From positions 1 through 44,736 of IMG/VR virus record IMGVR_UViG_3300037189_005575: 44,736 nucleotides of DNA. One strand, given 5' to 3'. Origin of the DNA: a virus. The position numbers and the translations under genes were made by a program. Positions 1 through 44,736 of this stretch are shown piece after piece. The first letter of the stretch is position 1. Each line of letters opens with the position of its first letter. Below the pieces are notes generated by a model. The model did not search any database, had not been told where the DNA came from, and saw only the letters and a list, made by a program, of their open reading frames with translations.

Positions 1-1
1 A

Positions 2-352
2 ATGCTTGGTACTTCGCAAAACTGGAACTGGATGAAGATGCTTTTCCAAACAGTTCAGGGTTCTGCAAACCACGCAGTTACTGATGACTTCCGTTGTGAT
101 CTTGAAGTTCAGGTTCTGGCTCACCCAATTGCGTACACTGCAAGTAGCTCTGGTACTGCTCCGTCTCAGAATGACGTAGTAGTTCAGCGATTCAAGGTGT
201 ACAACGCATGGATCACTTCTGTTGCTTACTCAGACCTTAACGCTGGTGACAACGCCATCATGGTTGAGCAGATTCAGCTAGTTCACGAGGGCTTTGAGAT
301 GACACTTGGCTCTGGCTCGGACCTCACTAAGTCAGCGGCTGCAATCTCTTAA
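2..352 (+). CDS. Tail tube protein (T4 gp19-like), 5' end cut by window
   Basis: Forms the inner tube of the contractile tail. The visible 116 residues include a C-terminal beta-rich part in which V-V-x-R-F-x-V-x-N-A-W-I is followed by a polar stretch and an E-Q-I-Q-L-V-H-E-G-F-E-M strand, the usual ending of T4 gp19-type tube proteins. Family members are normally about 140-170 residues, and the first visible ATG is at the window edge, so the gene probably begins upstream and this Met may be internal. The next gene, a baseplate/chaperone protein, starts 25 nt later behind an AAAGGAAA ribosome-binding site. The sheath gene expected just upstream is outside the window. Confidence 0.75.
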   Translation: MLGTSQNWNWMKMLFQTVQGSANHAVTDDFRCDLEVQVLAHPIAYTASSSGTAPSQNDVVVQRFKVYNAWITSVAYSDLNAGDNAIMVEQIQLVHEGFEMTLGSGSDLTKSAAAIS

Positions 353-377
353 TAAAAACTAACTAAAGGAAAATAAT

Positions 378-1187
378 ATGGAAGAAAAAATCGTAAAAGC
401 AACAGACAATCCTACGCTTACTAATCAGTTGGTTGCTGAGGCCCTAAAGCCTGTGGAGGAAGAAGTTGTTGCCCAAGTTAATCTCGGAACTAATCTTGTA
501 GTACATCTCCCTGGAGGAGTAAAGACCTTCTCTGGGGAGATGCTACAGGAGGCAGAAGTGCGTGAACTCACTGGTAAGGATGAGGAAGCTATTGCAAGAA
601 CTGTAAATCCTTCAAAGATTTACACAACAGTTCTTCAGCGTGGAGTTGTTTCTCTCAATGGGATGCAGGTAACTCCAGACACGCTTTCTGACATGCTAGT
701 TGGTGATAGAGAAGCTCTGCTTCTAGGTATTTACCGTGCAACATACGGCAATACTGCTGAGCTTTATGGTCAGTGTAGAGCTTGTGGTGAAGTTGAAGAT
801 GTTGATGTTGACATTCTTGGAGATATCAAGATCAAGGCTTTACTGGACCCATTTAACGATAGAACGTTTATTGTTAAGGGTCGTAATAAGGAATTTTTGG
901 TAACTCTACCTACTGGAGTTACAGAGCAGAAGCTTCTAGACAGCAATGGAAACGCATCGGAAAAGATCTCTATTCTTTTGGAGCAAACTGTTCTAAAGAT
1001 TGATGGAGTAGATGTTTTTTCTAGAACTCAAGTCCAAGACTTGGGTATGGCTGATAGAAAAACAATCATAGAGGAAATTGGCAAGCGCGCCCCTGGACCA
1101 GTATTTGACGACATTAAGATGGAATGCCCATCTTGTGGTGGTGATTTATTGGTGCCAGTTAGTATTGGTGCCATCTTTCGATTCTAG
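378..1187 (+). CDS. T4 gp26-like baseplate/tail assembly chaperone, zinc-binding
   Basis: The 269-residue protein has the layout of T4 gp26-type baseplate proteins: an LPGG segment near residue 55, a D-R-E-A-L-L-L-G-I-Y-R-A-T-Y-G segment before C133-x2-C136, a second LPTG segment, and C250-x2-C253 near the C terminus. The two CxxC pairs probably bind one zinc. It lies between the tail tube and the tape measure, where phages place tail assembly chaperones. The stop is followed in the +1 frame by a short reading frame (to 1350), so a longer frameshifted product is possible. The SD AAAGGAAA lies before the ATG. The family assignment is from pattern memory. Confidence 0.65.
   Translation: MEEKIVKATDNPTLTNQLVAEALKPVEEEVVAQVNLGTNLVVHLPGGVKTFSGEMLQEAEVRELTGKDEEAIARTVNPSKIYTTVLQRGVVSLNGMQVTPDTLSDMLVGDREALLLGIYRATYGNTAELYGQCRACGEVEDVDVDILGDIKIKALLDPFNDRTFIVKGRNKEFLVTLPTGVTEQKLLDSNGNASEKISILLEQTVLKIDGVDVFSRTQVQDLGMADRKTIIEEIGKRAPGPVFDDIKMECPSCGGDLLVPVSIGAIFRF
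1182..1187 (+). other. Possible +1 programmed frameshift site (TTC TAG G)
   Basis: The upstream frame ends TTC-TAG. Slipping one base forward on TTC (to TCT) continues with AGG ATT GAC and reads on to 1350 without a stop. This would add 54 residues and give a product of about 323 residues. A slow stop codon beside a slippery codon is the logic of the bacterial prfB site. This is inferred from frame geometry only. Confidence 0.3.
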
Positions 1188-1206
1188 GATTGACTACAAA
1201 GATTTG

Positions 1207-1350
1207 ATGTCAGCATGGTTAGGGCTTTCTAAGCTCTTTCCAGGCTGGACATTAGAAGAATTAAAAGCACTTAGTCCAAGAGAAAGACTCAATTGGATTG
1301 AGATGTCAAGAGAGTATCAGGCTCTATTAAGGAAACAGGCGAATGGTTGA
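1207..1350 (+). CDS. Small tail assembly protein, T-like part of the chaperone pair
   Basis: Forty-seven residues if started at this ATG. It is helical and acidic/basic, with P-G-W-T-L-E-E-L-K-A-L-S-P-R-E-R and a W-I-E-M-S-R-E-Y segment, typical of the second member of tail assembly chaperone pairs placed before the tape measure. The ATG has no good SD: the nearest is AGGA, 17 nt away and overlapping the upstream stop. Either reinitiation or a +1 frameshift from the preceding gene is therefore needed. Its stop overlaps the tape measure start (ATGGTTGA). The open frame extends upstream inside the previous gene, but that part looks like a shadow. Confidence 0.5.
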   Translation: MSAWLGLSKLFPGWTLEELKALSPRERLNWIEMSREYQALLRKQANG

Positions 1351-3901
1351 TCCCACACCTATGGGTGATCTCAGTTCTTTTAATAAAGAACTGGATAAGA
1401 TTCTTCAGAAACTTGATCATGTCGCAACATCTCTTGACAACGTTGCTACTTCTGGCAAGGGCATCAACACTGGCGCTACTAGTTCTACTGGTATTGGTAG
1501 TTTAGGCCTTGGTAGTTCAGGCTCTAACTTTCTAAACACGTACTTTGGTAGTATTCCAAGTTTCTACACAAAAGTAGCTAAGTTTAGCCTTGGTGCAGGT
1601 ATTGCAGGAAACTTACTCAAAGGTGCAGGAAGCCTGATTGGTGGAGCAGGTGCTGCTCTTCCAAATTTGAGTGCCACTATGGGCATGGCAAGTGGCGAGT
1701 ATTACGCTGCTGCCATGTCTGGTGGCTATAAAGGTGGCGTAACTTGGGGCGCTGTTGGTAACCAAACTATGCGAGGACTCGCAGGCGGTATTACCTCTCC
1801 TGGTTCTATCGGTGCTGTTTCTGCATCTTTAGCAAATAGCGGAATTTTTGCAGGAAACACTCGAGGCGTATACGGTGGTGCTGGCCAGTACAATAACGCC
1901 CTAGCTTCTATCCGTGGTGCTGCCCGTTACCTAAACATTGACAATGGAGTAGCTGCTCAATCTGTAGCAAACATGTACTCGGGCTCCACAAGCATGAGTA
2001 TGCTGCAGAACTTTGGTATTTACACTACCAACCCAATGACTGGTAAAAGTGCATCTCCACTGCAGCAGTTTGCTATGTTGAACAACAGGCTAACTGGTGG
2101 TGGACAAATGTCTTACAACCAAGTAAAGACTGCCCTTGGTCCTGGTGGAATGCTTACTGCAGATATCAAGAGTTCTGGCCTCGATGCCACTGGCCAAACA
2201 ATGCTTAGAAAATATATGTTGGATGCAGCCAAAGGAAACTACTGGAGCTCATCTGATTATGGCTCTGAGCTTGCTAAAAACGCAGGTGGTAACCCAAGCC
2301 AACCTGGAATGGATATCTTTACTTCTCAGACAAAGGTGATGCAAACTGCTTCACAAGCTTATGTTGAAGGCGTGACATCTGCATCAAAAGCCATTGAGCA
2401 GATGAATACTGTTCTTAATAACTTCTTAAAGAGTCCTTTTGGAAGAAAGTTTGCTTCTCTAAATGCTGCTGGAGAAACTCTCGCTACAGATCCAACGGTT
2501 CAAGGTGCTGCAGGTGGTGTACTTGGAGCTGCACAATCAGCTTTAGGCATTGGTAGCTCTATTTTGGACTTCTTATCTGCAAGAAAAGCAGGTAAAAGCA
2601 GAGGTCTTTGGAAGGGCGGATTTAGGCAAACTCCTACTCCAGGAGGCAAATTACGTAAAGGCTATAGCTGGGGTGGAAAAAAGGGTAATAAAATATTTGA
2701 TTCTGCTGGCAAAAAACTTTCTAAGGCCGCTATGCAGGAAGCTGGAACTCTCGACCTTAAGGCTATAGGAAAAGGCATAGGTAAGGTTGCTCTTGCTGGT
2801 GGAGGTGCTTTAGATGCCGTATTCATGGGAGCAAGTTTATTCGGTGACGTAGCTAGTGGTCAAGGGTGGGGAACAAAGCAGTTTAGTGCTGATGCTGGTT
2901 CTGGAATTGGTGGATTTGTTGGTGGTGCCCTCGGAACTCTTCTTGACCCAGTTACTTTTGGTATGGGAACTATTCTTGGTGGAATGGCTGGCGCCTATCT
3001 TGGTGGTCAAATTGGCGCATCCATGCCTAGTGGTGGTTCTGGAAATGTTGCTTCTGGAGTAATGACTAGTACTGGTGGAAAGCTAAAACTTATTCACCCA
3101 GTTGGTAGAGCCAAGATTGGTACTCGTTATGGGCAAAAGGATGGGCTGCACCCCGCAGGTCACGGAGGTATCGACTTTGTTGTTCCTCTTGGCACTCCAG
3201 TACAAGCTGCCGCAGATGGAAAGGTTACTTTTGCTGGCGGTAACTCTCAGAACACTATGGGAACTAATAACCGAACTCTTGGTATGCAAGTTTGGATTGA
3301 CCACGGTAATGGTTACACTACGGTTTATGGCCACTTAAGTGCGTACAACGTGTACGTTGGTACTGAAGTCAAGGCTGGACAGCAAATTGGTTCTAGCGGT
3401 AACTCTGGTTACTCTAGCGGTCCTCACTTGCACTTTGAACTAAGGTATAAAGGGCAGCACGTAGACCCATCCAGTGCTTTAGGTGGAAACTACTCTGCTG
3501 TTACTGGTGGGGTAAAGGCTTCTTCGGGATCTAGCGCAACTACTACTGGTGATGGATCTGGTTCTGCGGGTTCTGCTGGAACTTTAGGATTAAGTTCTGG
3601 TGCTTGGAGTGGAACTATGCCTGCAGCTTACTCTGGGGCTTCAGTCGGAACCGCAGCTACCAAAGTAGCTGCTATGGGAAGCTCGGTTTTAGGTGTTGGT
3701 GGAAAGGCTAACTCTGGTGCTGCTGCAGTGGGTGCAGGCGCAGGTGGTGGAGCAGACACTGCCCCTATGCAGAGATCTGGTTCTGTGACGATTAACGTAA
3801 ACGTACAGTCTGCCTCTGAGTCAGAGGCTAAACGAATGGCAATGATTATTAAAGATTACCTTGAGCAAGACAAACTTGCAGCAAGTATGAGGAGAGCGTA
3901 A
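1343..3901 (+). CDS. Tape measure protein with M23 (LytM-type) peptidase domain
   Basis: At 852 residues this is the largest protein here. It follows the chaperone genes, as a tape measure should. The N-terminal part has short coiled-coil segments and long Gly/Ala/Ser-rich hydrophobic stretches. Around residues 585-715 sits an M23 metallopeptidase domain: H607-G-G-I-D611 gives the first zinc ligands and H695-L-H697-F-E the last. The domain probably cuts host peptidoglycan cross-links as DNA enters the cell. The C-terminal tail is Gly/Ser/Ala-rich and ends in a charged helix likely to contact the hub. The length suggests a tail of roughly 120 nm if the usual 1.5 A per residue rule holds. Confidence 0.85.
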   Translation: MVDPTPMGDLSSFNKELDKILQKLDHVATSLDNVATSGKGINTGATSSTGIGSLGLGSSGSNFLNTYFGSIPSFYTKVAKFSLGAGIAGNLLKGAGSLIGGAGAALPNLSATMGMASGEYYAAAMSGGYKGGVTWGAVGNQTMRGLAGGITSPGSIGAVSASLANSGIFAGNTRGVYGGAGQYNNALASIRGAARYLNIDNGVAAQSVANMYSGSTSMSMLQNFGIYTTNPMTGKSASPLQQFAMLNNRLTGGGQMSYNQVKTALGPGGMLTADIKSSGLDATGQTMLRKYMLDAAKGNYWSSSDYGSELAKNAGGNPSQPGMDIFTSQTKVMQTASQAYVEGVTSASKAIEQMNTVLNNFLKSPFGRKFASLNAAGETLATDPTVQGAAGGVLGAAQSALGIGSSILDFLSARKAGKSRGLWKGGFRQTPTPGGKLRKGYSWGGKKGNKIFDSAGKKLSKAAMQEAGTLDLKAIGKGIGKVALAGGGALDAVFMGASLFGDVASGQGWGTKQFSADAGSGIGGFVGGALGTLLDPVTFGMGTILGGMAGAYLGGQIGASMPSGGSGNVASGVMTSTGGKLKLIHPVGRAKIGTRYGQKDGLHPAGHGGIDFVVPLGTPVQAAADGKVTFAGGNSQNTMGTNNRTLGMQVWIDHGNGYTTVYGHLSAYNVYVGTEVKAGQQIGSSGNSGYSSGPHLHFELRYKGQHVDPSSALGGNYSAVTGGVKASSGSSATTTGDGSGSAGSAGTLGLSSGAWSGTMPAAYSGASVGTAATKVAAMGSSVLGVGGKANSGAAAVGAGAGGGADTAPMQRSGSVTINVNVQSASESEAKRMAMIIKDYLEQDKLAASMRRA

Positions 3902-5550
3902 TGAGTACCCCTATTCCTAAAGCACCACCTAAAGGAACTGCCGCTTATGCTTCTTGGCTAAGAAAATACGGAAATATCAACCCGACTCCTCAGCAAACAA
4001 AAAATGCAAAAATTACTAGGCAAAAGCAGTTAAAAGCAGCCATCGTAAAAGATGATAAAAATATCACTAAAACTAAAGTCGCAAACAACGCCGCTTTTAA
4101 AGGGTTACTTTGGATTGGTGTTGCGCGATTTTCACAAACAGGTACCACTGGAAAAATATGGTTAATTACTGCCAGTAAACCACAGACGCGTTTAGGTGAC
4201 TTAACGGGTGGAGACGGGCTGTTTATGTATGATATAGCGGGTGTTGATCAAAGCATTTTTTACAATGGAAGCTCTCATGCAGTTGTAGTTAACAGTGTTG
4301 CTAATTCTGCCGATTCTTATGGGTGGCTAGTCACGGTTACTATGCCGCATAGTGCAACAATATCTGCAAAAAATTGTTCTGGAAGAGCATATTTACTTCC
4401 TTTGGGTATTGGTATAGCGGACAGTTTAGAAAAAGCTCATCAGGCAGCTATTTCAGCAGTTAATAAAAAAGATAATGATAAAGAATCTTTAAAAAAGCTT
4501 AATAAGGATTTAGGTAAAGATACGCCTCCAGGTGGTGGTGCAAGTAGCACGGATACTGGTGGAGTAAAGACTCTCAGTGGAGATAAGGTTACTTTAAATT
4601 ACAACTTGCCTACTGTGAAGTGGAATTACTTTTCTACCTCTAAGGGCTATGACAACATTCTTCTTAGTGCTTCAGGCACTCCTGCTGCTCCTAATAAGAT
4701 TAACGATGCTCAAACTCTTTGGCTTAATTCTTCTTCTAACAAAGGTATGCTTCAAACGTACTCACGTTGGGATCAAAAGCTATCCTCTACTGATGCCTCT
4801 AGCTCAAAGTATAAAGACCCAAACTTACCTGATTGGTTCATCAGTTCTTCTTATCAGGCTAAACGTTATGGTTTTCAGTTTATGTACAACCCTGCTAGCG
4901 TAAATCAGGTTTGGGGAGGTGTTCCAGATGTAGACCCTGGTCAGATGATGTCTGGTAAGGATGTTACTCCGTTTATTACTCCTGCCCAAACTGCTTCTTA
5001 CATTAGTTTTGACCTAATTATTAATCGAATGCAAGACATGGCTGTACTATCTGGGTACAGATCTGACGGTACTTCAAACATCGATTATGTGGCAAATCAC
5101 TTAAATGACTACTATGGAATTGATGTAGCAGCAGATGCTGCGGCTACAGATGATACGTCTTACCGTGATGAGCTAGCGGCAATCCAAGAACTTGGAACAA
5201 TGTATGACATTGAGTATCTTCTGAGCACTCTTATTGGGTTTAGAGAGTACAGCGCACTTAGAAGGCGTTATACTGCGGACTTTGGTTTCTTAATGGGAAT
5301 TCCCGTAGAACTTCACTTAGGTAAGCAGCTTAGGTACATTGGAACTATTCTGAACCTATCAGTTACTCACACAATCTTTACTGAAGGAATGGTACCAGTG
5401 TTTACAAACATCTCCATTACCTTTAGCCGTCGTGTTGAGCCATTTAAGGGAACTGCACAGATTTCTCCTGGAGGTTCGTTACTTAGCTCTGCGCTTATTT
5501 CTGACCCAAGTAAAACTTCTGGAAGCAGTGCTAGAGCTTCAGCTCAGTAA
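3901..5550 (+). CDS. Baseplate/tube-end protein with CIS-tube-like segment
   Basis: Unassigned 549-residue tail protein. Residues about 320-360 (F-Q-F-M-Y-N-P-A-S-V-N) resemble the start of tube-cap/CIS-tube proteins, which link the tail tube to the hub and typically precede a LysM protein, as here. The final 60 residues are beta-rich and end V-F-T-N-I-S-I-T-F-S-R-R. The first 190 residues look different: Lys/Asn-rich, then a small beta domain, with codons such as GGG, GCG and TTA commoner than in the neighbours, and a Gly/Thr/Asp linker follows. That may be an added domain. The start overlaps the tape measure stop (TAATG). Confidence 0.5.
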   Translation: MSTPIPKAPPKGTAAYASWLRKYGNINPTPQQTKNAKITRQKQLKAAIVKDDKNITKTKVANNAAFKGLLWIGVARFSQTGTTGKIWLITASKPQTRLGDLTGGDGLFMYDIAGVDQSIFYNGSSHAVVVNSVANSADSYGWLVTVTMPHSATISAKNCSGRAYLLPLGIGIADSLEKAHQAAISAVNKKDNDKESLKKLNKDLGKDTPPGGGASSTDTGGVKTLSGDKVTLNYNLPTVKWNYFSTSKGYDNILLSASGTPAAPNKINDAQTLWLNSSSNKGMLQTYSRWDQKLSSTDASSSKYKDPNLPDWFISSSYQAKRYGFQFMYNPASVNQVWGGVPDVDPGQMMSGKDVTPFITPAQTASYISFDLIINRMQDMAVLSGYRSDGTSNIDYVANHLNDYYGIDVAADAAATDDTSYRDELAAIQELGTMYDIEYLLSTLIGFREYSALRRRYTADFGFLMGIPVELHLGKQLRYIGTILNLSVTHTIFTEGMVPVFTNISITFSRRVEPFKGTAQISPGGSLLSSALISDPSKTSGSSARASAQ

Positions 5551-5558
5551 GGATAGAC

Positions 5559-5834
5559 ATGCCATATTCAGACAGTCGCTATGCCGATGGGCATTACTAT
5601 TACGCCAATGACCCTCGATCTAATTTAACTCGAATTAGTGTAGATAGACAGTTTCCTATTACATCTACTAAATTTCACTATTACGTATGGGTAGAAGGTG
5701 ACCGAATTGATTTGGTCTCTGCAAATCTTTACGGATCTGAGGAGAACTGGTGGAACATTATGGATATTAATCCAGAAATTTCAGATCCACTAAATATTCT
5801 TCCTGGAACTACAATTAGGATTCCTAATGCCTAA
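5559..5834 (+). CDS. LysM-like baseplate protein (gpX / gp53 type)
   Basis: Ninety-one residues. The C-terminal half has the LysM-like signature of small baseplate proteins: a V-W-V-E-G-D-R-I-D strand, a Y-G-S-E-E-N-W-W-N-I-M-D-I-N-P turn, and an ending L-P-G-T-T-I-R-I-P. Such proteins clamp the tube/hub junction. An AAGGA ribosome-binding site lies before the ATG, and the gene overlaps the hub gene by 8 nt. Confidence 0.7.
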   Translation: MPYSDSRYADGHYYYANDPRSNLTRISVDRQFPITSTKFHYYVWVEGDRIDLVSANLYGSEENWWNIMDINPEISDPLNILPGTTIRIPNA

Positions 5835-7107
5835 AATTACCTTTGGTAAAGCAAGGCAGGCATCTTCTTACTCGGTATCTTTCCCAACATTACCGAGCAT
5901 AAAGTTGCAGCCTGTTAAGATCACTCTTTTAGAGGAAAGAAATCACCATGACACAATGGTGATGCAGTTTAGCACAATCAGACCTTTATGGAAAACGCTA
6001 TTGCAAACTGGTGTTCCAGTAAAACTGACCTACTCTCAAGGGTCTTTTCTTAGGGAATGGGTTGGCTACTTCCTCTCGATGAGTACCCACACAATTGGGC
6101 AAACTCAAGAAATTATGGAAGTTACTTGTATTGGATCTACATTTGTTTTTAAAGATAAAGTTTCACGAGTCTTTACTAACACCACAATCTCGAATGTTGT
6201 TAAGCAAATTGTAGAAGAACACGACTACAAATTTGTTGGAGATGACACTGGTGTATTTTTTGAACAAGTAAGCTTAGCTGGCCATTCTTATTGGGAATGG
6301 ATTACCGAGCAGGCTGTAAAGCTTGGTTATGGCGTATACATCGATGGAATGACATTTTATTTTAGAAGAATAGACAACATTATCTCTGCTGGCGTAACTA
6401 ACCTGCCTAGTTTCATTATGAAAGGAAAGGGAGCTGGCATCAACGTAATGCAGGATGACCGCACTCTTGACTGGATGAGGGCCACTCACGGTGATTTTAA
6501 TCCATCATTTTCTGGAGATAAAACAACTAAAACGGTACACGGTGTAGACCCCTTAGATGCCACAAAACATGCACATACCTCTACTCCCGCAGATATTGGT
6601 AAGCCACTTATGGACACCACTGGAGATGTTCTTTTCTCTCAGGTAAATCAAGAACATGTTGCTCACTCGTTAGGTGCAGCTAAGGCTCTTTCTGAGGGTT
6701 ACGCTCAAAATGTTAGGTTTAATCTTTTTGCGAAATTAAAAGGTCAGGGAGACCCACGAATTAGGGTTCTTAACCCTGTTATGGTTGCAGGAACAAGCGA
6801 CCTAAGTGATGGTATATGGATTGTAACTAGAGTGGCTCACTTTTTTACAAGCAATAAAAACTATCAAGTAGAACTAGACTTAATGACTGATGGTTCGGGT
6901 CTTATTAGCAAAGAGTACGCTAGCAAAACTCAAAATAACATTGCTGGAATGGTAGACTTGAATGAAGCCTTAAAAAATGGTGGAAAAAACCCAAATGCTA
7001 CTGAGCATAAGGCAACATCTCTTGCGATTAAATCGCCTTTGCACTCAGAGCTAAATCAGGGATGGAACAAAACTCCTGCTAAATGGATAAATAGAAAGAC
7101 TAGGTAA
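5827..7107 (+). CDS. Baseplate hub protein (gpD / gp27-like)
   Basis: The 426-residue beta-rich protein fits the gpD/gp27/VgrG hub fold. The first part has L-L-Q-T-G-V-P-V-K-L-T-Y and a W-V-G-Y-F strand. A middle helical part (T-I-S-N-V-V-K-Q-I-V-E-E-H) is followed by S-Y-W-E-W-I-T-E-Q-A-V-K-L-G-Y-G, the typical hub motif preceding Y-F-R-R. It would form the trimeric ring that joins the tail tube to the spike protein encoded at 9351. The tail of the protein is polar and probably flexible. Its place between the LysM-like and gp25-like genes supports the call. Confidence 0.75.
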   Translation: MPKITFGKARQASSYSVSFPTLPSIKLQPVKITLLEERNHHDTMVMQFSTIRPLWKTLLQTGVPVKLTYSQGSFLREWVGYFLSMSTHTIGQTQEIMEVTCIGSTFVFKDKVSRVFTNTTISNVVKQIVEEHDYKFVGDDTGVFFEQVSLAGHSYWEWITEQAVKLGYGVYIDGMTFYFRRIDNIISAGVTNLPSFIMKGKGAGINVMQDDRTLDWMRATHGDFNPSFSGDKTTKTVHGVDPLDATKHAHTSTPADIGKPLMDTTGDVLFSQVNQEHVAHSLGAAKALSEGYAQNVRFNLFAKLKGQGDPRIRVLNPVMVAGTSDLSDGIWIVTRVAHFFTSNKNYQVELDLMTDGSGLISKEYASKTQNNIAGMVDLNEALKNGGKNPNATEHKATSLAIKSPLHSELNQGWNKTPAKWINRKTR

Positions 7108-7111
7108 GTAC

Positions 7112-7522
7112 ATGGTAAATGTTGTAGAAACCGCCATTTCTTTTCCATTTTCTATTTCTCCTACTGGTAGTGTACAGGTAACTACCTCTCAGGAAAAGAT
7201 TTGGGCAGATAAAGTTCTTTCAGTTATTGGTACACGATTCAATGAAAGAATTTACAGATCCACTTTTGGAAGTCAGGTTCCTAACCTTTCTTTTGAAAAC
7301 CTTGACTCAATTGAACTTGATTCAGTTATTGGAGAAATCTCAAACGCTTTTGCTGAGAACCTTCCTACTTTGCAGTTTAGAGGTGTTGACAGCAACGTTG
7401 ACTTTGCCAGTGGAACAGTTACTTTATCTGTAAAGTATAAGCTTCCAAATCAAACTTTGGTGAACACATCTTTAGACCCAATTATTCTTAACGGAAATTA
7501 CCCACCACAGGGAGCTAACTAA
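7112..7522 (+). CDS. Baseplate wedge protein, gp25/gpW-like
   Basis: The 136-residue protein has the gp25-like core: a helix with W-A-D-K-V-L-S-V-I-G-T-R-x-N-E-R-I-Y-R-S-T-F-G, then the E-I-S-N-A-F-A-E-N-L-P helix, then strands with V-T-L-S-V-K-Y. gp25 proteins share a fold with sheath C-terminal domains and nucleate sheath assembly. They are diagnostic of contractile tails. The stop overlaps the next start (TAATG), so expression is coupled to the gpJ-like gene. Confidence 0.85.
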   Translation: MVNVVETAISFPFSISPTGSVQVTTSQEKIWADKVLSVIGTRFNERIYRSTFGSQVPNLSFENLDSIELDSVIGEISNAFAENLPTLQFRGVDSNVDFASGTVTLSVKYKLPNQTLVNTSLDPIILNGNYPPQGAN

Positions 7523-9354
7523 TGTCTGACAATCTTCCAGTATCAGTCAATTACACAAATAAAGATTTTTATTCTTTACGAGATGACCTTATTACTCGAG
7601 TACAGGCACGAGTTCCTAACTGGAGTGGTAGTGATCCTGCTGACTTTGGATTGGCTCTAGTTGAAGCTTTTGCGTACATTGGGGATATCACTAACTACTA
7701 CATTGACCGTGCTGCAAATGAGGCCACTTTAAGTACTGCTGTACAGAGGCAAAGTATTCTTGACTTGGCATCTATTTACGGATATGTTCCTTACGGTTAT
7801 GTTCAAGCCTCTGTAGATATCACGTTTAAAAACAATAGTAGTCAGTCTGTCTTAATTCCTGTTGGAACACAGCTGAGTACAAGCATTACAATTAATGACA
7901 CTACAACCACTTTGTACTTCACATTAATTGAAGATGTGTCTCTGGTTTCTGGTGCAAGCGATGTCGGAACAGCTCTTCATGGCCAGGATATCAGCACCTT
8001 AGTTAGCAATCAGGCAACTTCTGACACTGATATTGCTGGAGAACTGCTTGGTTACAGCACTGGTCTTCCTAACCAATCTTTTACATTAGCAAAGACCCCT
8101 GTTGCTGAGGCGACTATTGAAGTTTACGTATTTGATGGAAATCAGTACATTTTTTGGACTGAGGTAGACCATCTATCTGATTATGGAAGTTCAGACACTG
8201 TTTACACCGTGCGCACTGACGCTAATGATGTAGTTACTGTTACTTTTGGAGATAACGTCACTGGAGCAATTCCAAACACAACAATGCCAATTAAGGCTGT
8301 GTATGTTAATGGTGGTGGAGTTGTAGGAAACATTTCTGCTGGACAGCAATTTGTAATTACTTATGTTCCTGGTGTTACTGGTAACTTAATTAGTGGAATT
8401 TCTGCAACCAATGCCGCTGCAGCGTTTGGTGGTCAGGATCCTGAGTCTAACGACTCGATTAGGGCTAACGCACCTGTTGCATTACGCACTATTTCTAGAG
8501 CTGTCACTCTGTCTGATTACGCAGATTTAGCACTTTCTGTGGACCAGGTCGGAAAAACCTTAGCACTTGCCACTCAGCCAAATTCAGTATTAATTTACAT
8601 GGGCCCAAGTGTAACAAACGATTCGACTGATTTCTACCCTGGCTATGACCCAACTAACACTACCGTAACTTCATCTTGGCAAACTTTACAGGCAAGTGTT
8701 CTTGACTACCTTTCTGATAAAACACAAATTGGTGTATCAGTAACCGTTTCTCCTCCAACTTATATCCCAGTTAAAATTCAAATTCAATACAGAAAACTAA
8801 CTGGATATACCCACGATCAAGTAATTAACAACATTAAGTATGGTGTTATTTACGGTTTTGGATATAACTTCCTTAGCTTTGGAGAAATACTTTACCCAGA
8901 ACAAATTGAAGCTAGCGTCATTAATGCTCCAGGTGTTTTATCACTTAAAGCAATCAGTTTGTACCGAAATGGCGGAAGTAACGCAAGAACTAATTTAGTT
9001 CCAGTTAATGGTGAGCTGTTTGTATTTACAGATACAAACACCGCTGTGTACCCAATTGCGTCTCTTGCAACACTGACGACCAGTGTTGGAACCTTATCCC
9101 CAATATTTGCTTCTCATGTGTTTGGTTATACTATTGCAGTTCCAAATGGTACTACATCTACGGTACTAACCCCAACTGCTTGGGATAATACTTGCACGTT
9201 AGTCGTAACTTCTAATGGCACACCAGTGTCTCCTAGCGCAGGTGCCTACACCATAACAACTGCAGTAGGAACAACAACTGTTGTTGTTAAGGTTACCACT
9301 GCGGACACTTTGGACACTAATACCTATACGATTAAGATCACTCGCGCATCATGA
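7522..9354 (+). CDS. Baseplate J-like protein with C-terminal cadherin-like domain
   Basis: The 610-residue protein begins with the gpJ pattern D-F-Y-S-L-R-D-D-L, followed by W-S-G-S-D-P-A-D-F-G-L-A-L-V-E and an A-Y-I-G-D-I-T-N-Y-Y segment, and continues with the Y-V-N-G-G-G-V-V-G-N core strands. It forms the wedge that carries fibres and controls sheath contraction. Residues about 510-610 look like an added cadherin-like beta-sandwich: T-S-V-G-T-L-S-P-I-F, Y-T-I-A-V-P-N-G, Y-T-I-K-I-T-R. That domain may bind a surface glycan or protein. The start overlaps the gp25-like stop, and the end overlaps the spike gene by 4 nt (ATGA). Confidence 0.85.
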   Translation: MSDNLPVSVNYTNKDFYSLRDDLITRVQARVPNWSGSDPADFGLALVEAFAYIGDITNYYIDRAANEATLSTAVQRQSILDLASIYGYVPYGYVQASVDITFKNNSSQSVLIPVGTQLSTSITINDTTTTLYFTLIEDVSLVSGASDVGTALHGQDISTLVSNQATSDTDIAGELLGYSTGLPNQSFTLAKTPVAEATIEVYVFDGNQYIFWTEVDHLSDYGSSDTVYTVRTDANDVVTVTFGDNVTGAIPNTTMPIKAVYVNGGGVVGNISAGQQFVITYVPGVTGNLISGISATNAAAAFGGQDPESNDSIRANAPVALRTISRAVTLSDYADLALSVDQVGKTLALATQPNSVLIYMGPSVTNDSTDFYPGYDPTNTTVTSSWQTLQASVLDYLSDKTQIGVSVTVSPPTYIPVKIQIQYRKLTGYTHDQVINNIKYGVIYGFGYNFLSFGEILYPEQIEASVINAPGVLSLKAISLYRNGGSNARTNLVPVNGELFVFTDTNTAVYPIASLATLTTSVGTLSPIFASHVFGYTIAVPNGTTSTVLTPTAWDNTCTLVVTSNGTPVSPSAGAYTITTAVGTTTVVVKVTTADTLDTNTYTIKITRAS

Positions 9355-10082
9355 TAAAGGATGATCTAGGAAATAGACGATTTTTTGGTATTTATCGAGG
9401 AATTGTCTTTGACAATAATGACCCCAATAATACTGGCCGTCTTAGGTTACAGATACCTCAAGTATTTGGTGATTCTGCAACTGGTTGGGCTTGGGGAGTT
9501 AATCAAGTTGACGTAGTTAGGCACCTTCCTGAGATTGGGGATGGTGTATTTGTTGCGTTTGAAGGTGGTGACCCTTCGTACCCTATTTGGTTAGGAACAT
9601 TTACAGGGTTAACAGCCCCTAAGAACTGGGGTTCTTTTTACGACACTACTGCCCATCATATTGCCTCTACGACTACAGCCTATCCGCTAACTTTTAATAG
9701 TTCAGATGGTGGAGAAGGAATTTCAATAGTTGATGGCTCTAAGATTACGGTCACACATGGTGGGGTTTACAACGTGCAGTTCTCTGCCCAGGTAGCAAAC
9801 ACGGATAATGCTATCTACAATGCAAATCTTTGGATTAGACAAAATGGTACTGATATACCAGCCTCCAATGGTCAGTTAACGGTACCTGCTGCTCATGGTC
9901 GAGTTGATGGTCAAATGGTTAGCTCATGGAACTACCTACTGGAATTAAACTCCAATGATTACATTGAGTTCTTCTGGCAAGCTGAAAGCACGAGCGTTTT
10001 CTTAGAGGCTCTGGCTGCAGGAACTACCCCTGTTACTCCAATGAGCCCATCTATTGCAGCAACAATCACGCAGGTCAAGTAA
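9351..10082 (+). CDS. Baseplate spike (gpV/gp5 OB-fold) fused to a C1q/TNF-like domain
   Basis: Residues 1-95 have the OB-fold of gpV/gp5/VgrG spikes: R-F-F-G-I-Y-R-G-I-V, D-P-N-N-T-G-R-L-R-L-Q-I-P, G-D-G-V-F-V-A-F-E-G-G-D-P-S-Y-P-I-W-L-G. Instead of a beta-helix needle, residues about 105-243 look like a jelly-roll of C1q/TNF type (G-V-Y-N-V-Q-F-S-A-Q-V, W-I-R-Q-N-G-T-D-I-P, D-Y-I-E-F-F-W-Q-A), a trimeric fold often used for binding. The fusion is read from residue patterns only. It sits on the hub encoded at 5827. Confidence 0.7.
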   Translation: MIKDDLGNRRFFGIYRGIVFDNNDPNNTGRLRLQIPQVFGDSATGWAWGVNQVDVVRHLPEIGDGVFVAFEGGDPSYPIWLGTFTGLTAPKNWGSFYDTTAHHIASTTTAYPLTFNSSDGGEGISIVDGSKITVTHGGVYNVQFSAQVANTDNAIYNANLWIRQNGTDIPASNGQLTVPAAHGRVDGQMVSSWNYLLELNSNDYIEFFWQAESTSVFLEALAAGTTPVTPMSPSIAATITQVK

Positions 10083-10095
10083 GACCTGAAAAATA

Positions 10096-10135
10096 GCCTG
10101 TAATCAGGCAAACTTAAACTATAGATCTTAGGAGA
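10096..10135 (+). promoter_or_regulatory. Short leader with hairpin, TAAACT box and SD
   Basis: The 57-nt gap holds a small hairpin (GCCTG-TAAT-CAGGC, 10096-10109), a possible actinobacterial -10 box TAAACT (10115-10120) and an AGGAG ribosome-binding site six bases before the next ATG. The hairpin has no T-run after it, so it is not a classic terminator. A promoter for the fibre genes is possible but unproven. Confidence 0.3.
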
Positions 10136-10139
10136 TACT

Positions 10140-10571
10140 ATGCCTGCTGATTACCCAACAAGTCTACACACTTGGACTGACCGTAGCGATAATGTTAGCC
10201 CAGTAGTTGCTGATGACGTGAACTCGTTGTACGCTGAGGTTTCTCAGATTGAGGCCACTGTCGGTGTTAACCCTCACGTATCTCCTACTTGGGGCCTTGC
10301 TACCTTTACAAAAGACACAACTGCATGGACTACGGTTAAAGCTCGTTTGGACAATATCGAAGCAGGCGTGTACTCCTCCGTATATTCGAGAGTCGATATT
10401 GCTGGTGGATCCACAATTACCCAAGGGAGCACAAGCACGGTTGGACTGACAATCACAGCTGCCTCTGGCTCAACAGCAAACTTGCTCAATTTTAAAAACT
10501 CTTCTGGAACTGTTGTAACGGCTGTTACTCCTGGTGGGTTTATTAACGTAATAAATGGTGGGACTGCGTAG
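10140..10571 (+). CDS. Small tail fibre/adaptor protein
   Basis: The 143-residue protein opens with P-T-S-L-H-T-W-T-D-R-S-D and D-D-V-N-S-L-Y-A-E-V-S-Q-I-E-A-T-V-G-x-N-P, the common N-terminal motif of actinophage minor tail and fibre proteins. A helical segment gives way to a Ser/Thr/Gly-rich beta region with alternating valines, as in trimeric fibre shafts. It is too short to be a full receptor-binding protein and may be an adaptor for the large protein that follows 9 nt downstream. Confidence 0.5.
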   Translation: MPADYPTSLHTWTDRSDNVSPVVADDVNSLYAEVSQIEATVGVNPHVSPTWGLATFTKDTTAWTTVKARLDNIEAGVYSSVYSRVDIAGGSTITQGSTSTVGLTITAASGSTANLLNFKNSSGTVVTAVTPGGFINVINGGTA

Positions 10572-10580
10572 GTCTAATCG

Positions 10581-12734
10581 ATGGGTATCTTTAATACTTT
10601 TAAGTACAGTAATGGGTTGCCTAAAGGCAACCCTGTTGTTCCTCAAACTCTTTACGGTAACTCCGCGAAAATAGCCAACTCTGCTGGTCAGATTACCGCT
10701 GTAGCTAGCGTTACAAACACTTCTTTAGAAGTTATTAATGGTGTGTCAGTAAAGGTTACTAGACCGATTGTAACTATCAACTGGTCTGCCATTACTGGAG
10801 ATAATATTACTGGCATTAGGTTGCTTAGAAATCAAGATGGATTCTCTGAGTTTGCTGACGATGGCGTAGTTGTTTACGAGTGGTATTTAAATGGCCAAAC
10901 TGCGTCAGTATCTACTGCAACTGATGGTGCTGCTCCATCTCTTCCTATTGTTACTGGAAGATACTGTTATTACACAATCTGGACATTGAACTCAAAAACA
11001 AACTCTTGGACACCAATTGGGTATGACGCAATCATCATCCCAAAAAAGCACGATGCCGTTACCCCTGATGGGGTGACCCTGTCTACCTCGGAAGATAAGT
11101 TCGTTAATCTTCTTCCTAGAATTTTTACAACAATTTACGGAAGCTCAACCGATGAGCTATCTGACCTGGTTGGATCAGAAGTTCGACACTCTGTTCTTTA
11201 CGACTTTTTAAGTGGCTTCTCTTACACTCTTGATGAGATCCAGACTTCTGCAGAACTACTTCTGAAGACGTTCTCTTTATTGGATATTAACCCTAACTTT
11301 ATTCCTGTCTTATCCAATGACTATGGGTTACCCTCGTTATCTAACACAACCTTAAAGACTCAGAAGAATCTTCTTAGGCAGGTGCCGTATATTTACAAAA
11401 ATAAAGGCACAATGTTAGGCATTAAAACTTATTGCGAAGCGTTAACTAGCTATCCAACAACTGTTACAGTTTCCCCGAATTTGCTTCTCTCTATTCAGGA
11501 CAGTTCTTTTTACAAGACAACAGGTAACTGGGTTGCAGGCTCTGGAGTAACACTCACGTCTGACTCGACAATTGGTGGTCCTTCTGGGGAGTCATACTCA
11601 GTCAATAACACATATGTTGGAAAAGTTGTAACGACTGGTTCTTCACGCACACTTTCTTTGGGAAATGACTCTCCCCTGTTTAAAGCAGTCCCTGTTACGG
11701 CAGGAAACGCGTACTACTTTACCTATTACTCAAAAAAGGTAAACTCTACTGCCAGCACTATCACTCCAGCAATTACTTGGTATGACTATAAGGGCGCGAG
11801 CATCAGCACCAGCACCTTAAGTGCTTACACCGTTACAACTAGCTGGGTAAAGTCTTCCGTAAACGCTACAGCCCCTTCAGGCGCTGCCTATGCAGCAATT
11901 ACTCTTACCTTCTCAGTGGCAAATACCTACCACTTAGACATGCTGCAGCTAGCAAGCTCGTCTGTGTCTAACTTTCATGAGGCAAGAGCTGCGGAGATTT
12001 ACCTGGGTCCTACGAAGGTAAACTTTATTAAAGATCCTTCATTTTCAAATGTAAGTCCTGGGTGGACTCACGTAAATGATTCAGCAGTAACTTATTCCAC
12101 GTCAACAGTTCCAGGTGTTGTTGATGGAAGTAACATGGTTAACCTTACCGCAAGTGCAAGCCCAGCATTTTCTTTAACATCCAATGCGACTGACGTTGTT
12201 CCTCTGGGCCAGTACTACACCTTCTCAATTTATTGCCAAGGTCAGAGCAGCGCTGTTGCGTCAATTCCTTTGAAGTTGTCCCTCTCTGTTGTGGATTCTT
12301 CAAACACCATCATTAACTTTGGAACAAGTGATAACCCCGTGTACGTTGCTTCGTCTCAGGAATTTACTGCCACACCTTCTTGGAACAGGTTCTATGTTTC
12401 TTTGTATGTTCCATCTAATATCGGAACTGCCCAGTTACAGGCAAAAGTAGAGCTTGGAACTGGTGCTACTGGAACCTACGGACTAAGGTTTGACTCTGCT
12501 CAGGTTGAGGCCGCTTATTCGCCAACTGATTTCTTTGATGGGGATTACATCTACAGAGGTGCTGCTTGGGTTAGCACAGCAAACCAGTCAACCTCATACG
12601 CCTATCCTTCAAAGGATGTTCGTTTGGTAAACCTCGAAAACACTATTGCAAAGTTTTTGCCGATGAACACGCCATATGTCATTACTTCTGGTTATGGTTC
12701 CTCGGTAGTGGTAGAAGCGACAGGTGTTTGCTAG
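10581..12734 (+). CDS. Large gpI-type tail protein with carbohydrate-binding-like domains
   Basis: The 717-residue protein has three parts. Residues about 25-155 form a fibronectin-like beta domain. Residues about 175-300 match P2 gpI-type tail proteins (L-P-R-I-F, L-L-K-T-F-S-L-L-D-I-N, Q-V-P-Y-I-Y-K-N-K-G-T-M-L-G-I-K-T-Y-C-E), which attach fibres to gpJ. Residues about 305-465 and 485-655 look like two beta-sandwich domains of the carbohydrate-binding type (F-Y-K-T-T-G-N-W, G-W-T-H-V, paired with A-Y-Y-F-T-Y-Y and Q-Y-Y-T-F-S-I-Y). Here the anchor and the likely receptor-binding domains are fused in one chain. It is the last gene of the tail block. Confidence 0.65.
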   Translation: MGIFNTFKYSNGLPKGNPVVPQTLYGNSAKIANSAGQITAVASVTNTSLEVINGVSVKVTRPIVTINWSAITGDNITGIRLLRNQDGFSEFADDGVVVYEWYLNGQTASVSTATDGAAPSLPIVTGRYCYYTIWTLNSKTNSWTPIGYDAIIIPKKHDAVTPDGVTLSTSEDKFVNLLPRIFTTIYGSSTDELSDLVGSEVRHSVLYDFLSGFSYTLDEIQTSAELLLKTFSLLDINPNFIPVLSNDYGLPSLSNTTLKTQKNLLRQVPYIYKNKGTMLGIKTYCEALTSYPTTVTVSPNLLLSIQDSSFYKTTGNWVAGSGVTLTSDSTIGGPSGESYSVNNTYVGKVVTTGSSRTLSLGNDSPLFKAVPVTAGNAYYFTYYSKKVNSTASTITPAITWYDYKGASISTSTLSAYTVTTSWVKSSVNATAPSGAAYAAITLTFSVANTYHLDMLQLASSSVSNFHEARAAEIYLGPTKVNFIKDPSFSNVSPGWTHVNDSAVTYSTSTVPGVVDGSNMVNLTASASPAFSLTSNATDVVPLGQYYTFSIYCQGQSSAVASIPLKLSLSVVDSSNTIINFGTSDNPVYVASSQEFTATPSWNRFYVSLYVPSNIGTAQLQAKVELGTGATGTYGLRFDSAQVEAAYSPTDFFDGDYIYRGAAWVSTANQSTSYAYPSKDVRLVNLENTIAKFLPMNTPYVITSGYGSSVVVEATGVC

Positions 12735-12746
12735 TAGACTTAGTGC
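12735..12746 (+). promoter_or_regulatory. Putative leaderless promoter (TAGACT-N6-ATG)
   Basis: TAGACT at 12735-12740 fits the actinobacterial TAnnnT -10 box, and the next ATG is six bases further, where transcription would start. No SD precedes this ATG. The same arrangement recurs before 24986, 38017 and 43245. No clear -35 is seen. Confidence 0.4.
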
Positions 12747-12992
12747 ATGGACACTTTTTTTACACTTCTTATTTGCAGTTTTGCAATCACATACTTAGTC
12801 GAGTTAGCCCGCTCTTCGGGCTGGGTTAAACACGCCACAATTTTTTTGCTATCAACTGTCACTGTTGCGCTGTATCCCCTATCTTGGGTACTGATACCAA
12901 TTGTTTTAGCGACAGCATTTTTATCCACCACTTGGATAATTTTGATTAATGGTGTAACCTCTAAACCTAAGGTAACTAACCGAAGGTATTGA
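12747..12992 (+). CDS. Small membrane protein, holin candidate
   Basis: The 81-residue protein has an N-terminal hydrophobic segment (residues 3-20), a charged turn with R-S-S-G-W-V-K-H, and one or two further hydrophobic segments (residues 29-68), ending in a short basic tail. This fits a two- or three-pass membrane protein. Its place after the tail genes and the topology suit a holin, but no separate endolysin gene was recognised nearby, so the role is a guess. It lacks an SD and is preceded by a TAGACT box. It precedes the winged-helix gene without a gap (TGA then ATG). Confidence 0.5.
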   Translation: MDTFFTLLICSFAITYLVELARSSGWVKHATIFLLSTVTVALYPLSWVLIPIVLATAFLSTTWIILINGVTSKPKVTNRRY

Positions 12993-13238
12993 ATGAATAA
13001 ACGCGAACTCACGGTCCTGAAAGCTATTACGGCTTCTGCTGACAGGTGGGGTGAATCTGTCATATCCATGGCAGAGTTGTCTCAAGTCACCGAGTATGGA
13101 CGAACTTCTTTGTCAAAATCTGTTGCGCTTCTTGCTGCGTCTGGTATGCTTCAAGTTGTTCGCACAAAGCGTAATTACGGAAAGTTGTACTACAACAAGT
13201 ACAAGCTCATAAAAAGTGAACATCAACAGCGTATGTAA
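12993..13238 (+). CDS. Winged-helix DNA-binding regulator
   Basis: The 81-residue protein fits a winged helix-turn-helix: E-L-T-V-L-K-A-I (helix 1), S-M-A-E-L-S-Q-V-T (helix 2), R-T-S-L-S-K-S-V-A-L-L-A-A-S-G-M-L (recognition helix), then a beta wing V-V-R-T-K-R-N-Y-G-K-L-Y-Y. The pattern is of MarR/IclR type. A GAAGG SD lies before the ATG. Its stop is followed within two bases by a perfect 16-bp palindrome, so it may bind its own downstream region and control the replication operon that begins at 13327. Confidence 0.65.
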   Translation: MNKRELTVLKAITASADRWGESVISMAELSQVTEYGRTSLSKSVALLAASGMLQVVRTKRNYGKLYYNKYKLIKSEHQQRM

Positions 13239-13239
13239 T

Positions 13240-13255
13240 ATACGTAATTACGTAT
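13240..13255. promoter_or_regulatory. Perfect 16-bp palindrome, candidate operator
   Basis: ATACGTAATTACGTAT is its own reverse complement. It begins two bases after the stop of the winged-helix gene and upstream of the replication operon, where a dimeric repressor would bind. A role as operator for that neighbour is inference. Confidence 0.45.
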
Positions 13256-13264
13256 TATGTAACT

Positions 13265-13312
13265 AAGTATTAGAAAGATAATACTTCGTATTATCTTTAG
13301 GGCTGACGCCCT
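13265..13312 (+). promoter_or_regulatory. Leader with overlapping alternative hairpins before the replication operon
   Basis: Two hairpins share a strand. AAGTATTA (13265-13272) can pair with TAATACTT (13279-13286). AAAGATAATAC (13274-13284) pairs perfectly with GTATTATCTTT (13288-13298) around a TTC loop. Both cannot form together. A third small hairpin (AGGGC-TGAC-GCCCT, 13299-13312) follows, then a strong SD (GGAGG, 13317-13321). The layout suggests a switchable leader or stacked binding sites, but no ligand is implied by the sequence. Confidence 0.45.
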
Positions 13313-13326
13313 GATTGGAGGAAAAA

Positions 13327-13860
13327 ATGGTCAATAAATGGAATGAAGATGATGGGTTCATTCTCGGTGATTTCTCATCAGAACCCAGCAAAACCAAAAA
13401 GGTAAACAAGAGAGATCCAAAGACGAGGCACCAAAGACCACAAGAAGAGTGGACCCCAGCAGATGTCGCTTCAGAGTTTTCATCCAGGATCTATGCAAAG
13501 CTTCGTGGATACCCAGGAGTTGTAAACACCAAAGAGCTTTGGGGCGCACTCGCAGCAAACCGTGCCCGATTTCATGTCACTGCAGTAATTGAACTTGAGG
13601 CCCTCGATAGGTTCATGTCAGATGAGCGAAACCTCGTAGCAGTGCGTAAGTACCCAAAGAACGCTCACAGAATGTTCCTCAACGCCATCACCAACAACAT
13701 GAACACCATCGTCACTTCGATGGATATGGAAGAAAAGCTTGACAAGGATCCAGAGAGCACTGCAGAATATGTTTATGCTTCTGATGGAACCGAGTTTGAC
13801 AACTCAATGTCAGGTAGGTTAGAACTTAAAGCATACGAAGCCAATTTGAAGGGAAATTAA
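13327..13860 (+). CDS. Unknown protein, first gene of the replication operon
   Basis: No family recognised. The ATG at 13327 is chosen because GGAGG lies five bases before it; an earlier in-frame TTG at 13315 has no SD. The 177-residue protein has a basic, disordered N-terminal 45 residues (Lys/Arg/Pro-rich), then a mostly helical domain with E-W-T-P-A-D-V-A-S-E-F and L-W-G-A-L-A-A-N-R-A-R-F. It abuts the AAA+ helicase loader (TAA then ATG), so it may be a partner in replication initiation. That role is inferred from position only. Confidence 0.6.
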   Translation: MVNKWNEDDGFILGDFSSEPSKTKKVNKRDPKTRHQRPQEEWTPADVASEFSSRIYAKLRGYPGVVNTKELWGALAANRARFHVTAVIELEALDRFMSDERNLVAVRKYPKNAHRMFLNAITNNMNTIVTSMDMEEKLDKDPESTAEYVYASDGTEFDNSMSGRLELKAYEANLKGN

Positions 13861-14589
13861 ATGGCATACAACCTAGCGGAACTAACTCCGCTACAGAGAA
13901 ACTGGATACTTCGTAATTCGAATATCCCACGTCGATTCCTTGGTCTTGAGCCAAAGGACATCGCAGACACCACAGGCGAGTTCCCACAGTCGATTGACAA
14001 GTGGATTGAGCGAGTTCTCAACCGTGAGGTCATTCGTCGTATTGGTGGCATCGGCACTACTGGTGTCGGACTTCTGTTTGATGGTGCCCCAGGTATCGGT
14101 AAGACCACCCACGCAGTTGTGACTGCTATGGAGCTTATCCGTCGCCTACCAGAAGACGAGGACTTGGCAAAGCTCATCCTTGCCTATCAGGACCAGGATT
14201 TTGGTCAGGATGCCCGCCCTATCTACTACATGACCTACCCAGAGTTTCTTTCTCGCAAGAAGTCGATGATTGATGCTGACCCTGAGACCAAGCGAAACAT
14301 GTTCCACGAAATGGAAGGTTTCCACGGACGAGCTTCAGATGATAGTCTGAATGTACGGGTACTTATTCTCGACGACCTTGGTAAGGAATACAAGGGAGCA
14401 GGGTTTAACGATGCTTCGTTTGACGAGATCCTTCGGTCAAGATACGATAGGGGTCTACCAACAATCATCACGACCAACGTGTCGCGTGAGAAGTGGGAAA
14501 ACCAGTACGGTGAGGCTATGGGTAGCTTTGCTTATGAGGCATTTAAGCGTGTTCGACTAACTAGTAATGAGGATTTGCGTCAACTATGA
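13861..14589 (+). CDS. DnaC-like AAA+ helicase loader
   Basis: The 242-residue protein has Walker A G75-A-P-G-I-G-K-T-T83, Walker B V-L-I-L-D171-D172, and a sensor-like T-I-I-T-T-N-V-S segment, as in DnaC/IstB-type loaders. It would open the replicative helicase ring encoded at 15335 and place it on DNA. A final R-V-R-L-T motif near the C terminus fits the arginine finger region. It overlaps the SWIM-finger gene by 4 nt (ATGA), and the two are probably co-translated. Confidence 0.8.
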   Translation: MAYNLAELTPLQRNWILRNSNIPRRFLGLEPKDIADTTGEFPQSIDKWIERVLNREVIRRIGGIGTTGVGLLFDGAPGIGKTTHAVVTAMELIRRLPEDEDLAKLILAYQDQDFGQDARPIYYMTYPEFLSRKKSMIDADPETKRNMFHEMEGFHGRASDDSLNVRVLILDDLGKEYKGAGFNDASFDEILRSRYDRGLPTIITTNVSREKWENQYGEAMGSFAYEAFKRVRLTSNEDLRQL

Positions 14590-14897
14590 TTAAGGATATT
14601 TCGATGGACATTAAGTGGAGGCTTGTACAGCTATTCCTTGGTGAAGAAGGTATTGCAGAAGTTTTGGTAGCCGAGCACAACAGCTCAAAGGTTCGCTGCA
14701 CTTGTTCGGTATTTGAGGCCGCAGGTAGGTGCAATCACTCAAAGTTTGTTCGTACTAAGATCCTTGAGAACCAGGGAAACTATGTAGTTCAGATTCCAAT
14801 CGAGGTTCCAGACGAGGATGGTCTTGTAGCCATGAACAGCCTGGATTCTTGGAGAGACTTCGTGTACAAGTACGGGAAGATCGAAGTAATTGATTAA
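14586..14897 (+). CDS. Small SWIM-type zinc finger protein
   Basis: The 103-residue protein carries C-T-C, then eight residues, then C-N-H, the CxC...CxH pattern of SWIM zinc fingers, around residues 38-52. SWIM fingers bind DNA or proteins and occur beside recombination and helicase proteins. The rest is acidic. Placement between the helicase loader and the helicase suggests a replication or recombination accessory role, which is inference. It overlaps both neighbours (ATGA upstream, 8 nt TTGATTAA downstream). Confidence 0.6.
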   Translation: MIKDISMDIKWRLVQLFLGEEGIAEVLVAEHNSSKVRCTCSVFEAAGRCNHSKFVRTKILENQGNYVVQIPIEVPDEDGLVAMNSLDSWRDFVYKYGKIEVID

Positions 14898-15309
14898 TGG
14901 AGATATATCCAACGAGACTTCGCCACGCATCATAGTTATGGTGGATGTGGTGGCGGAGTCTTCGTTGGTGGAGGTGCGGTCAGGTTTCTTATCTAAAAGC
15001 CAAATCAGAAAAGTAGATAAGCTAAACCACCTGAACCTCTCCCATCTTTGGAACTTGTCAAATAAATATGGCCTATCTCTTGAGATTGCTGCGACAGAAG
15101 AAGATGAGTGGCGTCAAGAAGAGCTGGACAAGATTATGGACAGGCTCGATAGAAGAGGTGGCAATCCATTCAACTACGCAGAGGTTTACCCGAGCTTAGA
15201 TGAATTTATTGCCGAGATCCCTTACCGCAATAACCTTCGTGGAATTGTGGATGTTAGGGAAAGAGTTATGCGATATGGCTCTTACGGAATTGAATTAGAT
15301 AACCTATAA
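14890..15309 (+). CDS. Unknown protein in the replication operon
   Basis: No family recognised. The start is uncertain: the TTG at 14890 overlaps the previous stop, while the ATG at 14938 begins M-V-D-V-V-A-E-S-S-L-V-E-V; the latter lacks an SD. The C-terminal two thirds are charged and helical (E-E-D-E-W-R-Q-E-E-L-D-K-I-M-D-R-L-D-R). No motif is visible. It sits just before the DnaB-type helicase with a 25-nt gap that holds that gene's SD. Confidence 0.55.
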   Translation: MINGDISNETSPRIIVMVDVVAESSLVEVRSGFLSKSQIRKVDKLNHLNLSHLWNLSNKYGLSLEIAATEEDEWRQEELDKIMDRLDRRGGNPFNYAEVYPSLDEFIAEIPYRNNLRGIVDVRERVMRYGSYGIELDNL

Positions 15310-15334
15310 TAAAAGCCATTAGAAGGGAAATTAA

Positions 15335-16597
15335 ATGGCACACGATAACGAGTACCGCCTTGTAAGCAAGGTTCTTACTGACCGAAACATCATTCCTGTA
15401 CTTGAGCAGGGCATCACCCCTGACTGGATTGTTGACGACGACCTACGTCGCATTTGGGTATTCATCACTCAGCACTACTCGAACTATCGTGAAGTTCCGA
15501 GCATTGTTGCTGTTGTAGACAACTTCCCAAATTTCAAGATTCTCAAGGTCGAAGATACGATTGAGTATCTGATTGACACGATGGTTGCTTACCGTCGTAG
15601 GACGCTGACCCGAACTGGTGTTCAGACCGTAATCGAACAGCTTACAACTAACAACCACGAAGCTGCTATCAGCGAGATGAGCAAGACTGTCACTCTCGTA
15701 AACGAGCAGGGCAACCTTGGCACTAATCTTCTGGACATCACCAAAGATCCAGAGAAGTTCTTGGAAACTTACAAGAACATGCAGAACACCGAGCTTCTTG
15801 GTGTGCCAACTGGTTTCAAGGCAATCGATGAGGCTACTGCTGGTTTGCAGGGCGGCCAGCTGATTACCCTGGTTGCTCCACCAAAGACTGGTAAGTCCCA
15901 GATTGCTCTCCGTATGGCAGCTCACGTTCACTCTCTCGGAATGACTCCTATGTTCCAGTCGTTCGAGATGAACAACTTTGAGCAGTCTCACCGCTACCTA
16001 GCTATGCGGTCACACCTCAACTCAACCAACTTCAGGCTGGGAAAGCTCGACGCCATCGAGCTGGAGCGTTTTGAGGAGACCATCGAGGAGCTCAAGACCG
16101 AGAAGCCATTCAACTTTATTGATGCAGTCGGTGGCGTTACGATTGACGTTCTGGTTGCCAAGGCCGAACAGCTGAAGCCAGACATCATCTTTGTTGATGG
16201 TGTGTACCTGATGCTTGACCAGGTCTCAGGAGACTCGAACACTCCCCAGGCACTGACTAACATCACTCGTGGCCTCAAGCGTGTCGCACAGCGTCTAAAC
16301 ATTCCAATTGTGATTACCACTCAGACTCTTCTCTGGAAGATGAAGTCTGGAAAGGTAACCGCAGACTCAATTGGTTACTCCTCTTCCTTTTTCCAAGACT
16401 CTGATGTTATTCTTGGTCTAGAACCAATTGAGGGTGAAGATCGACTCCGAACCCTAAAGGTAGTCCAGGCTCGTAACTGTGAGCCAAAGTCTACCTCTAT
16501 CACTTGGAACTGGAAAACTGGTTGCTTTCATGATGAGGACGAAGCAGGTACCTGCAAGTACTGCAAGACTTCGATTTACGGTGTAAATGTTTATTGA
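15335..16597 (+). CDS. DnaB-type replicative helicase
   Basis: The 420-residue protein has the RecA-like DnaB core: Walker A A181-P-P-K-T-G-K-S188, Walker B I-I-F-V-D-G, and a T-T-Q-T motif after the R-G-L-K-R-V-A-Q-R segment. An N-terminal helical domain precedes it. It unwinds the fork in concert with the primase that overlaps its end by 11 nt. Unusually, the C-terminal tail carries C397-x-H399 and C407-x2-C410, a possible zinc knuckle not typical of DnaB. The SD AGAAGGGA lies before the ATG. Confidence 0.85.
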   Translation: MAHDNEYRLVSKVLTDRNIIPVLEQGITPDWIVDDDLRRIWVFITQHYSNYREVPSIVAVVDNFPNFKILKVEDTIEYLIDTMVAYRRRTLTRTGVQTVIEQLTTNNHEAAISEMSKTVTLVNEQGNLGTNLLDITKDPEKFLETYKNMQNTELLGVPTGFKAIDEATAGLQGGQLITLVAPPKTGKSQIALRMAAHVHSLGMTPMFQSFEMNNFEQSHRYLAMRSHLNSTNFRLGKLDAIELERFEETIEELKTEKPFNFIDAVGGVTIDVLVAKAEQLKPDIIFVDGVYLMLDQVSGDSNTPQALTNITRGLKRVAQRLNIPIVITTQTLLWKMKSGKVTADSIGYSSSFFQDSDVILGLEPIEGEDRLRTLKVVQARNCEPKSTSITWNWKTGCFHDEDEAGTCKYCKTSIYGVNVY

Positions 16598-17582
16598 TGT
16601 TGAGGCTGTTCTACTAGCCTTAGGTATTGACGCAGTCGATGCGGGCACAGAGTTTCGCGCTCTGTGCCCCATGCACCGACAGAGAACTGGTCAGGAAGAC
16701 CACTCGCCATCATGGTACGTAAACCAAGACACTGGTAGGCACATCTGCTTCTCTTGTGGTTACAAGGGTAACTTGGCCCAGCTTGTCTGCGACATTAACG
16801 AATTTTATGTACAGGCATACGGCAAGATCACTGGATATGACTACGAGGCGGCTCAACAGTGGATTGCTCAGGTATCTGAGGTTCCCATTGAAAAGCTTCA
16901 GGATATCTTCAACTCACTTCCCAACTACATCAAGGAAGAAATCAAGCCTCTGGAAATGTCTGAGGCTCGCCTAGCAGTTTTCATTGACCCACCTCAAGAC
17001 GCTCTTGACTCTCGCAAGATCACTCTTGAGGCAGCTCAAGCTTTCGGTGTTCTTTGGGATGATAAAAAGAAGAACTGGATTCTTCCCCTTTATGAGCCTC
17101 ACTTCAACCGTTTGATTGGTTGGCAGGAAAAGGGCACAGTTCACAGGACATTCTTCAACCGTCCAACAGGACTCAAGAGGTCTAAGACTTTGTTTGGTCT
17201 TGCAAATCAGAGTGAAGAGCAGGTCATTGTAGTTGAGTCTCCGCTTGACTGTGTTCGTCTTGCAAGCATCGGGTACAAGAGCGCAGTTGCAATTTGTGGC
17301 TCAGGTCTGAGCGACGACCAGCTCAAGCTTCTTCGTGCATCAGATAAGGTAATCGCTGCTTTTGACAACGATTCTGCAGGAAGAAAAGCTTCAAAAGAAA
17401 TATCTGAGTGGGCTCGTAAATACGGCATAAACCTATGGTTTTTCAACTATGGTAATAGTGACAGCAAAGACCCTGGCGATATGACCGAAGAGCAGATTCG
17501 TTGGGGTATCGAAAACGCCATATCTGCACTATACGGAGAGTCTGCCTATGTTCAAGGGAACGCTCAAACCTTATCAAGTTGA
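16587..17582 (+). CDS. DnaG-like primase (CHC2 zinc finger plus Toprim)
   Basis: The 331-residue protein starts with a CHC2 finger, C27-x2-H30 and C54-x2-C57, which reads template DNA. It then has a Toprim catalytic domain: E217 in V-V-E-S-P-L-D, and D260-N-D262 for metal binding. It makes RNA primers. It is shorter than cellular DnaG (about 600 residues) because it lacks the C-terminal helicase-binding domain, consistent with a dedicated phage helicase. It overlaps the helicase at its start and the SNF2-type gene by 35 nt at its end. Confidence 0.85.
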   Translation: MFIDVEAVLLALGIDAVDAGTEFRALCPMHRQRTGQEDHSPSWYVNQDTGRHICFSCGYKGNLAQLVCDINEFYVQAYGKITGYDYEAAQQWIAQVSEVPIEKLQDIFNSLPNYIKEEIKPLEMSEARLAVFIDPPQDALDSRKITLEAAQAFGVLWDDKKKNWILPLYEPHFNRLIGWQEKGTVHRTFFNRPTGLKRSKTLFGLANQSEEQVIVVESPLDCVRLASIGYKSAVAICGSGLSDDQLKLLRASDKVIAAFDNDSAGRKASKEISEWARKYGINLWFFNYGNSDSKDPGDMTEEQIRWGIENAISALYGESAYVQGNAQTLSS

Positions 17583-19131
17583 AGCTGTTGAAAAGATGGT
17601 TGATCAAAAAACCATCCTAGTAGCCTATGAAATGGGACTTGGAAAAACACCAATGACCATTGCTGCAATTGAAACTTTAAGAGATAAAGGTGAGTTCGCT
17701 GATAGCGAACAGTTTGTTTTAGTTCTCTGCCTTGCCTCCCTCAAATACCAGTGGCAAAAAGAAATCGAGAAGTTCACAGACAAATCTGCTCTCGTAATTG
17801 ACGGTTCAGTTTCTCAACGTCACAAGCTTTACGAGAAATCCAGCGAGTATGACTATGTCATTATGAACTACGAACAGGTAGTAAATGACTGGGACATCCT
17901 GAATAAGCTCCCTATATCAGCAATGGTTTGCGATGAGGCTACAGCCATCAAAGGATTCAAAGCAAAGAGAGCAAAGAAAGTAAAAGAACTTTCTAAAAAA
18001 GTATCTGTTAGATTTGCCCTGACTGGCACACCTGTAGAAAACGGTAGACCAGAAGAGATCTACTCAATTATGCAGTTTGTAGATCCAAAGATTCTTGGAC
18101 GATTCGATATCTTTGATAAGACGTTTATTGTTCGCAATCACTTTGGTGGAGTACAAAGGTACACAAACCTACCCACCCTTCACAAAACAGTTATGAAATA
18201 TGCAGTGCGTAAATCTCAAAATGATGAAGATGTTAAGCCGTATCTTCCAACTGCAATTTACCGAGAACCAATTAGAGTAAAACTGGATTCAGCTGCGCAG
18301 AGACTGTACAACAAAATTACTGTTGATCTTTGCGAGGTGTTGATTGAGGCCCGAGAGACTCTGGGATCAAATTTCAATCTATCAGCTCACTATGGCCAAT
18401 CGTTTGACCCAAATGACCCAGCCAACCAATTGCGTGGTGAGGTGATGTCAAGAATATCTGCCCTAAGAATGCTGTGCTCCAGCCCAAACGTCCTAAAGCA
18501 AAGTTACAAAAACTTTGAAGAAGGTAATGGAAAAGGCAGTGTTTACGTGTACAATCTTGGCGATGTTTTGCACGGAGTATCAAAGACACCAAAGCTCGAT
18601 GCTGCAGTGCGATACCTGGAAGACCACCTCGAAATTGATGACACATACAAAGCAGTCGTTTTCACATCTTACTTAGATTCAGTGTCTGAGCTAGTTGATA
18701 GACTTAATGCAAAAGGTTATGGAGCTGTTGCTTACACAGGAGAAATGAATGCGGTCAAAAAAGAAGACGCAAAAGTCAAGTTTCAAACCCGTTCGCATAT
18801 TCGTGTTCTTGTTAGCAGTGACGCTGGCGGTTATGGCGTTGACTTGCCTCAAGCAAATCTCCTGCTCAACTACGACCAGCCATGGTCTTCTGGTCTTGCA
18901 GTGCAGCGTAACGGTCGCATCAACCGCACATCTAGCACCTGGTCAACCATAACAATTCAAGATATACTAATTAATGGTTCCATTGAACAACGTCAGTGGG
19001 ATATGCTAAAACAAAAAGGAAACATTGCTGGAGCAATTCTGGATGGTACTGGAATTAATGCAAAAGGTGGTGTAGATTTAACTGTAGGAAGTTTATTAGA
19101 CTTCTTAGAAAACAGATTATCGGGAGAATAA
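17548..19131 (+). CDS. SNF2-type DEAD/H helicase/translocase
   Basis: The 527-residue protein has SF2/SNF2 motifs: Walker A E28-M-G-L-G-K-T34, Walker B D129-E-A-T132, V-R-F-A-L-T-G-T-P-V-E-N-G (motif III), and a second helicase domain with V-V-F-T-S-Y (motif IV), V-S-S-D-A-G-G-Y-G-V-D-L (motif V) and Q-R-N-G-R-I-N-R (motif VI). Such phage proteins remodel DNA-protein complexes or branch-migrate DNA. Its first 35 nt lie inside the primase gene. Confidence 0.85.
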   Translation: MFKGTLKPYQVEAVEKMVDQKTILVAYEMGLGKTPMTIAAIETLRDKGEFADSEQFVLVLCLASLKYQWQKEIEKFTDKSALVIDGSVSQRHKLYEKSSEYDYVIMNYEQVVNDWDILNKLPISAMVCDEATAIKGFKAKRAKKVKELSKKVSVRFALTGTPVENGRPEEIYSIMQFVDPKILGRFDIFDKTFIVRNHFGGVQRYTNLPTLHKTVMKYAVRKSQNDEDVKPYLPTAIYREPIRVKLDSAAQRLYNKITVDLCEVLIEARETLGSNFNLSAHYGQSFDPNDPANQLRGEVMSRISALRMLCSSPNVLKQSYKNFEEGNGKGSVYVYNLGDVLHGVSKTPKLDAAVRYLEDHLEIDDTYKAVVFTSYLDSVSELVDRLNAKGYGAVAYTGEMNAVKKEDAKVKFQTRSHIRVLVSSDAGGYGVDLPQANLLLNYDQPWSSGLAVQRNGRINRTSSTWSTITIQDILINGSIEQRQWDMLKQKGNIAGAILDGTGINAKGGVDLTVGSLLDFLENRLSGE

Positions 19132-19132
19132 T

Positions 19133-19576
19133 ATGGCAAAAGCATCACCAGAAGCAGTACGTACCTTTGCTTCACCAAATGATTTTAAGACCCAGGTCCA
19201 AGAGTACATCCGTCTCAAGACCTCTATCGACACTCTGGAGTCCCGTTCCAAGGAACTACGAGAGAAGCTTTTTGCTGCTCTGGACCAGGATGGCGAAGTA
19301 GACCTAAACGGCAACATCAACATTATTTTGGATAATCCAATTGATGGCGTAGTTCGCCTTGAAAAGCAGCGTCGAGTATCACGTAAGTTGAACGAGCCAC
19401 TTGCAGAGTCGATTATCAACTCTAAGGGTATTGGCGACAAGATTTACGAGACCAAGCGCGTAATCAACGAAGAGGCCCTAATGGCCGCTTACTATAACGG
19501 CGACATCACCGAAGAAGAACTCGACGATATGTTTCCAGCAAGCGTGACCTGGGCACTAAGGACCCCTAAGAAGTAA
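19133..19576 (+). CDS. Unknown protein with N-terminal coiled coil
   Basis: No family recognised. The 147-residue protein begins with an Ala/Ser/Pro segment, then a coiled-coil-like helix (Y-I-R-L-K-T-S-I-D-T-L-E-S-R-S-K-E-L), then a beta segment (E-V-D-L-N-G-N-I-N-I-I-L) and a charged helical C-terminal half. It starts one base after the SNF2-type gene ends and is followed one base later by the MerR-like gene. Its place suggests a replication role but none is proven. Confidence 0.55.
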   Translation: MAKASPEAVRTFASPNDFKTQVQEYIRLKTSIDTLESRSKELREKLFAALDQDGEVDLNGNINIILDNPIDGVVRLEKQRRVSRKLNEPLAESIINSKGIGDKIYETKRVINEEALMAAYYNGDITEEELDDMFPASVTWALRTPKK

Positions 19577-19577
19577 A

Positions 19578-20063
19578 ATGCCTGGCCTACGTAGTGACGA
19601 AGAGATTCTTAGAGCCTTTGACGGTATAACCACTGTCCCAGGCTCTAAGAAGCCACGTCGTGAAGACAACCCTGTCGCACAAAAGATGCGACGTAAGATC
19701 CTTGAGGACACCAATGGTTGGGACGATAACCCAATTATTAAGACTCTCAATGGTAAAGAGGTTGAGCTCTTCACCGTAGGCGCATTTGCTCAAGCTCTGG
19801 AAAAAGAAGTTGTAACCATTCGGTACTGGGAGAAAAAAGGATTTATCCCAATTGCTCCATACCGCTTGCGTTCCAAGAGTTTAAATGGTAAAAAGGTAAA
19901 TGGAAACCGCGTGTACACTCGGGATCTAATAGAAATAACCATAAAAGAATTCGAAAGGCGTGGACTTTTAGGGTCAGCGCGTGTAGAATGGAAACAACAC
20001 GAAGACTTAACACATACTCTCGTTAGTAAGTGGAAAGAATCCGTGGAAAAAGAGAGCCAGTAG
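19578..20063 (+). CDS. MerR-like helix-turn-helix protein
   Basis: The 161-residue protein has a MerR-type winged helix at about residues 55-90: F-T-V-G-A-F-A-Q-A-L, T-I-R-Y-W-E-K-K-G-F-I-P. The usual C-terminal MerR effector domain is replaced by a charged helical tail. The N-terminal 50 residues are basic and probably disordered. It may regulate transcription or shape DNA near the origin. It is followed by a small hairpin (20078-20089) and the SSB gene. Confidence 0.65.
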   Translation: MPGLRSDEEILRAFDGITTVPGSKKPRREDNPVAQKMRRKILEDTNGWDDNPIIKTLNGKEVELFTVGAFAQALEKEVVTIRYWEKKGFIPIAPYRLRSKSLNGKKVNGNRVYTRDLIEITIKEFERRGLLGSARVEWKQHEDLTHTLVSKWKESVEKESQ

Positions 20064-20077
20064 GCCTCCTACAACCT

Positions 20078-20089
20078 GGGCGAAAGCCC
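20078..20089 (+). promoter_or_regulatory. Small GNRA-capped hairpin before the SSB gene
   Basis: GGGC-GAAA-GCCC forms a short stem with a GNRA tetraloop in the 49-nt gap. There is no T-run, so it is not a simple terminator. It may stabilise the SSB mRNA or modulate its translation. The SD AAAGGA is further downstream. Confidence 0.35.
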
Positions 20090-20112
20090 CAACAACAAAG
20101 GAAATACGAATC

Positions 20113-20772
20113 ATGATCAACCGTCCAATTATGAATGCAGACGACTACTTGGTAGACGACGAGCCACAGGCAAAGCCTAAGCACGGTACGACTAGCCAGG
20201 CTGGTTGGGCAGCTGCCAATGCATTCCTTAACAAGAAGAAGTCTGCTAGTTCAGACACCAAGACCACCTTTGTCAAGTTCTCCGAGCAGGGTGTTCTTGT
20301 TCGTTTCCTTGACGATGAGCCATTCAGGGTATACGAAGAGCACTGGGTTGACAACGGACAGGTACGCCGTTCGTTCGTTTGCCTTGGTGACGACTGCCCT
20401 CTCTGCACCATTGCTGGTGACCACCCACGTCCAAAGTTCGCCTTTAACGTAGTCGTACTCTCGGACGAGGAGCCAACCACTCAGATTCTGGTAGCAGTTC
20501 CTACCCTTGCTAAGCTTCTCCAGGCAGCTCACGAGGACCCTAAGAAGGGCCCACTGAGCCGTTACTTCTGGGAGATCAAGCGTCTTGGCATGGGCCGTGA
20601 CACCCAGTACACTCTTGACCGTGTACGAGCAACCGACTTGGCCGAGGAGTTTGAGCTCGACCCAGACGAAGTAGCCGAGATTGTAGAGAATGCATCTCGC
20701 TATGACGAGTCAGCTATCATCGCATCGCCTCGTGATGAGCTGCTGACCATTGCGCGTGGTCTAGTCAGCTAG
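20113..20772 (+). CDS. Zinc-containing single-stranded DNA-binding protein (gp32-like)
   Basis: The 219-residue protein fits phage SSBs of the T4 gp32 type: a basic N-terminal segment, an OB-fold region with F-V-K-F and V-L-V-R-F-L-D-D-E-P-F, and a zinc site from C90, C95, C98 and H104 (C-L-G-D-D-C-P-L-C). It coats ssDNA and coordinates the replisome. The C terminus is acidic. The start is the ATG after AAAGGA; a second ATG at 20131 is less well placed. It stands between two hairpins, which suggests separate, high expression. Confidence 0.7.
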   Translation: MINRPIMNADDYLVDDEPQAKPKHGTTSQAGWAAANAFLNKKKSASSDTKTTFVKFSEQGVLVRFLDDEPFRVYEEHWVDNGQVRRSFVCLGDDCPLCTIAGDHPRPKFAFNVVVLSDEEPTTQILVAVPTLAKLLQAAHEDPKKGPLSRYFWEIKRLGMGRDTQYTLDRVRATDLAEEFELDPDEVAEIVENASRYDESAIIASPRDELLTIARGLVS

Positions 20773-20795
20773 TAAGCTAGACTCACCACCCAAAC

Positions 20796-20838
20796 GTGGG
20801 GGACCAGGTTCTTCCTCCCTTCTGTCCTGGTCCCCCAC
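20796..20838 (+). terminator. Perfect 13-bp stem hairpin between SSB and polymerase genes
   Basis: GTGGGGGACCAGG (20796-20808) pairs perfectly with CCTGGTCCCCCAC (20826-20838) around a pyrimidine-rich 17-nt loop. It is GC-rich and lies in an 87-nt gap. A T-run is absent, so it may be an mRNA-stabilising or partial terminator element rather than a classic rho-independent terminator. The stem could protect the SSB transcript end. Confidence 0.5.
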
Positions 20839-20859
20839 TCACATATTTATGAGGCGAAA

Positions 20860-22866
20860 ATGAATATCATTACTACAAAAGAGCAGCTACAAGAATTTGT
20901 TGAGTATTACTCCAAAGTAGATGCATTTGCATGGGACGTAGAAACCATCGGTGAAGACCGACTTTATCCAGTAATCAATGACGTTTGCTGGATTTCTTTT
21001 GCTACTGAGGGACGTACGGACGTCATTCCTATGGGGCATCCTAATGGTGAATTTCTTGATTGGAAAAAGCCACTACTTCTACAGGGCCAGCGTCGCCTAG
21101 AAGAGGGCAAAGAGCTTCTTGAGTCACACTACTCAAAAGACACTCGTAAGTGGGAAGCTAAGTTTGGCCCAGCTCCTACTCAGCTAACCCCAGCAGAAGT
21201 ATTCAAGGCAATCGAACCTGTCATGTTTTCCGACAAGTTGAAGATTGCTCACAACGCTAAGTTCGACTTGAAGTCCGTAGCAAAGTACTACGGTGGCCGT
21301 GTTCCATCCAAGCCACATTTTGATACTCTAACTGCCGCGATGATTACCAACAATCTCAACAAGAACTCTCTTGGTTTGAAGGCGTGTGTTGAGCGCGAGC
21401 TTGGTGTAGTAATGGAAAAGGGTGTAGGAGAGAACGTTGCTCTACATGCATTCTCAGAAGTAGCAAACTACTCGGGCCTAGACGCACAACTTACTTGGGA
21501 GCTGTACAAGGTTCTTGACGCAAAGATCGTAGACAATCTTCGCAAGGTATGGAAGCTCGAGATGGATGTACTGTCTGCACTATGCGACATGGAGCTCACT
21601 GGAGCGTACATCGATCAGACTCAGTTGGGCGTCCTAGCAGAACAGATTGAGACGGACCGAGAGACCGCAAAAGCAAAAGCGTTCAAGGTTGCTGGAGAAG
21701 CATTTGCAATCAACTCGGTTCCTGTAAAGCAAAGACTGCTTTACGCACCTGGCCCAAACGGTGAGAAGCCACGACTTCCAATGATGCCTAAGTATGGCAA
21801 CACTCTTACCGACAAGGGTCGAGTAGTTTACCGAGCAACCCCAGACAAGCTTGACTACACTCACTTCTCTGTAGCTGCAGACGCGCTCGATTACTTCAGA
21901 GGTAAAGATGCTCTCGTAGATGCACTTCTTGAGTATGCTGACTTGAATAAGCTCATGACTACATACGTAACTCCGTATACTGGAGGTGTAGTCGAACGGG
22001 AAACTAATGGTAAAAAGAAGTATATTGAAAAGAAGTCACTACTCATTAATGGTCGTGTACACACGAACTTTAAATCTCATGGGGCCGAGACTGGTCGATT
22101 TAGCTCTTCTGAGCCAAACCTGCAAAATATCCCCTCTTCTGGTGAGTACGGTAAGCTGGTGCGTAATCTATTCGTTGCTCCCCCAGGCCATCGACTGGTT
22201 GTGGCTGACTATTCTCAGATTGAGCCCAGAATCATTGCTGCCTTTTCAGGAGACCCGAGACTAGTAGACAACTATTTGACTGGTGGAGATATCTACACTA
22301 CAATTGGTAATACTATGGGTGTAGATCGCAAAGCTGGTAAGGTACTTGTTCTTGCCATTTCGTATGGCGTTGGGCCAGACAAGATTGCTACGTCCATTGG
22401 CTGTACCCTTAAAGAAGCAAAAGATCTTCTTGCCCGTTTCGAAAAAGAGTTTTCTTCCATTGCCAAGTACAAGGCAAAGGTAATTCGTTTTGCGTCAGCA
22501 AAGTCACCGATGCCATACGTAGAGACCATCTTTGGTCGTAGGCGTTACATCCCTGACTTGCTGACTAATGACAAGGGCAGACTCGCACGTGCTGAGCGTC
22601 AAGCGTTCAACACTATGATTCAGGGCAGTGCTGCTGACATCATGAAGCTTGCGCTTGTTCGTGCACACTCCTGCTTCGTAAACGAGCCAGACATCAACGT
22701 GGTGCTTACTGTCCACGATGAATTGGTAACTATCTGCCCAGAAGATCGTGCAGAAGAAGTTGCAGAAGCAATCAAGTTCTCTATGGAAGGGTTCAGTCTT
22801 CCACAGATTACAGTTCCTCTAAAAGCAGAAGTCTACGTTGTAGACAAGTGGGGTCAGGCAAAGTAA
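20860..22866 (+). CDS. Family A DNA polymerase with 3'-5' exonuclease
   Basis: The 668-residue protein has a DEDD exonuclease (D26-x-E28 in W-D-V-E-T; H-N-A-K-F-D-L-K) and a polymerase domain: T-G-R-F-S-S-S-E-P-N-L-Q-N-I-P, motif A D450-Y-S-Q-I-E, motif B ending S-Y-G-V, and motif C V-H619-D620-E621. It lacks the 5'-3' exonuclease of bacterial Pol I. It is the phage replicative polymerase. The ATG at 20860 follows a GAGGCG SD. The end overlaps the next start (TAATG). Confidence 0.9.
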   Translation: MNIITTKEQLQEFVEYYSKVDAFAWDVETIGEDRLYPVINDVCWISFATEGRTDVIPMGHPNGEFLDWKKPLLLQGQRRLEEGKELLESHYSKDTRKWEAKFGPAPTQLTPAEVFKAIEPVMFSDKLKIAHNAKFDLKSVAKYYGGRVPSKPHFDTLTAAMITNNLNKNSLGLKACVERELGVVMEKGVGENVALHAFSEVANYSGLDAQLTWELYKVLDAKIVDNLRKVWKLEMDVLSALCDMELTGAYIDQTQLGVLAEQIETDRETAKAKAFKVAGEAFAINSVPVKQRLLYAPGPNGEKPRLPMMPKYGNTLTDKGRVVYRATPDKLDYTHFSVAADALDYFRGKDALVDALLEYADLNKLMTTYVTPYTGGVVERETNGKKKYIEKKSLLINGRVHTNFKSHGAETGRFSSSEPNLQNIPSSGEYGKLVRNLFVAPPGHRLVVADYSQIEPRIIAAFSGDPRLVDNYLTGGDIYTTIGNTMGVDRKAGKVLVLAISYGVGPDKIATSIGCTLKEAKDLLARFEKEFSSIAKYKAKVIRFASAKSPMPYVETIFGRRRYIPDLLTNDKGRLARAERQAFNTMIQGSAADIMKLALVRAHSCFVNEPDINVVLTVHDELVTICPEDRAEEVAEAIKFSMEGFSLPQITVPLKAEVYVVDKWGQAK

Positions 22867-23330
22867 TGTTTAAAAAGAAGAGTAAAAATAAAGACAAGAT
22901 TAACTACTTGTCTGATGTACAAAACAGAACAAGAGCATTTGTTCTTGATTCACAGATCCCTCATGCACACGAGATTAGCGTTGCATTGGGTTGTTCTCCA
23001 ATCAGTGATGAGGGCGCAGCTCATGAGGAAGAGATTAGCGATGCTCGTGTAGAGCGAATTGCCTACCTAATTCCTTTGCTGTACGCTTATAGCAAGCTCC
23101 TTGCTGAGGGGTCTAATGTCCACTCTCACTCTGAGTTGAAGGATGCGCTATCTGAAATAAAGGGAGACCCATCCAAAGAAGGCGCAGCCTCAGAACTATC
23201 TGACCTTTCCACAGAAATTTGGAAGGTTCGTAAGAAGGTTCTAGAAGAGTTTTCTTTCAATGTTTTAATGGGAGCAGTTTCCCAGCTAATTGATATGGAT
23301 TTGTTGATTATACCTAAGGATAAGCGATGA
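22866..23330 (+). CDS. Unknown protein downstream of the DNA polymerase
   Basis: No family recognised. The ATG at 22866 overlaps the polymerase stop; an earlier in-frame start at 22848 lies inside the polymerase and is less likely. The 154-residue protein has a very basic start (M-F-K-K-K-S-K-N-K-D-K), then a helical body with acidic patches and several hydrophobic helices (I-A-Y-L-I-P-L-L-Y-A-Y-S-K-L-L, N-V-L-M-G-A-V-S-Q-L-I). No catalytic motif is visible. It overlaps the next gene by 4 nt. Confidence 0.6.
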   Translation: MFKKKSKNKDKINYLSDVQNRTRAFVLDSQIPHAHEISVALGCSPISDEGAAHEEEISDARVERIAYLIPLLYAYSKLLAEGSNVHSHSELKDALSEIKGDPSKEGAASELSDLSTEIWKVRKKVLEEFSFNVLMGAVSQLIDMDLLIIPKDKR

Positions 23331-23710
23331 ATAACGCAAGTTGGTGGGCTAACAAGCTGAGCACCAATCCACCTGTTCAACAGGGTCGCCCAGCAAATAC
23401 TGTTCCTATGCCACCGTCACAACAACCGATGGCTCCGATGCCTACGTTTCAACAACAGGGCCCACCCCGCCAAGCGACGAGTGCTATGCAGAATAATTAC
23501 TGTCCTGACTGCGGGTCGAATAATTACATGTCTCCATCGCCTCAGATCGCATTCCGCTGTTATGACTGCGGATACCCCGTTCAACAGTCGGGTTCACGTT
23601 TCGGTGGCCTCGCTGGTGCACATGTTGAAGGCACGGCAAAAGCGTCATTAGGTAATGACACCTCCAACAACTGGAACCCACAAGGAATCATCGGAAGAAT
23701 AGACGGATAA
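23327..23710 (+). CDS. Small zinc-ribbon protein with Pro/Gln-rich N terminus
   Basis: The 127-residue protein has a disordered Pro/Gln/Met-rich first half, then a zinc ribbon: C-P-D-C-G and C-Y-D-C-G about 20 residues apart. The tail is Gly/Asn-rich. The function is unknown. Zinc ribbons beside polymerase and RecA genes often bind nucleic acid or protein partners. It abuts neighbours on both sides with overlaps of 4 nt and 1 nt. Confidence 0.6.
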   Translation: MNNASWWANKLSTNPPVQQGRPANTVPMPPSQQPMAPMPTFQQQGPPRQATSAMQNNYCPDCGSNNYMSPSPQIAFRCYDCGYPVQQSGSRFGGLAGAHVEGTAKASLGNDTSNNWNPQGIIGRIDG

Positions 23711-23892
23711 TGGGATTTAACGAATACAACCAGGGCTTCAATGATGGGCTCTACCACGCAGCTGACTTTCTTAAGTCTGTAGCCAAAGACCTAAACAGCC
23801 TTGGTATGGAGAGCGGCACCGAAGATGCCGAACTCCTAGAAGAACTTGCAGATGTAATTCTGGAAGACGTAAGAGAGGAAACAATTGATTAA
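23710..23892 (+). CDS. Small acidic protein of unknown function
   Basis: The 60-residue protein is helical and strongly acidic (E-D-A-E-L-L-E-E-L-A-D-V-I-L-E-D-V-R-E-E). The start overlaps the previous stop (TAATG) and the end overlaps the recA start (TTGATTAA). An acidic protein just before recA could be an interaction partner or DNA mimic, but nothing in the sequence proves this. Confidence 0.55.
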   Translation: MGFNEYNQGFNDGLYHAADFLKSVAKDLNSLGMESGTEDAELLEELADVILEDVREETID

Positions 23893-24931
23893 CCCAGAAG
23901 CCAAAAAGCTTATGGCCCAGATCAACAAGAAGCTGGGCAAAGAAGCAGTGGTAATTGGTGGAGACATCCGCAGTGATTTAATGCAGAGGTTCACCACTGG
24001 TTCTACTACTTATGACTACATCCTCGGTGGCGGGTTCCCTGCTAACCAGTGGAATGAGCTAATTGGTGATCCAAGTCATGGTAAGACTGCACTGGCCCTA
24101 AAGACCATCGCAGCCAACCAGATTAAAGACCCAGAGTTTACAACTGTCTGGGTAGCTGCAGAGCAGTGGGTGCCAGAGTATGCCGAGATGTGTGGCGTAG
24201 ATACTAACCGTGTAATTGTAATTGAGACGAACATTATGGAGGATGCGTATGACGCTGTTCTTGCTTTTGCTGAGTCTAAGTCTGTTGATGCCATTGTCAT
24301 TGATTCCCTTCCTGCTCTGGTTCCTGGCGCAGAGGACGAAAAGACTATGGAAGAAATGACCGTTGGTCGTGGAGCACTGCTAACCAATAAGTTCTTCCGT
24401 AAGGCAGGCGCAGCTATGAAGCGTAGCCTTCTAGAGTCAGAGCGCCCTATCCTAGGTATCATTATCAACCAGTGGCGTCAGAAGATTGGCGTAATGCACG
24501 GAGACCCTCGCACCACTCCAGGTGGCGTTGGTAAGGATTATGCTTACTTCACCCGTACCGAGATTCGTCGTAAGGACTGGATTAAGGTTGGCTCAGGAGA
24601 TAATGAGCAGCGTGTAGGTCAGCAGATCATTATGAAGACTGTAAAGAACAAGACTGCTCCACCTTACCAGGTTGCATCCGTTGACTTCTACTTCAAGGCC
24701 AACAGCATCTACAACCCAGGTGACTTTGATACTGCCAAGGAGATTGTGGCACTAGCCATCATCCAGCAGGTAGTTGAGCGCAAGGGTGGCTGGATTTACC
24801 ACAAGGAACGTAAGTGGCAGGGAGCTGAAAGCTTCGCTAACTCTGTGAGAGAAGAAGTAGATTTATTTGAGGAACTTAGGTCGGAGATTCTAAGCACTCA
24901 ACATTTTTTCTCTCAAGAAGACGCAGAGTAA
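23885..24931 (+). CDS. recA: RecA-like recombinase, tail probably replaced by an inserted copy
   Basis: The 348-residue protein has the RecA core: Walker A G61-D-P-S-H-G-K-T68, I-V-I-D-S-L-P-A-L-V-P (Walker B), and I-I-I-N-Q-W-R (sensor-like). It coats ssDNA and pairs strands. The TTG start is chosen because AGAGG lies before it and it overlaps the previous stop; the next ATG is nine codons in. The last 35 codons (24824-24931) are repeated, with many synonymous changes, at the end of the following HNH gene. The current 3' end therefore looks like a replacement brought by that gene. The catalytic core is intact. Confidence 0.85.
   Translation: MINPEAKKLMAQINKKLGKEAVVIGGDIRSDLMQRFTTGSTTYDYILGGGFPANQWNELIGDPSHGKTALALKTIAANQIKDPEFTTVWVAAEQWVPEYAEMCGVDTNRVIVIETNIMEDAYDAVLAFAESKSVDAIVIDSLPALVPGAEDEKTMEEMTVGRGALLTNKFFRKAGAAMKRSLLESERPILGIIINQWRQKIGVMHGDPRTTPGGVGKDYAYFTRTEIRRKDWIKVGSGDNEQRVGQQIIMKTVKNKTAPPYQVASVDFYFKANSIYNPGDFDTAKEIVALAIIQQVVERKGGWIYHKERKWQGAESFANSVREEVDLFEELRSEILSTQHFFSQEDAE
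24824..24931 (+). repeat. recA 3' end, copy 1 (upstream of HNH gene)
   Basis: Thirty-five codons plus stop encode A-E-S-F-A-N-S-V-R-E-E-V and the rest of the RecA tail. Aligned with copy 2 at 25418-25528, 25 of the first 32 residues are identical, while many codons differ (for example TCT/TCA, GTG/GTA, AGA/CGT). The 5' borders are 594 bp apart. Confidence 0.8.
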
Positions 24932-24939
24932 TTAGTAAT

Positions 24940-25022
24940 AGCTATTTAAGCAATCTTTTACAAAAGTTATGGGTATAGTTTATCTATGACAAATAAAACT
25001 TGTAAATCTTGCTTAAATAGCT
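24940..25022. repeat. 14-bp inverted repeat enclosing the HNH gene start
   Basis: AGCTATTTAAGCAA (24940-24953) and TTGCTTAAATAGCT (25009-25022) are perfect reverse complements. The right arm is inside the HNH coding region, and the 55-bp interval holds the promoter-like box and the ATG. An RNA reading in from recA could fold this and hide the HNH start. Confidence 0.6.
24974..24985 (+). promoter_or_regulatory. Putative leaderless promoter of the HNH gene (TATAGT-N6-ATG)
   Basis: TATAGT (24974-24979) fits a TAnnnT -10 box, and the ATG lies six bases further, near the expected transcription start. No SD precedes the ATG. The gene would be made independently of the recA operon mRNA. Confidence 0.45.
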
Positions 25023-25528
25023 TTCCTGCTACTACAGACTTTTTTTATTCTTATTATTCTAAATCGGCAAATAAAGAATATCTTCGTACAAACTGTAAGA
25101 AGTGTCACTCTAGTCTAATGACTTCATCACTAAAAGAACTACGTAGACAAAGACCATTAGAAATAAGGGCTAAAGAGCAAAAAGCTAGACAAAAAATATC
25201 TGATTGGGTTGACTCGTTAAAATCAGGCCCATGCACAGACTGTGGTACTCACTACCCTCCAGTATGTATGGATTTTGACCATTTACCTGAGTTTAAAAAG
25301 ACAGCAGATGTGTCTACTGCTCGTTCTAGAAAATGGTCAAAGTCTAGGATTCTAGAAGAGGTAGCAAAGTGCGAGCTAGTATGCTCCAACTGTCATAGAA
25401 TTAGGGGCCAAAAAAGAGCTGAAGCATTTGCTAATTCAGTACGTGAAGAGGTAGAATTGTTTGAGGAACTCAGAAATGAGATTCTATCAGCAAGAATTTT
25501 CTTTAGTGAAGAAGGACAAGATGGGTAA
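24986..25528 (+). CDS. HNH homing-type endonuclease fused to a recA 3'-end copy
   Basis: The 180-residue protein has an N-terminal zinc site (C6-x2-C9 and C-K-K-C), a basic linker, then the HNH module C-T-D-C-G, M-D-F-D-H and C-S-N-C-H-R-I. It nicks or cuts DNA and would spread the insertion. From residue 145 (25418) the frame runs in-frame into a second copy of the RecA tail (A-E-A-F-A-N-S-V-R-E-E-V...). This looks like the original recA 3' end captured as the HNH C terminus. The stop overlaps the next ATG by 8 nt, as expected of the ancestral recA end. It resembles the HNH gene at 43245 in its CxxC/CxxC start. Confidence 0.8.
   Translation: MTNKTCKSCLNSFPATTDFFYSYYSKSANKEYLRTNCKKCHSSLMTSSLKELRRQRPLEIRAKEQKARQKISDWVDSLKSGPCTDCGTHYPPVCMDFDHLPEFKKTADVSTARSRKWSKSRILEEVAKCELVCSNCHRIRGQKRAEAFANSVREEVELFEELRNEILSARIFFSEEGQDG
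25418..25528 (+). repeat. recA 3' end, copy 2 (end of HNH gene)
   Basis: Thirty-six codons plus stop encode a tail homologous to the RecA C terminus. It contains the SD (GAAGGA) of the following gene and overlaps its start, so it is probably the original recA end, with copy 1 the newcomer. Confidence 0.8.
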
Positions 25529-25763
25529 GATGAATGATGCCAGCGTCAACTACGACGCAATGGAGGCATACGAAGAGTCCATTCGAGAAGATCTGAGAAA
25601 TGAAGGTGCGGAAGAACTTCGCAGTGAAATTATCAGGAATCTTGATAACCACAATACTCACGTAAACTCCTTTTCCTCGTCCCTATCGGACGACAGAACT
25701 GCAGAAATTTACCGAGCTGCTATTAACGAAGCAATTATGTTTGTAGTTAGAGCCGCTCGCTAA
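25521..25763 (+). CDS. Unknown small acidic protein
   Basis: No family recognised. The ATG at 25521 follows a GAAGGA SD that lies in the HNH/recA tail; upstream in-frame starts have no SD. The 80-residue protein is helical and charged (E-E-S-I-R-E-D-L-R-N-E-G-A-E-E-L-R). Its overlap with the end of the HNH gene (8 nt) probably reflects an ancestral overlap with recA. It overlaps the next nuclease gene by one base (TAATG). Confidence 0.6.
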   Translation: MGKMNDASVNYDAMEAYEESIREDLRNEGAEELRSEIIRNLDNHNTHVNSFSSSLSDDRTAEIYRAAINEAIMFVVRAAR

Positions 25764-26080
25764 TGAAGTCCGAAGGCCAAAAGCAGTCCCAGAAGCACGA
25801 AGCTCGTCTAGCAAAAGCTATCGACGGTAAAGTAAACGCTGCTTCTGGGGCCTTTTGGTCTAGGAAGGGAGACGTACGTAGTGATGATCTCCTCATTGAG
25901 CATAAATGGACAGGAAAGAAGTCCAAAACCATTCAGTCAGCAGAACTGAAAAAAATAACCAACGAAGCCATCATGGATGGTCGCACACCTGTATTTGGAA
26001 TTCATCTAGACGGTGAAGACTACGTAATTCTCCTTGAACATGACTTTATGGAATTACGGAACAGTGCAAGACAAATTTGA
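25763..26080 (+). CDS. Small PD-(D/E)XK nuclease, Holliday-junction-resolvase-like
   Basis: The 105-residue protein has the nuclease core G36-D-V, D42-L-L-I-E46-x-K48, typical of PD-(D/E)XK enzymes, followed by a helix and a strand (P-V-F-G-I-H-L-D-G-E-D-Y-V-I-L). Size and neighbours (RecA, RecB-like, RuvC-like) suit a Hjc-type resolvase or nicking enzyme. The exact substrate is not readable from the sequence. Its end overlaps the WhiB-like gene. Confidence 0.6.
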   Translation: MKSEGQKQSQKHEARLAKAIDGKVNAASGAFWSRKGDVRSDDLLIEHKWTGKKSKTIQSAELKKITNEAIMDGRTPVFGIHLDGEDYVILLEHDFMELRNSARQI

Positions 26081-26450
26081 TATTTCAGAACACTTACGCG
26101 ATAATGACTTCAGTTGGCATGAGATGGCCGAATGTAGCGGTATCGATACTCCAGACATCTTCTTCCCACCTAGGGATAAAGCACAATACAAAACAATAGC
26201 TGATGAAGCAAAGACCTATTGCTTTGGAACTGACGAGCTGATTGCTTGTCCAGTAAGAAAGTATTGTCTTTGGGAAGCTGTACGTACAGATGAGCAGCAC
26301 GGTATCTGGGGAGGACTTTCCCACAGAGAGCGTAACGCACTTGTGCGTAAGTGGAAAAGAAGCTATAGTCATAAAATGAGTTTGAAAGATTACATCTTTG
26401 AAACTGAGAAGGGAATACAAAATGAATCCAAACCTAAAAAAGTTCCTTGA
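26040..26450 (+). CDS. WhiB-like Fe-S protein with non-canonical cysteine spacing
   Basis: WhiB features: an F-F-P-P segment, four cysteines, and G-I-W-G-G-L-S-H-R-E-R, the motif that binds sigma factor. The ligands are C32, C61, C70 and C76, so the cluster region is C-x8-C-x5-C instead of the usual C-x2-C-x5-C. Six extra residues (within F-G-T-D-E-L-I-A) separate the second and third cysteine. It may still hold a [4Fe-4S] cluster with altered redox behaviour. The C-terminal tail is long and basic. The start is uncertain: ATG 26040, GTG 26064 or TTG 26034; none has a strong SD. It overlaps both neighbours. Confidence 0.75.
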   Translation: MTLWNYGTVQDKFDISEHLRDNDFSWHEMAECSGIDTPDIFFPPRDKAQYKTIADEAKTYCFGTDELIACPVRKYCLWEAVRTDEQHGIWGGLSHRERNALVRKWKRSYSHKMSLKDYIFETEKGIQNESKPKKVP

Positions 26451-27267
26451 TGCTAAGTCAAAGCCAACAAGACTTCTTGGAGATGTAGAGCGTTACCTGA
26501 TGGGTCGTCCAGCAGGCGACCGTCGTACAGATGTCCTACACCCATCAGAGATTATCAAGAAGGACTGGTGCAAGCGAGCATCCTACTACCTTCTTCTAGG
26601 ACGTACCAAGATCGCAGAGAAGCCACCACTACGTCTTCAGAGCGTATTTGATGAGGGCCACACTGCCCACGCTAAGTGGCAGAAGTACTTCCAGGAGATG
26701 GGTGTTCTTCACGGTAAGTTTGAGTGCCTCGTATGCGACAAGGTTACCTGGGGAACTTCTCCAGAAGCCTGTGAGCACTGTGGTGCCCCAGCATCAAAGC
26801 TGGTATACGACGAGGTTACCTTGGTAGACAAGAACCTACGTATCGCAGGCCACACCGATGGTTGGATCAAGGGTATCGGTGTAGACACCCTTATCGAGAT
26901 TAAGACCATTGGCCCAGGCACCATTCGCGCAGAAGCCCCACAGCTAATGCAGGAAGCTAATGGCGACCTGTTTGAGGCATGGAAGAACATCAAGCGCCCA
27001 TTTGGATCCCACATCCTCCAGGGACAGATGTATCTAGAATTGATGCGCAGAATGGGCAATCCTGTAGAAGAGATCACCTTCATCTATGAGCTGAAGGCTG
27101 ACCAGTCATATCGTGAGTTCCCCTCAATCCGTGCAGACTACGAGCTAGTTGCCCACGTGTTCGAGGGAGCCAAGCAGGTACTGGATGCAATCGAAGATGG
27201 CGTAGCCCCTAAGTGCAGTAACACTCCTGGTGGAGTGTGCAAGCAGTGCGCACCATACAGTGACTAG
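26422..27267 (+). CDS. RecB/Cas4-type PD-(D/E)XK exonuclease with Fe-S and zinc cysteines
   Basis: The 281-residue protein (ATG 26422 after AGAAGGGA; an earlier in-frame TTG lacks an SD) has an N-terminal D-W-C-K-R-A-S-Y-Y, a G-H-T-D146-G motif, E159-I-K161, and a C-terminal cysteine group ending C-K-Q-C-A. An N-terminal Cys plus C-terminal Cys group is the Fe-S layout of Cas4/AddB nucleases. A central pair (C-L-V-C, C-E-H-C-G) probably binds zinc. It would process DNA ends for recombination. No CRISPR array or cas gene is present, so it is not part of a CRISPR system here. Confidence 0.75.
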   Translation: MNPNLKKFLDAKSKPTRLLGDVERYLMGRPAGDRRTDVLHPSEIIKKDWCKRASYYLLLGRTKIAEKPPLRLQSVFDEGHTAHAKWQKYFQEMGVLHGKFECLVCDKVTWGTSPEACEHCGAPASKLVYDEVTLVDKNLRIAGHTDGWIKGIGVDTLIEIKTIGPGTIRAEAPQLMQEANGDLFEAWKNIKRPFGSHILQGQMYLELMRRMGNPVEEITFIYELKADQSYREFPSIRADYELVAHVFEGAKQVLDAIEDGVAPKCSNTPGGVCKQCAPYSD

Positions 27268-27268
27268 A

Positions 27269-27331
27269 ATGTATTGTATAGATTGCGCCTGTACACCATG
27301 TATGTGTGAAGATGAATTAGAGGATGATTAA
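27269..27331 (+). CDS. Cys-rich 20-residue mini-protein
   Basis: ATG at 27269, one base after the previous stop, and TAA at 27329-27331 directly before the next ATG. The 20 codons contain five cysteines (residues 3, 6, 8, 11 and 13; C-x2-C-x-C-x2-C-x-C) and end in an acidic tail. Such spacing suits a metal site. Perfect tiling between two genes argues that it is real. No SD is obvious; translation may be coupled to the upstream gene. The function is unknown. Confidence 0.45.
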   Translation: MYCIDCACTPCMCEDELEDD

Positions 27332-27781
27332 ATGACCGCAATGGATAAGTTCAACAGCTGGGGAGTTAAGTTCAATAAACCAGACGTAGCTGCTCCCGTA
27401 TTGCCATCAGACATTACTCAGCTAGATTCTGAGTCATTAGGTGAGCTATTTACTCACGTAACCGCATGGACCGACTACCTAAATTCTCAGGTAACCTTTG
27501 CTCAACTAGAAGAGCGTAGGGTACTTAGAGAGAAGGACCGCCTAGAGAATACGCTAATGCTAAAGCGCATGGGGTCTCAGGTCAAGGGTGAACGAGTAAC
27601 CCTAATTAAGGTAGAGATAGCAAATAATCAGGACCTTATCGATCTTGACAATGAGTACGAAGAGAAGTACGCTTATCGTAAGCTACTTGAGATGATGCTC
27701 ACCAATCATGAAAGAGATCTTTCTCTGGTAAGCAGAGAAATAACAAGACGTTCAAATGAACGATTTAGAAGGGATATCTAA
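27332..27781 (+). CDS. Coiled-coil protein, possible UvsY-like recombination mediator
   Basis: The 149-residue protein is helical: L-D-N-E-Y-E-E-K-Y-A-Y-R-K-L-L-E-M-M-L followed by S-R-E-I-T-R-R-S-N-E-R-F-R-R. Size and the basic C-terminal helix recall T4 UvsY, which loads the RecA-like UvsX onto SSB-coated DNA, and a RecA and a gp32-like SSB are encoded nearby. The link is by shape and context, not by clear motif identity. The next gene overlaps its stop by one base. Confidence 0.5.
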   Translation: MTAMDKFNSWGVKFNKPDVAAPVLPSDITQLDSESLGELFTHVTAWTDYLNSQVTFAQLEERRVLREKDRLENTLMLKRMGSQVKGERVTLIKVEIANNQDLIDLDNEYEEKYAYRKLLEMMLTNHERDLSLVSREITRRSNERFRRDI

Positions 27782-27990
27782 TGTCAACTCCACTCACTCC
27801 AGAAGAGCTTCTAGAGGAAGCTCGCATCACGTCAACGTTGATGGAAAATAACCGAATCATCCAGGCTCTTTACGCAGCTACAGGCAACCGCGCTGAGTTG
27901 TTTAGGAACCCAAACCCTACTGAAAACATCGAGATTACCCCAGAGAACTGGCTCAAGCTTATGAGGGCTATCTACGGAGACATCCTCTAA
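27781..27990 (+). CDS. Small unknown protein before the dNMP kinase
   Basis: No family recognised. The 69-residue protein is helical, with P-E-E-L-L-E-E-A-R-I and a T-P-E-N-W-L-K-L-M-R-A-I-Y segment. It overlaps both neighbours by one base (TAATG), so it is likely co-translated with the dNMP kinase. Confidence 0.55.
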   Translation: MSTPLTPEELLEEARITSTLMENNRIIQALYAATGNRAELFRNPNPTENIEITPENWLKLMRAIYGDIL

Positions 27991-28547
27991 TGCTGATTGG
28001 ACTAACTGGGTTCGCTAGAACTGGAAAAGATACCGTAGCAGACTTTATGGTTGAGGATTACGAGTTCACGAAGTTCTCGTTTGCAGATCCAATGCGAGAA
28101 GCACTAGTCCGATTAGACCCATATATCACTGTTGGGGGTAACTACGTTACCTTATCCCAAGTACTAGATAAGTTTAGTTGGGATGAATTAAAGGCATTGA
28201 GCCCAGACATCAGGCCACTTCTCCAAAAGCTAGGCACTGAAGTTGGACGCAGTCTTTTTGGTGAGAATTTCTGGGTTAACATTGCATTAGAATCAGTCGA
28301 GAAGGCTGGTGTAGAGAACGCAGTGTTTGCAGACGTTAGGTTCAAGAATGAAGCTCAAGCGATTAAAGACGCAGGTGGAATCCTCATCCGCATTAGCAGA
28401 CCAGGATTTGGCCCAGCAAATAACCACATCTCGGAAACTGAGATGGTGGATTATCCCGTTGATTATCACATTAACAATAGTGCTGATCTAGCAAAACTCT
28501 CCTCAAAGGTTTCGGTATTACTAGCTGCAAGTAGGGCATGGTCATGA
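27990..28547 (+). CDS. Deoxynucleoside monophosphate kinase (T4 gp1-like)
   Basis: The 185-residue protein has the P-loop G7-F-A-R-T-G-K-D-T15, then F-S-F-A-D-P-M-R-E-A-L, L-L-Q-K-L-G-T-E-V-G-R and A-V-F-A-D-V-R-F-x-N-E-A, as in T4 gene 1-type dNMP kinases. It turns dNMPs into dNDPs for phage DNA synthesis and works with the reductase encoded at 41162. It overlaps both neighbours. Confidence 0.85.
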   Translation: MLIGLTGFARTGKDTVADFMVEDYEFTKFSFADPMREALVRLDPYITVGGNYVTLSQVLDKFSWDELKALSPDIRPLLQKLGTEVGRSLFGENFWVNIALESVEKAGVENAVFADVRFKNEAQAIKDAGGILIRISRPGFGPANNHISETEMVDYPVDYHINNSADLAKLSSKVSVLLAASRAWS

Positions 28548-29086
28548 AGTGGATGTATTCGCTAACTCCTAAAGAGGAAGCACTAGCTGCACGAGTTGGT
28601 TGGGAACGACAGCTCCCAATGCTGGGTCAGCCAGAACGCAATCGCAATTATTCGGAAGGCGATATCTGGGAAGCTTGGCAGCACATGATCTGTGCAGCAT
28701 CTGAAATTGCGGCAGCTCGTATGCTGGGCATGAACGACTTCGAGCCACATGTAAACACCTTTAAGTCAAAGCTCGACATCCCAGGGTACGAGGTTCGTTA
28801 TGCATTTACGAATTCTGAAGGAAAGCATCGCCTAAGACTAAAGAAGGGCGTAGATGATCCAGATCAGATTTATATTCTGATTGTTGGAGGCCCAGAGATG
28901 AAGACTAGGCGGAATTCAGCTAATGGGTATGTAACCCCAGCGTTTCGTGCAGTTGGTTGGATTGTTGGTAGGGATGGAATGGATGATAGTTACCGCACAA
29001 TGAGGGGCGGAAGCAATTATGCTGTTCCTGTGTCAGAATTAAATGACATGGCCGAGCTACCCATAAGAGAAGAAGTTAATGCCTGA
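28544..29086 (+). CDS. Unknown protein, possible nuclease-fold
   Basis: ATG 28544 overlaps the previous stop (ATGA) with AGGG seven bases before; ATG 28538 is also possible. The 180-residue protein has a helix with A-A-S-E-I-A-A-A-R-M-L-G, then D-I-P-G-Y-E-V-R-Y, a charged strand region, and V-G-W-I-V-G-R-D-G. A D...E-V-R pair and a G-W-I strand recall restriction-endonuclease-like folds, but the catalytic Lys would be Arg. The identity is therefore uncertain. Confidence 0.55.
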   Translation: MKWMYSLTPKEEALAARVGWERQLPMLGQPERNRNYSEGDIWEAWQHMICAASEIAAARMLGMNDFEPHVNTFKSKLDIPGYEVRYAFTNSEGKHRLRLKKGVDDPDQIYILIVGGPEMKTRRNSANGYVTPAFRAVGWIVGRDGMDDSYRTMRGGSNYAVPVSELNDMAELPIREEVNA

Positions 29087-29669
29087 AAAAACATTTGATG
29101 GCGGATTAGTAGCAGGACCAGTAGCAGTTGGTATCGACCAATCGCTTACTGGTTTTGCTATGTCTGCGGTACATATTTTACATCCTGAACAACATCAGAC
29201 CTGGGTGTACACATCTCCATATAGAGGAGTTCAAAGACTCCATGATATCGGACAGTTCATTATTTCTAAGCTAGAGTTTTTGGAACAAAACAAAAACGAT
29301 ATCTATGACATTGCGATGGAAGGCACTGTTCTGCACAGTCAGTCCGCATCGGTTCTAGGTGAACTAGCAGGTGTTGTTAAGTTAGTTATTTTTGATTGGT
29401 TTAATGACGCTCCAAATGAGCAATTGAAAACACCGCTACAGGTTCCTCCAATGAGTTTGAAGAAGTTTGTAGCTGGCACAGGAAACGCAACAAAAGATGT
29501 TATGTTGCTAAATATCTACAAAAAATACGGTGTAGAACTCCGTGATAACAACGCAGCAGATGCTTATGGATTAGCACGAATTGCTGCGGAGTATGTTACT
29601 GATGATGTAGAGAAGACCATCATCAAAAAGTTAAAGGATCCTAAGTTTAGAGACAGCATTCAAGAGTAA
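29079..29669 (+). CDS. RuvC-like Holliday junction resolvase
   Basis: The 196-residue protein has a RuvC/RNase H fold: G-I-D20-Q-S-L-T-G-F-A, A-M-E81-G, and N-A-A-D161-A-Y-G-L-A-R-I-A, the acidic residues that hold catalytic metal. It resolves branched DNA, probably before packaging. It overlaps the previous gene by 8 nt. Confidence 0.8.
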   Translation: MPEKTFDGGLVAGPVAVGIDQSLTGFAMSAVHILHPEQHQTWVYTSPYRGVQRLHDIGQFIISKLEFLEQNKNDIYDIAMEGTVLHSQSASVLGELAGVVKLVIFDWFNDAPNEQLKTPLQVPPMSLKKFVAGTGNATKDVMLLNIYKKYGVELRDNNAADAYGLARIAAEYVTDDVEKTIIKKLKDPKFRDSIQE

Positions 29670-29676
29670 AAAGGTA

Positions 29677-29717
29677 TCCTTAATAGGAGGATGGCGCACT
29701 ATATCGACTATTAAGGA
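29677..29717 (+). promoter_or_regulatory. Hairpin that can mask the SD of the SpoVS-like gene
   Basis: TCCTTAATAG (29677-29686) pairs perfectly with CTATTAAGGA (29708-29717). The right arm contains AAGGA, the SD for the TTG start at 29725 (spacing 7). The 21-nt loop holds GGAGG and an ATG that opens a seven-codon frame ending inside the right arm. There is no T-run. The layout suits translational control. Confidence 0.55.
29691..29714 (+). CDS. Possible 7-codon leader peptide
   Basis: ATG-GCG-CAC-TAT-ATC-GAC-TAT-TAA encodes M-A-H-Y-I-D-Y. Its stop lies in the hairpin arm that masks the downstream SD, so translating it could open the hairpin. GGAGG is directly against the ATG, which is too close for an efficient start, so the call is weak. 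Confidence 0.25.
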   Translation: MAHYIDY

Positions 29718-29724
29718 ACACAAA

Positions 29725-30018
29725 TTGAATGAAGAAACCGTAGTACCATCTACCGAGGAGCCATTCCTGCGAGTTGGTGGAGGTTCAAACCCACAATCCG
29801 TAGCATCCGCAATTGCCCATGCAATCTATGAAGACCGTCAGGTTAAATTACGTGCTGTTGGTGCAAGTGCTGTAAACCAAGCAGTAAAGGCAATCGCAAT
29901 TGCGAGAGGCTACGTGGCACCAAGAGGTCTAGACCTAACTTGTAAGCCAGGATTTACCACCATCAAGAGTCACGATGGTGAGATTTCCGCAATGATATTT
30001 GCCATTACAGCCCAGTAA
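29725..30018 (+). CDS. SpoVS-like (Alba-fold) nucleic-acid-binding protein
   Basis: The 97-residue protein carries the SpoVS signature: S-N-P-Q-S-V-A-S-A-I-A-H-A-I, L-R-A-V-G-A-S-A-V-N-Q-A-V-K-A-I-A-I-A-R-G-Y-V-A-P, then G-L-D-L-T-C-K-P-G-F-T. SpoVS proteins are Alba-like dimers first known from sporulation control, and probably bind RNA or DNA. The start is TTG (SD AAGGA); the nearby ATG is out of frame and hits a stop. The SD lies in a hairpin arm, suggesting translational or autogenous control. It closes the recombination block. Confidence 0.8.
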   Translation: MNEETVVPSTEEPFLRVGGGSNPQSVASAIAHAIYEDRQVKLRAVGASAVNQAVKAIAIARGYVAPRGLDLTCKPGFTTIKSHDGEISAMIFAITAQ

Positions 30019-30053
30019 AAAAGCCTTACTATTAAATAGATAAAGGAGCTTTT

Positions 30054-30482
30054 ATGGCAACCAATTTTAGCGTAGGACACGGTATGCGCCGTCGTTCTGG
30101 CATCCCATCATCTTACACAGAGGCAGCAGGTACTCCAATGGCACGTTTCCACAATACTTCCGAAGAGAACTACCAGGAAGCAGCAGCAGCTAATAGCGTT
30201 CGCATTCCTATCGGTGGTGCACAGCCTATGCCAGCACTGTCAGGTACTCCAGTACCACGTAAGAATGTACAGGCTGGTGACCCAACTAATCCTGGTAGCA
30301 AGGCTAACCGTCAAAACATTGAGAAGGTTGGTGCCACTTACCGTGTGCAGCCAAACACCAGTTTTGCAGTAGTTGACCCTACACTTGGTCCAACCATGGC
30401 TAATGCTCGTATCATTCCTTCGGTTATGGGTCGTCAGGCACCTAACTTCCAGAGTGGCGAGCAAGACGCATACGGTTACTAA
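30054..30482 (+). CDS. Unknown hydrophilic protein, first of a seven-gene unknown cluster
   Basis: No family recognised. The 142-residue protein is rich in Ala, Pro, Gly, Asn and Gln with little predicted fold (R-R-R-S-G-I-P-S-S-Y, P-I-G-G-A-Q-P-M-P-A). A good SD (AAAGGAG) lies before the ATG. Extended proteins of this type are often minor virion components, but there is no direct evidence here. Confidence 0.55.
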   Translation: MATNFSVGHGMRRRSGIPSSYTEAAGTPMARFHNTSEENYQEAAAANSVRIPIGGAQPMPALSGTPVPRKNVQAGDPTNPGSKANRQNIEKVGATYRVQPNTSFAVVDPTLGPTMANARIIPSVMGRQAPNFQSGEQDAYGY

Positions 30483-30501
30483 GTAACCTTACGAGGCAGC
30501 T

Positions 30502-30789
30502 ATGACGTACCGTGTTCCTAATCTGGGTGGGGGAACTACCCCCCACCCACAAGAGCCTCTAAACAACCCCATTATTTCCCACAATACTGTATCCGCAAAT
30601 CAATTGGGAAACGCTAAGGTTATGGGACCAACAGAGACTAACCCATTCGCTAAAGCTACTTATGGACGAATGAATAGCATGTGGGCGTTTAGAAATCCTA
30701 CTGGATTTTATGGTACATTTATGCAAAATGACTCTGATAAGCCTCATTTTGAACTGCCTGAAGCACATCGCGGATATTCTGAAGGATAA
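30502..30789 (+). CDS. Unknown hydrophilic protein
   Basis: No family recognised. The 95-residue protein is Asn/Pro/Gly-rich with scattered aromatics (M-W-A-F-R-N-P-T-G-F-Y-G-T-F) and no motif. A GAGG SD lies before the ATG. Its composition matches the neighbours in this cluster, so it probably acts with them. Confidence 0.55.
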   Translation: MTYRVPNLGGGTTPHPQEPLNNPIISHNTVSANQLGNAKVMGPTETNPFAKATYGRMNSMWAFRNPTGFYGTFMQNDSDKPHFELPEAHRGYSEG

Positions 30790-30794
30790 AACTA

Positions 30795-31322
30795 ATGGCA
30801 GGCGCAGTAAATAACTTTTCTGCTAGCCAAAACTGGCAATCGCTAGGCGGTAACGGTTTCTATGGCTACAATAACCAGGGTGGACAGGGCGTACCTGTTG
30901 CTCGTGGTGAGTTAGATGCTGTCCGTATTGGTACAGGTCGTGTACCTTCTGCAGAGTATCCTGATGGTTATCTCGGAACGATTCGTTCAAGACGTGATGA
31001 CCGCATTCTTGATTCAGTTAAAAGCCGTCTAGGCCAAAAGTCATACCAGCGAGGCGTTCACAAAGGTGAACGTATTGAGCCATCAATGTACTTTTGGCCA
31101 GACAGCTTTAACGATCAAATGGGATTAAAGCGTATGGCAAAAGCCAAATACGATAAAGATTCGGGAACATTTAGAATTCCTCGCTACACTCAGGACATTC
31201 GCCTAACCCCTGCACCTCATCTCGTTAATGATGGTAAGTCAAACATGCGCTCAGATTCCCCTGGAACAATCAACGTTCAGAGGGCAAATGCTATGGCGTA
31301 CCTAAAGCCTGTTTGGAGATAA
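30795..31322 (+). CDS. Unknown Gly/Asn/Tyr-rich protein
   Basis: No family recognised. The 175-residue protein begins with a Gly/Asn/Gln/Tyr-rich stretch (N-G-F-Y-G-Y-N-N-Q-G-G-Q-G), then an Arg/Asp-rich part (G-T-I-R-S-R-R-D-D-R-I-L-D-S-V-K-S-R-L). AAGGA lies eight bases before the ATG. Confidence 0.55.
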   Translation: MAGAVNNFSASQNWQSLGGNGFYGYNNQGGQGVPVARGELDAVRIGTGRVPSAEYPDGYLGTIRSRRDDRILDSVKSRLGQKSYQRGVHKGERIEPSMYFWPDSFNDQMGLKRMAKAKYDKDSGTFRIPRYTQDIRLTPAPHLVNDGKSNMRSDSPGTINVQRANAMAYLKPVWR

Positions 31323-31325
31323 TCC

Positions 31326-31667
31326 ATGAGGTATGCGGGTGGTTATGATTCTGATTCTCCCTGGGACGATGTAAACAATCCTCTACAGCTTCGCAGAAGC
31401 GAACCGTGGAGAATTAGACCAAACAGAAACTTTTCTGGTGGTAGTTTAGAGGGATTGGTAGCTGGAACATCACAGCTGTCAGATTACCTGTATGACGCAG
31501 GATTTGAATACGAGACTGCAGTTTTGCAGCAACGCGGGTATCTCGATGGTAAAACTCAAATGAGGCCATGGAATGACATGTACCCAACTTCATCCTCAGC
31601 CCCTATGAGCCCTGAAGAAGAACCTGATTACTTCGAGGTATACGGAGAAGAGGAAACTTATGAGTAA
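31326..31667 (+). CDS. Unknown acidic protein
   Basis: No family recognised. The 113-residue protein has many Asp, Ser, Pro and Tyr, a middle helix (S-Q-L-S-D-Y-L-Y-D-A-G-F-E-Y-E-T-A-V-L-Q-Q) and a very acidic end (E-E-E-P-D-Y-F-E-V-Y-G-E-E-E). GGAG precedes the ATG. It overlaps the next gene by 8 nt. Confidence 0.55.
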   Translation: MRYAGGYDSDSPWDDVNNPLQLRRSEPWRIRPNRNFSGGSLEGLVAGTSQLSDYLYDAGFEYETAVLQQRGYLDGKTQMRPWNDMYPTSSSAPMSPEEEPDYFEVYGEEETYE

Positions 31668-32034
31668 TAATTTTGACGGTAGGTACGACTACACCAAGCC
31701 GTGGGTAACCAATACCCCATCGGATGATGCTTACGCAGACCCAATGCCAAAATACTCGTACAATGGACCTTGGGCATCTAATATGGAGCGCCTCACCCAG
31801 CAAGCGTTAATGGTTATGACAATTCCTGGGCAACAGATTCAGGAAATGGTTCGAGCCCCACTTCCACAGATCCGTCTATTTCCAGACAGATTTGGTTTTG
31901 GAAATCGAACACAACCAGATATTAACGATGTCGTAAGTTTGGACAGAGTTTACATGGAGCCACGTATTTCGTGGTATTCGGGTAGCCCAGCAGGTTACTC
32001 AGGAGCAGATAGAAATAGTTTGGAGAGCATCTAA
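31660..32034 (+). CDS. Unknown protein
   Basis: No family recognised. The 124-residue protein has an N-terminal Tyr/Asp/Pro-rich part (Y-D-Y-T-K-P-W-V-T-N-T-P-S-D-D), a short helix (M-E-R-L-T-Q-Q-A-L-M-V-M) and a Pro/Arg-rich end. It resembles its neighbours in style: W, Y and N-rich with little regular structure. The end overlaps the next ATG (TAATG). Confidence 0.55.
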   Translation: MSNNFDGRYDYTKPWVTNTPSDDAYADPMPKYSYNGPWASNMERLTQQALMVMTIPGQQIQEMVRAPLPQIRLFPDRFGFGNRTQPDINDVVSLDRVYMEPRISWYSGSPAGYSGADRNSLESI

Positions 32035-33524
32035 TGGCTGAAGCTGTAGAGAATCCTAATGCAGGCGCATTAAAATCATACATTGAAAAGTTTGGGCCAG
32101 TTGGTCGCACATCAAGTGTTGGAACCAACAGACTTTATCACGCACAATTAGGTTATAGACCAGAACCTCCTCACGCAACATATAACGCGTATGAAGGCAC
32201 CAGTATTGACCTTACTCCAGAACAACAGGAGCAAAACGCCCACGCAGAACGTGCTGCTTCTGACTGGGATACACAACGCCAAGCTATTCAAAAAGCAAAA
32301 GAAGAAGGCGCAGCCCCAAAGTCCTCTTCAGCAGGAGCTAAAAAAGGTTCTGGAAAGCCACTAGACCAAACAGTACAAGATGAACTTAACCGTGTAAAGG
32401 CCGAGATTGAATCGCAAGCAACCCCTGTTGTAGCCGCAGGAAGAGGTACTGGACAACCAACAACTGGAGACAGAACCCTTGTTGAGTCCATGCCTGGCAA
32501 GAGTTTTGGTCAACACCTGTTTGGACTGCACAGGCAGCTGGATACTATTAGACAAAGTTTAGAAGTATCTAAAGACCCTATTCTAAACGCTTATGGAGAT
32601 CTTGCAGATAGGTCTCTAAACGGCTTTGAAAACGAGGATGACACCTGGAATAACGGAGCCATAAATCATATTCGAGATGGTGATCGCAAGCTAAAGACTA
32701 TTACAGGGCAAACAGAGGGTAAAACAGCTTACCTAAAAGCAGCGCAACACATCAAAGATGCTCACGAAATTCTGTCTCACCCATATATTCAAGAGGCATT
32801 AAAAAGACAGAATATTAACAGTGAACTTCCATCGCTAAGCAAAATGATGGAAGGCGCTGCTACTTACGGAGTCAAGTTACAGCACAACCCTTTCCCAGAG
32901 ATAAGCCTTGGTGGAAAAATATACGATATTAACTCTCCAGAAGCGCTAAAGTTTGATAAAGCAGCCTCAAAAGAACCTTCAGGATCACGTGCTAAAGCAA
33001 AGAGCCGCCTTGCACGCAGAGGAACGCCTCGACCATCTAAGCTTGCTGCAAAATCTGAACAAGAAATTGAAGACCAGAGAAATTGGAGAGACCAGCCTCC
33101 AAAACCAAAACCTGCAAGTCAGGGTGAGCTTCCACGCAATGACCAACCTGCAATTGCAGAGGTAGGTACTGGAAACGTAAACGCTAATGCACGACGTGGC
33201 GGTAAAGTCCGTGGAGACACAGCAGGTAAGGGCAATACCCCCGATAACGCTACTAGACGTGAAAGAAGTATAGAGTTAGTTACAGGAAAAGCTAAAAGAA
33301 CCAGAACTGTAGAATTTTTTGGTGGAGCAACTATACACAACCCTAGCATTATGGGCAAACCAGAAATTGGGCCAGATGTACCACAAGCTAATTTTTCTAA
33401 AGATGATGACCTGTATGAGGCAGACAAAGCCGCAAAAGCATCACGTGTAGACCCATCCCGTACACAAGAAAAACCTAATTATATTCCTCCTACAGCTGAG
33501 GGACCCAAAGGCGGTAAGAAGTAA
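32034..33524 (+). CDS. Large unknown hydrophilic protein with a helical domain
   Basis: No family recognised. The 496-residue protein has a disordered start, a Lys/Ala/Ser/Gly linker, and one helical domain at about residues 165-265 (N-H212-I-R-D-G-D-R-K-L, then L-K-A-A-Q-H-I-K-D-A-H-E-I-L). The last 200 residues are Lys/Arg/Pro-rich and look disordered. A similar helical domain is seen in the 643-residue protein at 34382 (K-H-L-N-D-A-E-M-H-L; A-A-K-H-L-N-S-A). It may be a structural or ejected protein. The end overlaps the next start by one base. Confidence 0.6.
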   Translation: MAEAVENPNAGALKSYIEKFGPVGRTSSVGTNRLYHAQLGYRPEPPHATYNAYEGTSIDLTPEQQEQNAHAERAASDWDTQRQAIQKAKEEGAAPKSSSAGAKKGSGKPLDQTVQDELNRVKAEIESQATPVVAAGRGTGQPTTGDRTLVESMPGKSFGQHLFGLHRQLDTIRQSLEVSKDPILNAYGDLADRSLNGFENEDDTWNNGAINHIRDGDRKLKTITGQTEGKTAYLKAAQHIKDAHEILSHPYIQEALKRQNINSELPSLSKMMEGAATYGVKLQHNPFPEISLGGKIYDINSPEALKFDKAASKEPSGSRAKAKSRLARRGTPRPSKLAAKSEQEIEDQRNWRDQPPKPKPASQGELPRNDQPAIAEVGTGNVNANARRGGKVRGDTAGKGNTPDNATRRERSIELVTGKAKRTRTVEFFGGATIHNPSIMGKPEIGPDVPQANFSKDDDLYEADKAAKASRVDPSRTQEKPNYIPPTAEGPKGGKK

Positions 33525-34378
33525 TGGCCAGTAAAGATAGCGGTAAGAAACCTGCTGGAAAAAAGCCTAGCAGCAGATCTGGTGGTCCAAATAAGGCCAA
33601 AGAACGTGAGCAAGCTGCTGCGGGTCAAGCAGCAGCTGAAGCCTCAGCTCCAAAAGTAGAAAAGCCATCTAGACGAGAGAAAGCAAAAGCTCTACAGCGT
33701 ATGACAGCTACTGCTGCAGGGGTTGGTGTTCGTCCTAATAAGACAAAGAACGTAAAGTTAACGGGACTACCAATACCTAAAACTAGAGGAAAAACTGCTG
33801 AAAAAATTGCTGCTGAAAAACAAGCGAGTGCTGACTCTCGTAAAGAAGCATTTGCCAACGCAGAAGCTCAGCGAAAGCAAGACCAAATGGGTAACGATTT
33901 TAGGTTTCTAGTAATAGCTGAGCACAATAAAAGAAAAGAACACATTGATTCCTTAAAGAAAAGGTTTCCTAAGGTACCAAGTATCCAAAGTATGGAGTAC
34001 CCAGCAATTAATGAGGTTGCAGCAGAGTTAGCTTCTGGAGCTAGACCAACTGAAGCCCCTAAGCCTCAAACAGAGAGACAAAAAGAGGCTGGGTACCTAA
34101 ATCAAGCAATGTTAGACCCAAATCATTTTGATCAAGATAAGCTTGCAATACCCGCAACTGATATTAAGCCATCTGATTCTCCAGTAAATCTGGAGCACGA
34201 TAAAGCAAGCACAACTGTTAGTCGTGGACGATATGGTGATGAGGCCGTAACCCAACACGTATACCCAGGCGGGTATGTAAAGCAACATGCTGGAAGCATT
34301 ACTTCGAGCCCTAATCATTCAGATGTACTTAGTTGCCCAATATGCGCATTTAAAATTCCTAAGAAATTTAGGGGCTAA
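33524..34378 (+). CDS. Unknown Lys/Ala-rich protein with C-terminal CxxC
   Basis: No family recognised. The 284-residue protein has a Lys/Ser/Gly/Ala-rich first third that is likely disordered and nucleic-acid-binding, a charged middle helix (A-E-A-Q-R-K-Q-D-Q-M), and an ending S-C-P-I-C-A-F-K-I-P-K-K-F with a lone CxxC. The composition matches its two large neighbours. Confidence 0.55.
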   Translation: MASKDSGKKPAGKKPSSRSGGPNKAKEREQAAAGQAAAEASAPKVEKPSRREKAKALQRMTATAAGVGVRPNKTKNVKLTGLPIPKTRGKTAEKIAAEKQASADSRKEAFANAEAQRKQDQMGNDFRFLVIAEHNKRKEHIDSLKKRFPKVPSIQSMEYPAINEVAAELASGARPTEAPKPQTERQKEAGYLNQAMLDPNHFDQDKLAIPATDIKPSDSPVNLEHDKASTTVSRGRYGDEAVTQHVYPGGYVKQHAGSITSSPNHSDVLSCPICAFKIPKKFRG

Positions 34379-34381
34379 ATT

Positions 34382-36313
34382 ATGGCACAGAAACCAAAAT
34401 TTGTAACTCAAGAGCACCTGGATAACTTAGACACAGCACTAAGTGGTTTAGAGAAAAAAAGTCCAGAGTATAAACTCCTTAAAATGGAAAAAACCAATAA
34501 GGAGCGCACCAGAAAGTCGCAGTTAAGCCACCCTACACTAGGGCCTCAACTACGGGCAATTGATGACGAGTATAATAAGAGTAATTCAGTGTCAGGGAAT
34601 AGTGCTGCACCCGAAAGTGCCCCTGCAGAGCAACCTACTAGGTATAACTTTAGGCCTTCTCTTCCTGCAGATGACAGCAAGTACGACATCGAAACCCGTT
34701 CAGACAGCAATTCTCTTGACCCTACACTTCATCACCATGGTGAAATGAGCCTAATTAGCGATTACCTACATAATTTGGCGTATGAAAAAGAATCTGAGCA
34801 CGGAACTGACGCTACCTCATCTATTTTTAAGCACTTAAATGATGCAGAAATGCACCTTAACCATCATGCTGAAGTGGTAACTGGAACAAACGCTCCAGGA
34901 GCAACCTCGAGAGAAGAACGCGGAGTATTAGCAGCGAAACATTTAAACTCTGCAAGTTTATCGTTAGGAAAAGCGTTAGCTTCCTTAAAAAAGCTTGGTG
35001 GAAACCAAACCATTCGGCAGTATGCTCACGCAATTATTTCAGGAAAAACATCTAAACGACAAGCAGAAAGTTTTAGAGCAGAACCAGTAACTGATAAGCA
35101 GGGTAACCCTATTGCTAAACAAGGTTCAACTAATACAAGTATCTTAGAAAAAGAAATTCCTAAAATCGCAGCAGATTTTTCATGGAATCATGGAAGTAAG
35201 ACTGTTGAACAGGCATCTAATAAGGATATTGGTTGGGGAGATCTAAAGGCAGGCACATCTCAATCAGAGCTTCCTAGAGAAAAGTCATTGGTCCTTGATC
35301 AAGGAGTCACCATGAGTGGTGATAGGCCATATCAAGGAAGCCGAGAACAAGAACTCTCCCCAGAGCGTCAAGCACGATTTGAGCCACTGGCAACTTGGCC
35401 ATCTGTTCCTATTGGACAAATTGGTAAAAATAGATTTGTTGCACTATATACCAAAGGCCACAAGTATAACGTAGAGCATAGAACTTATTCTGGATCTGTT
35501 GCAAAGGTTGAATCAGCAACAGCTGAGCCTAGATCATACGATCCAGAAAACTTCCCATTTACACCACAACAATTTGCTGAAGAACAAAAAAAGAGTGGCT
35601 ATTTAGGCTATACGATCAATCGTCAGTACAAGCGGGAGTATGGTCGAGGATTAGCTAAACAAGTTGCTAAGACAGGCTATAAAGAGTTATCAAAACTTAG
35701 GCAGCAACAACTCCAAGAAAACAGAGGAATGTCTGTTCCATTTGGAAGTTTTAGCGTGTCTGATGCTTCTGCAGAAACAGCCGCAGCAGCCAAAAAATCA
35801 CGTTTTGATGCTATTGCAAATAAGAGTCTATTTCCTGCTCCAGGAAAAGTTAAAAAAGGAATGCGAGAAACGGCTCTAGCTACAATTAAACAGGCACATA
35901 GTTTAATCGCTCAAGCAGATGACCAAATCGAAGGTGGAACTCGTAAACCTTACGAAGATATTCAGGAACTACTTCCAAGGCATATGCTAGAAGCATTAGG
36001 TCCTCATGGATTAGAGCATGTTAGAGAGACATACGTTCCAGCAGCAGAGCAAAAGAATACAAATTATTCATCAGAAGATGAGTACGCTCCTATAAGAGAA
36101 GAAGAATCTAGGGGTAGCGAATCATTAGCTGACTCGGTTAAGGCTCTACTGGACGCTAATCCAGGAAAACGTACACTGACAGCGACTGACCTACGTGGTT
36201 TGCAAGAACAGTACGCAGCAGAACGACGTCGTAACATCGAAGTTGATGCAAACGCACCAGCTAAAAAACGTGGTGGTCGTGGTGGTTCTAACGCAGCATT
36301 TAGAGGAGAGTAA
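34382..36313 (+). CDS. Largest protein of the unknown cluster
   Basis: No family recognised. The 643-residue protein is mostly polar. It has a helical segment at about residues 115-210 (K-H151-L-N-D-A-E-M-H-L-N-H-H-A, L-A-A-K-H-L-N-S-A-S-L-S-L) that parallels the domain in the protein encoded at 32034. A second helical stretch lies near residues 480-560, and the end is Arg/Gly-rich. It has no visible enzyme motif. It may be a virion or DNA-associated protein. Confidence 0.6.
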   Translation: MAQKPKFVTQEHLDNLDTALSGLEKKSPEYKLLKMEKTNKERTRKSQLSHPTLGPQLRAIDDEYNKSNSVSGNSAAPESAPAEQPTRYNFRPSLPADDSKYDIETRSDSNSLDPTLHHHGEMSLISDYLHNLAYEKESEHGTDATSSIFKHLNDAEMHLNHHAEVVTGTNAPGATSREERGVLAAKHLNSASLSLGKALASLKKLGGNQTIRQYAHAIISGKTSKRQAESFRAEPVTDKQGNPIAKQGSTNTSILEKEIPKIAADFSWNHGSKTVEQASNKDIGWGDLKAGTSQSELPREKSLVLDQGVTMSGDRPYQGSREQELSPERQARFEPLATWPSVPIGQIGKNRFVALYTKGHKYNVEHRTYSGSVAKVESATAEPRSYDPENFPFTPQQFAEEQKKSGYLGYTINRQYKREYGRGLAKQVAKTGYKELSKLRQQQLQENRGMSVPFGSFSVSDASAETAAAAKKSRFDAIANKSLFPAPGKVKKGMRETALATIKQAHSLIAQADDQIEGGTRKPYEDIQELLPRHMLEALGPHGLEHVRETYVPAAEQKNTNYSSEDEYAPIREEESRGSESLADSVKALLDANPGKRTLTATDLRGLQEQYAAERRRNIEVDANAPAKKRGGRGGSNAAFRGE

Positions 36314-36315
36314 AG

Positions 36316-36522
36316 ATGTTTGACGGAGATGGTGCAGAAACACTAGAGCTGCAAGCATTCAAAGTTGCTCAAAATATTGCAAGTGGACACGGTACTAAAG
36401 TGTGTCCAACCTGTGGAGTAATCATGAATCCTGTAGAATATATGTACAGTGTTCTAGGAGTATGCCCACCTTGCACAGAAAAGCGTAAACAACAGCGCAT
36501 TAAAAGAAAGATGAGTCACTAA
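36316..36522 (+). CDS. Small zinc-ribbon protein
   Basis: The 68-residue protein has C-P-T-C-G and C-P-P-C 19 residues apart, a four-Cys zinc site, then a very basic tail (E-K-R-K-Q-Q-R-I-K-R-K-M). The basic tail suggests nucleic acid binding. It overlaps the next gene by one base (TAATG). Confidence 0.6.
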   Translation: MFDGDGAETLELQAFKVAQNIASGHGTKVCPTCGVIMNPVEYMYSVLGVCPPCTEKRKQQRIKRKMSH

Positions 36523-36734
36523 TGGCAGTAAACACAAGTCGTTCGATGAACGAGAGTCTGCACGAGGGTTCAACTGACGGTAAGTACCGCAAGGTACGCC
36601 CAGACACTGAAGTTGTTGACTGGGATGGTAACGAGAAGACCCTAAACAACAAGCAGACCCTTCACGCATTTGCTGGTTACGGTTTTGCTACAACCGAGTT
36701 GCCTACTGAGTCGCAGGTTAACCCAGGTAAGTAG
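36522..36734 (+). CDS. Small unknown protein, last gene before the terminator
   Basis: No family recognised. The 70-residue protein is hydrophilic, with a T-D-G-K-Y-R-K-V-R-P and V-V-D-W-D-G-N-E-K-T segment, then L-H-A-F-A-G-Y-G-F. A rho-independent terminator follows within 10 bases, so it ends the transcript from the unknown cluster. Confidence 0.55.
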   Translation: MAVNTSRSMNESLHEGSTDGKYRKVRPDTEVVDWDGNEKTLNNKQTLHAFAGYGFATTELPTESQVNPGK

Positions 36735-36741
36735 TTTTTAC

Positions 36742-36776
36742 ATACAAATGCCCTCCCAAGTGGAGGGTTTTTGTAT
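36742..36776. terminator. Rho-independent terminator, probably bidirectional
   Basis: CCCTCC (36751-36756) pairs with GGAGGG (36762-36767) around a five-base loop and is followed by TTTTT. Outer arms ATACAAA (36742-36748) and TTTGTAT (36770-36776) also pair, so an A-run/T-run is present on both strands. It separates the unknown cluster from the operon starting at 36809. A CATAAT box (36791-36796) downstream may be the -10 of that operon. Confidence 0.8.
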
Positions 36777-36808
36777 TAAGATGAGTAGTACATAATAAGG
36801 AGTATTAA

Positions 36809-37381
36809 TTGGCAGAGTTTATTAGCCAGGATGGCAAACCACTGATTGGTTCCAAGCCACTAGACGGCCCAGTAATTCGTTTATTGTTGTGTTTAGTATG
36901 CAACACAGTAGAAGAATTGCCTGATTACGAGGGCCCAAGTAATTTTGATTACCTACTAGAGATTTCCCTAGAGAAGCACAAGTTCCCATCGGGTGAGGAA
37001 CACAAGGGTAAATTGTTCAAGGTTCCAGTAAAGATTTGGTCGAACCCAGAGCAAAAAGATGCAGTAATTCAGCAATTCAAACAAGGTGGAAGCCGTGGTT
37101 TGGATGAGTTAACTGAGGAAAAGAATTTCTACGAAACAAAGATGACGTTTGCTAGTGAGGCAATGTCATGCTGGCAGAGGCATAACCGCCCAAAGAATAA
37201 TTGTGATGATTACCAGCACCCATCAAAGAGACTTCTACCAGATACAGCAAAAGAACGTGGTGAGTTGGGATTGCCTAAACCAGAGCACCTGGAAGGCCCT
37301 AAGATTTACACCTGCAATTTCTGCCCCTATCACGGAGAAGTTGTACAGAGAAGACGACAATTTTTAGGAATGTATAAGTAA
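36809..37381 (+). CDS. Unknown protein with two CxxC motifs
   Basis: No family recognised. The 190-residue protein starts at TTG with a good SD (AAGGAG, six bases before). It has C-L-V-C near residue 30 and C-N-F-C-P-Y-H near the C terminus, so it probably binds a metal. The rest is a mixed alpha/beta domain with E-K-H-K-F-P-S-G-E-E-H-K-G-K. It overlaps the next gene by one base. Confidence 0.6.
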   Translation: MAEFISQDGKPLIGSKPLDGPVIRLLLCLVCNTVEELPDYEGPSNFDYLLEISLEKHKFPSGEEHKGKLFKVPVKIWSNPEQKDAVIQQFKQGGSRGLDELTEEKNFYETKMTFASEAMSCWQRHNRPKNNCDDYQHPSKRLLPDTAKERGELGLPKPEHLEGPKIYTCNFCPYHGEVVQRRRQFLGMYK

Positions 37382-37713
37382 TGGGTATTTTTAAAAGATT
37401 TTCAGAAAAAGCTGAACTTAGAGAACGCCTACTCGAGACGCAGTTAGAGTTGCAGGAACTGTACGACGAGAACGAAGACCTTAGAGATGAAAACGATGCC
37501 CTATGGGTGCGGATTAATAAAGAAGAAGAATCAGCTAAGGAGTGGCGCAGCAAGTTTGAGTTGCTGTATTTAACCCCAGAGATTAAGGCTGATACCGAAG
37601 CTGCGTTTACCCGTGGGATGCATCACGCTAAGAATCAGATGAGTGCGTGGTTCCTTGATGAGGCACGAAAAATGGAGTATGGTGTAACTAACACTGAGGA
37701 TAAGGTCGAATAA
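37381..37713 (+). CDS. Coiled-coil protein
   Basis: The 110-residue protein has a long N-terminal coiled coil (L-R-E-R-L-L-E-T-Q-L-E-L-Q-E-L, N-E-D-L-R-D-E-N-D-A-L), then a mixed C-terminal part with F-T-R-G-M-H-H-A-K-N-Q-M. Probably dimeric. The function is unknown. It starts and ends with one-base overlaps (TAATG). Confidence 0.55.
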   Translation: MGIFKRFSEKAELRERLLETQLELQELYDENEDLRDENDALWVRINKEEESAKEWRSKFELLYLTPEIKADTEAAFTRGMHHAKNQMSAWFLDEARKMEYGVTNTEDKVE

Positions 37714-37991
37714 TGGCATACGAAACGTATTTTTTAACAGTAATCACCGACGAAGGTGGCGTAGTCACCTACACTGAGTTACCAGAAACTCTACCAGAGA
37801 TTACCCGCAAAGCAACAACAGCAGATGTTTATACAAGTTCACGTCAAATTGTTGAAGAGTTTGATCGAGCAATGTTGAGTAATAAAATTTTGCAGGATCT
37901 GATTCCATTGTTAGTTCCAGAAAAGGAACCAACAGTTCCTGATGTGGTTAAGGAAGCGTTAAAAAAGCGCAACATTAACCCAGAAAGGTAA
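37713..37991 (+). CDS. Unknown small protein
   Basis: No family recognised. The 92-residue protein has an N-terminal beta pair (Y-F-L-T-V-I-T-D-E-G-G-V-V-T-Y) followed by helices (S-R-Q-I-V-E-E-F-D-R-A-M-L). It overlaps the coiled-coil gene by one base and is the last gene before a promoter-like palindrome. Confidence 0.55.
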   Translation: MAYETYFLTVITDEGGVVTYTELPETLPEITRKATTADVYTSSRQIVEEFDRAMLSNKILQDLIPLLVPEKEPTVPDVVKEALKKRNINPER

Positions 37992-38003
37992 GATTAGGTA
38001 AAC

Positions 38004-38028
38004 TAAACTAGTTAGTATGACTAGTTTA
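38004..38028 (+). promoter_or_regulatory. Palindrome around the start codon, with leaderless -10 box
   Basis: TAAACTAGT (38004-38012) pairs with ACTAGTTTA (38020-38028), and the loop TAGTATG contains the ATG (38017-38019). TAAACT (38004-38009) fits a TAnnnT -10 box seven bases before the ATG; no SD is seen. On a longer transcript the hairpin would present the start in its loop. It may also be a protein-binding site. Confidence 0.45.
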
Positions 38029-38916
38029 ACTCCTACTTCTTACTTCAGCGAACCATCCCCTGAGCTGGACCCTACCCTTTTTCAAGGACGAGAATTAAAG
38101 GCGTGGGCCCGTCAGGGGATTTTGCAATTATTGAGTGGATTTTTTGATAAGAGATACCGTCACTCAGAGTTATGGTCGCACCCATGGTTAGCTGGCAGTG
38201 GTGTTTCATACCAGTGGTCAGCAAACCGAGTTCCAAAAGATTTAGACTGTTTAGTTGGTATTGATTTTGTTCAGTTCCGTCAAGCAAACCCCGAGTATAG
38301 GGGTTTGACTGATAAAGAGATTAGTGATCAATTAAATGAAGAGTTTAGAGCAGAGATTCAGCCATTAACTGAAAACTGGAATGGTTATGAGTTGACGTTT
38401 TATGTCAATCCAAAAGCAACAGACATTACTGCAATCAAACCATACGCAGCGTACGATTTAAAGTACAACGAATGGACAGTAACTCCGTCACCACTACTAC
38501 ATGGTAAAGCAGTTCCTGAATGGGATTCTGTGGCATTATCTGACTACACATTAGCGCACAATGCCCACACTAGAGCAACTAAGGCCATGCAAGATCTAGA
38601 AATGACGCACAGTGGCCCACAAAAGGTAAATGCAGAAGCAACCCTGCGCATTGTGTACAACCATGCAAATGCTCTGTATAACGAGATCCACACCAATCGT
38701 TCTGAAGCATTTAGCGCCCAGGGCGAAGGATACAACGATTTTCATAACTACAGATGGCAAGCAGCCAAAGGTTCTGGAACAATCGAGTTATTAAAAGAAA
38801 TAAAATCAGTTATTTCAAATAGGATAGACACAGGTGTAAAGAACACCTACGGTGTTGAGCTGCCTAGTTCAGACACCTTGATTCGGAGAGCAACAATGTA
38901 CAGGGCATCAAATTAA
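38017..38916 (+). CDS. Nucleotidyltransferase-like protein
   Basis: The 299-residue protein has an N-terminal nucleotidyltransferase pattern: G-S-G-V followed by D75-L-D77 and G-I-D83. The acidic residues would bind metal and NTP as in Pol beta-type enzymes. The C-terminal half is helical (H-N-A-H-T-R-A-T-K-A-M). The substrate, possibly RNA or a protein, cannot be read. The ATG lies in a small hairpin loop without an SD, fitting a leaderless mRNA. Its stop overlaps a Cys-rich mini-gene (TAATG). Confidence 0.6.
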   Translation: MTSLTPTSYFSEPSPELDPTLFQGRELKAWARQGILQLLSGFFDKRYRHSELWSHPWLAGSGVSYQWSANRVPKDLDCLVGIDFVQFRQANPEYRGLTDKEISDQLNEEFRAEIQPLTENWNGYELTFYVNPKATDITAIKPYAAYDLKYNEWTVTPSPLLHGKAVPEWDSVALSDYTLAHNAHTRATKAMQDLEMTHSGPQKVNAEATLRIVYNHANALYNEIHTNRSEAFSAQGEGYNDFHNYRWQAAKGSGTIELLKEIKSVISNRIDTGVKNTYGVELPSSDTLIRRATMYRASN

Positions 38917-39014
38917 TGTCATTACTAACTGAGTGCCGCTTATGTGGGCATGAATTATACAAAGGAATATGTGTAGAAGACAGTTGCAAATGTGACTGTT
39001 ATTACGAGGCATAA
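38916..39014 (+). CDS. Cys-rich 32-residue mini-protein
   Basis: The ATG overlaps the previous stop (TAATG) and the TAA is directly followed by the next ATG. The 32 residues hold six cysteines (7, 10, 19, 24, 26 and 28), with C-x2-C-G-H and C-x-C-x-C groups, enough for one or two zinc sites. Exact tiling between two genes supports it as real. The function is unknown. It resembles the 20-residue Cys-rich gene at 27269 in logic, not in sequence. Confidence 0.55.
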   Translation: MSLLTECRLCGHELYKGICVEDSCKCDCYYEA

Positions 39015-39500
39015 ATGCAAATATTAGTAGATGTATCTGGTGTATTAAAAAGTACATCAGACGAGCCAATTCCAACAGGCGTGTTAATGATCGGCACGTT
39101 GAGTGTTTACAATAACCTGACGTTTCTAACCTCAGAAACTGAGGCAGAGTTAACATACTGGTTAAACGGCCACAAGATTGTGGACTATGACAAGATTATC
39201 GACTCAAAGGTTGGATTAGCTGGAGAAGATTTAACAGAGCGTCAAATCAAGTTAGCCAGATCAAAAGGTCCAGTTGATTTAGTTATCACCAACAACCCTA
39301 AAGTATGGGTGTTTACATTTGAGATGGGTATTCCATCAGTTATGTTTGGTGTCCCTAGCTACACTCGACCAGAGTTTCGTCCCGATGCCCCTAAGAAGAT
39401 TCGTTCTTGGGATGATATTGAGGCTACACTGCATAAGCAGAATCAAATGCGAACTGAAGATGCAAGGCTCTCTAGAACAGAGGCTTTGAACTTTGAGTAA
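39015..39500 (+). CDS. Degenerate HAD-like protein
   Basis: The 161-residue protein starts I-L-V-D6-V-S-G-V-L, close to the HAD motif I (D-x-D-G), but the second Asp is Ser8. A later V-I-T-N-N-P segment recalls motif II. The missing Asp suggests weak or altered phosphatase activity, or a binding role. It is followed by a DpdA-like gene starting in an 8-nt overlap (TTGAGTAA). Confidence 0.55.
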   Translation: MQILVDVSGVLKSTSDEPIPTGVLMIGTLSVYNNLTFLTSETEAELTYWLNGHKIVDYDKIIDSKVGLAGEDLTERQIKLARSKGPVDLVITNNPKVWVFTFEMGIPSVMFGVPSYTRPEFRPDAPKKIRSWDDIEATLHKQNQMRTEDARLSRTEALNFE

Positions 39501-40986
39501 CATTGTCTTTAGTGGTGTAGAGATCCCCAGCAATCGTACGTTGCTTGAAAAAGCTGGGGCTACCAATGTCATGCTTAATTTTTGGGGCTTAAAGAAACGT
39601 GGCTTACCAAAGACTAAACAATACCTTATTGCTGAGCATTTCTTACCAGAGATGAAAGTATGGGTAGACTCTGGAGCAATGCAGGCAGATAAAGCTAACC
39701 TTTCTAAAGAAGAGTTAGAAGACTTTGCTGCTGACTATGAAGACTTTATCTCTTACAACTACGACCGTATTGAAGGTTGGGTTGAGTTTGACAGTCAAGT
39801 ACTTGGCTTACAGTGGGTCGTGAACGAGCGTAAACCGTTTTTAAACGACCCTAAGTTTATTGTTGTATGGAATGAATCACATGGCATCAATAAGCTCCAG
39901 GATTGGGCTAGAGTCCATAAAAACATCGCAATCTCTGGAGAGTCTATTAACTCTGTTCCATCGCTTGCAGGAGTCACACGTAACCTTGTTGGCCAGTATG
40001 GCACTGTATTCCATGGCCTTGCTGTAGCTAAACCTGACAATCTACGACAGATTCCATTTACAACTGCTTCTACGTTGAGTTGGATATCTCCAATGCGAAG
40101 AGGTGAGACTATCATTTGGGATGGCTCTCAACTTGTTCGTTACCCTAAAAAGATGAAAGCACAAGCCAGGCCAAGATACAAAAGTATTCTTGAAAAAGCT
40201 GGCCTAGACTTTCAATTGTTTGTGTCGGATGACACGCTGGAAGCAACCAAAGTTGCTGTGTGGTCATACCTTCAGTTAGAGAGAAAAATGAACAAAGATA
40301 AACCTGATCTTAAGCTTATCAAAGGTGACAAGTTAGCTGATAACAGTGATGACACCCTATACACAGGTTTGATGGATATGGGGTGGGGGTCTTCTGATAA
40401 CAGCGGTTCTGAAATGCGGAAAGTTGAACGCACAGAAACTGTGCAAAGAGACCCTTCTGAGCTTACTACAATGCCTGGTTTTGGGTATCAACTTAAGACT
40501 GTTGTAGAGAACCAAGATGGCCGCGATGTCCTCAAGCAAGTACCTGTTGTGGAGTCAAATGCTCTCAGTGTTCGTGCTTGTAACACCTGTTACGTGGCTG
40601 CTAATTGCCCTGCTTTTAAAGAGAATAACAGCTGTGCTTTTAGTCTTCCTGTTGAGGTAAAAACACCTGAACAGCTCAAAGCTTTGAACATGACTTTAGT
40701 TGAGATGCAGGCCCAGAGGGTAATGTTTATGCGGTTCCAGGAAGAATTGAACGGTGGTTACGCTGACCCTAACCTCTCTCAAGAGATTGACCGCTACCAG
40801 AAGATGTTGAAGAACATTAAGGAGTTGGATGAGCAAAAAGAGTTCATCCAAATCACTGCTCAACGTAACGCTGGCCAGGGTGTTCTTTCTGCTATCTTTG
40901 GTGATAGAGTTGAGGCTGCAAAAGAGAATCAAAGGGTAATCAGTGAGGATCAAACCACAATGATTATTCGAAATAACCTCGAGTAA
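39493..40986 (+). CDS. TGT/DpdA-like barrel protein with C-terminal Cys cluster
   Basis: The 497-residue protein has V-W-V-D59-S-G-A-M near residue 60, an E-G-W-V-E-F-D segment, and F-H174-G-L-A-V followed by T-T-A-S-T-L-S-W, the layout of queuine tRNA-ribosyltransferase/DpdA-like proteins. DpdA inserts 7-deazaguanine into DNA. The C-terminal third carries C363-x2-C366-x5-C372-x8-C381, a possible zinc or Fe-S site, then a helical tail (D-P-N-L-S-Q-E-I-D-R-Y-Q-K-M). No preQ0-synthesis gene (folE, queC, queD, queE) is seen in this window. The start is TTG overlapping the previous stop. Family by pattern, activity unproven. Confidence 0.55.
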   Translation: MSNIVFSGVEIPSNRTLLEKAGATNVMLNFWGLKKRGLPKTKQYLIAEHFLPEMKVWVDSGAMQADKANLSKEELEDFAADYEDFISYNYDRIEGWVEFDSQVLGLQWVVNERKPFLNDPKFIVVWNESHGINKLQDWARVHKNIAISGESINSVPSLAGVTRNLVGQYGTVFHGLAVAKPDNLRQIPFTTASTLSWISPMRRGETIIWDGSQLVRYPKKMKAQARPRYKSILEKAGLDFQLFVSDDTLEATKVAVWSYLQLERKMNKDKPDLKLIKGDKLADNSDDTLYTGLMDMGWGSSDNSGSEMRKVERTETVQRDPSELTTMPGFGYQLKTVVENQDGRDVLKQVPVVESNALSVRACNTCYVAANCPAFKENNSCAFSLPVEVKTPEQLKALNMTLVEMQAQRVMFMRFQEELNGGYADPNLSQEIDRYQKMLKNIKELDEQKEFIQITAQRNAGQGVLSAIFGDRVEAAKENQRVISEDQTTMIIRNNLE

Positions 40987-40997
40987 TCGTATTTCTT

Positions 40998-41067
40998 GTT
41001 AGCAGATAACAGCGCCCATCATGAATTGCATCATGGTGGGCGCAAATATTTGGGGGTATTTGCTAAC
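40998..41067 (+). repeat. Nested inverted repeats: strong 70-nt folded element
   Basis: An inner stem GCGCCCATCATGA/TCATGGTGGGCGC (41012-41024/41031-41043, 13 bp with one G-T pair, six-base loop) lies inside an outer stem GTTAGCAGATA/TATTTGCTAAC (40998-41008/41057-41067, 11 bp with one wobble). A 13-nt bulge, AAATATTTGGGGG, sits on the 3' side. It occupies the largest gap in the window (175 bp). No T-run follows. A structured RNA, replication-start element or protein site are all possible. Confidence 0.6.
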
Positions 41068-41097
41068 TTGACGATATTAGTAGGTGTGTACTAAGCT
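41068..41097 (+). promoter_or_regulatory. Putative promoter for the ribonucleotide reductase
   Basis: TTGACG (41068-41073) resembles a -35 box and TAAGCT (41092-41097) a TAnnnT -10 box, with 18 bp between. Transcription would start near 41104 and carry the nested hairpin at 41101-41145. Read by eye only. Confidence 0.35.
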
Positions 41098-41100
41098 GAA

Positions 41101-41145
41101 ATAACCGACAATAGAAGTCCCCCTAAATGGGGTATTTACGGTTAT
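41101..41145 (+). promoter_or_regulatory. Second folded leader element before the reductase
   Basis: ATAACCG (41101-41107) pairs with CGGTTAT (41139-41145), and inside it CCCC (41120-41123) pairs with GGGG (41129-41132) around TAAAT. It ends 16 bases before the reductase ATG; the SD is weak (AGG). It could control translation. No match to the known cobalamin riboswitch core is apparent. Confidence 0.45.
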
Positions 41146-41161
41146 ATAAGAATAGGTATTT

Positions 41162-43207
41162 ATGGTTAATTTCTCTTTTAAACTTGCAGATGATTTCGTT
41201 GCATCGTATCGCTCAAAGAAGGCTCCATTCGGTTACGCTGACGTGGCTGGCAACTCGGTAGGAGAGATTACCTTCCTACGTACCTACAGTCGTAAGAAGC
41301 CTGATGGCACCAAGGAGACTTGGGCTGATGTATGTGAGCGCGTTATCAACGGTATGTACTCGCTTCAGAAGGACCACGCTAAGCAGAACCGTCTTCCATG
41401 GAGCGATGCTAAGGCCGCTGCTTCCGCTAAGGAAGCCTTTGACCGTCTCTTCAACCTGAAGTGGACTCCACCAGGCCGCGGTCTTTGGGTAATGGGAACT
41501 GAGATTGTAAACACTCAGAAGAACAGTGCCGCTCTACAGAACTGTGCTTTTGTTTCTACAAAGGAGATGAGCAAGGACAACCCTGCTAAGCCATTCGGAT
41601 TCCTTATGGAAGCTTCGATGCTTGGTGTTGGTGTTGGCTTTGACGACAAGGGCGCTGACAAGGGTTTCGACATCTATGACCCAAGTGAGCCTAGTGAGTA
41701 CATCATCCCTGACACTCGTGAGGGTTGGGCCGAGAGTACTGTTGCTCTTATCAACTCTTTCCTGAAGCCTAACCAGAAGCGTTGGGACTTTGACTACAGT
41801 CAGATTCGCCCATATGGTGCACCTATCGCTACCTTTGGTGGAACTGCTGCTGGTCACGAACCTCTCTTCAAGTTGCACAGTCAGATTCGCAATCTGTTTG
41901 AGGGTCGCAAGGGCGAGAAGCTTACTCGTAAGGACATCGCTGACATCGGCAACATGATTGGTGTCTGTGTAGTTTCGGGTAACGTTCGTCGTAGTGCAGA
42001 GCTTCTTATCGGTCGCATTGACGATGAGGACTTCCTCAACCTCAAGAATGCTGAGCGTTTCCCTGAGCGTAACTCTTACGACCCAGAGGCTCCAGGATGG
42101 GCTTGGATGTCTAACAACTCTGTTGAGGTCTCAGTAGGTACTGACTTCTCTAACATTGTTGATGGCATTGTGCGTAATGGTGAGCCTGGCGTTATTTGGA
42201 TGGACATGTCTCGTCAGTATGGCCGCTTGGCTGATGGCATCAACAACAAGGACTGGCGTGTAGTTGGCTACAACCCTTGTGCAGAGCAGAGCCTTGAGTC
42301 TTACGAAATGTGTACTCTTGTGGAGACTTACTTGAACCGTCACGATAGCATTGACGACTTCAAGCGCACTCTCAAGTTTGCGTATCTTTACGCTAAGACT
42401 GTTACGCTTCTTCCTACTCACTGGGAAGAGACTAACGCTATTATGCAGAGGAACCGTCGTATTGGTACTTCGATCTCTGGTGTAGCAAACTTTGCTGACA
42501 ACAAGGGATTCCCACAGCTTCGTCAGTGGATGGATGAAGGCTACGCTGTTGTCAAGGGCTACGACCAGACCTATAGTGAATGGCTTGGTATTCGTGAATC
42601 AGTAAAGATGACTACTGTAAAGCCTTCGGGCACTGTATCTATTCTTGCTGGTGAGTCGCCTGGTGTTCACTGGACCGCTGGTGGTAAGTACTTCCTGCGT
42701 GCTATTCGCTTTGCGAACAATGAGCCTATGCTCGAACTGTTCCGCATGGCTAACTACCGCATTGAGCCTGCTAGTGAGTCTCCTGACACTACCTCTGTAG
42801 TGTTCTTCCCTATCAAAAGCGAAGCAAAGCGTTCGGAGAAGGAAGTAAGCATTTACGAGAAGATGACTCTGGCTGCTACGGCACAGCGTTACTGGAGCGA
42901 CAACTCTGTGTCGGTCACTGTAACCTTTGACGCTGAGAAGGAAAAGGATTCTTTAGGCACTGTACTGCACATGTATGATGGCCAGCTGAAGACTGTATCG
43001 TTCCTGCCTATGGGTAACAAAGTCTTCCCACAGATGCCGTACACGCAGATTACTGAAGAAGAGTATGAGCAGTATGCTCTGCAGTTGTTCCCGATTGATT
43101 TCGAGGGCGTATACGCAGGCATGTCGCTCGATGCTGTTGGTGAGGCCTATTGCACTACGTCGAGCTGTGAAGTACGGTTAATCATGGATAACAGTAATAA
43201 CGGTTAG
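41162..43207 (+). CDS. nrdJ: Class II (B12-dependent) ribonucleoside-triphosphate reductase
   Basis: The 681-residue protein matches the monomeric adenosylcobalamin-dependent reductase type (Lactobacillus leichmannii-like): A-L-Q-N-C-A-F-V near residue 127, G-V-G-V-G-F-D, V-S-G-N-V-R-R-S-A-E, N-P-C-A-E-Q active-site loop, S-P-G-V-H-W-T-A-G-G-K-Y, and a C-terminal C-T-T-S-S-C-E thiol pair for reduction. It makes dNTPs from NTPs without a second subunit and needs host B12. It lies behind two folded leader elements. It supplies the polymerase together with the dNMP kinase at 27990. Confidence 0.9.
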   Translation: MVNFSFKLADDFVASYRSKKAPFGYADVAGNSVGEITFLRTYSRKKPDGTKETWADVCERVINGMYSLQKDHAKQNRLPWSDAKAAASAKEAFDRLFNLKWTPPGRGLWVMGTEIVNTQKNSAALQNCAFVSTKEMSKDNPAKPFGFLMEASMLGVGVGFDDKGADKGFDIYDPSEPSEYIIPDTREGWAESTVALINSFLKPNQKRWDFDYSQIRPYGAPIATFGGTAAGHEPLFKLHSQIRNLFEGRKGEKLTRKDIADIGNMIGVCVVSGNVRRSAELLIGRIDDEDFLNLKNAERFPERNSYDPEAPGWAWMSNNSVEVSVGTDFSNIVDGIVRNGEPGVIWMDMSRQYGRLADGINNKDWRVVGYNPCAEQSLESYEMCTLVETYLNRHDSIDDFKRTLKFAYLYAKTVTLLPTHWEETNAIMQRNRRIGTSISGVANFADNKGFPQLRQWMDEGYAVVKGYDQTYSEWLGIRESVKMTTVKPSGTVSILAGESPGVHWTAGGKYFLRAIRFANNEPMLELFRMANYRIEPASESPDTTSVVFFPIKSEAKRSEKEVSIYEKMTLAATAQRYWSDNSVSVTVTFDAEKEKDSLGTVLHMYDGQLKTVSFLPMGNKVFPQMPYTQITEEEYEQYALQLFPIDFEGVYAGMSLDAVGEAYCTTSSCEVRLIMDNSNNG

Positions 43208-43231
43208 TAACTATTCTTTGCGAATAAATGA

Positions 43232-43244
43232 TAGAGTCGTGTGT
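43232..43244 (+). promoter_or_regulatory. Putative leaderless promoter (TAGAGT-N7-ATG)
   Basis: TAGAGT (43232-43237) fits the TAnnnT box, seven bases before the HNH ATG at 43245. No SD is present between. This matches the arrangement before the other HNH gene at 24986. Confidence 0.4.
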
Positions 43245-43688
43245 ATGAAAACAAAAACATCCACACGGCTCTGTCGTTTATGCAAGATAGACAAGCCTCT
43301 TGAAGATTACTATCCAGACAATAGAGTTAAGAAAGATGGCAGACGCTCTAGATGCATTGACTGCTTGACTAATGGTAAGCCACCTGGCCCAGTTCCTATG
43401 GACCCTCTTACTCGTTATACTGTAAATGAAAAAGGGTGTTGGATTTGGTCAGGCGCTGTGCACAGCACTGGTTATGGAACAGTTAAATGGAAAGGGAAAT
43501 CTACTGTTGCCCATAGAGTGGTGTACGAGTTAACTAAAGGAGAAATTCCTAAAGGGTTAATTCTTGATCACTTATGTAGCGTTAAGCTATGCGTTAACCC
43601 CGATCACTTAGAGCCCGTAGACTATTCGACTAATACTCAACGTGCTTGGAATAGAAATCATTGCGCTACTTGTACTTGTAACGCATAA
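43245..43688 (+). CDS. HNH endonuclease
   Basis: The 147-residue protein starts with two Cys pairs (C-R-L-C and C-I-D-C), then G-C-W-I-W-S-G-A, a Y-G-T-V-K-W segment and the HNH core H-R-V-V-Y-E, L-D-H-L-C, C-V-N-P-D-H-L-E-P-V. This is the W-W/HNH homing endonuclease type. An ATG at 43245 is chosen because it follows a TAGAGT box; an earlier in-frame start at 43218 is unlikely. It is a free-standing mobile nuclease between the reductase and the minus-strand operon. Unlike the one at 24986, no host-gene duplication is visible beside it. Confidence 0.8.
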   Translation: MKTKTSTRLCRLCKIDKPLEDYYPDNRVKKDGRRSRCIDCLTNGKPPGPVPMDPLTRYTVNEKGCWIWSGAVHSTGYGTVKWKGKSTVAHRVVYELTKGEIPKGLILDHLCSVKLCVNPDHLEPVDYSTNTQRAWNRNHCATCTCNA

Positions 43689-43703
43689 TTGTTTGTTGCG
43701 GAA

Positions 43704-43731
43704 CGCCCCCCTGCTTGATTGCAAGGGGGCG
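43704..43731. terminator. GC-rich hairpin between convergent genes
   Basis: CGCCCCC (43704-43710) pairs with GGGGGCG (43725-43731), with a further TGC/GCA pairing after one mismatch and a TTGATT loop. It sits between the HNH gene and the end of the minus-strand WhiB gene, so it can stop transcription from both sides. No T-run is seen on either strand. Confidence 0.55.
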
Positions 43732-43740
43732 CTCTGCGTT

Positions 43741-44028
43741 CTATGGCTTGTTGCTACGGATGGTGATGCTACGCTTATTTGCCTTGGCAAGGCTACGCAT
43801 ACGGTCACGGTCTGACTCTGTAGTGCCACCCCAGATACCATACTCACGATTGGCTAGCGCATAGGCTAGACACTCTGCTTCGATTGGACATGAGTGACAG
43901 ATCTTTTTAGCTGCCAGTACTGTTGTCCTATCTCCTTCTGCGGGGAAGAACACCTCTGTATCTGTATTACCACAAGCGGCCAAGTCTAAGTTAAGATTCT
44001 TGGTCACTCCCTGGATGATGTTGGTCAT
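43741..44028 (-). CDS. WhiB-like Fe-S transcription regulator, canonical
   Basis: The 95-residue protein has the full WhiB pattern: A-A-C19, E-V-F-F-P, C44-x2-C47-P-I-x3-C53 and Y-G-I-W-G-G-T-T-x-S-D-R. The four cysteines hold a [4Fe-4S] cluster, and the G-I-W-G-G loop contacts the host sigma factor. The C-terminal tail is basic. It is the last gene of a minus-strand operon, its start overlapping the HicA-like stop (ATGA). Phage WhiB proteins can block host WhiB-type regulation. Confidence 0.85.
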   Translation of the reverse strand: MTNIIQGVTKNLNLDLAACGNTDTEVFFPAEGDRTTVLAAKKICHSCPIEAECLAYALANREYGIWGGTTESDRDRMRSLAKANKRSITIRSNKP

Positions 44029-44246
44029 ACTCTTCTTTTTCTTTCTTTCTTAGTGAGTTCGATGAACCCGTGTGCTTTCATATCTCGCTTTATGTTACTT
44101 ATGGAGCGAGGGTCTGATGGTGTTTTGGGTGAAAAGAAAAACGCTCCCAATGGATTGACCCATTTGTAATGGCCACCATTGGTGAGCGTAACTTCCCATC
44201 CTTGTTCTTTAGCTTTCTTAATAAGCTGCGCTACTTCTTTATTCAA
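44025..44246 (-). CDS. HicA-like (YcfA) small RNA-binding protein, no HicB partner
   Basis: The 73-residue protein has the HicA fold pattern: L-I-K-K-A-K-E-Q-G-W-E, N-G-G-H26-Y-K-W, and S-N-I-K-R-D-M-K-A-H-G-F. HicA proteins are dsRBD-like mRNA nucleases using the G-x-H histidine. No HicB antitoxin is next to it: the neighbours are WhiB and a DNA glycosylase. It could be a host-directed RNase, or an RNA-binding protein that has lost toxicity. It overlaps both neighbours. Confidence 0.7.
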   Translation of the reverse strand: MNKEVAQLIKKAKEQGWEVTLTNGGHYKWVNPLGAFFFSPKTPSDPRSISNIKRDMKAHGFIELTKKERKRRV

Positions 44247-44736
44247 CTAGCTCCTTCTTCTCTAGGGGTACTGGCCATAGATACTCGTAAGTATCTGGTG
44301 CATAGCCAAGGTCTTCTGGCCAACCGTGTAGAGAGTAATACTCGTACTGCTTAGTTAGCAATGCTTGCCTATGAGTCTTAGCAACCATAGCGTAGTACTC
44401 AGGTATCTTCATCCATACAGGTGGGGTTACAGTAGTAAGAAACTTATGCGGTACATCAAACGTAGACTCCGCAAGAATATCGTCTGCCGTGTAACTTGTA
44501 CTAACTAAATTTACATATGGGAGTATGACTCTGAGAAAGATAACTAGTAAAGACTTAGTATTAATTCCTCGGTGGGTTGCTTCGGAAATCATATGCCAAG
44601 TGTACCTAGCTAACTCTACTTCGTGACCTCTCCACATTCTTACTGCAGGATGATTGACCCAACCTTTGGGCTCTCTGAAGTTACCTTCTTTATCTTTTTT
44701 GATAAGAACAAGAGTGATTTGAATAGCTTCTAGTGC
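44239..44736 (-). CDS. Pyrimidine-dimer DNA glycosylase-like protein, 5' end cut by window
   Basis: The reading frame is open to the window edge (166 codons minus the stop); the first in-frame ATG at 44637 is probably internal, because the upstream part codes for G-W-V-N-H-P-A-V-R-M-W-R-G-H-E, the conserved H-P-x-V-x-M-W motif of pyrimidine-dimer glycosylases. The C-terminal part has H-R-Q-A-L-L-T-K and Y-E-Y-Y, also typical. It would repair UV damage. It is first of the visible minus-strand genes and overlaps the HicA-like gene by 8 nt. Confidence 0.65.
   Translation of the reverse strand, partial: ALEAIQITLVLIKKDKEGNFREPKGWVNHPAVRMWRGHEVELARYTWHMISEATHRGINTKSLLVIFLRVILPYVNLVSTSYTADDILAESTFDVPHKFLTTVTPPVWMKIPEYYAMVAKTHRQALLTKQYEYYSLHGWPEDLGYAPDTYEYLWPVPLEKKELVE

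Follow-up and report, generated by a model that had tools for sequence, protein, structure and literature searches.

A probable HNH homing-endonuclease cassette that supplies a substitute end for phage recA

Mobile endonuclease genes and the present locus

Mobile endonuclease open reading frames (ORFs) accompanied by a foreign C terminus are described from fungal mitochondria, in Allomyces atp6, in Glomus atp6, atp9, cox2 and nad3, and in Rhizopus atp9; in Glomus, DNA identity to relatives amounts to 64-81% for the inserted ends and 91-98% for the native ends (PMC3630166). The phage homing-endonuclease literature deals, in the available parts of the sources, with split genes and allele exchange (PMC2988022, PMC10448857, PMC12724721). 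According to the accessible portion of one of these papers, the free-standing endonucleases of T4 carry out intronless homing with co-conversion, and in T4 I-TevI, segB and Aeh1 mobE hairpins and internal late promoters control the start of the nuclease (PMC2988022). A replacement gene tail carried along by the nuclease gene is described nowhere in the available parts of these three open papers, and a phage precedent may exist elsewhere (PMC2988022, PMC10448857, PMC12724721).

The locus considered here lies in one DNA stretch of 44,736 nt (the window), a contig from a tailed phage that carries baseplate, helicase and ribonucleotide reductase (RNR) genes, in which a free-standing HNH homing endonuclease has very probably invaded the 3' end of the phage recA as a cassette with its own substitute gene end. 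Common to the window and the fungal ORFs is a foreign, synonymously diverged end that completes the host gene in frame, followed by an endonuclease ORF and then by the displaced native end (PMC3630166). The Glomus elements encode LAGLIDADG or GIY-YIG nucleases in mitochondria, whereas the nuclease in the window is of the HNH type, belongs to a tailed phage and is associated with recombination genes, and the displaced end is fused to it (PMC3630166). The window element works like the fungal mobile ORFs but is not one of them, since its nuclease is of the HNH type and its host is a phage.

With the T4 Seg and Mob endonucleases, as far as the available text describes them, the window shares an intron-less nuclease gene beside essential phage genes, whereas T4-type endonucleases that enter a coding region split the gene (Aeh1 nrdA, T4 gene 60), unlike the one in the window (PMC2988022). 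In HEG islands, according to the accessible part of the source, the stretches over which phages have exchanged alleles are bordered by nuclease genes, as here (PMC10448857). The HNH endonuclease gp198 of Streptomyces phage Cursive, a member of the same HNH family as the window's protein, was the one annotated phage hit at the DNA level (74% across 176 nt); its gene has a polynucleotide kinase gene on one side and a hypothetical gene on the other, and no duplicated tail was detected there.

The recA locus and its two tails

The following features, given in window coordinates, make up the locus.

23885..24931, + strand: recA/UvsX-like recombinase gene, host of the insertion, 348 codons (Pfam RecA, E 1.5e-48; PHROG UvsX-like)
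24824..24931, + strand: copy 1, recoded surrogate recA tail with stop codon, taken as the left end of the element (comparison with relatives)
24940..25022, + strand: long stem-loop around the HNH start codon (19-nt arms; -30.5 kcal/mol, z -5.4 against shuffles)
24974..24979, + strand: candidate -10 box TATAGT, tentative, 6 nt 5' of the HNH ATG (sequence)
24986..25417, + strand: HNH homing-endonuclease core, 144 aa (PHROG HNH endonuclease, E 3e-27)
25418..25528, + strand: copy 2, displaced native recA tail, C terminus and stop of the HNH frame (nearer in DNA to 63/79 native tails)
25512..25516, + strand: Shine-Dalgarno sequence AAGGA of the next gene, within copy 2 (sequence; alike in L002 and L004)
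25530..25763, + strand: small next gene, the usual direct 3' neighbour of recA (many relatives have the order recA, small gene, hjr)
25763..26080, + strand: Holliday-junction-resolvase-like gene (hjr), intact in the window and the target of sister HNH elements in relatives (PHROG Holliday junction resolvase, E 3e-21)

Along the window, the recA body is followed by the copy 1 tail with its stop codon, the hairpin, the HNH gene and the copy 2 tail, and both the recA ORF (23885-24931) and the HNH ORF (24986-25528) are open. The gene after hjr encodes a WhiB factor, which we take to indicate actinobacterial hosts. Elsewhere, the window carries a queuine tRNA-ribosyltransferase-like gene (39493-40986) and a ribonucleotide reductase gene (41162-43207).

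The first-pass annotation had claimed that the HNH frame closes with a second version (25418-25528) of the recA 3' end (24824-24931), and this was borne out over about 35-36 codons. AESFANSVREEVDLFEELRSEILSTQHFFSQE and AEAFANSVREEVELFEELRNEILSARIFFSEE are identical at 25 of 32 residues, the second-best 32-mer match in six frames across the whole window reaches 11/32, and the local alignment of the two tails lies 23 s.d. over shuffles. At the DNA level, a direct repeat (24822-24892 and 25416-25486) shows 76% identity across 71 nt at a spacing of 594; the homology starts at 24822 and 25416, slightly 5' of the 24824 and 25418 noted earlier, and the element spans the 594 nt from one repeat start to the other. 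The tail duplication is far beyond chance. The many synonymous differences reported between the copies are also present: 21 of the first 24 codons encode the same residue, and 10 of these 21 do so with a different codon.

Integrase insertions such as e14 and P21 in icd supply an alternative gene end and displace the old one. An insertion of this type, restoring the 3' end of recA, would produce a similar outcome as far as general knowledge goes, but the 594-nt element contains no integrase, the HNH ORF being its sole coding-strand ORF, and its flanks hold no long identical att core, the repeats being just 76% identical. Such an origin is barely credible.

To place the two tails, 80 recA loci from related virus contigs, all metagenome-derived, served as relatives. 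Over the first 24 codons, the DNA of 63 of 79 relatives is nearer to copy 2 and that of 4 of 79 to copy 1, which bears out the earlier view that the second copy, holding the Shine-Dalgarno sequence of the next gene, is the original recA end. Mean DNA identity to the relatives' tails is 0.553 for copy 1 and 0.618 for copy 2, and mean amino-acid identity is about equal (0.586 and 0.575, respectively). HNH-less relatives matching copy 1 and not copy 2 were looked for, and the opposite was found, copy 2 being the one matched; as predicted, the tail joins the next gene directly in recA loci without the HNH gene. Identity to L001, L002 and L004 runs at ~0.73-0.80 and then falls to 0.44-0.56 in the last stretch of recA, with the drop beginning at ~24824-24830. 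Against the near relative L001, copy 1 shows 88% amino-acid and only 68% nucleotide identity, a nucleotide value lower than expected from native pairs whose proteins are 85-90% identical (5-95% range, 0.712-0.889). The candidate starts of the next gene (ATG 25521 or 25530) lie with AAGGA at the end of copy 2, and the layout in L002 and L004 is alike. Because of this nearness in DNA to the relatives, and because the Shine-Dalgarno sequence and starts of the next gene lie in copy 2, copy 2 is, on these comparisons, the original recA end and copy 1 a recoded surrogate. The first-pass proposal that the HNH element was inserted at the recA tail, with a recoded tail in front and the old tail captured as its own C terminus, holds in all its parts.

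A search for a donor of copy 1 found none, and the copy 1 protein is closest to the local phage clade, which leaves some small likelihood for a duplication in place with subsequent recoding. Since both copies are near the same relative clade in protein, a local tandem duplication of the recA tail could be considered, with the HNH gene inserted between the copies and drift following. However, the functional recA copy has the departed DNA and the outside copy the native DNA, whereas drift predicts the reverse, and we regard this course of events as unlikely.

The HNH family is characterized by invariant CxxC pairs and an FDH motif, and its relatives in bacterial genomes span many phyla; the window's protein gave no match to any Pfam HNH family and a weak match to the HNH nickase 4h9d. 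In the AF2 model (mean pLDDT 86), residues 134-176 form one C-terminal helix, and the model shows the captured RecA tail as a predicted part of this single helix.

L001, L109 and L190 also have such boxes before the HNH gene (TATACT, TATTAT and TAAAAT), again with N6 spacing, and the TATAGT box of the window suggests a possible leaderless promoter of the HNH gene, which stays tentative because a sigma-70 two-hexamer scan did not call the box. The -10-like box sits inside the strong stem-loop around the HNH start codon (24940-25022). This combination of stem-loop and -10-like box at the HNH start is like that of the hairpin-controlled T4 homing endonucleases, as depicted in the available part of the source (PMC2988022).

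The strong stem-loop, together with the frequency of HNH nucleases in phage introns, might also suggest that the HNH ORF belongs to a self-splicing intron, a mobile group I intron or one of another kind, whose removal would join the recA body to copy 2. The first part of such an intron would, however, be an entire recA tail with its stop codon, making splicing needless, and no Rfam intron family was matched in 24600-25700 at E<=10 or in the whole window at gathering scores. With neither the element nor the window yielding an Rfam intron, an intron is highly improbable, and the suggested invasion without self-splicing stands.

Sister elements at hjr and their mobility

In those relatives whose contigs extend far enough, hjr comes after recA, either immediately or with one short gene between them, and an HNH gene 3' of recA is absent from all 80 related recA loci. 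HNH copies are present in 6 of the 80 recA-bearing records, and only that of L001 lies near recA/hjr. When the recA-HNH junction was sought in other contigs, only two chance hits came up, records very near the window being possibly outside the search.

The test for tail duplication covered 179 + 74 HNH loci, with L154 left out as not interpretable, and the real duplications besides the window are L109 and, weakly, L001. Other high scores (L184, L205 and L319) came from tandem HNH genes or frame artefacts. In L205, L319 and L104, which are other phages, two HNH genes stand near each other at one site.

The closest virus-contig relatives of the HNH protein come from phages of the same group, where their genes are located at the 3' terminus of the neighbouring hjr. 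This hjr-linked HNH gene occurs in at least eight phages (L001, L190, L109, L110 to L113 and L274), and the arrangement in L115, a more distant phage, is similar. In L109, the hjr tail NDFLTMREFIIECLENHT stands 5' of the HNH gene, and NDFLTIREHLLHCIEEHTGEE with the native downstream sequence stands 3' of it. GC content in L109 falls from 53% in the gene body to 30% in copy 1 and stands at 48% in copy 2. Of 26 close HNH-less relatives, 25 resemble copy 2 more than copy 1 in DNA, the remaining one being a tie; the jump in base composition at copy 1 is a further point against tandem duplication. A remnant of the native hjr tail also persists 3' of the HNH gene in L001, where it matches L002 and L004. 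An in-frame gene end before the nuclease and a displaced native end after it are found in the window and also in L109 and L001.

The displaced hjr tail of L001 (~5122-5180) reads YRLLL*GDFLELRDKL, in which an in-frame stop replaces a Glu codon, and the WhiB gene is still next. In L271-L274, the HNH gene starts at 2965 and hjr ends at 3005, so that the two overlap by 41 nt, with the HNH start lying within the surrogate hjr tail in a different frame; the tail and the nuclease gene are therefore inseparable in these phages.

A chimeric metagenome assembly, in which two recA alleles were joined around an HNH gene, would be compatible with the window being a single virus record of 44.7 kb and with the recA-HNH junction occurring in no second contig. 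Against it, the same kind of anatomy is seen at hjr in independent contigs, and the junction in the window is in frame, keeps the start of the next gene and is part of a recA-hjr block that is otherwise collinear, which makes a chimera quite improbable.

The mobility of the hjr cassettes can be followed in pairs of phages. L272, which carries the HNH gene, and L426, which lacks it, show zero mismatches across 2.7 kb (L272 65-2796); at L272 2797-3464, 668 nt of surrogate hjr 3' part and HNH gene stand in place of ~190 nt of native hjr 3' part, and beyond 3464 the two agree again at ~98%. The right border of the tract lies inside the last codons of the native hjr, and the HNH gene ends in the native GE-stop, which repeats in miniature the tail capture of the window. 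Taken alone, this pair would fit either gain of the cassette in L272 or its loss in L426. L273 and L274 differ by ~1 mismatch in ~700 nt of cassette, and both of their flanks are ~15-25% different. Because of the swap borders in L272/L426, together with the shared cassette between diverged flanks in L273/L274, these alignments show the mobile unit at hjr to be the 3' part of the gene plus the HNH gene, swapped between diverged phages with sharp borders.

Among ten phages, identity over hjr codons 40-end is 91% within the HNH-bearing group, 83% within the HNH-less group and 62% between the groups, and the left 600 nt with hjr codons 1-39 of the same phages show no such split. That the altered gene end travels between phages with the HNH gene in the hjr sisters again argues against tandem duplication, and the recA copy in the window would be mobile by analogy with these sisters.

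A second patch distinguishes L272 from L426 at ~4265-4465, with 29 mismatches in 200 nt amid otherwise nearly identical surroundings, and is perhaps another exchange tract.

Proposed mechanism and meaning

For the invasion of recA by a nuclease cassette, the following course can be proposed. During co-infection, the HNH protein would cut or nick the uninserted recA tail, and repair by homologous recombination would copy the cassette from the donor. As the sequence stands, copy 1 completes recA, and the old tail, copy 2, now forms the C terminus of the HNH protein; the recoded tail would keep the host gene whole. Recoding may also leave the new copy uncuttable and may lower deletion between the two tails.

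A phage class of "gene-tail homing" cassettes can be envisaged more tentatively, in which an HNH gene, linked to the recoded 3' end of some conserved gene for replication or recombination, has its own promoter and hairpin. Such cassettes might move from one gene to its neighbour (hjr to recA) by acquiring a new surrogate tail, with the captured native tail joining the nuclease. We hold this class to be possible rather than probable.

An intron-less selfish nuclease can, on this evidence, invade the coding sequence of a conserved phage gene harmlessly by carrying the gene end along, which would extend a fungal-mitochondrial strategy to phages and to HNH nucleases. L272/L426 and L273/L274 provide natural before/after pairs with base-level borders, and allele patchworks at the 3' ends of phage replication genes can reflect the footprints of homing.
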